This document shows positions 1 through 47,099 of a stretch of DNA of 47,099 bases, one piece after another. The translations under genes and the position numbers were made by a program. The stretch is taken from positions 1-47,099 of the forward strand of contig JAJZGY010000013.1 of the NCBI GenBank assembly GCA_021804785.1. The letters run 5' to 3'. Source of the stretch: Pseudomonadota bacterium. GTDB taxonomy: Bacteria > Pseudomonadota > Alphaproteobacteria > Micropepsales > Micropepsaceae. Every line of letters starts with the position of its first letter. The first letter of the stretch is position 1. Under the pieces are notes generated by a model. It searched no databases and was not told the DNA's origin. It saw only the letters and a list, made by a program, of their open reading frames with translations.

Positions 1-1249
1 GATGGGTAGCGTCAAAACGCGCCGGCAGGGATTTCAGGGGCTGAGGGGCACCCTCTCCGTCATGGCCATAGAGCGTGGGCGGCACGAGATAGGACTCGAA
101 CAGGACCTGCACGTCCGGGCCGAGCCTGTCTGCGCTCACGATCCGGAGCGAGCCACCATCTGGCAAGGGCAAGGGCGCGCTGCGCCAACCATTGTGTGCG
201 CAGTCCAGACGCAGGATCTGGCCCTGCACATTTTCGAGCCTGCTGACATAGAGCGCATCACCGCTGGCACGAACCTCCACCACCGCCGCCCGTGGGCCAG
301 GCGTGTCGAGGAGCATACTCTCACCAAGCGGCACCGAGGGGTGCTGCGGCGTGAGACGCACGGCGATGAGCGCCCCTTGCGGATAGAGCGTGCGGCCACG
401 CTGCCAGTCCTCACGCAACCTGACGATGAGCCAGTCCCTGAACAGCTCCTCAAGCTCTGCTGAGGCGGGCAGTGGCAGCTTGTGCGTGGCAAGATCGGCA
501 TCGATGAGATGATATTCGTTCTCAAAGAAAGAGGTTGCGCGCACGATCATTGCTACCGTGCTCCGCACGGCATGAAACACCAGGGGTGCGACCAGAACAT
601 CCTCTTCCGTCCCGGCAAAGACGATCGGGCTATGGTCGGGATCAAGGCCTCGTCGCCACAATTTGACAATGCGCGGATAGCCCGATCGCGTTAGGGAACC
701 CTGGCCGCAATCGCTGGCAAAGAGGACCGTATTGTCATCAAGATAGGCCACTGCGCTTTTGGCTTCAGGCAGATTGAAACCCGCCTCGAGAAAGACGCGT
801 GCATCGAGATCAAACTCACGCACCACCACGCTATCGCTACCGCCGCGCGACAGGCTGAGCAAAGCCCGCTTCTGCGCTGGCGCAAGCGTGGCCGCTTTGA
901 ACAGCCAGTTTTCCTTTTCGCGGATGGCAAGCACATCCACATCGAGCAACACCTGCCAGGAGGGTGACGCCTGCGCATATTCGGTAGTTCCGGTCCGCCT
1001 CCAGAGGCCACGGGGATGGTCCTGATCCTGCCAGAGATTATAAGCTTGGCCACCCTCAAGATCAGCCAGGGCAATGCGGTCGGGCGCATCGAGCAAGGCC
1101 AGTGCGCGCGCGTAGTGGTCGCGGTAGCGGGGCAATCCTGTCAGCGCGCCCAGTGTCCGCGCATTCTGTTCACGCACCCAGTCAAGCGCCCGCTGGCTGT
1201 GAATTTCTTCCAGCCAGGTCCATTCATCTGCCACGTCAAGCATATCCAT
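1..1249 (-). CDS. Prolyl oligopeptidase family (S9A-like) serine peptidase, N-terminal part
   Basis: The frame is open from an ATG at 1249 to the window edge, about 416 codons, so the gene is incomplete at its 3' end. The product begins MDMLDVADEWTWLEEIHSQR, and the W-LE-(x)n-AL-WV pattern followed by repeated hydrophobic strands (GLWRRTGTTEYA, WQVLLDVDVLAIREKENW, SGYPRIVKLWRRG) is typical of the N-terminal beta-propeller of S9A oligopeptidases. These are cytosolic or periplasmic enzymes that cleave short peptides. The catalytic Ser/Asp/His domain would lie beyond the window, so activity cannot be judged. No signal peptide is visible. A second in-frame ATG at 1243 is an alternative start; neither has a clear Shine-Dalgarno sequence. 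The gene is transcribed away from dapF, leaving a 92-bp divergent spacer. Family call fairly sure, substrate unknown. Confidence 0.8.
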   Translation of the reverse strand, partial: MDMLDVADEWTWLEEIHSQRALDWVREQNARTLGALTGLPRYRDHYARALALLDAPDRIALADLEGGQAYNLWQDQDHPRGLWRRTGTTEYAQASPSWQVLLDVDVLAIREKENWLFKAATLAPAQKRALLSLSRGGSDSVVVREFDLDARVFLEAGFNLPEAKSAVAYLDDNTVLFASDCGQGSLTRSGYPRIVKLWRRGLDPDHSPIVFAGTEEDVLVAPLVFHAVRSTVAMIVRATSFFENEYHLIDADLATHKLPLPASAELEELFRDWLIVRLREDWQRGRTLYPQGALIAVRLTPQHPSVPLGESMLLDTPGPRAAVVEVRASGDALYVSRLENVQGQILRLDCAHNGWRSAPLPLPDGGSLRIVSADRLGPDVQVLFESYLVPPTLYGHDGEGAPQPLKSLPARFDATH

Positions 1250-1341
1250 TGCGACTGCCAGGTCCGCTCGGGCTTGTCGTCCCTTCAATTAAGCCGGTCA
1301 AGACCTAGCGAGAACCCGGGCGAGCCTCTATAAGCCGGGCC

Positions 1342-2166
1342 ATGACGGCATTCCTCAAAATGCATGGCCTCGGCAATGATTTCGTCGTGTTTGACGCCCG
1401 GCGCAGTCCACTGACGTTGTCGAAGGGTCAGGTTTGTGCCCTTGCCGATCGGCGCACCGGCATCGGTTGCGATCAGGTGATTGTGATCGACAGGGCGGCG
1501 CAGGCGGACGCCGCCATGCGCATTTTCAATGCCGATGGCAGTGAGGTCGAGAGCTGCGGCAATGCGGCGCGCTGTGTGGGCTCACTGCTCTTGTCCGAGA
1601 CGCAACAGCCACGCATTCATCTCGACACCACTGGCGGCCGACTTTTGTGCATGGCTGCAGAGGACGGAGAGATTGCCGTCGACATGGGCCTGCCGCGACT
1701 GGGATGGCGGGACATTCCCCTTGCCCGGGAGAGCGACACGCAAAACCTGGTTCTGGACGTCGCCGGACAGAGATTGAAGGCAAGTGCCGTATCTATGGGT
1801 AATCCGCATTGCATATTGTTCGTTGACGATGCACAGGGGGCAGCAGTGACCGAACTCGGCCCCCTCATTGAGCACCACCCTCTTTTCCCAGCCCGCACCA
1901 ATGTCGAATTCGTGCAGGTGATTTCGCGCACGCACCTGCGCATGCGGGTTTGGGAGCGCGGCGTTGGCATAACCCGGGCTTGCGGCACCGGGGCCTGCGC
2001 CAGTGCCGTTGCAGCGGTGTGTGCCGCACTCGCTGAACGCGAGCTTGATATCGAACTGGACGGCGGACGCCTGCACATCGATTGGCGCAAGGATGATCAC
2101 GTCATAATGAGCGGCCCAGTGCGCCTTGTTTACTGCGGTGAGATTGCGCTTGAGGCCCTGTCATGA
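1342..2166 (+). CDS. dapF: Diaminopimelate epimerase
   Basis: Interconverts LL- and meso-diaminopimelate in the cytosol, supplying meso-DAP for peptidoglycan and lysine. The 274-residue product has the family length and both catalytic cysteines: Cys72 in NADGSEVESCGNAARCV and Cys214 in TRACGTGACASA. The N-terminal MHGLGNDFVV and central NPHCILFV motifs also fit. Its stop overlaps the mtaB start by four bases (ATGA at 2163-2166), so the two are probably translationally coupled. It is the first gene of a four-gene run, dapF-mtaB-ftsY-yciB. Confidence 0.97.
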   Translation: MTAFLKMHGLGNDFVVFDARRSPLTLSKGQVCALADRRTGIGCDQVIVIDRAAQADAAMRIFNADGSEVESCGNAARCVGSLLLSETQQPRIHLDTTGGRLLCMAAEDGEIAVDMGLPRLGWRDIPLARESDTQNLVLDVAGQRLKASAVSMGNPHCILFVDDAQGAAVTELGPLIEHHPLFPARTNVEFVQVISRTHLRMRVWERGVGITRACGTGACASAVAAVCAALAERELDIELDGGRLHIDWRKDDHVIMSGPVRLVYCGEIALEALS

Positions 2167-3416
2167 CCGAGGGCGCCCCCACCAACCAGATCGTTAGCTT
2201 TGGCTGCCGTCTCAATACCTATGAAGGCGAAGTGATGCGACAACATGCATCAGATCGCGGGCTCGATGGCGCCATCATTTTCAATACCTGCGCGGTAACA
2301 GCAGAAGCAGTTCGTCAGGCGCAGCAGGCCATCCGCAAGGCCAGACGTGAACATCCCGAGGCCAAGATCATCGTTACTGGCTGCGCCGCGCAAATCGAGC
2401 CGGAGCGCTTCGCGGCGATGCAGGAAGTCGACGTCATCCTTGGTAATGTGGAAAAGCTGCGCCAGGACTCTTACGATTTCGGCGTCGCGGAACGGGTGCG
2501 AGTGAATGACATCATGAGCGTCCGCGAAACTGCGGCGCAATTTGTGGACAGCTTCAAAGACCGCGCGCGCGCCTTTGTTCAGATCCAGAATGGCTGCGAT
2601 CACCGCTGCACCTTCTGTGTCATACCCTTTGGCCGCGGCCACTCACGCAGCGTCGGCATGGGTGAGGTAATCCTCCAGGCAGAGCGCCTGGTGAATGGTG
2701 GCTTCGCAGAAATCGTTCTCACCGGGGTTGATCTGACAGCATATGGTGCCGACCTGCCGGGAGAACCGACGCTCGGTCAGCTCGTGCGCAAGTTGTTGGC
2801 GCGGATACCGAATCTGCGCCGATTGAGACTGTCGTCGCTCGATGCCATCGAAGTTGACGATACCCTCTGGCAGGCAATCACAGAGGAAGATCGCCTGATG
2901 CCCCATTTTCATCTCTCAGTGCAGGCAGGAGATGATCTGATCCTCAAGCGCATGAAGCGGCGTCACCTGCGCCATCACACCATCGCATTTTGCGATCGCG
3001 TCCGTCGGCTTCGACCTGATGCCGTATTTGGCGCCGACCTGATCGCAGGGTTCCCGACGGAAAGCGAGGACATGGCTGCCAACACCCGTGCCCTAGTCGA
3101 AGATGCCGGGCTGACTTATCTGCATGTCTTCCCCTTCAGCCCCAGGCCAGGAACGCCGGCTGCCCGCATGCCCCAACTCGCCAAACCGGTCATCAAGCAG
3201 CGTGCTGCAGCTCTGCGCACACTTGGGGAAAAAATGCAGGCGAGCCATTTTGCGCGGCTTTTGGGCAGTCGGCAGGAGATCCTTGTCGAGCGTGCGGGCA
3301 GAGGACGCACCCGCTGTTTTGCTCCGGTCGATTTTGCTGGCGACGCCACTCCCGGAACCTTCCTGACGCTGACGATATCTGGCCGTAACCGCGATCATCT
3401 GACAGGCACGCAGTGA
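2163..3416 (+). CDS. mtaB: tRNA t6A37 methylthiotransferase MtaB
   Basis: Radical-SAM enzyme that adds a methylthio group to N6-threonylcarbamoyladenosine at position 37 of ANN-decoding tRNAs. The product is 417 residues. The UPF0004 N-terminal domain carries the three auxiliary-cluster cysteines at about residues 15, 43 and 74. The radical-SAM CxxxCxxC motif is Cys145, Cys149 and Cys152 (GCDHRCTFC). The sequence after it, VIPFGRGHSRS, favours MtaB over MiaB. The start is fixed by the ATGA overlap with dapF. The end overlaps ftsY through GTGA (3413-3416). The dapF-mtaB-ftsY order is a familiar alphaproteobacterial arrangement. Confidence 0.95.
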   Translation: MTEGAPTNQIVSFGCRLNTYEGEVMRQHASDRGLDGAIIFNTCAVTAEAVRQAQQAIRKARREHPEAKIIVTGCAAQIEPERFAAMQEVDVILGNVEKLRQDSYDFGVAERVRVNDIMSVRETAAQFVDSFKDRARAFVQIQNGCDHRCTFCVIPFGRGHSRSVGMGEVILQAERLVNGGFAEIVLTGVDLTAYGADLPGEPTLGQLVRKLLARIPNLRRLRLSSLDAIEVDDTLWQAITEEDRLMPHFHLSVQAGDDLILKRMKRRHLRHHTIAFCDRVRRLRPDAVFGADLIAGFPTESEDMAANTRALVEDAGLTYLHVFPFSPRPGTPAARMPQLAKPVIKQRAAALRTLGEKMQASHFARLLGSRQEILVERAGRGRTRCFAPVDFAGDATPGTFLTLTISGRNRDHLTGTQ

Positions 3417-4357
3417 GAACATTTGGAGAAGCCCCCCCGCCTCCCAGTTGGGCGGACCGGCTCAAAACCGGTCTTTCACGCTCAACTGGCTCGCTGGGCG
3501 AAAGTCTGAGCGGCGTCTTCACCAAGACCCGTCTTGATGCACAGACGGTGGCGGAGCTTGAAGAGGCGTTGATCGGAGCCGATCTCGGTACAGGACTTGC
3601 GGCCAGGATTGCCGCAGCGGTCGCCAAAGGGCGCTACGACCGGGAGATCTCGGAAGCCGAACTACGTCGCGTACTTGCCGACGAAATCGCCAAGGTCCTC
3701 ACTCCGGTCGAAAAGCCGCTGCGTGTCGACGCCGATCGGGCTCCTTTCGTCGTCCTTGTCGCCGGTGTCAATGGTACGGGAAAGACCACGACAATCGGCA
3801 AGCTTGCCAAGCGCTTACGTGAGGAGGGCGCGGAGGTCGTCCTGGCGGCCGGCGACACCTTTCGCGCTGCCGCGATCGAACAGTTGCAGGTCTGGGGTGA
3901 GCGTGCCGGTGCCGAAGTGGTTGCACGTGCCGCCGGCGCTGACGCAGCCGGACTGGCATTCGATGCCATCCAGCGGGCCAGGCAAAAGGGCGCAGACGTG
4001 GTGTTGATCGATACCGCCGGTCGGTTACAGAACAAGACCGGCCTGATGGCCGAGCTGGAAAAAATCGTTCGCGTGATTAAAAAACTCGACCCCAGCGCAC
4101 CGCATGCAGTGCTTCTCGTCCTCGACGCCACCACCGGACAGAATGCGCTGTCCCAGGTTGAAGCCTTCAAAGCCAAGGTGCCACTCACCGGCCTCATCAT
4201 GACCAAGCTCGATGGCACCGCCAAAGGCGGCATTCTCGTGGCCCTGGCAGACCGCTTTGCCGTTCCGGTCCACTTTATCGGTATTGGCGAGGCCGCGGAG
4301 GATCTACAGCCCTTTTCCGCCAAAGCCTTCGCTGATGCCCTCACAGGCGCCAAATGA
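3413..4357 (+). CDS. ftsY: Signal recognition particle receptor FtsY
   Basis: SRP-receptor GTPase that docks ribosome-nascent chain complexes at the inner membrane. The product is 314 residues: a helical N domain, then the G domain with P-loop GVNGTGKT (118-125), DTFRAAA, DTAGR and TKLDGTAKGG. It lacks the long acidic A domain of E. coli FtsY, as in many alphaproteobacteria. Translation begins at a GTG that shares bases with the mtaB stop codon (GTGA), and it ends in an ATGA overlap with yciB, so the gene sits in the middle of a coupled operon. Confidence 0.96.
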   Translation: MRTFGEAPPPPSWADRLKTGLSRSTGSLGESLSGVFTKTRLDAQTVAELEEALIGADLGTGLAARIAAAVAKGRYDREISEAELRRVLADEIAKVLTPVEKPLRVDADRAPFVVLVAGVNGTGKTTTIGKLAKRLREEGAEVVLAAGDTFRAAAIEQLQVWGERAGAEVVARAAGADAAGLAFDAIQRARQKGADVVLIDTAGRLQNKTGLMAELEKIVRVIKKLDPSAPHAVLLVLDATTGQNALSQVEAFKAKVPLTGLIMTKLDGTAKGGILVALADRFAVPVHFIGIGEAAEDLQPFSAKAFADALTGAK

Positions 4358-4959
4358 GCGACCAACAACCGCCTGAAACTCCGCGCCCTGCTGCCCCACA
4401 GATGCCCTTGGCGCGGCTCTTGAGCGACCTGGGACCACTGATTTTGTTTTTCGTCGCCTATAAGTTTGCGGGGATCTTTGTAGCCACCGCAACATTCATG
4501 GTGACCACGGTTCTTTCCCTTGGCGCAATCTGGTGGCGGGAAAGGAAAATCGCGGTGATGCCATTATTCACCGCGGTACTGGTAATGATTTTTGGATCCC
4601 TGACCCTGATCTTCAAGGACGCTGCCTTCATAAAGATGAAACCAACAATTCTTTACGCGTTCTTTGGATTTTTTCTGTTGGGTGGGCTCAAATTCGAACG
4701 TCATTTCTTGCGCATGGTATTTGCACAGGCTTTCGAACTTGATGACGCGGGATGGAGGGCGTTGACCTGGCGTTGGGGATTATTCTTCCTGGTTCTTGCA
4801 GGCCTCAATGAAGCTGTCTGGCGCAATACTTCGACAGCTGTCTGGGTTGATTTCAAGGTCTTTGCAATCATGCCCATCATTTTTATATTTGCGATTGCAC
4901 AGACCCCGCTGGTGATGCGGCACCAGATTGAGAAGGACACTCCTAAGACGGGTTCGTGA
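4354..4959 (+). CDS. yciB: Septation protein A family inner-membrane protein (YciB/IspZ-like)
   Basis: A 201-residue polytopic membrane protein with about five hydrophobic segments, including GPLILFFVAYKFAGIFVA, AVLVMIFGSLTLIF and TILYAFFGFFLLGGL. The signature FKDAAFIKMKPTILYAFF and the later WRWGLFFLVLAGLNEAVWR are characteristic of the YciB (IspZ) family, linked to cell division and envelope synthesis. The start overlaps the ftsY stop (ATGA at 4354). Its end overlaps the convergent NUDIX gene by 17 bp, which closes the operon. The molecular function of the family is not settled. Confidence 0.93.
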   Translation: MSDQQPPETPRPAAPQMPLARLLSDLGPLILFFVAYKFAGIFVATATFMVTTVLSLGAIWWRERKIAVMPLFTAVLVMIFGSLTLIFKDAAFIKMKPTILYAFFGFFLLGGLKFERHFLRMVFAQAFELDDAGWRALTWRWGLFFLVLAGLNEAVWRNTSTAVWVDFKVFAIMPIIFIFAIAQTPLVMRHQIEKDTPKTGS

Positions 4960-5479
4960 AGGGAGCAAAATCGTCACGGCCCTGAACCGCGTGCCAGTGT
5001 TCCAGCGCCCAGCGCACGCTTGGGAATGCGAGCTCCGCCCAGGGTATGTCCGGCCATAAAAAGAGCCGTGTATCGAGACTTTCAGGACCCGGCGCGAATT
5101 CGGGGGGATCCAGCTGGGCGCGATAGAAAAGCTGTACCTGACTGATATGTGGAACCGAGTAGACACCCAGCAGTGCATCGATCACGATCCGGCAGCAGGC
5201 CTCTTCGCGCGCCTCCCGCAGCGCGCCCTCCTGGGGCGTTTCGTGCTCTTCAAGAAAGCCCGCCGGTAGTGTCCAGTAGCCATGGCGCGGAGCAATGGCG
5301 CGGCGACAAAGCAGGATTTGATCCCGATAGGAGACGACCGCACCGACGATAATTTTCGGATTAGCATAATGGACGTGCCCGCACTGACCGCACACGTCGC
5401 GTTCATGTGTATCGCCCTCAGGAACGCGCCGCACAAAATGTGGCCCGGGCGCCACTAAAGAGGGAGGCTGCTTGCTCAT
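4943..5479 (-). CDS. NUDIX hydrolase with zinc-ribbon-like N terminus
   Basis: A 178-residue product, probably a cytosolic nucleotide-diphosphate hydrolase. The Nudix box is at residues 74-96 (GFLEEHETPQEGALREAREE), with the usual catalytic glutamates; the Gly near its end is replaced by Cys (ACCRI). Before it is CGQCGHVHYANPKIIVGAVV, the short zinc-ribbon-like lead-in seen in NADH-pyrophosphatase-type Nudix proteins, here with only one CxxC pair visible. I chose the start at 5479 (MSKQPPSL); the open frame runs upstream to 5725, but that extension overlaps the divergent marR promoter region and has no domain. The substrate cannot be deduced. Confidence 0.87.
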   Translation of the reverse strand: MSKQPPSLVAPGPHFVRRVPEGDTHERDVCGQCGHVHYANPKIIVGAVVSYRDQILLCRRAIAPRHGYWTLPAGFLEEHETPQEGALREAREEACCRIVIDALLGVYSVPHISQVQLFYRAQLDPPEFAPGPESLDTRLFLWPDIPWAELAFPSVRWALEHWHAVQGRDDFAPFTNPS

Positions 5480-5702
5480 GGCCAACGCTCGCGCAATTGG
5501 GGACAATCTGCAAGCCAGTCTTGTGCTCGGAAAAGTTTTTGTATTGCTGCCTGTTGTGATTCGCCCGTCCTCTCGTCTAATGTTCGGCCGCCAAAAGGGG
5601 GCGCGAGAGAGCACGCCAGATTTCTTGTGGGGATGGCCGCTGTCGTTTCGCGTTTGGAAAACAGCCGGGGCGCCGGCGAATTGAAGACGCAGGGGATTGC
5701 GG

Positions 5703-6221
5703 ATGATCGCAAAGGCACAGCGCAAGTCGAACGGCCATCCGGATTTTTCCGAGGCGCCGTCTCATCTGATGCGCCTCTGCCAGCAATTTTATGGTGACCT
5801 TTACGCACGAGAGTACGGCACACGTGAGCTGACCAAGCAACAATTCACTGTCCTCGCTGCGCTCGAGCACCATGAGGGTGTCAGCCAAACTGCTCTCGTG
5901 GAAATGACGGGTATCGATCGATCGACGCTTGCTGAGATGGTCCGCCGGATGCTGGACAAGGGCCTCATTTCGCGCCAGCGAACCGAGGAGGATCAGCGGG
6001 CCAACGCCGTTGCGATTACAGCCGCTGGCCGCAAGTCATTGCGCGGTGCACGCGCAGCCGCAGACCGTGCCGAAAAGGCCCTGTTGGAGGCACTGCCCGC
6101 TGCCGAGCGTCCCCGCTTCGTCAAGATGCTGGCCGTCATCGCCGCAGCGGCGGAGGAACGCAGCGTTGAAACCTCAGCCAAGTTGCGGCGCAAGACCTCC
6201 TCGCGCAAGCGTTTGCCCTGA
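5703..6221 (+). CDS. MarR family transcriptional regulator
   Basis: A 172-residue winged-helix regulator. The recognition region reads SQTALVEMTGIDRSTLAEMV, followed by the wing with RQRTEEDQRANAVAITAAGR, a standard MarR arrangement (the DxR wing motif appears as EDQR). The ATG at 5703 has an AGGGG Shine-Dalgarno seven bases upstream; a TTG two codons earlier (5697) is possible but has worse spacing. The C terminus is basic (RRKTSSRKR). The gene is divergent from the NUDIX hydrolase with a 223-bp spacer in which I see no convincing operator palindrome. Ligand and targets unknown. Confidence 0.9.
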   Translation: MIAKAQRKSNGHPDFSEAPSHLMRLCQQFYGDLYAREYGTRELTKQQFTVLAALEHHEGVSQTALVEMTGIDRSTLAEMVRRMLDKGLISRQRTEEDQRANAVAITAAGRKSLRGARAAADRAEKALLEALPAAERPRFVKMLAVIAAAAEERSVETSAKLRRKTSSRKRLP

Positions 6222-6226
6222 CGCCT

Positions 6227-6448
6227 TCAGACCACGACATCCACCATGCCGCCAAGCCCGCGCGGCAAGGCTGCCGGCCTTGACGGCGTGGCTCGCTGCT
6301 GGGGCGTGGGCGGCGTGTCGCTGGGCGCAGCGAAGCCTTCGGGAACGAAACGCGTAGCCGCCTTGGCCTGGGCACTGGCACCGGCCGGAGCACTGGACTG
6401 CTGTGCAGCGAGCAAATTTGCGGCACTGATCTGCATGGACGCCACCAT
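6227..6448 (-). CDS. Small hypothetical protein downstream of ccmG
   Basis: A 73-residue ORF starting MVASMQISAANLLAAQQ, followed by an Ala/Pro/Gln-rich, probably disordered stretch and a hydrophobic GGMVDVVV tail. It lies 24 bp after ccmG on the same strand and stops 5 bp from the convergent marR stop, so it fills the gap neatly, which is the main argument that it is real. An internal Met (MQISAANLL) may be the true start. No domain recognised. The overlapping plus-strand frame shows no protein-like features. Confidence 0.45.
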   Translation of the reverse strand: MVASMQISAANLLAAQQSSAPAGASAQAKAATRFVPEGFAAPSDTPPTPQQRATPSRPAALPRGLGGMVDVVV

Positions 6449-6472
6449 GCCTGCAACATGGTTAGCGAAGCG

Positions 6473-7012
6473 TTACGCCCCCTGGGCGTCGCGGATGACC
6501 GGCAGCAGCTGTCTTTGAATGATCCCTGGCGTGAGCGGCCCCTGGTAGCGAAGCAGGACGATGCCCTGGCCGTTGACCACAAAGGTCTCCGGAACACCCG
6601 TAATGCCCCAGTCAATGCCAACGCGACCGGCCTCGTCGACATCCAGCCGACTGAACGGATTGCCGTTATGGGCAAGGAATTTGCGCGTCTGGGCCGGGAT
6701 ATCCTTGTAGGCGACACCATAAAGACGCACGCCCCTGATCGCGGAGATGAGAGGCAACACCGGCGCTTCTTGACGGCAGGGCACACACCAAGAGGCGAAG
6801 AAATTCACCACCGTGACGTGGCCTTCGGCGAGGTTTGCTGGCGTGAACCCAGGTACACTCCCGCCAAGCGGCGGCATGGTGTCATGCGGCACCGGCTTGT
6901 TGAGCAAAACCGAGGGCAAGTCCATCGGCGGCGGAGCAAGCAGTCCCCTGAAGAGAAAATACGCAATGCCCGCAAAAAGGAGCACCGGCAGCACGTAAAG
7001 CAGCCGCCTCAT
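6473..7012 (-). CDS. ccmG: Thiol:disulfide interchange protein CcmG/DsbE
   Basis: A membrane-anchored periplasmic thioredoxin that reduces apocytochrome c or the heme-ligation machinery. The product is 179 residues: an N-terminal anchor (RRLLYVLPVLLFAGIAYFLF), then a thioredoxin fold with active site WCVPC in FFASWCVPCRQEAPVL and the cis-Pro region GVPETFVV. I chose ATG 7012 because it overlaps the ccmD stop as ATGA and places the anchor at the N terminus; the open frame extends further to 7087. It is the last Ccm gene of the cluster. Confidence 0.93.
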   Translation of the reverse strand: MRRLLYVLPVLLFAGIAYFLFRGLLAPPPMDLPSVLLNKPVPHDTMPPLGGSVPGFTPANLAEGHVTVVNFFASWCVPCRQEAPVLPLISAIRGVRLYGVAYKDIPAQTRKFLAHNGNPFSRLDVDEAGRVGIDWGITGVPETFVVNGQGIVLLRYQGPLTPGIIQRQLLPVIRDAQGA

Positions 7013-7182
7013 GATCCATCCCCCTTCATCTCTTCTTCTAGGATCGCCAGCTTGCGACTCACCTGCCGGAAGGCATGCAAAGTCCAAAAGACCATCCCCA
7101 CGATCCCAAGGAGGCTAATTCCGTAGGCGGGCCACACATAGGCGGCATAGCCTCCCATCTCAAGATAAGTCATGACGTTCAT
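7009..7182 (-). CDS. ccmD: Heme exporter protein CcmD
   Basis: A 57-residue single-pass membrane protein that helps release holo-CcmE from the CcmABC complex. The sequence MNVMTYLEMGGYAAYVWPAY is followed by a transmembrane helix (GISLLGIVGMVFWTL) and a basic/acidic tail; GGYAxYVWPAYG is the hallmark of the family. The start at 7182 is fixed by an ATGA overlap with ccmC; a Met three codons in is an alternative. It also overlaps ccmG by four bases. A longer frame upstream to 7377 is only a shadow of ccmC. Confidence 0.9.
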   Translation of the reverse strand: MNVMTYLEMGGYAAYVWPAYGISLLGIVGMVFWTLHAFRQVSRKLAILEEEMKGDGS

Positions 7183-7904
7183 GCTGTCCCCATCCGCAGT
7201 TGCAGGGTACGGGCCCTGCGCGCCAGGATTTCGGTTCGGATCCGCACCATCCACAAGGCCAGAAAGAGAAAAGTATATCCGAAAGCCATCAGGAACAGCG
7301 GCCACAGAAACACCGGTGCGATCAGCGGACCGCCCTTTACAAAGATGCTCTCGCCCTGGTGCAGCGTATTCCACCAATCTACGGAATATTTGATGATCGG
7401 CAGATTGACGGCACCAACGAGCGCCAGGATGGCACAGGCCCGTGCGGCGCGGGTCTCGTCCTCAATCGCACTCCATAGCGCCATATATCCGAGGTACAGA
7501 AAGAACAGGATCAGAAAGGACGTCAGCCGCGCGTCCCAGACCCAGTAGGCACCCCACATGGGCTTGCCCCACAGCGAGCCAGTGATCAGCGCCAGCGCCG
7601 TGAACACCGCACCCAATGGGGCAGCGGCCTTGGCGGCGGCATCGGCAAGCGGATGGCGGTTGACCAGTCCGAACAGGCTTGCAACCGCCATCGAAGCATA
7701 GGCCATCATGCCCACCCAAGCCGCAGGAACGTGAATGAACATGATCTTGACGGTCTGTCCCTGCTGATAATCCGGCGGCACGCGGAACAGGCCGATGTAC
7801 AGACCCGCCCCCAGACACAGAACCGCAATGGTCCAGAACCACGGGAGCAGCGCTGCAGAAAAGCGCATGAACCTTTTGGGATTTGCCAGCTCGAATATGT
7901 TCAT
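7179..7904 (-). CDS. ccmC: Heme ABC transporter permease CcmC
   Basis: An integral membrane heme-handling protein that loads heme onto CcmE at the periplasmic face. The product is 241 residues with six hydrophobic segments and the tryptophan-rich heme motif in WGAYWVWDARLTS. Conserved blocks FIHVPAAWVGM and SVDWWNTLHQGESI are present. The ATG at 7904 gives MNIFELANPKRF, the usual N terminus; the frame is open further upstream to 8018 through the ccmB-ccmC spacer. It overlaps ccmD at its 3' end. Confidence 0.96.
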   Translation of the reverse strand: MNIFELANPKRFMRFSAALLPWFWTIAVLCLGAGLYIGLFRVPPDYQQGQTVKIMFIHVPAAWVGMMAYASMAVASLFGLVNRHPLADAAAKAAAPLGAVFTALALITGSLWGKPMWGAYWVWDARLTSFLILFFLYLGYMALWSAIEDETRAARACAILALVGAVNLPIIKYSVDWWNTLHQGESIFVKGGPLIAPVFLWPLFLMAFGYTFLFLALWMVRIRTEILARRARTLQLRMGTA

Positions 7905-7963
7905 CGTTCTGAGATGCCCTGTTCGCGACCGCAGGAAAAGGCGGCCTATGGTCCCACGCGTTG

Positions 7964-8629
7964 CTATCCGGCGAGATTGAGCCGGACCGCGGCCGCAGCA
8001 GCAAAAGGCGCCAGACACACCGCGGCAAGTGAAAAGGCGGAGAGAAGCCAGATAGCGCCATTGTCGAGCCCGCTCAGCGCGCCGCTTACCACTCCGGCCC
8101 CGAAAATGACCACCGGGCTGAGGAGCGGGAGCACCAAAAGCGGCAGGATCAGCCCTCCGCGGCGAATGCTGATGGTCAAACCCGCCCCGATGGCTCCGAT
8201 GGCGCTGACCGCCGGAGTGCCGATTCCGAGTGAGACGAGGAGTGGCACATACCCGGCCTGGGGAAGGTCAAACAGCAAAGCGAGCAGGGGCGAGAGTACC
8301 GTGAGGGGCAGTCCCGTCGTCAACCAGTGCGCAACAATCTTTGCCGCGGCCGAAGTTTCGAGAGTCATCGGCGCCAAGGCAATCTGATCGAGACTGCCAT
8401 CCTCATAGTCGGCCTGAAACAGCCTGTCGAGCGACAGAAGTGCGGCCAGAATGGCCGCCACCCACAGCACGCCTCCTGCGATGCGTCCAAGCAGTTTCAG
8501 GTCCGCCCCGATGCCGAGCGGAACCAAGACCGCGACCGCCGCAAAAAAAGCCAGTGCCAGGGCAGCCCCGCCTCCCGCACGGGTAGCCAATCGCAGATCG
8601 CGATACAAAAGTGCCTGGAACCCTCTCAT
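7964..8629 (-). CDS. ccmB: Heme exporter protein CcmB
   Basis: Membrane subunit of the CcmAB ABC transporter used in cytochrome c maturation. A 221-residue, strongly hydrophobic protein with six predicted segments; it contains the YEDGSLDQIALAP and IGTPAVSAIGAIGAGLT motifs typical of CcmB. The start overlaps the ccmA stop as ATGA (8626-8629), and ccmC follows after 59 bp. Confidence 0.95.
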   Translation of the reverse strand: MRGFQALLYRDLRLATRAGGGAALALAFFAAVAVLVPLGIGADLKLLGRIAGGVLWVAAILAALLSLDRLFQADYEDGSLDQIALAPMTLETSAAAKIVAHWLTTGLPLTVLSPLLALLFDLPQAGYVPLLVSLGIGTPAVSAIGAIGAGLTISIRRGGLILPLLVLPLLSPVVIFGAGVVSGALSGLDNGAIWLLSAFSLAAVCLAPFAAAAAVRLNLAG

Positions 8630-9255
8630 GCGGCGCCCAATTCCAGGCGGGCGCAGTCAAGGCCAAGCGCTTCATGAGTGGCCGCAATCACCAGCCCCCC
8701 GTCGCGGCAATGCGCCGTAACAAAGTCCCCGACCATCGCCTTGCCGCGAACGTCGAGGGCGGCCAGAGGTTCATCCAGAAGCCACACAGGGCGACGGCTA
8801 ATTAAAAGGCGGGCCAACGCCAGACGCCGGCGCATGCCTGCCGAAAGATACTGCCCCGGCAGATCACGCGCCCGCGTCAGTCCCACCTGATCCAGAACGC
8901 CGCGCAGATCGGCCCCGCTTTGGCCATAGAGACGGGCATAAAAGGCGAGATTTTCAAGCACGCTGAGCTGCGGCTTGATCCCGTCTTGATGGCCGAGCCA
9001 CCCGACGCGACGCGCCTGCTCATCGCCATCGAGGCGGCTGTGATCGGACATGGTGAGTTCGATGCGGCCGGCAAAAGCCGGAAGAAACCCCGCCAGCACC
9101 CGCAAAAGGCTGGTTTTACCCGCCCCGTTGGGTCCTTCCAGGGACAGCACTTCTCCGGCAGACAGGCCAAAGCCCAGCCGCCGGAACACAATGCGTCCAC
9201 CACGCACAATGGCGAGGTCCGAGACGGTCAGTGTCGAAACGCGTCGTGTATCCAT
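8626..9255 (-). CDS. ccmA: Heme exporter ATP-binding protein CcmA
   Basis: ATPase subunit of the CcmABC complex; ATP hydrolysis drives release of holo-CcmE. The product is 209 residues with Walker A GPNGAGKT (41-48), an ABC signature written YLSAGMRRRLALARLL (the SAGMRRR variant is normal for CcmA) and Walker B VWLLDEP. It lies 41 bp after the phaB stop on the same strand, so the ccm genes could be co-transcribed with the PHB genes or start from a promoter inside phaB. ccmE, ccmF and ccmH are not in this window. Confidence 0.95.
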   Translation of the reverse strand: MDTRRVSTLTVSDLAIVRGGRIVFRRLGFGLSAGEVLSLEGPNGAGKTSLLRVLAGFLPAFAGRIELTMSDHSRLDGDEQARRVGWLGHQDGIKPQLSVLENLAFYARLYGQSGADLRGVLDQVGLTRARDLPGQYLSAGMRRRLALARLLISRRPVWLLDEPLAALDVRGKAMVGDFVTAHCRDGGLVIAATHEALGLDCARLELGAA

Positions 9256-9296
9256 GGCCCCGTCATAGCGGCGTTCGCAGAACTTGTCCCGCCCGT

Positions 9297-10019
9297 TCAG
9301 TACATGTGCTGGCCGCCATTGATCGACAATGTCGAGCCTGTGATGAACCCGGCATCATCGGCGACCAGAAACAGAACACCGCGTGCGATCTCGTCGGCCT
9401 TCCCCAGACGTCCCACCGGAATGCGGGCCACGATCTTTTCCAGCACATTGGCCGGGACGGCCGCAACCATATCCGTGTCGATATAGCCTGGAGCAATGGC
9501 ATTCACGGTGATGCCTTTCGCCGCGCCCTCCTGTGCCAGTGCCTTGGTGAAGCCATGGATGCCAGATTTGGCGGCCGCATAGTTGACTTGGCCGTATTGC
9601 CCCGCCTGGCCGTTGATGGAGCCGATATTGACGATCCGGCCGAAACCGCGCACCAGCATGTCGTCCCACACAGCCTTGCTCATATTGAAACAGCCACCGA
9701 GATTGGTATCGAGCACTTCATCCCATCCCTCCCGGCTCATTTTCTTCATCGTGCCATCACGCGTGATACCCGCATTGTTGACGACGATTTCGACCGGCCC
9801 AAGCTCGGCCTTTATCTTCTCCGTGGCGCGCTGCACCGCTGCAAAATCGGCTACATCGAACTTATAAACTGCGATTCCCGTGCGCTCCGCAAACTGAGCC
9901 GCACGCACGTCATTGCCGCAATAATTGGCTGCAACAACATATCCCGCCGCCTTAAGGCGAGAAGAAATCGCTTCGCCAATACCCCGGGTTCCCCCCGTTA
10001 CCACTGCCACGCGCGCCAT
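9297..10019 (-). CDS. phbB: Acetoacetyl-CoA reductase (PhaB/PhbB)
   Basis: NADPH-dependent reduction of acetoacetyl-CoA to (R)-3-hydroxybutyryl-CoA, the second step of PHB synthesis. The 240-residue SDR has the cofactor motif TGGTRGIG (8-15), NNAG and the catalytic Ser134-Tyr147-Lys151 (NIGSINGQAGQYGQVNYAAAK). The sequence after the tyrosine, SGIHGFTKALAQEGAAKGIT, matches PhaB rather than FabG. ATG 10019 is preceded by GGAGGAGGT with ideal spacing; the GTG at 10034 lies upstream of that Shine-Dalgarno sequence. Confidence 0.94.
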   Translation of the reverse strand: MARVAVVTGGTRGIGEAISSRLKAAGYVVAANYCGNDVRAAQFAERTGIAVYKFDVADFAAVQRATEKIKAELGPVEIVVNNAGITRDGTMKKMSREGWDEVLDTNLGGCFNMSKAVWDDMLVRGFGRIVNIGSINGQAGQYGQVNYAAAKSGIHGFTKALAQEGAAKGITVNAIAPGYIDTDMVAAVPANVLEKIVARIPVGRLGKADEIARGVLFLVADDAGFITGSTLSINGGQHMY

Positions 10020-10097
10020 CTTGACCTCCTCCACCGTTCACGATCGCCAGTTCCCTCCAAGTTCGAGTTGAAGCCTCTACTTGGACTTTGCACCACC

Positions 10098-10134
10098 TGC
10101 CTCGGGCCCTGCTGCAGCAGCCGGGCGCGAGGCA
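10098..10134 (-). terminator. Imperfect hairpin between phaA and phaB
   Basis: Inverted arms TGCCTCG (10098-10104) and CGAGGCA (10128-10134) enclose a smaller GCCC/GGGC pair and a perfect 12-bp palindrome, CTGCTGCAGCAG (10109-10120). There is no T-run after it on the minus strand, so a partial terminator, an mRNA processing site or a protein-binding palindrome are all possible. It lies in the 188-bp gap between the two PHB genes. Confidence 0.4.
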
Positions 10135-10207
10135 TTTTCGTCGCCGTCAGGGTAAGTTCCGTGCACGAGGCGCGTCGGGCCTGGCGCGCAGACAGCCCTA
10201 GCTTTCC

Positions 10208-11380
10208 TCAGCGTTCAACGCACATGGCAATCCCCATACCGCCGCCGATGCACAACGTCGCCAGTCCCTTCCTGGCATCACGTTTCTGCATCTCGAAAAG
10301 CAGCGTCGTCAGGATGCGCGCACCACTGGCACCAATGGGATGACCGATGGCGATCGCTCCGCCATTGACATTCACCTTGGCAGGATCCCAGCCCATGTCC
10401 TTGTTCACGGCGCAGGCCTGTGCTGCAAACGCTTCATTGGCTTCGATCAGATCCAGATCCGAAACGGTCCAGCCTGCCTTTTTCAGTGCCGCCCGCGAGG
10501 CCGGTATTGGTCCGCTGCCCATGATCGCCGGATCAACACCGGCATGGGCCCAGGAGGCGATGCGGGCGAGCGGCTTCAGGCCACGGTCCTTCGCCGCGGC
10601 CGTAGTCATCAGCACCATCGCCGCTGCCCCATCGTTGATGCCCGAGGCATTGGCTGCCGTTACCGATCCATCCTTCTGGAAAACTGGTTTCAGCCCACTC
10701 ACGCTGTCATAGGTTACGCCATCGCGGATGTACTCGTCGCGATCCACATTGCGCTCGCCTTTGCGTTCCTTGACCACGACAGGAACGATTTCGTCATTGA
10801 AGCGGCCAGCTTTGCGCGCAGCTTCCGCCTTGTTCTGCGAAGCGACCGCAAATGCATCCTGCTGCTCGCGGGTGATCTGCCATTGCCGTGCAACATTCTC
10901 GGCAGTGACCCCCATATGGTAGCCATGAAATGCGTCCCACAACCCGTCTTTGAGCATGGTATCGGTAAACTCGAGGCCCCCCATTTTCACGCCATTGCGC
11001 AGATGGGCAGCGTGCGGTGCCTGGCTCATGCTTTCCTGGCCACCAGCAACCACGATGCGGGCATCGCCATTGACGATTGCCTGATAGCCAAGCGCGACAG
11101 CCCGCAGCCCAGAGCCGCAAAGCTGGTTGACCAGCCATGCTGGAGTCTCGAAGGGAATACCTGCCGCAACCGCAGCCTGCCGTCCGGGATTTTGTCCACC
11201 CGCCGCGGTCAGCACCTGGCCCAACACGACCTCATCGACGGCATTGCCCTCAACCCCGGCACGGGACAGTGCTGCGATGATCGCCGCCCGACCCAGCTCA
11301 TGGGCTGGCAGGTTGGCGAGGGCGCCATTAAAGGAGCCGACCGGGGTACGGGCCGCAGAAACGATGACGACTTCGGTCAT
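10208..11380 (-). CDS. phaA: Acetyl-CoA C-acetyltransferase (beta-ketothiolase, PhaA)
   Basis: Condenses two acetyl-CoA to acetoacetyl-CoA, the first PHB step, and is reversible. The product is 390 residues, the standard thiolase length. Nucleophilic Cys88 is in [11 protein letters not shown], the active-site His in [14 protein letters not shown], and the second catalytic Cys in LCIGGGMG near the C terminus. It is followed by phbB on the same strand after 188 bp. It is divergent from phaR, with a 231-bp spacer that begins AT-rich (around 11455-11480), so shared control by PhaR is plausible but not shown. Confidence 0.95.
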
Positions 11381-11611
11381 GGCATATCCTTTTACGTGAA
11401 TTGCAGAAATCGGCGGTACAATGCCGCGAATGCGAGCGAGGGTAAACTGGCACGAATTATTCTTTTATATCAATGTCTTAAACGGTCAACCTCAGGGTGC
11501 GGTGCAGCGCCCGGACCAAACACCACTGGACAGCCGTGGAATTGTGATGCTCTTGTTACGTCAAGGCAGCGCTGACTGGCGGCGCGGCAGGCACATGATG
11601 CAGGCAGACCG

Positions 11612-12217
11612 GTGAGCGATGAAAAGACCGCGACGGGCGAATCCGTCATCATCAAGAAGTACGCCAACCGTCGGCTCTACAACACCCATACGTCGAGCTA
11701 TGTGACGCTCGATCATCTCTGCGCGATGGTGAAGGCGGGGGTTGAGTTCGAGGTCCGTGATGCACGCACCGGCGAAGACATCACCCGTTCGGTTCTGACC
11801 CAGATTATCTTCGAAGAAGAAAGCAAGGGACAGAATCTTCTGCCCATCCGCTTTTTACGTCAGCTAATTCGTCTTTATGGCGATTCGCTGCAGGCCTTTG
11901 TACCGGGCTACCTCGATCTATCTATGGAGAGTTTTGCCAAGAATCAGGAGCAGATGCGCCAGCGCCTGGCGGAGGCTTTTGGCGGTGGCGGATCGGCGTT
12001 CGAGACGATAACCCGGCAGAATCTGGCGATGTTCGAACGGGCGATGAAGATGTTTTCTCCGTTCGCCCCTCCGCCGCGGGACGGCACCGCGCACACCCCT
12101 TCCAATCATTCTTCCGAAGCTGCGTCCCAGCCCGCCTCAGAAGAGATCAGCGAGCTGAAGAGCGAGATCGAGGCCATGCGTCGTCAGCTGGCCGAGCTCG
12201 CCCGCGAGCGCAAATAA
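11612..12217 (+). CDS. phaR: Polyhydroxyalkanoate synthesis repressor PhaR
   Basis: A cytosolic DNA-binding protein that senses PHB granules and controls phasin and PHA genes. The product is 201 residues. The N-terminal PHB/PHA accumulation regulator domain starts IIKKYANRRLYNTHTSSYVT and contains the LTQIIFEEESKGQNLLP block, both near-invariant in the family. The C-terminal third is low-complexity and then a short coiled coil (ISELKSEIEAMRRQLAELAR). The start is a GTG at 11612; the out-of-frame ATG at 11619 is not used. It is divergent from phaA-phbB. No PHA synthase gene is present in the window. Confidence 0.95.
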   Translation: MSDEKTATGESVIIKKYANRRLYNTHTSSYVTLDHLCAMVKAGVEFEVRDARTGEDITRSVLTQIIFEEESKGQNLLPIRFLRQLIRLYGDSLQAFVPGYLDLSMESFAKNQEQMRQRLAEAFGGGGSAFETITRQNLAMFERAMKMFSPFAPPPRDGTAHTPSNHSSEAASQPASEEISELKSEIEAMRRQLAELARERK

Positions 12218-12227
12218 GCTGCGCGGC

Positions 12228-12470
12228 TCAGCTTAAAAGATCCTGCCTTTTCTCAAGATATTCTTCACGACCGATCTCACCGCGGGCGTAGCGCTGCTCA
12301 AGCAGGTCGAGAGCGGAGGAGCGCATCGGAGGCAGATGACGATGCGGGGAACGCATGAGCAACACCACAAAGAGCCCCACCAGAAACAGTACGAACCAGA
12401 AGCCTCCGAACGGCATTCCCCACGCCCACATCCAGTGATGGACGCCAAACATCCAACTATTATGCCACAT
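12228..12470 (-). CDS. Small SHOCT-domain membrane protein
   Basis: An 80-residue protein: a Trp/His/Met-rich N terminus (MWHNSWMFGVHHWMWAWGMP), one transmembrane helix (FWFVLFLVGLFVVLLM) and a C-terminal SHOCT motif (ALDLLEQRYARGEIGREEYL). SHOCT domains are short helical oligomerisation motifs. ATG 12470 has AGGAGG about eight bases upstream, so the longer frame to 12611 is rejected. It converges on phaR, with 10 bp between the stops. Function unknown; the Met/His-rich start may suggest metal contact, but this is speculation. Confidence 0.82.
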   Translation of the reverse strand: MWHNSWMFGVHHWMWAWGMPFGGFWFVLFLVGLFVVLLMRSPHRHLPPMRSSALDLLEQRYARGEIGREEYLEKRQDLLS

Positions 12471-12633
12471 CCTCGTCCCTCCTGAGACCATGCCCAGATA
12501 TAGGGAGCCCCAAGGGCTTGTGCAGCCCTCTCTCCACCGCTTTTGTTGCCCCTGCGGAAAGCTTTCCACTGGGCCCGATTTCATCAAGCCGAAGTGACTG
12601 GTGGCGGACAATCGTCCTCCCTATTGTCCCGAC

Positions 12634-13416
12634 ATGAGCCCTCACCGCCTCCAGCCCCTCCACGACCGCTGCGCCTCCTGGCTGGGGCGGATCATGGCCA
12701 TGATCTTGCTCGGCCTTTGGACGCCCGCGTTGGCCACAGCGCCAGCACCCAGGCGCCCGGTCGTGATCGAGCTCTATACCAGCCAGGGCTGCAGTTCCTG
12801 TGTACCGGCAGACGCATTTCTGGCTCAGCTCGCGAACCGCAAGGATGTTGTGGCCCTCAGCCTCCCCATCACCTACTGGGACATGCTGGGCTGGAGGGAC
12901 ACGCTGGCGACGCAAGCCAACACCGACCGCCAAAAGGCCTACGCCCAAGCCATGGGGCGCGGCGGAGTCTATACCCCGCAAGTGATCATTGACGGCCGCA
13001 AGGACCTTGTCGGCAGCAAGGACGCGGCCATCGATCAGGCGATCGCGTCGCGCGAAGCCAAACTGCCAGATGTCCCCATCAGGCTCTCGGTGCTTCCCAA
13101 TGAAGTGCACGTGGTTGTCAGCGGTGCCAAAATAAATTCGTCAAAGCCGGCAACGATCTGGATGATGACGGTACGTCCCTCCGCAACGGTCAAGATTGGC
13201 GCAGGCGAGAATGCTGGACGAACCCTCTCCTATCGGGACATCGTGACCGGAATCAAAGCTGTGGGCCTGTGGAAGGGCAAGAAGGTGACCCTTGATCTTC
13301 CCCGCGCGGCGATCGACGCAGGACACAGCGACGGCATCACCGTCATCGTGCAGCAAGGGGGCTATGGCCAGATCCTCGGCGCCACTACCATCGACTGGCC
13401 CGCAGCCAGCAAATAG
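12634..13416 (+). CDS. DUF1223 secreted thioredoxin-like protein
   Basis: A 260-residue protein with a signal-peptide-like start (GRIMAMILLGLWTPALATA) followed by a thioredoxin-like fold. The motif ELYTSQGCSSCVPADAFLAQL holds a CxxC pair (Cys53 and Cys56), and DMLGWRDTLAT plus GVYTPQVIIDGR are characteristic of DUF1223. The family is periplasmic and of unknown function. I chose ATG 12634; a GTG at 12601 would add 11 residues ahead of the signal peptide. The XRE-like gene starts two bases after the stop codon ends, suggesting one operon. Confidence 0.87.
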   Translation: MSPHRLQPLHDRCASWLGRIMAMILLGLWTPALATAPAPRRPVVIELYTSQGCSSCVPADAFLAQLANRKDVVALSLPITYWDMLGWRDTLATQANTDRQKAYAQAMGRGGVYTPQVIIDGRKDLVGSKDAAIDQAIASREAKLPDVPIRLSVLPNEVHVVVSGAKINSSKPATIWMMTVRPSATVKIGAGENAGRTLSYRDIVTGIKAVGLWKGKKVTLDLPRAAIDAGHSDGITVIVQQGGYGQILGATTIDWPAASK

Positions 13417-13417
13417 C

Positions 13418-13729
13418 ATGTCGCTGTTTTTTGATCAGGCCTGGTTCGATGCGCGGCTGGTGACACTGGGCCTGAGCCGCGAGGATCTTGGCCGCACCCT
13501 CGGACTGAATTCCGAAGACGTTGCAGCCCTCTTCAAGGATCAACGCGAACTGTCACTGGCAGAGGTTCGCCTCCTCGCGAGTTTGCTCGCAGTCTCGAGC
13601 GATGAGGTCGCAAATCGGGCTGGCATTTCGACGCCACGCGAGAGCGGGGATCCTTGGCACGCCCGACTGAGTGCGATTGAAGGGAAATTACTTGCCATCC
13701 GCGCCCTGCTGGCAACGCGCCGGCGCTAA
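13418..13729 (+). CDS. Small helix-turn-helix domain protein
   Basis: A 103-residue protein. Residues about 15-65 resemble a Cro/XRE-type helix-turn-helix: LVTLGLSREDLGRTLGLNSE followed by DVAALFKDQRELSLAEVRLLASLLAV. The C-terminal helix (LSAIEGKLLAIRALLATRRR) may dimerise. The ATG at 13418 directly follows the DUF1223 stop, so the two are probably co-transcribed; the frame open from 13292 is a shadow. It overlaps the convergent gene's stop by four bases. No target known. Confidence 0.75.
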   Translation: MSLFFDQAWFDARLVTLGLSREDLGRTLGLNSEDVAALFKDQRELSLAEVRLLASLLAVSSDEVANRAGISTPRESGDPWHARLSAIEGKLLAIRALLATRRR

Positions 13730-14043
13730 TAAACCGCGTTCAGCTGCTGGGGCGCATTGCGGCGTGTGGCGCCATAAGCCTCCACCGCGAGCTGGCGAAG
13801 CAACACTACCTCATCACCCGCATCTGCCTGCGCAAGCAACTGCGCCAGAAAGCCAGCATCGATTTTGACGTCTCCGCTTTCATCTGTCCCATTCTGGGAC
13901 AGCATGCGAGGACGTTCCCAATGCCGCGACTGCGAGTTGTCCAAATTGGTTGATAAATAGGCGCTATCTATGACACGCGCTGCGTGCGCAGCTTTGGGCT
14001 GCGCCCAATTCGATACAGAACCTATACGCCGCACTGTTGTCAT
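13726..14043 (-). CDS. Hypothetical protein
   Basis: A 105-residue soluble protein with no recognised domain. The C-terminal half is regular and probably helical (KIDAGFLAQLLAQADAGDEV, VLLRQLAVEAYGATRR). Its start is followed upstream by an AT-rich stretch (14044-14070) that could hold the promoter, and its stop interlocks with the stop of the convergent HTH gene, both of which support a real gene. The N-terminal 45 residues look less protein-like, so the true start may be an internal Met. Confidence 0.6.
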   Translation of the reverse strand: MTTVRRIGSVSNWAQPKAAHAARVIDSAYLSTNLDNSQSRHWERPRMLSQNGTDESGDVKIDAGFLAQLLAQADAGDEVVLLRQLAVEAYGATRRNAPQQLNAVY

Positions 14044-14124
14044 AACACTATATTAACTCAATATCGCAGTGATGGGGAGAGCTAAGGGGCCCGCAAGGGC
14101 AAAATTTCTGATTTTTTAACAGGC

Positions 14125-14176
14125 GCCCACCATGATCGGCGCAAAGGCCGCAGAAAGAAGGCCTGGGATGGTGGGT
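14125..14176 (+). promoter_or_regulatory. Leader hairpin just before the GGDEF-EAL gene
   Basis: CCCACCAT (14126-14133) is complementary to ATGGTGGG (14168-14175), and the flanking G14125/T14176 can also pair as G-U. The 3' arm ends two bases before the GTG start at 14178 and contains the only purine-rich candidate ribosome-binding sequence (GGTGGG). If this pairing forms in the mRNA it would hide the ribosome site. The 34-base loop makes it a weak structure on its own. Confidence 0.35.
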
Positions 14177-14177
14177 A

Positions 14178-15965
14178 GTGCTTAGTCAGACGCTTCCGAA
14201 GAAGCCCGTCGACGGTATGCGGGCTTTGGCCGCTGCACATGAGATTGACCGGCTGCGCCTATCGGTGGCGGCAGCGCGAGAAGTCTCATTTGATTGGACG
14301 CTTCACGACGATCGCATCGTGTGGGATGGCGATTGCGAGATTCTGTCCTTGCATACCGATCCCAACCGGCTTTACCGCGGCGACGGGCTGCGCCGCTGGA
14401 TGTGCGCCGAAGCACAGGCAGAACTCACACGTCTGATCGAAACCAAGGCACCGAGTGACCGCTCCTTCGAGCTCGAATTCGAGGTTAGTTCTGCCTTGGG
14501 CACTGTGGTCTTTGAAATGCGTGGTGCCCGCATCGCCCGTCCTGACGGACAGGCAGAGCGGTTATCGGGCATCGTTCGTGTCATCACTGAAAAATGGCGG
14601 GAAACCACTCGGCTGCACTATCTTGCCACCCGTGACGAGCTGACCGGCCACCTCAACCGCACCAGCCTGCGCACCGAACTGGCCCGCACTATCGATACCG
14701 CCAAGCGCGAAAACGGTAGTTGCGCCTACCTTGTTACGGCCATCGACCGCCTGGCCATGATCAATGAGGCCTATGGGTTTGGTGCAGCCGACGAGGTGAT
14801 CGTCGCGGTCGGCGAACGCATCAGCAGAGTATTGAGGTCTGACGATATCATTGGACGCAGTGCCGGTAACAAGCTCGGCATCATTTTAAACACGTGCAGC
14901 GAACGGGAGATTGCGATTGTCGCCGACCGGCTGCGCGCGTGTGTGCGTGCCGATCTGATTCCAACGCAGGCTGGTGAGGTTGCGGTCACCATTTCAGTCG
15001 GCGGAGTTTTCCTGCCACACGCCGCAGCCTCGAGCCAGGAAGCCATGTTGCGGGCCGAGGAAGCCCTGGACCGGGCACGAGCTGGTGGTCGCGACGGCTT
15101 TGCCGCATATGCCAAATCGTCACAACGCGAAACCGCACGGTTGCGCCTGATGACGATCGCTGACGAGGTGGTAAAAGCCCTCAAGGAGAAGCGTCTGGTC
15201 TTTGCCTATCAGCCGATCGTCACGGCAGGCGAGCATCTGCCTGTTCATTATGAGTGCCTCCTGCGGCTGCGGCGCACAGACGGAGAAGTTCTCAGTGCCG
15301 GACATTTCATCCCGGCTGTCGAACAGCTGGGCCTGGTCAGGCTGGTTGATCGCTGCGCGCTGGAAATGACGATTTCGCAATTGCGGGCCCAACCTTGTGT
15401 CAGTCTGGCGGTCAATGTCTCTGGCACATCCGCGCGCGATCCGGCGTGGCTCGAAAGCTTTGTTGGCTATGTACGCTGCCACCGCGACGTGGCCTGGCGC
15501 ATGATCGTGGAGCTGACTGAAACCGCCGCGCTTAATGACTTTGAGGAGAGCGCCCGCTTCGTCAGCAATCTGCGCGAGCTGGGCTGTACCGTTGCCATCG
15601 ACGATTTCGGCGCTGGTTATACCTCGTTCCGCAATCTGCAGATGCTCCACGTCGACATGGTCAAGATCGACGGTTCCTATGTAAAGGGATTGTGCACCTC
15701 GCCCGACAATCAGATTTTCGTACGTACGCTCGTCGACCTCGCACGAAATTTTCACCTCAAGACGGTGGCCGAGTGGGTCAGTTCCGACGAGGAGGGCGCC
15801 TTGTTGAAGAGCTTTGGCGTCGACTACTTCCAGGGATTCCACTTTGGCGTACCAACCCTGGAACCGGAATTTGCACGCGCCGTGCCACTCCACCAGGGGC
15901 GGGAAAGCAAAGCACGGCCGGGATGGCAGGCAATGCCGGGCCAGACACGGCCGATCGCTCTGTAG
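14178..15965 (+). CDS. c-di-GMP phosphodiesterase with PAS-like, degenerate GGDEF and EAL domains
   Basis: A 595-residue cytosolic protein: PAS-like region (about 30-140), GGDEF domain (145-313) and EAL domain (325-572). The GGDEF signature is replaced by SAGNK (228-232), so diguanylate cyclase activity is not expected; the domain may instead sense GTP. The EAL domain keeps the catalytic set: Glu359 (in ECL rather than EAL), Asn413, Glu445, Asp475-Asp476 (DDFGAGYTSF), Lys496, Glu532 and Gln552. It should therefore hydrolyse c-di-GMP to pGpG. No membrane segment is visible. The start is taken as GTG 14178; an in-frame ATG at 14217 is equally possible, since neither has a strong Shine-Dalgarno sequence. 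Confidence 0.9.
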   Translation: MLSQTLPKKPVDGMRALAAAHEIDRLRLSVAAAREVSFDWTLHDDRIVWDGDCEILSLHTDPNRLYRGDGLRRWMCAEAQAELTRLIETKAPSDRSFELEFEVSSALGTVVFEMRGARIARPDGQAERLSGIVRVITEKWRETTRLHYLATRDELTGHLNRTSLRTELARTIDTAKRENGSCAYLVTAIDRLAMINEAYGFGAADEVIVAVGERISRVLRSDDIIGRSAGNKLGIILNTCSEREIAIVADRLRACVRADLIPTQAGEVAVTISVGGVFLPHAAASSQEAMLRAEEALDRARAGGRDGFAAYAKSSQRETARLRLMTIADEVVKALKEKRLVFAYQPIVTAGEHLPVHYECLLRLRRTDGEVLSAGHFIPAVEQLGLVRLVDRCALEMTISQLRAQPCVSLAVNVSGTSARDPAWLESFVGYVRCHRDVAWRMIVELTETAALNDFEESARFVSNLRELGCTVAIDDFGAGYTSFRNLQMLHVDMVKIDGSYVKGLCTSPDNQIFVRTLVDLARNFHLKTVAEWVSSDEEGALLKSFGVDYFQGFHFGVPTLEPEFARAVPLHQGRESKARPGWQAMPGQTRPIAL

Positions 15966-16035
15966 TGCGCAGCGCGAGCAAGAGCTTGCTTTAGCGCCAC
16001 CGGCGCCAATCTTTTGCGGGCTACAAATGGCTCCT

Positions 16036-16065
16036 CCGCCATCAGCGCAGACAGGCTGATGGCGG
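16036..16065. terminator. Strong hairpin between two convergent genes
   Basis: A perfect 11-bp stem, CCGCCATCAGC (16036-16046) with GCTGATGGCGG (16055-16065), and an 8-base loop. It lies between the stops of the GGDEF-EAL gene (plus) and acnA (minus), the expected place for a bidirectional terminator. Neither side has a good T-run, so it may act as a 3' stabiliser instead. Confidence 0.65.
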
Positions 16066-16085
16066 CGGGCAGAGCCGAATTGCGG

Positions 16086-18785
16086 TTACGCCGTACGGTT
16101 CAGGGCACGCAGAACATATTGCAGGATACCGCCATTGGTGAAATAGGCGATCTCGTCTGCGGTATCGATACGCAGGAGAAGTGGCAGCGCCCGGCTGCTC
16201 CCATCAGGGTAGTGGATCGCCGCAGTGATCGAACTGCGCGGCTTGAGGGCGCCGTTCAGTCCTGGAATATCGATCACTTCCGCTCCGGTCAGGCCATAAT
16301 CCTTGCGTCCCTTGCCTTGCTCGAACACCAAGGGGGCAATGCCCATACCGATGAGATTGGAGCGATGGATGCGCTCGAAACTTTCCGTAATGACCGCGCG
16401 TACACCCTGCAGTTTGGGGCCCTTCGCTGCCCAGTCGCGGCTTGAGCCAGTGCCATATTCCTTGCCACCTATCACAACGACCGGCACACCTTCCTCCCGA
16501 TAGCGCATGGCTGCATCGAAGATTGACATCTCTTCGCCGCTGGGCTGGTGACGTGTCAGACCACCTTCGCGGCCACCCATCATTTCGTTCCGGATGCGGA
16601 TGTTGGCAAAGGTACCACGCACCATGACTTCGTCATTGCCACGCCGTGAGCCATAGGAATTGAAATCCTCGAACTTCACGCCGTGCTCAAGAAGATACCG
16701 GCCTGCAGGACTGTCCTTCTTGATCGAACCTGCGGGAGAAATATGGTCGGTCGTGATGGAGTCACCAAACAGCGCCAGGATCCGGGCTCCCTTGATATCC
16801 TGCACGGGAGCCGGTTGTGCCGTCATGCCCTCAAAATAGGGGGGCCGCTTTACATAGGTCGAGCGCTCATCCCAGCCATAGGTGTTACCCTTGTTGACCT
16901 TGACCTTGCGCCAGGCTGCGGTGCCTTCGAAGACATCGCTATAGCGGGTGCGAAAGGCTGTGGGCTTGACCGCCTTGCGGATCGCGGCAGCAATTTCCTG
17001 GGGGGATGGCCAGATATCCTTGAGATAGACCGGTTCGTTGTTCCTATCATAGCCAACGGGGTCGGTCGTCAGATTGATATTCATGGAGCCGGCCAGGGCA
17101 TAGGCCACCACAAGCATGGGGGAGGCCAGATAATTGGCCCGGACCAAGGGGTGAACGCGGCCCTCGAAATTGCGGTTTCCGGAAAGGACCGATACCGCGA
17201 CGAGGTCTCCGGTGTTGACCGCGTCCGATACGGCGTCCGGCAATGGGCCGGAGTTACCAATGCAGGTGGTGCAGCCATATCCAACTAGGTTGAAGCCGAG
17301 CTTGTCGAGATATTTGGCGACATCAGCCTTCTCGAGATAATCGGTGACCACCTGGCTTCCAGGGGCGAGCGAGGTCTTGACCCAGGGCTGGACCTTCAGC
17401 CCACGCTCGACCGCCCGCTTGGCAACGAGGCCTGCGCCGATCATCACGCTCGGATTGGACGTGTTGGTACAGGAGGTGATCGCGGCTATCACCACATCGC
17501 CATGGCCAATCGACTTCTCGCTGCCCGCAAGCTTGACGCGACGATTGGCGTCATCCTCTTTGTGAAAGACGTCCATCATCGCGGTAGCGAATTCATCGGC
17601 CGCGTCAGCGAGAGCAACCCTGTCCTGTGGTCGCCGCGGCCCGGCAAGAGAGGGCTCAACCGCATCGAGATCCAGTGACAGGGTGGTGGTAAAGACGGGC
17701 TCTTCGCTGCGTGGGCCCCGATAAAGCCCCTGCGCCTTGGCGTACTTCTCCACCAGTGCAATCCGCGCCGGCTTGCGAGCGGTTGTCTTGAGATACCGAA
17801 GCGTCTCGGCATCGACCGGGAAAAAGCCACAGGTCGCGCCATATTCGGGAGCCATGTTGGCAATCGTCGCGCGATCTTCCAGCGGCAGCTCATCCAGCCC
17901 GGGACCGTAATACTCGACAAACTTCCCAACCACGCCCTTCTGACGCAGCATCTGGGTCACCGTGAGTACAAGATCGGTCGCGGTCACGCCGGGCCGGAGT
18001 TTTCCGGTCAGGCGGAAGCCGACAACCTCGGGAATGAGCATCGAGATCGGCTGTCCCAGCATTGCAGCTTCCGCCTCGATGCCACCGACGCCCCAGCCCA
18101 GAACGGCCAGTCCGTTGACCATGGTGGTATGGCTATCGGTACCAACCAATGTATCGGGGAACGCATGTTCTTCGACGCCGCGGCTGGTCTTGATCTTGCG
18201 CGTCCACACGGTCTGGGCGAGATATTCGAGATTGACCTGATGGCAGATGCCGGTGCCAGGTGGCACCACGCGGAAGTTGGAAAACGCCTGCTGGCCCCAG
18301 CGCAGGAAGGCATAGCGTTCGCCATTGCGCTCGAACTCAATCCCTACGTTCTTTTTAAAAGCATCGCGGGTCCCAAAATTGTCGACCATCACAGAATGGT
18401 CGATGACCAGATCGACCTCAGCAAGGGGGTTTATCTTCTGCGGATCTCCGCCCAGATCCGCCATGGCCTCGCGCATCGCCGCCAAATCGACCACCGCAGG
18501 AACACCGGTGAGGTCCTGCATCAGCACCCGCGCGGGACGAAAGGCAATCTCGCGGTCCGAGGTCTTTTTGGTAAGCCATGCCGCCACAGCGCGGATATCC
18601 GCCGCGGTTACGGTATTGCCGTCTTCGTAGCGGAGCAGGTTCTCAAGCAGGACCTTGAGCGAATAGGGCAGCCGGGAAATGCCGGCCAAGCCATTTTTCT
18701 CGGCAGCAGTGAGACTGAAATAGACATATTTCCGGTTGCCGACAGTAAGCGTCTTCTTGGCCTTGAAGCTGTTGGGGTGCGTCAC
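16086..18785 (-). CDS. acnA: Aconitate hydratase AcnA
   Basis: Isomerises citrate and isocitrate in the TCA cycle; a cytosolic 4Fe-4S enzyme of the AcnA/IRP1 class. The product is 899 residues, a full-length match. The cluster ligands are Cys439 (TSCTNTSNPSVMIGAG) and Cys505 and Cys508 (GYGCTTCIGNSGPL). The N-terminal LPYSLKVLLENLLRYEDG and FPDTLVGTDSHTTMVNGLAV blocks and the swivelling-domain DSITTDHISPAGSI and GGKEYGTGSSRDWAAKGP blocks are all present. It is divergent from the crotonase gene at 18917 and stands alone as a transcription unit. No iron-responsive site was recognised upstream. Confidence 0.98.
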   Translation of the reverse strand: MTHPNSFKAKKTLTVGNRKYVYFSLTAAEKNGLAGISRLPYSLKVLLENLLRYEDGNTVTAADIRAVAAWLTKKTSDREIAFRPARVLMQDLTGVPAVVDLAAMREAMADLGGDPQKINPLAEVDLVIDHSVMVDNFGTRDAFKKNVGIEFERNGERYAFLRWGQQAFSNFRVVPPGTGICHQVNLEYLAQTVWTRKIKTSRGVEEHAFPDTLVGTDSHTTMVNGLAVLGWGVGGIEAEAAMLGQPISMLIPEVVGFRLTGKLRPGVTATDLVLTVTQMLRQKGVVGKFVEYYGPGLDELPLEDRATIANMAPEYGATCGFFPVDAETLRYLKTTARKPARIALVEKYAKAQGLYRGPRSEEPVFTTTLSLDLDAVEPSLAGPRRPQDRVALADAADEFATAMMDVFHKEDDANRRVKLAGSEKSIGHGDVVIAAITSCTNTSNPSVMIGAGLVAKRAVERGLKVQPWVKTSLAPGSQVVTDYLEKADVAKYLDKLGFNLVGYGCTTCIGNSGPLPDAVSDAVNTGDLVAVSVLSGNRNFEGRVHPLVRANYLASPMLVVAYALAGSMNINLTTDPVGYDRNNEPVYLKDIWPSPQEIAAAIRKAVKPTAFRTRYSDVFEGTAAWRKVKVNKGNTYGWDERSTYVKRPPYFEGMTAQPAPVQDIKGARILALFGDSITTDHISPAGSIKKDSPAGRYLLEHGVKFEDFNSYGSRRGNDEVMVRGTFANIRIRNEMMGGREGGLTRHQPSGEEMSIFDAAMRYREEGVPVVVIGGKEYGTGSSRDWAAKGPKLQGVRAVITESFERIHRSNLIGMGIAPLVFEQGKGRKDYGLTGAEVIDIPGLNGALKPRSSITAAIHYPDGSSRALPLLLRIDTADEIAYFTNGGILQYVLRALNRTA

Positions 18786-18916
18786 GGGCAGAATCCCTTG
18801 GGCGAACGGTTGAAGGGGAGCGGCCGTGGTTTAGTAATATTTGGGCACGATGCCAAGCCTTGCGCCCCTCATTATTGCCGGCGCAGGCTGGCCGCGGGCT
18901 AGCCAGAGGCGGCGCG

Positions 18917-19723
18917 ATGCACAAATCAGACGACGTACGCGTTGAGATCGACGGAAGTGTGACCACGGTGATCCTGGACCGTCCGCAACGGCGCAATGCG
19001 GTGGATGGTCCGGCGGCTGGCGCCCTCGCGGAAGCCTTTTTGGCCTTCGAGAACGATGAGACGCAGCTGGTGGCGGTGCTCTGGGGCGCCGGGGGTACCT
19101 TCTGCTCGGGGGCAGATCTGAAGGCGATCGCCGCCGGCCAAGGCAACCGCCTGAAGGCGCCAGACGCGGCTGGAAGCCCTTTGTCCGACGATGCCCCGAT
19201 GGGCCCCACGCGGATGAGACTGAGCAAGCCCGTGATTGCGGCCGTGGCAGGCTACGCCGTCGCCGGCGGGCTTGAGCTGGCCTGCTGGTGCGATCTGCGC
19301 GTGGCAGAGGAGGACGCTGTCTTCGGTGTGTTTTGCCGGCGCTGGGGCGTGCCTCTGATCGATGGAGGCACGGTGCGTCTGCCGCGGCTGATCGGCCACT
19401 CTCGTGCCATGGACATGATTCTCACCGGTCGACCGGTCGGAGCGCAGGAGGCGCTCACCTTCGGGTTGGCCAACCGGGTGGTGGGCAAGGGCGAGGCGCG
19501 CCAACAGGCCGAACGGCTCGCGGCGGAGCTTGCAAATCTGCCACAGCCCTGTCTGCGAGAAGACCGCGCCTCTGCATGGGAGCAATGGGATCTTGGCTTT
19601 GCCGATGCGATGGGCAATGAATTCCGCCATGGCACCGAGGCCCTTGCCGCAGATCGCGGCCGCGATGGTGCGGCGCGTTTTGCCGCGGGCAGGGGACGCG
19701 GCGGGCGCTTCGACGATCTGTGA
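18917..19723 (+). CDS. Crotonase/enoyl-CoA hydratase family protein
   Basis: A 268-residue cytosolic protein of the crotonase fold, acting on acyl-CoA thioesters. The oxyanion-hole segments are GGTFCSGADLKAI and GYAVAGGLELAC, the latter holding the first catalytic-type glutamate (Glu120). The second glutamate of true enoyl-CoA hydratases (in the usual QPE motif) is missing; the sequence there is FCRRWGVPLIDGG. It is therefore probably not a standard beta-oxidation hydratase, and the reaction cannot be named. ATG 18917 has AGAGG upstream; the frame is open to 18860. Its stop overlaps the upstream frame of the next gene, so the two may form an operon. Confidence 0.87.
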   Translation: MHKSDDVRVEIDGSVTTVILDRPQRRNAVDGPAAGALAEAFLAFENDETQLVAVLWGAGGTFCSGADLKAIAAGQGNRLKAPDAAGSPLSDDAPMGPTRMRLSKPVIAAVAGYAVAGGLELACWCDLRVAEEDAVFGVFCRRWGVPLIDGGTVRLPRLIGHSRAMDMILTGRPVGAQEALTFGLANRVVGKGEARQQAERLAAELANLPQPCLREDRASAWEQWDLGFADAMGNEFRHGTEALAADRGRDGAARFAAGRGRGGRFDDL

Positions 19724-19860
19724 ACAGACGGCGTGTCGGCCGCAACGCGCCCTCCATATTGTTGCCCGATTCGGCGCCGATAAGCGTGATCAAACAGGGG
19801 GGCGCGGCCGAAGCGGCCGCCCGGCTTCGCGGGAACGGACTAGTCGTGGGTCGAAAGCAA

Positions 19861-20628
19861 ATGGCGAAGTCATGGGCTGTGCTCGCAGCTGCTCTGTTTC
19901 TCGGCTGCATCAATGTTGCACCGAGCCGAGCCCAGTCGGTGTTTTTGCAACGTCTGCAGAACGACCGTCTTGGCGCCATCCGCGATGGCACCTATCAGGC
20001 GGGCGACGACATCAGCTTTTCGCTCAACCGTGAGGGCCCTTATTATCTTCTGCGCTTCGCCGGCCAACGCGAGGTCTTCGTCCTGCATTCAAAGAACGCA
20101 TCGCTCGGTGGCCGCGTCCTCAAGTATGATACCGGCAGGACCGTGCTGCAGATCACCGGCTGGGGCGCAATGACGCTTTACACCAATACCAAGCCCTCTG
20201 GCCTACCGGTCACCCGGACTGGCGATTCTAGACCACCAACCATGCCCCTGGTTTCACTGGACGACGTCAAGGTTGCAGCCAGTGCAGAAGCGCAAAGGCT
20301 CGCCACAACCCACGAGCTCTTTTTGACCTTTCATGCATCGTGGCAGGGGCTTTCCGACGACGCGGAGAGCCGGGCCGCATGCCTGGATGCTCTGGAAAAT
20401 GCCGCCAAGGGGATTGCCCGCTTCGCGACAAACCCCGCAGGACAAAGGGCCTTGGCCACGGAGGTTCAGAATGTGCGCGTCATGCAAGCTGCCGCGCCAT
20501 CGCTGTACCGCTCGGGTCATGATTTGATCGTGACCTACGCTGCGTCCAAGGGTTTTGCCGGTCGCGCGTCTTCGCGGGCGATCACCCGCGTGCTGCACCA
20601 GATCTTTCACATTCCGGGCGCTGAGTAG
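19861..20628 (+). CDS. Secreted protein of unknown function
   Basis: A 255-residue protein with a clear signal peptide (MAKSWAVLAAALFLGCINV, cleavage after SRA-Q). The body has two parts: a beta-rich domain (GDDISFSLNREGPYYLLRFA, REVFVLHSKNASLGGRVLKY, TGWGAMTLYTNTKPSGLPVT) and an alpha-helical C-terminal half. The VLHSKNASLGGRVLKYDTG and MTLYTNTKPSGLP segments resemble a conserved alphaproteobacterial domain of unknown function (possibly DUF4908, from memory, unverified). ATG 19861 puts the signal peptide at the N terminus; the longer frame from 19720 begins with low-quality sequence. Likely periplasmic. Confidence 0.75.
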   Translation: MAKSWAVLAAALFLGCINVAPSRAQSVFLQRLQNDRLGAIRDGTYQAGDDISFSLNREGPYYLLRFAGQREVFVLHSKNASLGGRVLKYDTGRTVLQITGWGAMTLYTNTKPSGLPVTRTGDSRPPTMPLVSLDDVKVAASAEAQRLATTHELFLTFHASWQGLSDDAESRAACLDALENAAKGIARFATNPAGQRALATEVQNVRVMQAAAPSLYRSGHDLIVTYAASKGFAGRASSRAITRVLHQIFHIPGAE

Positions 20629-20668
20629 TCTTTCCAACAGGGCACTGTGGCAAGCCCTGAGCCACCTC

Positions 20669-21136
20669 TCAGGGCTGGAACTGCGCCGGGGCAAGCTCCA
20701 AGCGGTCGAACTCAAACCCGGGCGCGACGGTACATCCCACCAATGCATAGGCTCCAAGCGGACGGGCACACTGCCAAGCATGCGGCGGAACGACCAGCTG
20801 AGGCAGTTCTCCACCTTCGACATGGGGACCAAGGCGATAATAGGTCGGCCCCCGACCCGCACAGGTGATCCCCAGCTCCAGCGGCGCACCACGGTAAAAA
20901 TGCCAGATCTCGACTGAATCGATACGATGCCAGCGTGAAACCTCTCCCGCCCTGAGCAAAAAATAGATCGCGGTACCATGTGCGCGACCAGCAAGATTGC
21001 GCGCGTCGCGAAAGCTTTCACGATACCAGCCCCCTTCGGGATGAGGACTGAGCTGCAAAGCGTGGATCAGAGCATCGGCTTCGTCGGAACCGGCAACCAT
21101 CTGATGAGGACCATCATGACCATTGCTTTGCGCCAT
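20669..21136 (-). CDS. Cupin, DUF985 family
   Basis: A 155-residue single-domain cupin. The DUF985 signatures are HPEGGWYRESFRD, TAIYFLLRAGEVSRWHRIDS and EIWHFYRGAPLEL, ending with VPPHAWQCARPLGAYALVGC and TVAPGFEFDRLELA. The His residues in SRWHR and EIWHFY are the likely metal-site residues. Family members resemble RmlC-type sugar epimerases in fold, but their reaction is not established. It is convergent with the secreted protein, with 40 bp between the stops. Confidence 0.92.
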   Translation of the reverse strand: MAQSNGHDGPHQMVAGSDEADALIHALQLSPHPEGGWYRESFRDARNLAGRAHGTAIYFLLRAGEVSRWHRIDSVEIWHFYRGAPLELGITCAGRGPTYYRLGPHVEGGELPQLVVPPHAWQCARPLGAYALVGCTVAPGFEFDRLELAPAQFQP

Positions 21137-21358
21137 GCCGTTGTTGCCCCTGAGTGAAATTCCCCGTGAGTTTCAGCCAGCGACGACGTCGTCAGCAACA
21201 GAAAATACCACGGCATATGCCCGCCTGCAGTCCAGCCGGCATTGGTGTCCCTCCGCGGACCCGCGCACCGAAACGGCAACGTCTCTCAGCGCGTGTGGCT
21301 GCCCGCCTCATGCCGTGAGTGGGTTACACCCTACCAGCATTAGACAATACCGGCCTCC

Positions 21359-21943
21359 TCACCCTCTGGAGGTCAGGAAAGGGTTTTCGGCACCCTTGCG
21401 TACCAGTGCCCGGATGCCCGCGGCTACAGACCTGGCATCATCCAGCGCGTCGTGGCGCTGCCCAACGAATTCCGCGCCGCACAAAGGTCCGACATCGCAG
21501 GCATGGCGCCCTTTGGTTTCGATGCCGTGGGCGCGCAACCATTCGGCGATGTTGAAATAGCGTCGCAGTGTTGACTCAGTTCGAAGTCCGTAGAGCGTGA
21601 GGTTTTCGGCGAGCACGAGATCATCGCGGCCGAAGGCGCACGCCGTTCCGTCAGCGCAAAAGTCAATGAAAGCCTGGTAGGCCGGCTCAAAATCGACGCC
21701 CTCCTGAGCGATACGGGCATTGCTGATCCCGGTCAGCTGGACGAGATAATCCGACAACTCCGGATTGATACGTGGACGTACCAGCAGATTGCAGGTCGCG
21801 AGCTCGGTGAGGCTTGAACCGTCGAGACGAACCGCGCCGATTTGTACCACTTCCTTGAACTGACCGGGTGCAAGCCAGCGCCCCTTGAGCGCGCCTGCCC
21901 ATGAGGTGAATTCGAGATCAAACACAATCGCGGTTGCCGTCAC
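21359..21943 (-). CDS. DEDDh-type 3'-5' exonuclease
   Basis: A 194-residue single-domain exonuclease of the RNase T/DnaQ superfamily, most like the KapD/ERI-1-type proteins. Motif ExoI is FDLEFTSWAGA with Asp9 and Glu11; ExoII is probably in CAFGRDDLVLAENL; ExoIII is HDALDDARSVAAGIR, with the H-x4-D spacing of the DEDDh group. It could act on short RNA or single-stranded DNA; the substrate is unknown. It stands alone, with a 222-bp gap before the cupin in which I see no gene. Confidence 0.87.
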   Translation of the reverse strand: MTATAIVFDLEFTSWAGALKGRWLAPGQFKEVVQIGAVRLDGSSLTELATCNLLVRPRINPELSDYLVQLTGISNARIAQEGVDFEPAYQAFIDFCADGTACAFGRDDLVLAENLTLYGLRTESTLRRYFNIAEWLRAHGIETKGRHACDVGPLCGAEFVGQRHDALDDARSVAAGIRALVRKGAENPFLTSRG

Positions 21944-22484
21944 CAGGCCTCTCCTTATTAACCCATGAAGTGTAACAAGACGGCGCTCCGGGCTCGTCTG
22001 GCCCGGACCGCGCCGCGGATCTTAAGAATTTGTTAATCCTGGCGCTGGATCGTGCCACCACGGCGCCAGGAGGACCTCAATCATGGCCGTGCCCGAGCCT
22101 GCAAGTGGAGCTCTGCCGCGCTGCCTGGAGACTATCCATTGCCATGGCCAAGCCGGGTGTGCCAGCGGCAGCTCTGCCCAACCCACCAGATTCCTGCGTC
22201 AAAGCGCCTACCAAGGTGAAACCAAATCCCGAATTCTCCCGGCGGGCCGGCCGCGCCCAGTGCCTCCGCCGGCGCCGATCTTGCAGCCCCTTCATGCCCC
22301 ACTGCCTTTTCGTGGCCACCGCCGCCACCTGGGGACACAGCCCTGCCTGTCTATTCTCTGCCACAGCGACCCATGAACGGCATTGGAGCCATGCACCAAT
22401 GCTGTATCGCTTTGTCCTCTGCTTGGGCTAAGACAGGCGCGGATCTGCCGCCCTCCTTAGGGCCATATTCGCCGATGGACCAAC
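21944..22484 (+). other. 541-bp interval upstream of the GDH gene, no confident gene
   Basis: The first part is the upstream region of the exonuclease gene, with AT-rich sequence around 22018-22040 that could hold promoters. A near-ideal AGGAGG lies eight bases before an ATG at 22083, but the 97-codon frame that follows is Pro/His/Cys-rich with no protein-like pattern, and the adjacent frame (22030-22431) is similar in quality. Either this is a frameshifted or fast-evolving small gene, or a long leader of the GDH mRNA. I do not call a CDS. Confidence 0.4.
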
Positions 22485-25400
22485 ATGACACCTGAAAACG
22501 CACTTCGCGCCGGCTCCGCCGGCGCTGCCGCTGTCGCGTCTGACGAAGATGCCACGGCCACTGCATGCTTGCGCGCGGCCGCAGCTCTGATACCCGCAGC
22601 GCGCCGCGACCTTGCCGCATTCTTTGACGACTTCTACGCAGGCGCTTCGCCGCAGGACATCACCCGTTACACCCCGAAAAGTCTCGTGGATCTCGCCGAG
22701 CGGGTGTTTGCGGCAACAACCCGCAGAGCCGAAGACGAAACACATGTCGAAATATTCGCGTTTCGCGCGCAGCGTGAGGACGGACCGGTCGATGAGACCG
22801 TGTTACTGGCCGTCAACGACGACAGGCCCTTTCTGTTCGACTCGCTGATCGGCGAGGTGAGCTCACAGGCCGCTCATATTCACGCCCTGTTTCATCCCAT
22901 CCTCACGACAGTACGCGATGACGCCGGACGGCGGTCTACGAGTGGACGAAATCTGCGCGAAAGCGTGATCGTGGTGGCGCTGGAAGCGACCACCGACGAA
23001 CAGCGCAAAACCGCGCTCCTGCGCGGGGCCCAGGAGGTATTTTCCCAGGTACGCGTTGCCGTACGTGACTGGAAGGCGATGCAGACGCGCCTCGCAGAGA
23101 CCATAAGCACCCTGAAATCAGTACCGCCGGCGATCGCCTCCGATGAGTTCGCGGAAACCTTGTCCTTCCTTACCTGGCTGGGTGACAACCACTTCACCTT
23201 TCTGGGTTGTCGCGACTATGCCTATGACGAAGCCACCGGCAGGCTAGATGCGATCGCCGACAGCGGTCTTGGCGTATTGAGCGATATCGAAGCACGGGTC
23301 ATCCACAGGGGCGCTGATCGTGGCGCCCTGAGCCCGGATGTCCGTGAATTCCTGACGGCCCCCTCACCGCTTATCATCACCAAATCCAACGAACGCAGCC
23401 TCGTGCACCGTCGCGTGGTGATGGATTACGTCGGTATCAAAATCTTTGATGCCGACGGGCGCCTGACCGGAGAACGTCGTTTCGTTGGTCTGTTTACGTC
23501 AAGCGCCTATTCCCGACGCCCCTCGGAAATCCCTCTGCTGCGTCTCAAGGTCCAACGCGTCAAGGCCCGGGCCCCGCTGGCACCAGACAGCCACGACGGC
23601 AAGGCACTTGCACATATTCTGGACACCTTTCCGCGTGACGAGCTTTTCCAAGCGACTGAAGAGGAAGTCTTCACTACGGCGATGGGTATCCTGCGACTGG
23701 GCGAGAGACCGCAGGTTCGGGTTTTTCTGCGCTTCGACCGTTTCGACCGCTTTGTGTCTGCGCTCGTGTTCGTGCCACGGGACCGCTATGACACTCACGT
23801 CCGAGAAAGTATCCATAAGCTCTTGGCGCGACGCTTCAACGGCCGCGTCAGCGCGTCAACGCAGATCCTGGATGATTCCATGCTCGCGCGCGTGCATTAT
23901 ATCGTCGGTCGTAACGAAGGTGCGCGCCCCAACGTCGAGCTGCACACCTTGGAAGCCGATATCCGCGCGGCGATCCGCACCTGGCAGGATGGCTTCGCCG
24001 ACGCTCTTGCCAACAAACATGGCGAGGCCGAGGGGGACCGCTTGGCGGCTCTCCATGTCCTGGCCTTCCCACCACGCTATCGTGACGCATTTTCGCCTGA
24101 AGAGGCAGTTTGTGACCTCGATGAACTGCTTGATCTGGCCAAGCTGAAAGGCGACATCGGCGTGCGCGCCCGTGCCTACCGCGCGGCACGCGATGAACAC
24201 GGTGCGCTTAGACTTAAACTTTACGCGATCGGCCCAATACTGCCACTTTCCGCCAGTCTTCCGGTCTTCGAAAATCTTGGCTTCCGCGTCATCGCCGAAG
24301 ATTCCTACACCCTCGAACTCGATCTTGGTGACAGCAAAACTCCAGCAGCGGTTCTTGATTTCGAGATGATGCGTGCGGATGGCACCGCAGTTGATCTTGA
24401 TGCCATTAAGCAAAGGCTGGAGGATGCCTTTGACGCAGTGGTGTCAGATGTCGCCGAATCGGACGGTTTCAACCGGCTGATCATTTCCGCCAACCTCTCA
24501 TGGCGCGATGTCACCATTCTGCGGGCGGCAGCCAAATATCTCCGCCAGGCCGGGATTACCTTCAGCCAGGACTATATGGAGGATGCGCTCGCTCGCAATC
24601 CGGATATTGCCGGTCAGCTGGTGGAACTGTTCTGCACCCGTTTCGATCCGGCCCTCAGCGACAAGAACCGCAAGGAGCGCCAGAGCGACATTGAAAAGCG
24701 CATCGATGCGGCGCTGGCCGACGTTCCAAGTCTGGACGACGACCGCATTATTCGGCGCCTGCGCAATGTCATCGACTGCGCTTTGCGTACCAACTTTTTC
24801 CAGCGTGATGAGAATGGCGCTGCAAAGTCTTACCTGTCAATCAAGCTGGACAGCCGGCGCCTCGACGAGCTGCCCGCTCCGCGTCCTCTGGTGGAGATCA
24901 CCGTGTACTCGCCGCAGGTGGAGGGCGTGCATCTGCGCTTTGGCAAGGTGGCGCGCGGCGGCATACGCTGGTCGGACAGACGCGAAGACTTCCGTACCGA
25001 AATCCTTGGCCTGGTAAAGGCACAACAGGTCAAAAATGCGGTCATCGTTCCGGTTGGTGCCAAGGGGGGCTTCTTCCCCAAGCGGCTGCCGCTCAATGCG
25101 ACCCGCGAAGCGGTACAGGCCGCCGCGATCGAGGCTTACCGAACCTTTATTGATGCGCTTCTCGACCTCACCGACAATATCGATCATGCCGGCCACGTAG
25201 AGCCACCCGACGATGTTGTCCGCTGTGACGACGACGATCCCTACCTTGTGGTTGCCGCCGACAAGGGTACAGCTACGTTTTCCGATATCGCCAACGCCAT
25301 TGCTGAGGGGCGTGGCTTCTGGCTTGGCGACGCCTTTGCCTCGGGAGGCAGCCACGGCTACGACCACAAAAAAATGGGTATTACGGCGCGTGGCGCCTGG

Positions 25401-27362
25401 GAAGCTGTCAAACGTCATTTCCGTGAACTGGGGCGAGACATCCAGACTGAGGCGTTTACTGTCGTCGGCGTTGGCGACATGTCAGGCGACGTGTTTGGCA
25501 ATGGCATGCTCCTGTCCAAGTGCACGCGTCTTAAAGCAGCATTTGATCACCGCCACATTTTTCTCGATCCGGATCCCGATCCGATCACCTCTTACGCTGA
25601 GCGCCAAAGGCTGTTCGCGCTGCAACGCTCGTCCTGGGCTGACTATGATACCTCTCTGATTTCTCCAGGTGGTGGCGTTTATGCCCGTACGGTAAAGGAA
25701 ATCGTGCTCAGCCCGCAGGCGAAGTCCTTGCTGGGGGTTACTGAGGAACGGCTGTCGCCACCGGAACTGATACGCGCCATCCTGAAGGCGGATGTCGATC
25801 TTCTCTGGTTCGGTGGCATCGGCACCTACATCAAGGCCTCTGCGCAGCACAATCTCGATGTTGGCGACCGGGCCAATGACGCCCTTAGGGTCAATGGCCG
25901 CGAGGTACGCGCCAAGGTGATTGGTGAAGGCGCCAATCTTGGCGTCACACAACTCGGCCGCGTTGAATATGCCTTGCAGGGTGGGCGCATCAATACCGAC
26001 GCCATCGACAATTCCGCCGGGGTTGATACCTCTGATCATGAAGTCAATCTCAAAATCCTGTTTTCCGGCCCGTTGCGGCGCGCAGAGCTCAACCAGAAAG
26101 AGCGCGATGAAATCCTCTCGGACCTTACCGAAGAGGTGGCCCGGCATGTGCTGCAGGACAATTACGATCAACCCCTGGCACTTACGGTGGCACAGGCCCG
26201 AGGATCAAAGGACTTTGATGCCTGCAGTCGTCTGATGCGCGATCTGGAACGACGCGGCAAGCTCGACCGGGCGGTTGAGTTCCTGCCGGACGATGAGGGG
26301 TTGCACAAACGACTGGCAGATAATCAGCTGCTCACGCGCCCCGAACTTGCGGTTCTGCTCGCTTATGCCAAGCTCGATCTCGCGGCCGAGATCAACGCCT
26401 CGAGCCTGCCTGATGAACCGTTTTTTGCCGCCGAGCTGCAAAGCTATTTCCCGCCGCAGCTGGTAGAGCGCTTCCGCCACGAGATGGAGCACCATCGTCT
26501 ACGCCGCGAGATCGTTACCGACGTGCTGACCAACCGCATCGTCAATCTGGCCGGTCCGGTTTTCATCCATCGTCTCAAGGAGATTTCCGGAGCGACAGCG
26601 GCACGTGCTGCCCACGCCTTTGCCCTGGCCGATGGCGCATTTGGCCTTTCCGGACTCAAAAGCCGAATTGCGACACTCGACGACAAGGTCGCTGGCGACA
26701 TCCAGATCTCCGCAATCTGTGACATCACAGACCTGTTGCGGCGTCTCGGTCTCTGGTTCGTGATGAACGTGCCGGAAACTGCAGATCTTGCCCAGTGTGT
26801 CCAGCAGTACCGTGACGGGGTGAAGACGCTGACCGGGACCTTTGAAACCCTGGTTTCCGATTTTGAGGCCATGGCCACCGAACAGCGCATCAGCGATCTC
26901 GAAGCTGCTGGCGTGCCACATGCACTGGCCGAGGATATCGCGGTATTACCGCTGCTCAGTGCTGCCCCGGAAATCGTTCATCTAGCGCACACGCGGGATC
27001 TTTCGATCGATCTTGTCGCTGGAGCCTATTTTGCAACCGGTGAGATCATTGGCTTGGATCGGCTGCGCAGCCTCGCCCTGCGCATCAATGCGAGCGAACA
27101 TTGGGATCGGCTCGCAATCCGACGCATCGTCGATGACCTCTATGCCGGCCAGCGGGCGCTGACCGCCAAGGTGCTCTCCGGCTGGGATCGGCAAAATGGC
27201 AATCGGGCCGCCGGCGCCGCCGCGGCCGAGGCCTGGGCGGGCCTCAATGCGGACGCCGTGAACCGGACGCGGAACTTTCTTGCCGAGCTTGAACGCACAG
27301 GAGACCTGTCCATCGCCAAGCTGACGCTCGCGAACAGCCAGCTACATTCCCTGGCCGGCTGA
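22485..27362 (+). CDS. gdhB: NAD-specific glutamate dehydrogenase, large GDH-180 type
   Basis: Oxidatively deaminates glutamate to 2-oxoglutarate and ammonia with NAD+, feeding the TCA cycle during amino-acid catabolism. The product is 1,625 residues, the typical size of this class. The N-terminal half holds ACT-like regulatory segments (including FDSLIGEVSSQAAHIHALFH), and the catalytic domain includes GKVARGGIRWSDRREDFRTE, VKNAVIVPVGAKGGFFPK (near residue 860, with the substrate-binding Lys) and VVGVGDMSGDVFGNGMLLS. The C-terminal helical region is complete. It is a single-gene unit, flanked by the 541-bp interval and a strong terminator. Confidence 0.97.
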   Translation: MTPENALRAGSAGAAAVASDEDATATACLRAAAALIPAARRDLAAFFDDFYAGASPQDITRYTPKSLVDLAERVFAATTRRAEDETHVEIFAFRAQREDGPVDETVLLAVNDDRPFLFDSLIGEVSSQAAHIHALFHPILTTVRDDAGRRSTSGRNLRESVIVVALEATTDEQRKTALLRGAQEVFSQVRVAVRDWKAMQTRLAETISTLKSVPPAIASDEFAETLSFLTWLGDNHFTFLGCRDYAYDEATGRLDAIADSGLGVLSDIEARVIHRGADRGALSPDVREFLTAPSPLIITKSNERSLVHRRVVMDYVGIKIFDADGRLTGERRFVGLFTSSAYSRRPSEIPLLRLKVQRVKARAPLAPDSHDGKALAHILDTFPRDELFQATEEEVFTTAMGILRLGERPQVRVFLRFDRFDRFVSALVFVPRDRYDTHVRESIHKLLARRFNGRVSASTQILDDSMLARVHYIVGRNEGARPNVELHTLEADIRAAIRTWQDGFADALANKHGEAEGDRLAALHVLAFPPRYRDAFSPEEAVCDLDELLDLAKLKGDIGVRARAYRAARDEHGALRLKLYAIGPILPLSASLPVFENLGFRVIAEDSYTLELDLGDSKTPAAVLDFEMMRADGTAVDLDAIKQRLEDAFDAVVSDVAESDGFNRLIISANLSWRDVTILRAAAKYLRQAGITFSQDYMEDALARNPDIAGQLVELFCTRFDPALSDKNRKERQSDIEKRIDAALADVPSLDDDRIIRRLRNVIDCALRTNFFQRDENGAAKSYLSIKLDSRRLDELPAPRPLVEITVYSPQVEGVHLRFGKVARGGIRWSDRREDFRTEILGLVKAQQVKNAVIVPVGAKGGFFPKRLPLNATREAVQAAAIEAYRTFIDALLDLTDNIDHAGHVEPPDDVVRCDDDDPYLVVAADKGTATFSDIANAIAEGRGFWLGDAFASGGSHGYDHKKMGITARGAWEAVKRHFRELGRDIQTEAFTVVGVGDMSGDVFGNGMLLSKCTRLKAAFDHRHIFLDPDPDPITSYAERQRLFALQRSSWADYDTSLISPGGGVYARTVKEIVLSPQAKSLLGVTEERLSPPELIRAILKADVDLLWFGGIGTYIKASAQHNLDVGDRANDALRVNGREVRAKVIGEGANLGVTQLGRVEYALQGGRINTDAIDNSAGVDTSDHEVNLKILFSGPLRRAELNQKERDEILSDLTEEVARHVLQDNYDQPLALTVAQARGSKDFDACSRLMRDLERRGKLDRAVEFLPDDEGLHKRLADNQLLTRPELAVLLAYAKLDLAAEINASSLPDEPFFAAELQSYFPPQLVERFRHEMEHHRLRREIVTDVLTNRIVNLAGPVFIHRLKEISGATAARAAHAFALADGAFGLSGLKSRIATLDDKVAGDIQISAICDITDLLRRLGLWFVMNVPETADLAQCVQQYRDGVKTLTGTFETLVSDFEAMATEQRISDLEAAGVPHALAEDIAVLPLLSAAPEIVHLAHTRDLSIDLVAGAYFATGEIIGLDRLRSLALRINASEHWDRLAIRRIVDDLYAGQRALTAKVLSGWDRQNGNRAAGAAAAEAWAGLNADAVNRTRNFLAELERTGDLSIAKLTLANSQLHSLAG

Positions 27363-27375
27363 GCGTCACTAAAGC

Positions 27376-27414
27376 ATGACCCAGCATGCAGACGGAGTCT
27401 GCATGCTGGGTCAT
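27376..27414 (+). terminator. Very strong terminator after the GDH gene
   Basis: A perfect 18-bp stem (27376-27393 with 27397-27414) and a GGA loop, followed on the plus strand by TTTGTTTATT. It starts 13 bases after the GDH stop. It also lies 25 bases beyond the stop of the convergent SDR gene, so it may serve both, although the minus-strand side has only a short T-run. Confidence 0.92.
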
Positions 27415-27439
27415 TTGTTTATTGGGGTAACGTCAAGGC

Positions 27440-28219
27440 CTAGCGTGGTGCCATGCGAATGGCACCATCCAGACGTACGCATTCGCCGTTGAAATAGCCA
27501 TTTTCCAGCATCTGAAGCGCCAGAGAGGCATATTCAACCGGATTGCCGAGCCGTGGCGGAAACGGCACCTGTGCGGCAAGGGCCTGTTTGACCTGTTCGG
27601 GGGCACCGGCCAAGAGCGGAGTATTGAACAGTCCAGGCATAATCGTGTTGCAGCGTATGCCTTCCTGCGCGAGATCGCGGGCGACCACGAGCGTAACCGC
27701 GTTCACCCCGCCTTTGGAGGCGGAATAGGCGGCCTGCCCGATCTGACCATCCTGCGCGGCGACGCTCGCGGTATTGACGATCGCGCCGCGCTCACCCTGG
27801 ATCGGCTCCAGCGTCAGCATTCCCGCGGCACTCAATGCAATGCAGCGATAGGTTCCGACAAGATTGATCTGGATGATGCGGTCGAAATCCTTGGCGGCGA
27901 AATGCTTGATCTCGCCCGTCTTCTTGTCCCGGCCCGCCGTCTTGACGGCATTACCGGTACCGGCGCAGTTGACGAGGATCCGCTCCTGGCCATGACGTTC
28001 ACGGGCTTTGGCAAAGCCGGCCTGGACGCTTTCGTCCGAGGTGACATTGACTTCGCAGAAGACGCCGCCGATTTCGGAGGCAACTTTTTCGCCTTTTTCC
28101 TTCTGCAGGTCGAAGATGGCGACACGCACGCCCTTGGCTGCCAATGCGCGTGCGGTGGCCTCACCTAAACCGGAAGCGCCACCTGTAATGACGGCGGCGG
28201 TCGAAGAATTCAGTTCCAT
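27440..28219 (-). CDS. SDR family dehydrogenase, 3-hydroxyacyl-CoA dehydrogenase type II-like
   Basis: A 259-residue NAD(P)-dependent short-chain dehydrogenase. Cofactor motif TGGASGLG (12-19), NCAG, and catalytic Ser152-Tyr165-Lys169 (NTASVAAQDGQIGQAAYSAS). The insertion TAGRDKKTGEIKHFAAKDFD and the end GYFNGECVRLDGAIRMAPR resemble the HSD17B10 / 3-hydroxyacyl-CoA dehydrogenase type II group, which oxidises short-chain 3-hydroxyacyl-CoA. I chose ATG 28219 (MELNSSTAAVITGG); the frame runs upstream to 28270 without a domain. Convergent with GDH. The exact substrate is inferred from the family. Confidence 0.9.
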   Translation of the reverse strand: MELNSSTAAVITGGASGLGEATARALAAKGVRVAIFDLQKEKGEKVASEIGGVFCEVNVTSDESVQAGFAKARERHGQERILVNCAGTGNAVKTAGRDKKTGEIKHFAAKDFDRIIQINLVGTYRCIALSAAGMLTLEPIQGERGAIVNTASVAAQDGQIGQAAYSASKGGVNAVTLVVARDLAQEGIRCNTIMPGLFNTPLLAGAPEQVKQALAAQVPFPPRLGNPVEYASLALQMLENGYFNGECVRLDGAIRMAPR

Positions 28220-28382
28220 GTGCGTGGGTTCCTTGCTGTGCTGCGCTCCGATCAATGTCATAGACCGCACCTGATGCCAAAGAAAAGACTGTCCTAAAGG
28301 CAGCTTTACGGCCTTCGGAAGCAGTCCGGCAGGTAGAGAGGGCTGGCGGCTGCGCGTCCGCAGCAGCCTTCAAGGACACAGG

Positions 28383-29021
28383 TCAGCGGCCTTCCGATAG
28401 CGTGGCCTGAACCGGTGCTGGAACCTCCCCGATGTCGGCAGCGGCCAGAGGAGAAATAAACTCGATCGCAATGCCACGATCCAGATGCTGGGCAACACGT
28501 CCGGCCATCTGACCGATGATCACCCTTTCGCCTATCGGGGGGCGGTCATCGCTCAACAGCAAAACACCACGCAAGGACAGGTCGGTCACCTCACATTCGA
28601 CGACCTGGCCATTACCGCGAGTGTAGCGGGCGAGACTGCGCAGCAGTCGCGGCGCAGGTGGAGCAAGAGTGCCCTCATCGATCCGGTCGCGATTGAGGTA
28701 CACGGTCAGCCGTTCGGCGATGCGCTCGCGCTTGAGCGTGGAGCAGGTAAACTGGACGCCAAAATCGCCACCCCACAGCCGTACAACGGTTCCTTCGAAG
28801 CGACCAAAATCACCGACGTAAAGAATTACGGTGATCCCTGCGGTCAAGGGCGTTTCGGCCCCAATCCGTGCACCGCCAGGCGACAGGTCAAAGATGCGGC
28901 ATGGCGTCTCGCTTTGGGCGTCGGGAAGAAACAATTTACCCGCAATATTGAGATCAACGCGCCGGTAGCGCCTGCGATCGGCGCGTGCCCGGTCGATCAC
29001 CCTGTCCCGATCGATCTTCAT
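28383..29021 (-). CDS. Tandem PilZ domain protein
   Basis: A 212-residue cytosolic protein with two PilZ domains, the c-di-GMP receptor fold. Domain 1 has the arginine cluster RRRYRR (16-21) and D45LSPGG, with a YVGDFGRFEGTVVRL strand. Domain 2 has arginines around 126-135 and D147LSLRG, matching D/N-x-S-x-x-G. Both sites look competent to bind c-di-GMP, though the arginine motif of domain 2 is less certain. No output domain is attached, so it probably acts by protein contact. It is divergent from the lipoprotein gene at 29210. Confidence 0.88.
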   Translation of the reverse strand: MKIDRDRVIDRARADRRRYRRVDLNIAGKLFLPDAQSETPCRIFDLSPGGARIGAETPLTAGITVILYVGDFGRFEGTVVRLWGGDFGVQFTCSTLKRERIAERLTVYLNRDRIDEGTLAPPAPRLLRSLARYTRGNGQVVECEVTDLSLRGVLLLSDDRPPIGERVIIGQMAGRVAQHLDRGIAIEFISPLAAADIGEVPAPVQATLSEGR

Positions 29022-29209
29022 CGTTGAATGACCCCTTCCCGGCGTGGCGGCGGCAGCACAAGGCTAAGGGGCGAACCTCAATGTCCGGTTTACGTCGGCG
29101 TTACAATCCTCGCGATCGTGGCACGCCTACTCCCCCTTACCCTGCACCGCTGCCTTGGGCTATAGGGGGCAGAGGTCCGGCGGGCCAGGTCAGATTGGGA
29201 GTAGCCATC

Positions 29210-29815
29210 ATGGTGTTGCGTTATCGGCTCGCTGCGGGCCTTGCCGTTGCCGGACTCCTTGCGGGCTGCGCGGGCCGCACTCCCTATGAGCAGCTAATGG
29301 CGGCAAAACCAACCGGATCGGCCTTTTCCCACGCGCTGTATCACGAATATGCGAGGCTGGCTCAGTCCTTGCAGATCTCGGCGCTACCCGGCCGCACCGC
29401 CTTCGATGCCCGCGGCTCGATCTCACTTTCGCCGGTTTCGCCGAGCGAAGCCCGGCTGGCCATCCATTTTGCGCAGAAGGCGGAATCCGCCGCGATCGGC
29501 GAGGAACCCTTGCCCGTGGAAGCCCCCGCCGACGATCCCGTTGCAGAGAACGTGCGCCTGGAGCTGCTGCGCATGCTGAGCAGACAGCGGAACAAGACCC
29601 CCCTGGCCGCGGCCCAGGCCCAGGCCAATTATGATTGCTGGATCCTGGATGCGCCCATCGAGGCCCTGGCTGCCACCAGCCGGTCCTGCCACACCGCGCT
29701 TCTTGCCGAACTCACCCGCCTACGTGAGGTTCAGGACACAACGATAACTGGACCCAAAGCACCCCCAGCTGGCACCCCTGTCACCACGAAGAAGCTCCCG
29801 GCTCCGGGCAAATAG
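29210..29815 (+). CDS. Predicted lipoprotein of unknown function
   Basis: A 201-residue protein with a lipoprotein signal peptide: MVLRYRLAAGLAVAGLLAGC, lipobox LAGC, mature Cys at residue 20. The mature part begins GRTPYEQLMAAKPTGSAFSH and contains the stretch AQAQANYDCWILDAPIEALA, where two Cys residues (in YDCW and RSCHT) might form a disulfide. It ends in a Pro/Thr/Lys-rich tail. Similar lipoproteins are often near OmpA-type genes, but none is adjacent here. ATG 29210 is the only start that gives the signal peptide. Confidence 0.8.
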   Translation: MVLRYRLAAGLAVAGLLAGCAGRTPYEQLMAAKPTGSAFSHALYHEYARLAQSLQISALPGRTAFDARGSISLSPVSPSEARLAIHFAQKAESAAIGEEPLPVEAPADDPVAENVRLELLRMLSRQRNKTPLAAAQAQANYDCWILDAPIEALAATSRSCHTALLAELTRLREVQDTTITGPKAPPAGTPVTTKKLPAPGK

Positions 29816-29881
29816 CAAATCCACGACACAGGCGTCAGCTTTGGCTAGAGTGCAGGCGTATCATTCCTGCCAAGGCCAGCT

Positions 29882-31528
29882 ATGAAAGCATTTGATTATG
29901 TGATTGTCGGTGCGGGTAGCGCCGGCTGCGTACTTGCCAATCGCCTGTCCGCCGACGGAAGCGCCCAAGTCCTGCTACTGGAGGCTGGCGGTCCTGACAA
30001 ATCGCTCATGATACACATGCCGGCAGGGATCCCTGCCCTCTTGGGCAAGCCCAATCCACACAACTGGTATTTTGACACCGAAGGCCAGCCCCACCTGGAG
30101 GGCCGACGGCTCTACTGGCCCCGCGGTAAGGGCTGGGGTGGCTCATCATCCATCAATGGCATGATCTACATCCGCGGCCATTCCCGCGACTATGACCGCT
30201 GGCGCCAAGAGGGTTGCGAAGGGTGGTCCTTTGCCGATGTACTGCCTTACTTCAAGCGGGCGGAGAACTATGAATCCGGCGGCGATGATTTTCACGGCGA
30301 CGCCGGTCCGCTGCATGTCTCTATTGGCCGTTCCACCAACCCCCTGTTCCGCACCTTCATCGAAGCGGGTGTCGAGGCTGGTCATAAAAAGACCTCGGAT
30401 TTCAACGGCTTTCAGCAGGAAGGTTTTGGCCCCTATCAGCTGACCATCCATGAGGGCCGGCGCTGGAGTGCCGCGAGCGCCTATCTGCGTCCCGCCCTGA
30501 AGCGGCCGAATCTGACTGTGCAAAGCCATGCCCTGGTCAGCCGCATACTGTTTAAAGGCACCAAGGCGATCGGGATTGAATATGTGCAGCGGGGCGAGGT
30601 CGTCCAGGTGCACGCCAGCCAGGAAGTCCTTCTGTGCGGCGGCGCCGTCAACTCACCACAGACCCTCCTTCTTTCCGGGATCGGCGACGAGAAGGTCCTG
30701 CGCAACTTCAACATTCCTGTGGTCGCCCACCTACCGGGAGTTGGACGCAATCTCCAGGATCATCTGGATTGCTCCGTACAGTATGAATGCAAGCTGCCCA
30801 TTACCCTTTACAGCCAGTCCAACCCTCTGGCCGCGGCCAAAACCGGGCTTCAATACTTGCTTTTCGGCACTGGACTTGCAGCCGGGCAGGGCCTGGAATC
30901 GGGCGCTTTTCTCAAAAGCCGGCCAGACCTTGAAACCCCCGATCTGCAGTTTCACTTCATTTCGGCGCTCATGTTCGATCATACCCGCAAGAAGGCGGAC
31001 CGCCACGGCTTCATGGCACATGTCTGCCAGCTGCGACCGGAAAGCCGTGGCTATATCTCGATCCGTTCGACCGATCCCTCCGCACCGCCGATCATCCAGC
31101 CGAATTACCTGGAAGCCGAGGAGGATCGCCGCGCCCTGCGTGAGGGCGTTCGGTTGGCCCGTGATGTCTTTGCCCAGCCTGCGTTTGATCCGTATCGTGG
31201 CCCCGAGCTGATGCCCGGAGCCCACGTCCAGAGCGACGAACTGCTGGACGCCTTTATCCGGAAGACCGCCGAGACAATCTACCACCCGGTAGGAAGCGCC
31301 AAAATGGGGCATGGCGAGGATTGTGTGGTTGATCCCAAACTCAAGGTCCACGGCATCGAAGGTCTGCGCGTGATCGACGCCTCAGTGATGCCAAATCTGG
31401 TTTCTGGCAACACCAACGCGCCGACGATCATGATTGCCGAAAAGGCTGCTGACCTTATTTTGGGGCGGGCCGCACCGGCCCCCCAAGCAGTTCGTGTGGC
31501 GGAGGACCTGGAACACAGCGCCACTTGA
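29882..31528 (+). CDS. GMC family oxidoreductase (choline dehydrogenase-like)
   Basis: A 548-residue FAD-dependent alcohol/choline dehydrogenase-like flavoenzyme. The FAD-binding GAGSAGC motif lies near the N terminus (VIVGAGSAGCVLANRL), followed by LEAGG, the GMC signature 1 region GKGWGGSSSINGMIYIRGH and GAVNSPQTLLLSGIG (signature 2). The C-terminal HPVGSAKMG supplies the catalytic histidine region, with NTNAPTIMIAEKAADLIL closing the FAD domain. No betaine-aldehyde dehydrogenase or choline transporter gene is adjacent, so the substrate is open and I give no symbol. Length is normal. Confidence 0.93.
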   Translation: MKAFDYVIVGAGSAGCVLANRLSADGSAQVLLLEAGGPDKSLMIHMPAGIPALLGKPNPHNWYFDTEGQPHLEGRRLYWPRGKGWGGSSSINGMIYIRGHSRDYDRWRQEGCEGWSFADVLPYFKRAENYESGGDDFHGDAGPLHVSIGRSTNPLFRTFIEAGVEAGHKKTSDFNGFQQEGFGPYQLTIHEGRRWSAASAYLRPALKRPNLTVQSHALVSRILFKGTKAIGIEYVQRGEVVQVHASQEVLLCGGAVNSPQTLLLSGIGDEKVLRNFNIPVVAHLPGVGRNLQDHLDCSVQYECKLPITLYSQSNPLAAAKTGLQYLLFGTGLAAGQGLESGAFLKSRPDLETPDLQFHFISALMFDHTRKKADRHGFMAHVCQLRPESRGYISIRSTDPSAPPIIQPNYLEAEEDRRALREGVRLARDVFAQPAFDPYRGPELMPGAHVQSDELLDAFIRKTAETIYHPVGSAKMGHGEDCVVDPKLKVHGIEGLRVIDASVMPNLVSGNTNAPTIMIAEKAADLILGRAAPAPQAVRVAEDLEHSAT

Positions 31529-31645
31529 AGCCGTTCTGGTTATGCTGACCTAAGTTGCGGCAACATGCCGGCTGTGGCGCGGTTCACACAGCCGGACGCT
31601 TTTATTCCAACACGCTTTCCGTTCTACCGTCATCGGCGTTAGGCT

Positions 31646-31996
31646 ATGTCCATGAAAAAGTTCCTGACTCTTCTTGTTCTCCTGCTGATGCCTGCGACGG
31701 CTTTGGCTCAGACCCCGCCTACATCCTACAGTCTACCCGACATGAATTTCGACATGTGGTGTCAGGAAACCATGCATTATTCGCCGCATCGCTGTGACCT
31801 GCGCCTGCCGCGCGACAACAAGAAGTTTGACAAATATCGCTCCGTCGTCGAGCACTTCGAGCTTCTACGTCTGAAGAACCGCCGCGCTGAAGAAGAACGC
31901 AACCAGGTCATCATGCACAATCATAGCCTCGACAGTCCGGGCAACAATGTGCCGACGCTTCCTGGTTCGGCCGGCACAATCCCCAATCCCCACTGA
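31646..31996 (+). CDS. Small periplasmic protein of unknown function
   Basis: A 116-residue protein with a clean signal peptide (MKKFLTLLVLLLMPATALAQ, cleavage ALA-Q) starting at 31646 or the second Met at 31652. The mature part has a conserved-looking PDMNFDMWCQETMHYSPHRC, giving two Cys residues that could form a disulfide, then a helical basic/acidic segment (EHFELLRLKNRRAEEERNQV) and a flexible Asn/Pro/Gly tail. No domain recognised. It is followed by the convergent PAS_5 gene. Confidence 0.75.
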   Translation: MSMKKFLTLLVLLLMPATALAQTPPTSYSLPDMNFDMWCQETMHYSPHRCDLRLPRDNKKFDKYRSVVEHFELLRLKNRRAEEERNQVIMHNHSLDSPGNNVPTLPGSAGTIPNPH

Positions 31997-32003
31997 CACG
32001 CTG

Positions 32004-32723
32004 TCACGACTGCAAGCCGTTGAGTGGCTGTGTGCGATTGCCGTAGAGCACGCGCACAAGACGTTCCATATCGCTTTCGGCATCATTGACCGGCTCCATA
32101 TCCGGCTCCGACGGTGGGGCAGGTATGTGGTCGATGACAAGACGCAGATGCGGTGCCCGCGCCGGGCCAGAAGCGTCGGCAAAGTGCAATGCCGGCCTGC
32201 GCCGCGGCGGCTCCATGGCCAACAATGGCTCATCCTCCTGTACCAGCTGCGCATCGGTCAGACGCTGGAAGGCGATCGGCTTATCGGTCAGCTGGGCGCC
32301 ATCACCTAGAATTTGCACCATGCCAACAAAGCGCGTGGCCTCTCCCCCGCCAAAGGACACCGGTGCCAGCAAGGTCTCCATTTCGACCACGCTCGCCTGC
32401 GGACTCGTACCGAAAGAAGACAAACAAAGAGGCTGGTGGGTCTGCAGGGCCTGCACCAGGAGCGCGGCGAGCTCACGACGCGACCGGACCTCCCAACCAG
32501 TGAGAAAATTGGTACCGCGCAATTCCGAGCCGTGACGTTCGCACAATTGTGTGCCGGCCAGCCGATAAAGTGGACGGGCGGGATCCAGCGCATCAAGAAT
32601 GAGCATATCGGGCAGCATGCGTTTCAGCGCCCTGGGATCAATGTCCGATTGATCCGGAATGGGACGACCTTTGCGTAATCTGCTCCAGTACCCCACGAGC
32701 AGATGCGAATTACGATGTTTCAT
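32004..32723 (-). CDS. PAS domain protein (PAS_5 / DUF1488-like alphaproteobacterial family)
   Basis: A 239-residue cytosolic protein. Residues 1-150 form a PAS_5-type domain (IDPRALKRMLPDMLILDALD, YRLAGTQLCERHGSELRGTN, LLAPVSFGGGEATRFVGMVQ); this PAS family is common in alphaproteobacteria and its ligand is mostly unknown. The C-terminal 90 residues look disordered apart from a final helix (ESDMERLVRVLYGNRTQPL). ATG 32723 has GGAGGAAGC just upstream, so the far longer open frame reaching 33464 (into the rhomboid gene) is rejected. The PAS_5 assignment is the firm part; the alternative family name is not. Confidence 0.83.
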   Translation of the reverse strand: MKHRNSHLLVGYWSRLRKGRPIPDQSDIDPRALKRMLPDMLILDALDPARPLYRLAGTQLCERHGSELRGTNFLTGWEVRSRRELAALLVQALQTHQPLCLSSFGTSPQASVVEMETLLAPVSFGGGEATRFVGMVQILGDGAQLTDKPIAFQRLTDAQLVQEDEPLLAMEPPRRRPALHFADASGPARAPHLRLVIDHIPAPPSEPDMEPVNDAESDMERLVRVLYGNRTQPLNGLQS

Positions 32724-32827
32724 ATGCTTCCTCCGGTCATTTCTGTCCGCACTGGCCCAAAACGAGACGCCGATGCGCGGGCTTTGAACGAACGGAGCAG
32801 ACATCGTGCCAGAATCAAAAGAAGATA

Positions 32828-33532
32828 TTAGCCCCAGGGGCCACGGCGGACATTTCCGAAAAAACGCACGTGGGACGATTTGAAAAGTGGCGTGAGCAGC
32901 CCACCCGCAAGGAAGCCACCAACATGGGCCCACCAAGCGACACCGGGGTCGCCCGGTCTGGCAAGCATCGCATTCACGAGTTGCATGACAAACCAAAAAC
33001 CCACCACCCAGCCGGCGCTGATCCTCAGAAAGTAGGGCAAAACGCCCAGAGGCACGACCACGCGGATGAGGGCCCGCGGGTAAAGCAGGACATAGGCGGC
33101 GAGAACACCGGAAATCGCCCCAGAGGCCCCAATCATGGGGATGCTCGAGCCGGGGGCCATGGCGGCAAAGCTGAACGCTGCCGCAACCCCGCAGACCAAG
33201 TAGAAGATGAGATAGCGCCAATGGCCCATCGCATCTTCCACATTGTTGCCGAAAATCCATAGATAAAGCATGTTGCCAGCTATATGGAGCCAGCCCCCAT
33301 GCAGGAACATGGCGGTGAAAATAGTGATCCACGGTGGCACAACGACATAACCGGGGACGCGAACCGCGGTCGCCGCAAGGGAGGCCGGGGCAAAGCCAAG
33401 CACATCCAGCGCCGCTGACAGCTGCGAGCCCAAAGAGAGTTCCCACGCGAACACAGCCGCGCACAACCCGATCAGGGACCAGTTGACCCAGGGGGTAAGG
33501 CGTACGGGATTGTCATCCGAGATCGGGATCAT
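32828..33532 (-). CDS. Rhomboid family intramembrane serine protease
   Basis: A 234-residue inner-membrane protease with six hydrophobic segments. The catalytic dyad is Ser137 in GASGAISG and His203 in HVGGFLAG; the oxyanion residues His83 and Asn87 are in HGGWLHIAGNMLYLW. The WR-like motif in loop 1 reads VPPWITIFTAMFLHG. I chose ATG 33532 (MIPISDDNPVRLTPWVN), which is the usual rhomboid start; the frame extends to 33634. It is divergent from sucC, with a 462-bp spacer. Confidence 0.93.
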   Translation of the reverse strand: MIPISDDNPVRLTPWVNWSLIGLCAAVFAWELSLGSQLSAALDVLGFAPASLAATAVRVPGYVVVPPWITIFTAMFLHGGWLHIAGNMLYLWIFGNNVEDAMGHWRYLIFYLVCGVAAAFSFAAMAPGSSIPMIGASGAISGVLAAYVLLYPRALIRVVVPLGVLPYFLRISAGWVVGFWFVMQLVNAMLARPGDPGVAWWAHVGGFLAGGLLTPLFKSSHVRFFGNVRRGPWG

Positions 33533-33994
33533 GGCGCTGTCCGCAGCAGGTCGGCGTCCATCTGTTCCAATTCGGTACATCGCGACGCGAAGCAGCTTCA
33601 GCTGCACCCTGCCGCATCGCAACCAAGATGGCACGCATGATGAAGGGCTAGCCGTCGCCTAAGAGCTGATTTTGTCGGCAAATGACGCGCGGGAGCCACA
33701 TTTTCGTTGCCCCTCCAGCAGAGGAATACCCAGGGACGGCGGCTCGCGATACTCCGGCACGCAGGGTCGGTACATTTCGTGGACACTCCGCGCCAAAGTT
33801 GCACCCCCTCCCCGCCATTCTTGCCGCAGGGTAAGGGCAAGGAGAGCGCCGCTGACGGCGCTCACACCTGCAGAGGACCGACTGCAAGGGACTTTCCATC
33901 ATCACCTGACAGGCGTATGGCGCAGTCTTGCACCGCACAACTCCACTGTTATGGTGCGCCCGCTCAACTTTCCGCTCGCCGCAACGAGGATCCC
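33533..33994. other. 462-bp divergent spacer between rhomboid gene and sucC
   Basis: No gene found. It must contain the promoters of the rhomboid gene and of the sucCD operon. The one clear structure is a perfect hairpin, GAGCGCCG (33845-33852), loop CTGA, CGGCGCTC (33857-33864), about 130 bases before sucC, probably in the leader of the operon mRNA. Many alphaproteobacteria have mdh directly before sucC; here it is absent. An open frame continuing sucC upstream to 33707 shows no protein-like features. Confidence 0.5.
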
Positions 33995-35161
33995 ATGAAC
34001 ATTCACGAATACCAGGCCAAGGAGCTGCTTCGTGGCTTCACCGTGCCGGTGCCCAAAGGCTTTCCCGCATTTTCCGTCGAAGAGGCGGTCAAGGCTGCCG
34101 AGAAACTCGGAGGTCCGGTCTGGGTCGTCAAGGCACAGATCCATGCCGGCGGCCGTGGCAAGGGAGGCGGTGTCAAGGTTGTCAAGTCGATCGCGGAGGT
34201 CCGCAAAGAGGCGGAGCGTATGCTCGGGATGACCCTCGTCACCCACCAAACCGGCCCACATGGTCGTGTCGTGCGCCGGCTTTATATCGAAGATGGCTCC
34301 GCCATCGAACGCGAGCTCTATCTTTCCGCTCTGGTAGACCGCGGCACCTCCCGCATCTCCTTCATTGCCTCAACCGAAGGCGGCATGGACATCGAGGAGG
34401 TTGCACACAAGACACCGGAAAAAATCGCAACCTTTCAGGTGGAACCCGCAGTGGGCTATTCCGGCTATCTCGGTCGCGACATCGCCAGCGCGCTCAAACT
34501 TTCCGGTGACGCCGCCAAACAGTGCGGACAGCTGATTGAGGCGCTCTACAGCGCCTTCCTTGCCAAGGACATGAGCCTGCTGGAGATCAATCCTTTGGTG
34601 CTTACCAAGGACGGACGTCTTGTGTGCCTGGATGCGAAGGTCAACTTTGATGACAACGCGCTCTTCCGTCACAAGGATGTTCAAGCCCTGCGCGATCTTG
34701 ACGAGGAGGATCCCAAGGAAGTTGAAGCCTCAAAATTCGATCTTTCCTACATCAAGCTGGATGGCACCATCGGTTGCATGGTCAACGGCGCCGGTCTGGC
34801 CATGGCGACCATGGACATCATCAAGCTCTATGGTGAGGAGCCAGCCAATTTCCTCGATGTTGGCGGCGGAGCGAGCAAGGAAAAGGTTACGGCTGCGTTC
34901 AAGATCATTATCTCAGATCCGAACGTCAAAGGCATTCTGGTCAATATCTTTGGCGGCATCATGAAGTGCGACATCATCGCGGAAGGCATCATCGCCGCAG
35001 CCAAGGAAGTCTCCTTGAACGTACCGCTGGTGGTGCGGCTGGAAGGGACCAATGTGGAACTCGGCAAGAAGATCCTCGCCGAGTCCGGCCTTCCTATCGT
35101 GTCAGGCGACGATCTCGCCGACGCCGCCCAGAAAATCGTCAAAGCCGTTAAGGGATCCTGA
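33995..35161 (+). CDS. sucC: Succinyl-CoA synthetase (ADP-forming) beta subunit
   Basis: ATP-grasp subunit that binds nucleotide and succinate; with SucD it converts succinyl-CoA to succinate with ATP formation. The product is 388 residues. It begins [20 protein letters not shown] and contains [44 protein letters not shown] and [17 protein letters not shown], all family-standard. ATG 33995 is preceded by GAGGA; the upstream extension of the frame is not used. sucD starts two bases after its stop codon. Confidence 0.97.
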
Positions 35162-35163
35162 GC

Positions 35164-36042
35164 ATGTCTATCCTTGTCGACAAGAACACACGCGTCATCT
35201 GCCAGGGTTTTACCGGCAATCAAGGCACCTTCCATTCCCAGCAGGCCATTGCCTATGGCACCAGGATGGTCGGTGGTACCTCACCGGGCAAGGGCGGTAC
35301 GACCCATCTGGATCTTCCAGTGTTTGATACTGTGCGCGAGGCCAAGGAAAAGACCAGCTGCACGGCATCGGTGATCTATGTTCCGCCACCGTTTGCTGCC
35401 GACGCCATTCTCGAGGCTATTGATGCCGAAATCGGCCTGATCGTCTGTATTACCGAAGGCATTCCGGTGCTCGACATGGTTAAGGTCAAGCGTGCCTTAT
35501 CGGGCTCAAAGTCGCGGCTGATCGGCCCGAACTGTCCTGGCGTAATCACCCCTGGTGAATGCAAAATCGGCATCATGCCCGGCCATATCCACAAGCGCGG
35601 CAAGGTTGGAATTGTCTCACGCTCAGGCACCCTGACCTACGAAGCCGTGGCCCAGACCACCGCCGTAGGACTTGGTCAGTCCAGCTGCGTCGGTATTGGC
35701 GGCGACCCCGTCAAGGGAACGGAACACATCGACGTGCTCGAGATGTTTCTCGCCGACAAGGAAACCGAAAGCATCATCATGATTGGTGAGATCGGTGGGT
35801 CTGCCGAAGAGGACGCGGCGGAATTCATCCGCAGAAGCCGCGTCAAGAAGCCGATGGTTGGCTTTATCGCTGGAGTGACCGCCCCACCGGGACGACGTAT
35901 GGGACATGCCGGCGCCATCATCTCAGGTGGCAAGGGCGGTGCTGATTCCAAGATTGAAGCAATGAAATCAGCGGGCATTCGCGTATCGCCGAACCCAGCA
36001 GCCCTGGGCACCACACTGGTGGAACTGCTCGGCGGCAAGTGA
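35164..36042 (+). CDS. sucD: Succinyl-CoA synthetase (ADP-forming) alpha subunit
   Basis: Binds CoA and carries the phosphohistidine intermediate. The product is 292 residues; it begins [20 protein letters not shown], with the CoA-binding [17 protein letters not shown] region. The active-site histidine is His248 in [18 protein letters not shown], and the Glu-loop [19 protein letters not shown] is intact. It is followed directly by a hairpin with a T-run (36062-36100), so part of the transcription may stop here before the lipoprotein and sucA. Confidence 0.97.
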
Positions 36043-36061
36043 TGCATTTTGCCCTGCCATG

Positions 36062-36100
36062 AAAGCCCCTCTATAGTCAGAACGCTTAGGGGGGCTTTTT
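36062..36100 (+). terminator. Terminator-like hairpin overlapping the ribosome site of the next gene
   Basis: AAAGCCCCTCTA (36062-36073) pairs with the strand TAGGGGGGCTTT (36087-36098) with one G-U pair, and is followed by TT and then C-ATG. It is a Rho-independent terminator by shape. The ATG of the lipoprotein gene starts at 36102, and its only Shine-Dalgarno candidate is the GGGGGG run inside the 3' arm, so the hairpin would block both elongation and initiation. Confidence 0.75.
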
Positions 36101-36101
36101 C

Positions 36102-36515
36102 ATGCGCAAGTTTCGTCCAGCAATCATCGCTTCGGCACTGCTGCTCGCAGGTTGCAGCGCCCTGACCAGCCCCTTTGCGCAACCCCAAAAGCCGCCGCCG
36201 GCCTATGTGGTGTTCTTCCCCGGCCACAGCACGATGTTATCGGCGAACGCCAAACATATTATTGCTGATGTTGCCACAGCAGAAACACAAAATTCCAACA
36301 GTCTGATCGAAGTCTCTGGCCCCAGCACCAAACTCGCCCCGGGCTATGACCCGCGTTATGCCCAGCCTCGAATCAATGCCGTGATCGACGAACTCCTCGC
36401 TGATGGGGTGCCCCAGAACCATATTGCAGAGAGCTCATCCTTGAGCTCGGCCCTGGAAGCGGATGTCACGGGCGACCAGCGCGTGGTTTTGCATTTGGTT
36501 CGCGCCTCACGCTGA
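36102..36515 (+). CDS. Predicted OmpA-like lipoprotein
   Basis: A 137-residue lipoprotein precursor: MRKFRPAIIASALLLAGC, lipobox LAGC, mature Cys18. The mature domain resembles a reduced OmpA C-terminal (peptidoglycan-binding) fold: YVVFFPGHSTMLSANAKHII, IEVSGPSTKLAPGYDPRYAQ, RINAVIDELLADGVPQNHIA. The Asp and Arg of the usual OmpA diaminopimelate site are only partly recognisable, so binding to peptidoglycan is uncertain. It sits between sucD and sucA on the same strand, an odd place for an envelope gene. Confidence 0.78.
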   Translation: MRKFRPAIIASALLLAGCSALTSPFAQPQKPPPAYVVFFPGHSTMLSANAKHIIADVATAETQNSNSLIEVSGPSTKLAPGYDPRYAQPRINAVIDELLADGVPQNHIAESSSLSSALEADVTGDQRVVLHLVRASR

Positions 36516-36745
36516 GCCTTGGGACGGGTGCAACCCCGGTCCACTCCTTCGCCCAGACCGGATTTGATGGGAAATTGTCTCTCCCGCCACCTCCTGTTAA
36601 GCCAGATGTCGCAAAGATAACATTATCGAAGGCGTGCAATCGCTTTCGGGATGCGCTAAAGGCGGGGGCTTTCTGCACCCGCGCCCTTTCTGATGCGGCT
36701 GTTCGAGGACGGGCCCGACCCAACAAGCCGGCCCAACATGCTGAG

Positions 36746-39679
36746 ATGACGAGTCAATCCGATCCCGCTGTCTCCAATTCGATTCTGGAGACGACGTCCT
36801 TCTTGTTCGGCAGCAATGCCGCTTTCGTTGAAGATCTGTACCGCCAATTTCTTGAAAACCCAGCGAGCGTTGAGCCCAGCTGGCGCGACTTCTTTCTTAC
36901 CCTCGGCGAGAAGGCACTGTCGCCAACCCAGCTCGGCAGAGGCCCTGCGTGGCGCCGGGATCTTGCTCCGACCCTGGTTCGTGACGAGCTGACCGATGCG
37001 CTAACCGGCAACCTGACGGTCACCTCTTCGTCCCAGGCCCCCACTTCTGCGCTGAACGAGCAGACGCTGCGGGCTGCAGCGCAGGACTCGATCCGCGCCA
37101 TACAGCTGGTACGAGCCTATCGCATCATCGGCCATCTAGCGGCCAAGCTCGACCCGCTCGGACTGGCGGAAAAGCCTCATCTGCCGCAGCTGGAGCCCTC
37201 GTTCTATGGCTTTGGCGAGACAGATCTTGACAAGCCGGTATTCATGGACGGCGTGCTCGGCCTTTCCATGGCCAAGCCACGGGAGGTCGTCGACCTTCTC
37301 ACCCGCACTTATTGCGGCCGCATCGGTTACGAGTTCATGCACATTACCGATCCGGAACAGAAAGACTGGCTGCAGCGACGGATCGAAGGGCCCGATAAGG
37401 AGATCTCGTTTACTCCCGAGGGCAAAAAGGCGATCCTCAACAAACTGGTCGAGGCCGAGGGCTTCGAAAAATTCTGCGGCCTGCGTTTCTTGGGCACTAA
37501 GCGTTTTGGCTTGGATGGCGGAGAGGCCGTAATCCCGGCGCTCGAGCAGATCATCAAGCGTGGTGGCCAGCTCGGCGTGCAGGAGATCGTCGTTGGCATG
37601 TCCCACCGTGGACGGCTCAATGTTCTGGCTAACGTTCTTGCCAAGCCTTACCGACAGATCTTTCATGAATTCCAGGGAGGCAGCGCCAATCCCTCCGAGG
37701 TTCAGGGCTCCGGCGACGTCAAATATCACCTTGGCGCATCTTCAGATCGCGAATTTGACGGCAACAAGGTTCATTTGTCGCTCACGGCCAATCCCTCACA
37801 TCTGGAAGCCGTCAATCCCGTCGTCCTCGGCAAGGCTCGCGCCAAACAGCGTCAGCTCGCGGACAATATTGAGCGCTCCAGTGTGATGCCCTTGCTTATC
37901 CATGGCGATGCCGCATTTGCCGGGCAGGGCGTGGTGTCCGAGTGTTTTGCCATGAGCGGGATCAAGGGCTTCCGCACCGGAGGCACCATTCATGTGATCG
38001 TCAACAATCAGATCGGCTTTACAACGGCACCGATCTACTCACGTTCTTCGCCCTATCCGTCCGACGTGGCGCTGATGGTTCAGGCACCCATCTTCCATGT
38101 CAACGGCGATGATCCGGAAGCGGTGGTGCACGTTGCACGTATCGCCGCAGAGTTCCGTCAGCTGTTCCACAAAGACGTCGTCATCGACATGTTCTGCTAT
38201 CGGCGCTTCGGTCATAACGAGACCGACGAGCCATCCTTTACCCAGCCGCTGATGTATCGGGCCATCAAGGACCATCCTACAACGCTTGAGCTCTATGCGC
38301 GTCAGCTCGTCAGCGAAGGCACATTGAGCGACGACGACGTGAAGGCGATGAGTGATGCCTTCAGTCAGCGCCTCGATGACGAATATCAGGCGTCCAAATC
38401 CCATCGTCCCAATCGTGCCGACTGGCTCGATGGACGCTGGCAGGGACTTTCGGCGGCACCAGAAGGCGACCGCCGCGGCGACACAGCTGTCGCCGATGCA
38501 CTCTTGCGCAAGGTGGGCACGGCCCTGACCACCATTCCCGAAGGCTTCAATGCTCATCGCACCATTGTTCGGCAGTTGCAGGCCAAGGCGCACATGTTTG
38601 AGACCGGCGCCGGGATCGACTGGGCGACAGCTGAGGCCCTCGCGTTAGGAACCCTGCTTGAGGAAGGCTATCCCGTACGCCTTTCCGGCCAGGATTCAGC
38701 CCGCGGCACCTTTAGCCAGCGCCACGCCATGCTGGTCGACCAGCAGACGGCGGCGCGCTACTTCCCGCTCAATCACATCAGTGACAGCCAGGCCGAGTTC
38801 GAGGTGATCGATTCTCTGCTCTCTGAAGAAGCCGTCGTCGGCTTTGAATATGGCTATAGTCTGGCCGAGCCGCGTGCGCTTGTACTGTGGGAGGCGCAGT
38901 TTGGTGATTTCGCCAATGGGGCACAGGTCATGATCGACCAGTTCCTGTCATCCGGGGAAATGAAGTGGCTGCGCATGTCCGGGCTCGTCCTGCTACTTCC
39001 GCACGGCTATGAAGGTCAAGGCCCGGAACACTCATCGGCCCGGCTTGAACGCTACCTCCAGCTCTGTGCGCAGGATAATATGCAGGTGGCAAACTGTACG
39101 ACGCCTGCCAATTATTTCCACATTCTGCGCCGTCAGATGCACCGCAAGTTCCGCAAGCCATTGATTCTGATGACGCCGAAGTCCCTTCTGCGTCACAAGC
39201 GGGTGGTATCCAGCCTTGAAGAATTGGGACCGGGATCGAGTTTTCACCGCGTTCTGGACGATGGCGCCGAGCGCGATCCCTCCTCCACCCTCAAACTGGC
39301 GGCGGATTCCGATATCCGTCGGGTCGTGCTGTGCAGCGGCAAGGTCTATTATGATCTTTTCGAGGCGCGCGAGGAACTCGGCGAGCAACGCATCCAGCTG
39401 CTGCGTGTGGAGCAGCTCTATCCTTTCCCAACCGGACCGCTGGGTCAGGCACTTGAACGCTTTGACCGGGCGCAGATTATCTGGTGCCAGGAGGAACCGC
39501 AAAACCAGGGAGCCTGGAGTTTCGTCGCACCGCGGATTGAAAAGGTGCTGGCCGATCTCGGACGTAAGGATCGTCCGCGCTACGTCGGCCGCCACGAATC
39601 GGCGTCAACGGCAGCGGGCCTCATGAGCCAGTATGCCGCTGAACTCAAGGCCTTCCTGAACGAAGCGTTGTCACTTTGA
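36746..39679 (+). CDS. sucA: 2-oxoglutarate dehydrogenase E1 component
   Basis: Thiamine-diphosphate decarboxylase of the 2-oxoglutarate dehydrogenase complex. The product is 977 residues. The N-terminal segment SFLFGSNAAFVEDLYRQFLE contains the E2-binding region; the TPP-binding domain includes GMSHRGRLNVLANV, HGDAAFAGQGVVSECFAMSG and VNNQIGFTT; the C-terminal transketolase domain reads LLPHGYEGQGPEHSSARLER. I chose ATG 36746 (MTSQSDPAVSN); the frame is open to 36575 but that part is atypical. The stop overlaps the start of the FkbM gene (TTGA). Confidence 0.96.
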   Translation: MTSQSDPAVSNSILETTSFLFGSNAAFVEDLYRQFLENPASVEPSWRDFFLTLGEKALSPTQLGRGPAWRRDLAPTLVRDELTDALTGNLTVTSSSQAPTSALNEQTLRAAAQDSIRAIQLVRAYRIIGHLAAKLDPLGLAEKPHLPQLEPSFYGFGETDLDKPVFMDGVLGLSMAKPREVVDLLTRTYCGRIGYEFMHITDPEQKDWLQRRIEGPDKEISFTPEGKKAILNKLVEAEGFEKFCGLRFLGTKRFGLDGGEAVIPALEQIIKRGGQLGVQEIVVGMSHRGRLNVLANVLAKPYRQIFHEFQGGSANPSEVQGSGDVKYHLGASSDREFDGNKVHLSLTANPSHLEAVNPVVLGKARAKQRQLADNIERSSVMPLLIHGDAAFAGQGVVSECFAMSGIKGFRTGGTIHVIVNNQIGFTTAPIYSRSSPYPSDVALMVQAPIFHVNGDDPEAVVHVARIAAEFRQLFHKDVVIDMFCYRRFGHNETDEPSFTQPLMYRAIKDHPTTLELYARQLVSEGTLSDDDVKAMSDAFSQRLDDEYQASKSHRPNRADWLDGRWQGLSAAPEGDRRGDTAVADALLRKVGTALTTIPEGFNAHRTIVRQLQAKAHMFETGAGIDWATAEALALGTLLEEGYPVRLSGQDSARGTFSQRHAMLVDQQTAARYFPLNHISDSQAEFEVIDSLLSEEAVVGFEYGYSLAEPRALVLWEAQFGDFANGAQVMIDQFLSSGEMKWLRMSGLVLLLPHGYEGQGPEHSSARLERYLQLCAQDNMQVANCTTPANYFHILRRQMHRKFRKPLILMTPKSLLRHKRVVSSLEELGPGSSFHRVLDDGAERDPSSTLKLAADSDIRRVVLCSGKVYYDLFEAREELGEQRIQLLRVEQLYPFPTGPLGQALERFDRAQIIWCQEEPQNQGAWSFVAPRIEKVLADLGRKDRPRYVGRHESASTAAGLMSQYAAELKAFLNEALSL

Positions 39680-40443
39680 GTAGGACCGGCACAACCGTGC
39701 CGCATATGAAGCTCGCCTATCGAGTGGTTGGTCCGCGTCTGTATATCCGCCATCGCGCGAAGCGCGCATGGCGCAAGGCGCGTGACGGCCATGAAGGCGA
39801 GCTAAAGCTCCTCTCGTCCATCGTCCCGCGGGATCGCGTGGCAATCGACGTCGGAGCCAATCGCGGCAATTACACATTTTTCCTCTCGCATCTGGTTCCC
39901 AAGACAGTCGCCTATGAACCATCACCGCCCCTGGCGCGCTTTCTGCGCGAAGCTTGCCTGACCGGCGTGGATGTACGTGAAGCCGGAGTCTCCGATCAGT
40001 CGGGAATGCTGACCTATTGTGTTCCGCTGAACCGACACTCTCGCCCGCAATACAATATCGGCTATCTCGGCTCAGGACTTCCCGCTGGCACCCCCGGCAT
40101 CGAACTTCCCGTTCGAGTGGTACGACTGGACGAGGAAAATCTCGGAGACGTCGGCTTCATCAAGATTGATGTCGAGGGCCACGAATTCCAGGTGATCGAG
40201 GGTGCCCAGGGGCTGCTGCGCCGCTGCCGCCCCAATCTGCTGGTAGAGATTCTCGAGGGACGCGGGAACAGACCGCAGATTATACAAAATCGCACGGCCT
40301 GCCTGCTGGACCGCCTTGGCTATGAGATTTATGTCTTCGCGCGTGGTGCCTTGATGCCGCTAAGCGATGCCCCGTTGAGCCAGAATACGATGAACTACAT
40401 TTTCCTGCCTCGGAACATGGCAGGACCTGGAGACCTTAGATGA
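39676..40443 (+). CDS. FkbM family SAM-dependent methyltransferase
   Basis: A 255-residue class I methyltransferase. The SAM-binding motif I is [19 protein letters not shown] (55-73) and the FkbM signature is [19 protein letters not shown] (159-177). FkbM enzymes methylate sugar or polyketide hydroxyls, and some act on lipid or protein substrates; the acceptor here is unknown. The TTG at 39676 overlaps the sucA stop; a GTG (39697) and an ATG (39706) downstream are alternatives. The 3' end overlaps the sucB start as ATGA, so it is embedded in the sucA-sucB operon and probably translated with it. Base composition is like its neighbours. Confidence 0.88.
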
Positions 40444-41693
40444 GCATAGAGATCAAAGTTCCCGCCATGGGTGAGTCGGTGACAGAAGCAACGGTGGCCC
40501 GTTGGTTCAAGAAAGAAGGCGAGAAGGTCGCCCGCGACGAAGCCTTGTGCGAACTGGAAACCGATAAGGTGACGGTCGAAGTGCCCGCTCCCTCCGAGGG
40601 CATCCTCGACGTGATCGCAGTAAAGGAAGGCGAGACCGTTGAGGTCGGGAGCATTCTGGGACGCATTAGCGAAGGCGCAAGCCCGCGTACTGCGGACACC
40701 AAGACCGCAGACACTGCCGCGCCAAAGGCCCCGGCAAAGCCGGCAGTGCCGACCGCGGCCAAGGCTGCAACGAAGCCTGCCGGCACAGCCGGCACAACGC
40801 CCGCCACCGCAGCGCAAATGCCATCGGTACGGCGACTGGCCGCTGAAGCAGGGCTTGATCCGGCCGCGGTTCAAGGCAGTGGCAAGGACGGCCGGGTGAC
40901 CAAGGGTGACATGCTCGCAGCACTTGAGGCACGGACGGGGGCGCGCGAAGCATCGCGTCCGGCCTCCCCTTTGCCTGGGCCACGGGCGAATGCGGAGCGT
41001 GAGGAACGGGTGGCAATGACCCGCCTGCGCCGCACCATCGCCACCCGCCTTAAGGAATCCCAAAATACCGCGGCTCAGCTCACCACCTTCAATGAAGTGG
41101 ATATGAGCCATGTGATGCAGCTACGCGCCACTTATAAGGATGCCTTTGAAAAGAAGCATCATGTTCGCCTTGGCTTTATGGGTTTTTTCGTCAAGGCCTG
41201 CGTAGCCGCGCTGGAAGAACTGCCCAATGTCAACGCCGAGATCGAAGGCAACGACATCATATACAAAAATTACTACGACATCGGAGTTGCCGTCTCGACC
41301 GAGCGTGGCCTCGTTGTTCCGGTCGTGCGGGATGCCAAGTATAAGACGGTGGCAGGAATTGAGGCGGCGATCAGCGATCTGGGCAGCCGTGCGCGCGACA
41401 ACAAGCTGAAGCTAGAAGAGCTGCAGGGCGGTACGTTTTCGATTACCAATGGCGGCGTTTTTGGCTCCTTGATGTCGACGCCGATCCTCAATGCCCCGCA
41501 GTCGGGTATATTGGGCATGCACAAAATCCAGCCCCGGCCGGTTGCCATTGGCGACAAAATTGAAATCCGGCCGATGATGTATCTGGCCTTGTCCTATGAC
41601 CATCGCCTGGTGGACGGGCGCGAGGCGGTAACCTTCCTCGTCCGCGTCAAGGAATACCTCGAAGAGCCACAGCGTTTTCTTCTCGATCTCTAA
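40440..41693 (+). CDS. sucB: Dihydrolipoyl succinyltransferase (2-oxoglutarate dehydrogenase E2)
   Basis: Core of the 2-oxoglutarate dehydrogenase complex; transfers the succinyl group from lipoyl-lysine to CoA. The product is 417 residues: lipoyl domain (1-77) with Lys43 in [14 protein letters not shown], an Ala/Pro/Thr linker, the peripheral subunit-binding domain (about 128-163, [20 protein letters not shown]), and the catalytic domain with His388 and Asp392 in [12 protein letters not shown]. The start is fixed by the ATGA overlap with the FkbM gene. lpd follows after 60 bp. Confidence 0.96.
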
Positions 41694-41706
41694 TACCGCG
41701 GGCGAC

Positions 41707-41724
41707 GCCCGGCATAAGCCGGGC
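41707..41724. other. Short perfect hairpin between sucB and lpd
   Basis: GCCCGGC (41707-41713), loop ATAA, GCCGGGC (41718-41724), located 14 bases after sucB. With no T-run, it is more likely an mRNA stability or processing element that sets E2 and E3 levels than a terminator. Confidence 0.55.
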
Positions 41725-41753
41725 CCGTCACCACCACCAGGAAAGTACCTTCG

Positions 41754-43157
41754 ATGTCCAATAGCTTTGATGTCGTCATCATTGGCGGCGGGCCAGGGGG
41801 CTACAATGCCGCCATTCGCGCCGGTCAGCTTGGTTTGAGCAGCGCCTGCATTGACAAACGCGGCACGTTTGGCGGGACTTGCCTCAATGTGGGCTGCATT
41901 CCATCAAAGGCCCTGCTGCACACAAGCCACCTTTATGATGAGGCCTTGAACCACCTGCCAAAGCTCGGCGTCAAGACCAAGGTCGAACTCGATCTCGCGG
42001 CTATGATGACTCATAAGACTTCGGTCGTAGGTGACCTGACGAAGGGCGTCGAGTTTCTGCTCAAGAAAAACAAATCCGAAGCAATTGTCGGACAGGCTCG
42101 GGTGCGAGCTCCCAACCGCGTTGACGTCAAGCTGGCAGACGGCACCATTCGTGAACTGACCACCAGACATATCGTTATCGCGACAGGGTCGGACAGTGCC
42201 ACGCTCCCCGATATTGAGATCGATGAGGACCGCATCGTCTCCTCGACCGGAGCACTGTCCTTGAAGCAGGTACCTAAAAGCCTGGTGGTGGTTGGCGGCG
42301 GCTATATCGGCCTTGAACTGGGGTCGGTATGGCGGCGTCTTGGCAGCGACGTCACCGTGGTTGAGTTTCTTGACCGTATCACGCCCGGGCTGGACGGAGA
42401 GATCGGTAAACAGTTCCAGCGGATTTTATCTCGTCAGGGCATGAAGTTCCAGCTCTCGACCAAAGTGGTAGGTGTCGAACGCAGCAAGGATGGCCTTGAA
42501 ATTCGCATACAGCCAGCCGGCGGCGGTGAAACCAAGAGTCTGCACGGTGATGTCATGCTCGTGTCCATCGGACGACGTCCGTATACAGATGATCTTGGAT
42601 TGGGTGACGTCGGAGTTGCCCTCGATGCCCGCGGACGCGTCGTCACCGATGTACACTTCAAGAGCAACATACCGAGCATTTGTGCGGTCGGCGACGTGCG
42701 CGAAGGAGCCATGCTCGCACACAAAGCCGAGGACGAAGCTGTGGCCTGTATTGATCACATCGCCGGACGCTTCGGGCATGTAAATTATGATGCGATACCG
42801 GCTGTGGTTTACACGACACCAGAAGTGGCAAGCGTGGGCAAGACCGAGGAGGAGCTTAAGGCCGCTGGCGTCAGCTACAAGATCGGTAAGTTTCCCTTCA
42901 CCGCCAATGCCCGCGCCAAGACCATTGCCGCCACCGAGGGTTTTGCCAAGGTGATCGCCGACGCCAAGACCGATCAGGTCCTTGGCGTGCACATCATTGG
43001 GGCTGAAGCCGGCAACCTCATTCAGGAGGCCGCCCTTGCCATCGAAATCGGCTGCGCCTCCGAGGACATTGCCCGTACCAGCCATGCCCACCCCACGCTG
43101 ACAGAGGCAGTGCGCCAGGCGGCCATGGGCGTGGAAGGCTGGACGATGCAGATGTAA
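41754..43157 (+). CDS. lpd: Dihydrolipoyl dehydrogenase (E3)
   Basis: Flavoprotein that reoxidises dihydrolipoamide with NAD+. The product is 467 residues. FAD motif GGGPGGYNAAIRAG (11-24), redox-active Cys43 and Cys48 (GGTCLNVGCIPSKAL), NAD motif GGGYIGLELGSVWRRLGS, and the C-terminal catalytic His446 in HAHPTLTEAVRQAA. It is the last gene of the suc/odh operon and the last intact core gene of the window. It may also serve pyruvate dehydrogenase if no second E3 exists. Confidence 0.97.
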   Translation: MSNSFDVVIIGGGPGGYNAAIRAGQLGLSSACIDKRGTFGGTCLNVGCIPSKALLHTSHLYDEALNHLPKLGVKTKVELDLAAMMTHKTSVVGDLTKGVEFLLKKNKSEAIVGQARVRAPNRVDVKLADGTIRELTTRHIVIATGSDSATLPDIEIDEDRIVSSTGALSLKQVPKSLVVVGGGYIGLELGSVWRRLGSDVTVVEFLDRITPGLDGEIGKQFQRILSRQGMKFQLSTKVVGVERSKDGLEIRIQPAGGGETKSLHGDVMLVSIGRRPYTDDLGLGDVGVALDARGRVVTDVHFKSNIPSICAVGDVREGAMLAHKAEDEAVACIDHIAGRFGHVNYDAIPAVVYTTPEVASVGKTEEELKAAGVSYKIGKFPFTANARAKTIAATEGFAKVIADAKTDQVLGVHIIGAEAGNLIQEAALAIEIGCASEDIARTSHAHPTLTEAVRQAAMGVEGWTMQM

Positions 43158-43240
43158 GGCTCTGCCAAGGGTCGCGCCCGGAGCAAGTTTTGCTTCGGTT
43201 ACGCTGATAAAGCGGTATAGTTCCCTGAAGCAACGAATCG

Positions 43241-43251
43241 AAAGGAGGTGG
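43241..43251 (+). promoter_or_regulatory. Extended Shine-Dalgarno sequence of a 25-codon ORF
   Basis: The stretch AAAGGAGGTGGTCC (43241-43254) is complementary to almost the whole anti-Shine-Dalgarno tail of 16S rRNA (3' end GATCACCTCCTTT), with one G-U pair at the second G of GTGG. It lies five bases before the GTG at 43256. Few ordinary genes carry such a long match. Confidence 0.75.
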
Positions 43252-43255
43252 TCCA

Positions 43256-43333
43256 GTGTCTCATTGTCATGACCTGCGGCGTCTTGGTGCCGCGAACTGG
43301 ATCGGCTTTTCGGGCCAGGTCCTGGTCGCATAA
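43256..43333 (+). CDS. 25-codon stand-alone small ORF
   Basis: GTG start, TAA stop, product MSHCHDLRRLGAANWIGFSG followed by QVLVA. It has the strongest ribosome site in the window, and a 14-bp hairpin follows at 43376-43409, so the short ORF, a 42-base leader-like stretch and a terminator look like a complete tiny gene. From memory, similar mini-ORFs ending in a GQVLVA-like sequence occur in many alphaproteobacteria, but I could not check this and know of no function. A TATAGT (43216-43221) could be its -10 box. It may be a small protein, a leader peptide or a ribosome-binding RNA. Confidence 0.55.
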   Translation: MSHCHDLRRLGAANWIGFSGQVLVA

Positions 43334-43375
43334 AGCAAGTAGTCCGTGCGGGCACTTACCCCGCAGCAGGCAATG

Positions 43376-43409
43376 GAAAGGCGGTCCGCGTCTGGCGCGG
43401 CCGCCTTTC
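43376..43409 (+). terminator. GC-rich hairpin after the 25-codon ORF
   Basis: GAAAGGCGG (43376-43384) pairs with CCGCCTTTC (43401-43409), and CCGCG (43386-43390) with CGCGG (43396-43400), one T (43385) bulged out and a five-base loop. The downstream side is GGCTTCTGG, so the T-run is poor, but the stem of 14 pairs is strong. Confidence 0.7.
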
Positions 43410-43442
43410 GGCTTCTGGTACATCTGTCACGCAGGCAGAAAA

Positions 43443-43520
43443 TGGTGCGGACGGCCGGACTTGAACCGGCACAGGCCTTTCGACCCTGCGGATTTTCATA
43501 GCACTTCGGCTTTCGCCGCC
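43443..43520 (-). pseudogene. Truncated tRNA-Leu 3' half with group I intron tail
   Basis: These 78 bases match 44853-44930 at 71 positions: the full 3' exon of tRNA-Leu including CCA (54 nt) and the last 24 nt of its group I intron. There is no 5' half upstream, so it cannot make a tRNA. The substitutions look like those of a once functional allele: in the last intron hairpin a G-U pair becomes G-C (CGGC-GAAA-GCCG), the T-arm pairs perfectly, and the final intron G is kept. It forms a direct repeat with the intact gene and marks one edge of the 1.3-kb insert (43521-44852). Confidence 0.88.
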
Positions 43521-43591
43521 GGCATCAAAATATCCGATACTGAAATGGCCGACCCCAACATCGTGCGTGAGCCATTCCATAGCGCATGGGA

Positions 43592-43972
43592 TTACACCAT
43601 CAGGTCCAGAGAAAAGTGACGTAGTAATTTGGCGACACAGCCTTTGGCTTCGGGCACAAGCGCGAGCCTCGCAGCTAGCCATGCCTCGATCCCGCCTTCC
43701 AGCACGTCGACGGCGACACCCGCGCTGCGCAGCCGTGCAGCGACGCCCGGACTTATCCTTGCGCCTGTCTGACCGATGACAGTGGCATTACGATCTCACA
43801 ATTCCGGCACCCATTCGACGACGGTCTCGGCGTTGCGCTTCAGGGACGCGGGAATGAACCGCTGGTCAGCGGCAAATTCCTCTGGAGTGCGAACATCGAT
43901 GCTGGCCGGGTGTCGGGCAGTGCCGGTGAGACCGGAAAACTTGTCGAGAGAGATCGTGTCGATTTCAGACAT
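43592..43972 (-). pseudogene. Rhodanese domain gene, inactivated by an in-frame stop
   Basis: The frame starts MSEIDTISLDKFSGLTGTAR and reads PASIDVRTPEEFAADQRFIP, a typical rhodanese N-terminal half, then reaches a TGA at 43796-43798 and continues in the same frame with TVIGQTGARISPGVAARLRS and VDVLEGGIEAWLAARLALVP. The active-site Cys expected in the V-I-C-Q motif is Gly (VIGQ). The layout resembles the rhodanese part of ChrB-like chromate-response proteins, without the rest. The stop (possibly CGA to TGA), the missing Cys and the truncated end all indicate a dead gene. Confidence 0.8.
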
Positions 43973-44152
43973 GCGGTGTCCTTACGTGAAGCCCGACGCG
44001 ATACTTCAGCATGTTGTCCCTTGGGGTGACCGCTTTTCCCATGACTTTTGAGTACAGCCAAAGCAGGGACTTGTTTATGCTTAGATGCGGTTAACGGTTT
44101 CCGGCGTGCGCGCTTACGTCGGCACGCAGGCATTGATCGTGTTGGGATACCT

Positions 44153-44770
44153 CTAACGACGTTGAAAACGACCTACATGGAAGCGCTGGATTGATCCACC
44201 AGGTGTGGCGTGGTCAAATTCAACGCTGTCCAATAAGGCAAACTCACCACCGAGCCACGCCAGCAACTCCTCCCGCCCATAACGGCGAACGGGCAGCCCG
44301 CTACAGCGTTCTGGACCGGTAGGCGCAAAAGTGGCAATAATGACATGACCTTGCGGCGCGAGTGCCGCAAGAAGTTTTGACCGGTAAGCCAGCCGGTCAT
44401 CTTCTTCTATTAGAAAGTGCAGAACGGCGCGGTCATGCCAGACAGCATAGCGACGATCCGGTTGCCACTCGGTAACATCGCTTACGATGCCGTGCACCGG
44501 AGCACCTGGCTTTTGACGAGCGAGTAAGTGGCCGACAGCGTTAGCGGAGATGTCGAGCACCGTGACGTCGGTGTACCCGGCTTCGACCAGAGAGTCGGCG
44601 AGCCGCGACAGGCCTCCCCCAATATCGATGATGGATGCAGAGCGTGCGACACCCGTCTGCCTGATGAGTTCCAGAGAGCGCGACGGCAATACCTCAAACC
44701 AGCTCACTTCGTTCTCGGCCTTGCGACCAAAAACATCGTCCCAATGCTGGCTTCGCCTGAACGGGCTCAT
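44153..44770 (-). CDS. Class I SAM-dependent methyltransferase
   Basis: A 205-residue cytosolic methyltransferase: SPFRRSQHWDDVFGRKAENE, the SAM motif I IIDIGGGLSRLADSLVEAGY, acidic motif II (VTVLDISANAV) and the HDRAVLHFL / GHVIIATFAPTGPERCSGLP blocks. The W-D-x-V-F-x-x-K-x-x-x-E-V-S-W-F opening is typical of small methyltransferases in detoxification or accessory loci. The GGGAG-type Shine-Dalgarno sequence supports ATG 44770; the longer frame to 44941 reads through the tRNA gene and is rejected. It is the only intact protein gene between the two tRNA-Leu copies. Substrate unknown. Confidence 0.82.
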   Translation of the reverse strand: MSPFRRSQHWDDVFGRKAENEVSWFEVLPSRSLELIRQTGVARSASIIDIGGGLSRLADSLVEAGYTDVTVLDISANAVGHLLARQKPGAPVHGIVSDVTEWQPDRRYAVWHDRAVLHFLIEEDDRLAYRSKLLAALAPQGHVIIATFAPTGPERCSGLPVRRYGREELLAWLGGEFALLDSVEFDHATPGGSIQRFHVGRFQRR

Positions 44771-44787
44771 TGTTGCTCCCTCTGCTT

Positions 44788-44818
44788 TGTTTGACCTCGA
44801 AGTACACTCCAAGGTTAA
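44788..44818 (-). promoter_or_regulatory. MerR-type promoter/operator of the methyltransferase gene
   Basis: On the minus strand: -35 TTAACC (44813-44818), a 19-base spacer and -10 CAAACA (44788-44793). An inverted repeat, ACCTTGGAGT-GT-ACTTCGAGGT (44794-44815, two mismatches between arms), fills the spacer. A 19-bp spacer containing a dyad is the pattern recognised by MerR/SoxR/CueR-type activators, which unwind overlong promoters. No merR-like gene is in the window, so the regulator is either elsewhere or lost. Confidence 0.55.
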
Positions 44819-44852
44819 CGGATTTCCGAGGTTAGTGATGTAAGCGATTGAT

Positions 44853-44930
44853 TGGTGCGGGCGGCCGGACTCGAACCGGCACAGGCCTTTCGGCCCTACG
44901 GATTTTCGTACCACTTCGACTTTCGCCGCC
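44853..44930 (-). repeat. Intact-gene copy of the tRNA-Leu 3' direct repeat
   Basis: The 3' exon of tRNA-Leu plus 24 nt of the intron tail, 91% identical to 43443-43520 in the same orientation. The similarity stops abruptly after CGCCGCC in both copies. The pair brackets 43521-44852 as att sites would. Confidence 0.85.
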
Positions 44931-45122
44931 GCCTGACTCAAGGCGTTTGTGGTCTGGACTATCCCTTCACCGTGCCTCGGTCGCCCGAGGGTTAGGTGCT
45001 GCCCGTCTAGTCTCTACACCTTCCCCGTGGGGGCTTGGCTCGGGATTGCCATTTCACAGGTTTCCCCGATTTTGAGCAGTTCTGCATTTGCGGTTTCCCA
45101 CAAAGCACTCAATTTTCGAATT
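44907..45122 (-). ncRNA. Self-splicing group I intron (216 nt, probably subgroup IC3)
   Basis: Every expected helix can be drawn. P1: exon ACUU plus intron AAUU pairs with AAUUGAGU, loop CGAA, with the splice-site U.G pair (U before the intron with G13). P2 is capped by GAAA. P3 (44-49/119-124), P4 (54-58/79-83), P7 GACTA/TAGTC (111-115/162-166), P8 CACC/GGTG enclosing CCTCGG-GCGA-CCGAGG, P9 CGCCT/AGGCG and a last CGGC-GAAA-GTCG hairpin. The conserved core contains GGCAATCCCGAGCCAAG, GACTAGACGG and AGGGATAGTCC. The intron ends in G (216). It has no ORF, so no homing endonuclease. Self-splicing is inferred. Confidence 0.93.
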
Positions 45123-45168
45123 AAGTCCGTTGCGTCTACCAATTCCGCCACGCCCGCAAGTGGCTAAT

Positions 45169-45197
45169 TCTATAGCCTTCCGCCGATGAGTCGCCAA
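45169..45197 (-). promoter_or_regulatory. Promoter of tRNA-Leu
   Basis: Minus strand: -35 TTGGCG (45192-45197), 17-base spacer, -10 TATAGA (45169-45174). Transcription would start about 5 bases before the tRNA 5' end at 45157. Spacing is ideal for the housekeeping sigma factor. Confidence 0.7.
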
Positions 45198-45215
45198 GAA
45201 CAAACTGGACCGGGG

Positions 45216-46109
45216 CTAAACCTCGGCACTCGAATCCTCACTCTTGCCTTTGGGCTTACTACGCTTTGGCTTACGGGCGTTGATGGCTTCGGCATCCAGC
45301 GAGTTCTTAAAGTGAGAGGCGTAGTAGTTCTCGATCATCTCGATACTGGTCGGGCAGTTGTTGGCTACCTGATAGATGTCTGCGCCTTCCATGAGGTGCA
45401 TGCAGATATACGTGTGACGTTGCTATAGACCGTGCGGCGTTTGCCTTCATGACCTGCTTTCAGGTTCAACTCATCGAGGAGCGCACTAAATAACTCACGC
45501 CGTAACTTCCGAAAAAGGCGCCTAGTGGACCGGCCGTTATCGCACTTCCAGAAGCGCTGAAACAGGGGCACTCGCGAGGCATGCTCTCACAGAAGTGGAC
45601 GCCGCGCTTCCCACGAACTTCGATTTCGAGGATGCGATGATCGGTCGCGTCGTCAGGACACATGCCGGTATCGACCATGAGTGGCACGAAGTCATGAAGA
45701 TTTCACAGACTGTACGCCAGCGTTCATTCTTGCCGCCTTCCGCGCGTTCGAACGTGACCTTGTAGATCTGTTTGCATTCGGTCGGAGAGAACCACGTCCA
45801 ATGCGTGATCTTGCCGGAGCTTTTGTAGGGTGGTGAAATGTTCGGCAGGTAAGGCAGCCAGCCGTACGGTTGGCGGGTTTGAAGCACCTGCTGTAGGCAA
45901 ACGATTTCCTGATGGAGCGTGCCGCGCACCGAGGGCGGTGTCTTCGCATCCCCACCCTCCGCACGCCCCGTCTTCATTCGGTGGATACAGTAGTCCTCCG
46001 CCAAGCTGAGGACTGGCTTCAGTGACACGGTGACGCCCTGGAACTCCAGCATGTCGGTGGTGATGGGGTTTTCTGTTTTCATAACTAGCTCCTTCATGAC
46101 TTGCGTCAT
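45216..46109 (-). pseudogene. Tyrosine recombinase (phage/island integrase), frameshifted
   Basis: Pieces of one integrase lie in order in three frames. N-terminal SAM-like part: LQQVLQTRQPYGWLPYLPNI, PPYKSSGKITHWTWFSPTEC. Catalytic part: PLMVDTGMCPDDA, where the first catalytic Arg (usual TGMRPDEA) is Cys; ILEIEVRGKRGVHFCESMP; RRELFSALLDELNLKAGHEGK-RR; then after a one-base loss RHTYICMHLMEGADIYQVAN and MIENYYASHFKNSLDA, with the Tyr nucleophile intact. At least three frameshifts (near 45715, 45560 and 45420). It begins 58 bp upstream of the tRNA-Leu and lies on the same strand. Confidence 0.9.
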
Positions 46110-46413
46110 GCAAACCGAACTAGCCTAAGCGGAAATGAGCCGAGCGAAGCCGTTACAGACCGCAGCCAAATGAACTGACGCGGGTTGGAGCAAAGCGACT
46201 ACACGGTCACTTGGTTGCGCTCGTCTTGGTCTCGACGGCGATGAGAGCGCAGTCCCCTGTTTTCATGACCGATACCGAAGCGCCTCGACCAACAGCGCGA
46301 ACGCGGGCGACGTCTGGCGCTTGCTTGGGCAGTAAAGGTAACACCCCGAAAAGGGCGGGCACCAGTCACCTAACACGCGAACAAGACTCTTCTGCGCGAT
46401 CTGCTCGCGCACC
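46110..46413. other. 304-bp stretch without a recognisable gene
   Basis: This is the upstream region of the integrase pseudogene and the left side of the F420-reductase-like fragment. Several short frames cross it on both strands, none protein-like. I see no tRNA, repeat or clear operator. It is probably decayed coding sequence of the element. Confidence 0.4.
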
Positions 46414-46605
46414 ATGTCGTCCGCCGCATATGCCATGCCTAAAGCGACGCCCCCAAGCCTTGCCTATCGCGGCGATGATGCGAAAGCCAAGCGAATTGTC
46501 GCGGGTCTGATCGGTGACATAGGATTTGAGCCGATGGACGCAGGAGCACTAGGCGCTGCCCGCTACACCGAACGCACTGACTCCCGCACTTACCTCGGCT
46601 AAGCC
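46414..46605 (+). pseudogene. C-terminal fragment of an NADPH-dependent F420 reductase-like protein
   Basis: The frame contains SLAYRGDDAKAKRIVAGLIG, DIGFEPMDAGALGAARYTER, which resembles the C-terminal domain of the NAD(P)-binding F420-reductase-like family (usual CGDD..AK..V..LI.DLGFEPVDAGPL..AR.LEP). The Rossmann N-terminal half is missing, and the sequence after TER is unrelated and ends at a stop. It is a deletion remnant. Confidence 0.6.
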
Positions 46606-47098
46606 GTTCGTGTTCCATCATCAGACAGGTGATGTAGCTGCGAATAAGATTACAGATGAGCCGCGCCTCGTGTGGCTGAACGGCGATGCGTTCGCGAAGG
46701 TCGGTGCCATGGCGAACGCCTCCACCTGTGAACGACGAAAGATAGCCGTGCAAAGCACCTATTCAGCCCAGAACTTGTTCCAGCATCTTACCCCTGTGCT
46801 TGTTCTTAAGGTCCTCAGCGATGTTGTTGAAATATTTTCCCAGAACGGTGCCGCCATCGGTTTCCATGCCCTTGAACGCCGGCGAGACCGTTTTCAGCAG
46901 CCAAGGACTCTCCTGAACCGCGGGGCGAGCATGTCCCTGCGTTAGCAGGTTTTCCGAAGTCGCTAATGGCCGTTGAATAAGATCGACGACTTGCTCGTCG
47001 AGTGATTTGACACGTTCGGGAACGGCGATGGGCACGACTTCGTGCAGCGTTACCAAGTCCGGTGGCCGGATTTCATATCCGCTGTTGTGTTTCGTCAA
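46592..47098 (-). pseudogene. Unknown gene with in-frame stop, possibly an abortive-infection-type C-terminal domain
   Basis: One frame runs from the window edge (SPWLLKTVSPAFKGMETDGG, KYFNNIAEDLKNKHRGKMLE) to a TGA at 46763-46765 and resumes in the same frame with GYLSSFTGGGVRHGTDLRER and LICNLIRSYITCLMMEHERL. The second half resembles the ending of abortive-infection (Abi_C-like) proteins, in which a helix is followed by RxxxGxxHG and a terminal helix; this is a weak impression. The gene enters from beyond the window; both ends are uncertain. Confidence 0.45.
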
Positions 47099-47099
47099 A

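Follow-up and report, generated by a model that had tools for sequence, protein, structure and literature searches.

A proteobacterial tRNA-Leu(UAA) group I intron and its link to integrative elements that split the host tRNA gene

Introduction

Group I introns are known from the tRNA-Leu(UAA) genes of cyanobacteria and plastids, and the intron described here resembles them in its gene, in its site between U34 and A35, and in its shortness. Several described systems connect tRNA genes, introns and mobile DNA. The tRNA islands of Islander (PMC4383910) share with the elements reported below a tyrosine integrase, a crossover in the anticodon loop and a tRNA fragment that marks the element end; in the sections of that source drawn on here, an attP fragment rebuilds the split gene, whereas in the present elements the gene stays split and a separate, intron-bearing copy replaces it. 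Prophages of Sinorhizobium meliloti disrupt the tRNA-Leu(UAG) gene and bring a substitute copy of it (PMC11476347, main text), and resemble our elements in that the host tRNA-Leu is split centrally with the replacement inside the element; the word intron occurs nowhere in the main text of that paper, whereas the present elements have one.

In Caldiarchaeum, an integrating element was proposed as the source of a tRNA-Thr intron, and the authors suggest a block on further invasion (PMC3293823, in excerpt). A mobile element is thus proposed to bring an intron into its tRNA target, as in the present case, but that intron is archaeal, lies at 24/25 and comes from one population, whereas ours are self-splicing group I introns that sit where the crossover takes place, in many bacteria. 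IStrons also partner a group I intron with a DNA-mobile element (PMC4227781, in excerpt); there splicing removes the element's own insertion, whereas here the intron interrupts the rescue gene. The anticodon loop as a 7-bp overlap region agrees with the relevant section of a review of archaeal recombinases (PMC8371274), and excerpts of three further papers (PMC8450103, PMC3984707, PMC4033280) served as background. Intron gain by an element in archaea, a protective role, prophage-borne replacement tRNA-Leu(UAG) and tRNA islands are already in print; what is new here is the integrase and split-tRNA context of the intron. No paper linking bacterial group I introns to tRNA integration sites was found in an open-access library.

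In this study we focus on a window of 47,099 nucleotides (the whole stretch of DNA that was analysed) from a member of the Micropepsaceae. We propose, with a probability of about 65%, that the tRNA-Leu(UAA) gene of the window is the replacement tRNA of a now-decayed integrative element, and that its intron hides the attachment core at the DNA level, leaves the transcript by splicing, and travels with such elements. A split host tRNA together with a complete, intron-bearing replacement copy is the architecture of the elements in relatives.

Results

The interrupted tRNA gene

ARAGORN, with introns allowed, called a tRNA-Leu(UAA) gene with a spliced length of 89 nt (Table 1). Without introns it called no tRNA at all in the window; such a finder reports no tRNA-Leu(UAA) because the gene is interrupted. 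The split falls exactly between U34 and A35, the cyanobacterial position, as a previous sequence-only reading of this DNA had placed it. The group I fold proposed there is borne out by Rfam: the covariance model RF00028 matches the gene region at 45132-44937 on the minus strand over the full model length (positions 1-253), with 57.3 bits (E 4.8e-12) against a gathering cut-off of 50 bits. Furthermore, 30 of 49 RNAalifold pairs carry double-sided changes, structure and counts coming from the same alignment, which argues that the fold is not due to chance. That alignment held the 77 Leu introns of 195-225 nt among 141 extracted; 20 further entries, whose intron was missed by the extraction pattern, lie outside the 141. 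The P1 helix and terminal G of the earlier reading can also be read directly: exon ACUU pairs with intron GAGU to give a U.G at the 5' splice site, the last exon base being U and the last intron base G. These two ends give the anticodon UAA, which rules out the tRNA-Ser identity that ARAGORN assigned to several of the introns.

Judged from its letters and fold, the window intron probably splices itself out of the tRNA-Leu precursor. At 216 nt, with a longest stop-free frame of 62 codons, it has no homing endonuclease gene, there being no room for a usual one, and spread by homing is rejected on this ground. Its position lies within the 7-nt anticodon loop, the attachment core of the elements in relatives.

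Table 1 Features of the window (positions on the 47,099-nt stretch) and elements delimited in related genomes.
Feature	Position	Strand	Basis or remark
tRNA-Leu(UAA) gene interrupted by group I intron	44853..45157	-	ARAGORN with introns; a second intron-bearing copy was found in the genome
5' exon, 35 nt, through U34, ending CUU	45123..45157	-	ARAGORN
Group I intron, 216 nt, between U34 and A35	44907..45122	-	Rfam and ARAGORN
3' exon including CCA	44853..44906	-	ARAGORN
Decayed tyrosine-recombinase gene, four overlapping frame pieces (HMM bits 108, 104, 40, 38); includes ORF 45537-46109	45219..46124	-	Profile search
Promoter-like TTGGCG-17-TATAGA between integrase remnant and tRNA	45167..45197	-	Read from sequence
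Partial copy, 91% identical: 3' exon of tRNA-Leu with about 24 nt of the intron's tail before it	43443..43521	-	Near lipoamide dehydrogenase gene
Stretch 80% identical to C146:376-658	43824..44109		
End of the window, matching the first 208 nt of contig C146 at 99% identity	46892..47099		Sequence comparison
Delimited elements			G044 27.6 kb; G028 27.8 kb; G022 26.1 kb; G065 22.3 kb; G072 27.2 kb
Delimited elements			G064 49.6 kb; G071 7.3 kb; G069 16.5 kb (Acidobacteriaceae)
Delimited elements, type B			G825 34.7 kb; G826 58.4 kb

Distribution and descent of the intron

Intron-bearing tRNA-Leu(UAA) genes are widespread in proteobacteria and Acidobacteria. An intron-only scan of named genomes, with a pattern restricted to A or G at one core letter, gave at least 118 loci, which by title belong to many Alphaproteobacteria and also to Burkholderiales, Acidobacteriota, Eremiobacterota/Vulcanimicrobiota and one cyanobacterium. 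In PLSDB, 1266 plasmid records (four of them inspected) match over at least 80% of gene and intron. The earlier reading had noted that known proteobacterial tRNA introns sit mainly in tRNA-Arg(CCU) and tRNA-Ile(CAU); by these numbers the window case is no isolated oddity among proteobacteria. Vepritskiy et al. reportedly described a gammaproteobacterial tRNA-Leu intron in 2002.

Two core strings had been said to match those of cyanobacterial introns. The match is near but not exact, as each string is one letter off the commoner cyanobacterial form: in GGCAATCCCGAGCCAAG, T stands instead of the window's C in 10 of 13 cyanobacterial Leu introns (three did not fit the pattern), and in GACTAGACGG, nine of the 13 have C instead of the window's A and four have A. 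A quick unrooted tree of 150 introns (same-place repeats removed; 67 of 147 inner branches weak, with long-branch warnings) took in 13 of 17 called cyanobacterial tRNA-Leu(UAA) introns, the extraction pattern having missed four. In this tree 10 of the 13 form a separate clade with support 99 on a long branch, whereas the two introns of the window's genome group with those of G028 and G004 (support 90). The window intron thus lies outside the main cyanobacterial trnL clade; that it bears on old inheritance versus transfer, as had also been argued, we agree. Among 24 loci taken for this comparison, no homologue of the window integrase was found within the 1.7-3.7 kb available for each.

The insertion site common to both groups would fit an ancient intron that was already present before cyanobacteria and proteobacteria diverged and has been passed on vertically since. 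Against such inheritance from a cyanobacterial-type ancestor stand the separate clade and a patchy distribution, RF00028 matches of any kind being present in 10 of the 37 genus genomes and in 27 of the 289 genomes from the class, as well as intronless orthologues within the genus: a narrow pattern found seven intronless tRNA-Leu(UAA) genes in 60 genus genomes, five of them beside rpsD. Tree and patchiness together disfavour it, and we regard it as highly improbable.

Three cyanobacterial trnL introns (L101, L301 and L304, including Myxacorys) fall outside the main clade, beside acidobacterial introns, a placement that possibly reflects transfer. Two 37-kb viral contigs of IMG/VR (L033, L034) hold a complete tRNA-Leu(UAA) with intron near their ends. 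A group I intron next to U34 was also seen in a tRNA-Lys(UUU) gene (L015, G046:C38:3833-4131), with no integrase of the window family in its 10-kb contig. Nor was such an integrase found in the stretches searched near the tRNA-Lys and tRNA-Arg introns (L015, L016 and, more widely, L206 and L207).

The neighbouring integrase

Just upstream of the tRNA gene, the window holds the remnant of an integrase gene whose final stop codon ends 58 nt before it. Its truncated ORF 45537-46109 has no family match in Pfam or NCBIfam. In relatives this place is taken by longer open homologues, and tblastn found relatives in 21 other intron-bearing loci (L011 and L047 being the same place). The intact homologues are tyrosine recombinases: of three checked against Pfam, two match Phage_integrase just under the cut-off and two match SAM-like integrase domains, with no match in NCBIfam. 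Their stop-to-stop frames run from 397 to 509 codons, against an alignment model of 407 positions. In 28 of 140 intron-core instances (three places entered more than once) the integrase directly precedes the tRNA on the same strand, at a spacing of about 10-150 nt. The promoter-like motif between integrase remnant and tRNA, a candidate by its letters, recurs with identical spacing at one related locus (L007).

Two types of integrase occur with these introns. Type A adjoins the tRNA, and type B, whose domains differ from those of type A and include an arm-binding domain, lies at the far end and is assigned to the element by position. No type B integrase was found at E 1e-20 among the 118 scan loci listed, as expected if its place is the far end of the element.

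Elements that split the host tRNA-Leu(UAA)

In relatives, the layout is a tRNA-Leu 5' half ending in the anticodon loop, the integrase, the intron-bearing tRNA, cargo, and a 3' half beginning in the loop. Both ends were found in 10 of 19 regions (13 and 6 in two rounds), which gives elements of 7.3-58.4 kb (Table 1). The undelimited regions are those of G004, G062, G070, G061, G066 and G827 (5' half only), G068 (3' half only), G076, and G078, with a 5' half and two intron copies. The cores shared by the two ends are 7-13 bp long, and every one contains CTTAAAA, the whole 7-nt anticodon loop. When the host halves were rejoined, an intronless tRNA-Leu(UAA) was called in all ten cases, and each of the ten elements carries a complete tRNA-Leu(UAA) whose intron lies inside the same 7-bp loop core.

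In seven cases (G022, G044, G065, G064, G072, G825 and G826) the paired stems of the host gene differ from those of the element copy, as with GCGAGCG/CGCTCGC and AGCGA/TCGCT in G072; stems that pair with each other yet are unlike the element copy indicate that the two halves belong together. Among the rejoined tRNAs, that of G071 shows one anticodon-stem mismatch and those of G028 and G022 each contain C27.U43; for G069, a portion of the 5' exon in the element copy was masked. The right end of G022 was first a weak BLAST match (E 0.32), for which the pattern was then relaxed. Integration at the tRNA 3' end, which the 43443-43521 fragment had suggested, was dropped once 5' halves were found upstream of the integrase.

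A search for the intact intronless tRNA-Leu(UAA) pattern in 12 genomes with whole or decayed elements found a whole gene only in G072, three other matches being element-split halves. In G028, G022 and G004 the element sits within the rpsD-linked gene. This bears on the idea, due to Randau and Soll, that hosts keep the intron to guard an essential tRNA gene against integration, its link to elements being secondary. The idea has been published for archaea (PMC4390854 and PMC3293823, in excerpt), and element-free intron genes do occur at the rpsD-linked locus in the same genus (L010/L144, L013). However, elements themselves carry an intron copy, intronless rpsD-linked genes persist in the genus (the five of seven in 60 genomes given above, by the narrow pattern), and the gene that is split in G028 and G022 is the intronless rpsD-linked one. 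We consider host protection improbable as the primary reason; under masking by an element-borne intron, resident introns lacking an element (L013, L144) would have been left behind by such events.

Some other arrangements were noted. The cargo at G028:C1:1842378-1870147 includes SIR2 and HerA, type I restriction genes and a GmrSD-like protein, a defence island. In L129 (G078:C6), L099 and L012 a tRNA-Leu 5' half lies only about 80 nt upstream of the intron-bearing gene, with no integrase between, perhaps a third arrangement; L129 has two intron copies. In three plasmid records (L036, L038 and L039; NC_004464, LR890662 and NZ_CP053220) an unannotated intron-bearing tRNA-Leu(UAA) lies near aac(3)-IId, with an annotated AAA-family ATPase gene between the two in two of the three. 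The plasmid tRNA-Leu, used as a query, has matches in 1278 PLSDB records and in 626 of 5426 complete E. coli genomes; the details given here come from the three records named. L036 has a type-B-like core upstream, without a tRNA 5' half, and this plasmid piece looks like the end of a type-B-like element.

Surroundings of the window gene

The window itself holds a broken integrase and a 3' fragment, and no tRNA 5' half was found in it. That fragment, the partial copy at 43443-43521, is probably a remnant of an earlier target or of an element end. The intron is real, but its description as the clearest unusual element of the window passed over the integrase remnant and the partial copy.

Two group I introns were found in the window's genome, the second at C146:4692-4885, also within a tRNA-Leu(UAA). 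The two genes share 93% identity; their 3' halves are similar, and it is the 5' part of the intron that has diverged. The C146 copy adjoins a gene with ribosomal protein S4 domains (rpsD-like). Since the window end matches the start of C146 at 99% identity, C146 is probably the next contig, which would bring the second intron-bearing tRNA-Leu beside its rpsD-like gene into continuity with the window. In the congeneric locus L013, a lipoamide dehydrogenase gene and an S4-domain gene flank a single tRNA-Leu, so that what the window displays is an island inside this locus. Neither tRNA typing nor a pattern search of the genome (assembly 96% complete) turned up an intact tRNA-Leu(UAA) without an intron: nine of 42 tRNA matches exceed 78 nt, and these are Ser TGA, CGA, GGA and GCT, Leu TAG, CAA, CAG and GAG, and Tyr. 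Contig C146 also has a chrB-a RNA motif (RF03078; L032:522-597, minus strand) about 1.3 kb from a cation-efflux gene.

Surveys by intron and by integrase

Starting from the intron, an integrase lies just upstream of the tRNA in 20 of the 118 scan loci listed, and a tRNA 5' half with the core lies upstream in 19 of them, 12 with an integrase; a 5' half with core downstream or antisense occurs in none. The other integrase loci comprise three with too little upstream sequence (L083, L096, L097), three with the integrase in pieces only (L070, L110, L152; the 5' half of L070 has a changed core, missed by the core pattern), and two, L091 and L115, in which no 5' half was found. Neither sign is present in 91 of the 118 listed, with at most 8 kb of sequence per locus, so the link to elements rests on a minority of the scan introns. 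This absence counts in favour of host protection, and of a neutral reading in which elements picked up an intron-bearing tRNA-Leu(UAA) whose intron has no masking role. Group I introns of the anticodon loop that lack this integrase, such as those of tRNA-Arg(CCU), also agree with a neutral passenger.

Starting from the integrase, a profile built from intron-linked integrases matched 19 of 385 genomes of the class. A tRNA-Leu(UAA) stands beside the integrase in five loci (L216, L217, L218, L226, L237), four called by ARAGORN and L226, at a contig end, recognised by its 5' exon and core motif; L218 corresponds to G044, which its intron had already brought to light. All five have the intron, and no intronless tRNA-Leu(UAA) beside an integrase was found among the profile matches in the 385 genomes. 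Other matches adjoin initiator-type tRNA-Met, one tRNA-Arg(ACG), one intronless tRNA-Leu(UAG) (L227) or, in several cases, no tRNA. The profile matched 5 of 398 genomes in a phylum-wide draw, at a stricter limit, and 5 of 33 in the order of G436.

Three sister elements, of which the 5' ends only were examined, use tRNA-Leu(CAA) (L197, L198, L244/L249). In all three the host half reads GACTCAAAA and the intronless replacement GATTCAAAA, one base different in the loop. U32 in tRNA-Leu(CAA) also occurs naturally. In L244/L249 (G698:C46:230858-233864) a tandem pair of integrase genes lies between the tRNA-Leu(CAA) 5' half and the replacement tRNA. The intronless copies of these elements, and that beside the L227 integrase, mean that the intron is not required, and favour a neutral passenger. 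On the other hand, the intron lies exactly in the attachment core of elements with two different integrases, and it is in this very core that the Leu(CAA) copies depart from the host half, three times in three. UAA- and CAA-using integrases moreover interleave in a tree made by a quick method; integrases thus switch between the two targets, yet the UAA copies are interrupted in all five profile-found cases. A neutral passenger therefore seems to us unlikely, if well worth weighing. Masking of the core, by a point change in CAA and by the intron in UAA, would be the simplest common reason for both.

Discussion

The mechanism that we propose would run as follows. The tyrosine recombinase of the element, a role suggested by its family and position, would integrate in the CTTAAAA core of the host's intronless tRNA-Leu(UAA) and split the gene, and the element would supply a whole tRNA-Leu(UAA) in its place. 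The intron at U34/A35 would destroy the attachment site in the DNA of this rescue copy, so that neither the element's own integrase nor a second element could recombine with it, while self-splicing would give back a normal tRNA. The intron would move between genomes as cargo of the element and not by homing, and decay of the element would leave it behind as a resident intron.

Some observations go against masking. The 3' fragment in the window includes a piece of intron tail, and cleanly splitting an intronless gene would not account for it; a further step is needed, for example a target that already had an intron, or recombination between copies. In G072 there is still another intronless tRNA-Leu(UAA) that is intact, and the profile-found set consists of only five Leu(UAA) cases, drawn with an intron-linked profile. 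The wider claim, that group I introns serve as DNA-level camouflage for elements with at least two integrases, and that this was the main route of tRNA-Leu introns through proteobacteria and Acidobacteria, we hold tentatively, as close to an even bet.

If masking holds, it would explain why selection might favour a self-splicing intron in the anticodon loop of a tRNA, and the elements would be the vehicle by which it spreads in the absence of homing. On this hypothesis the integrases should reject the interrupted site, and some resident introns should mark former element sites. Whether tRNA-Leu introns are ancient or transferred would thereby become a directly testable question.
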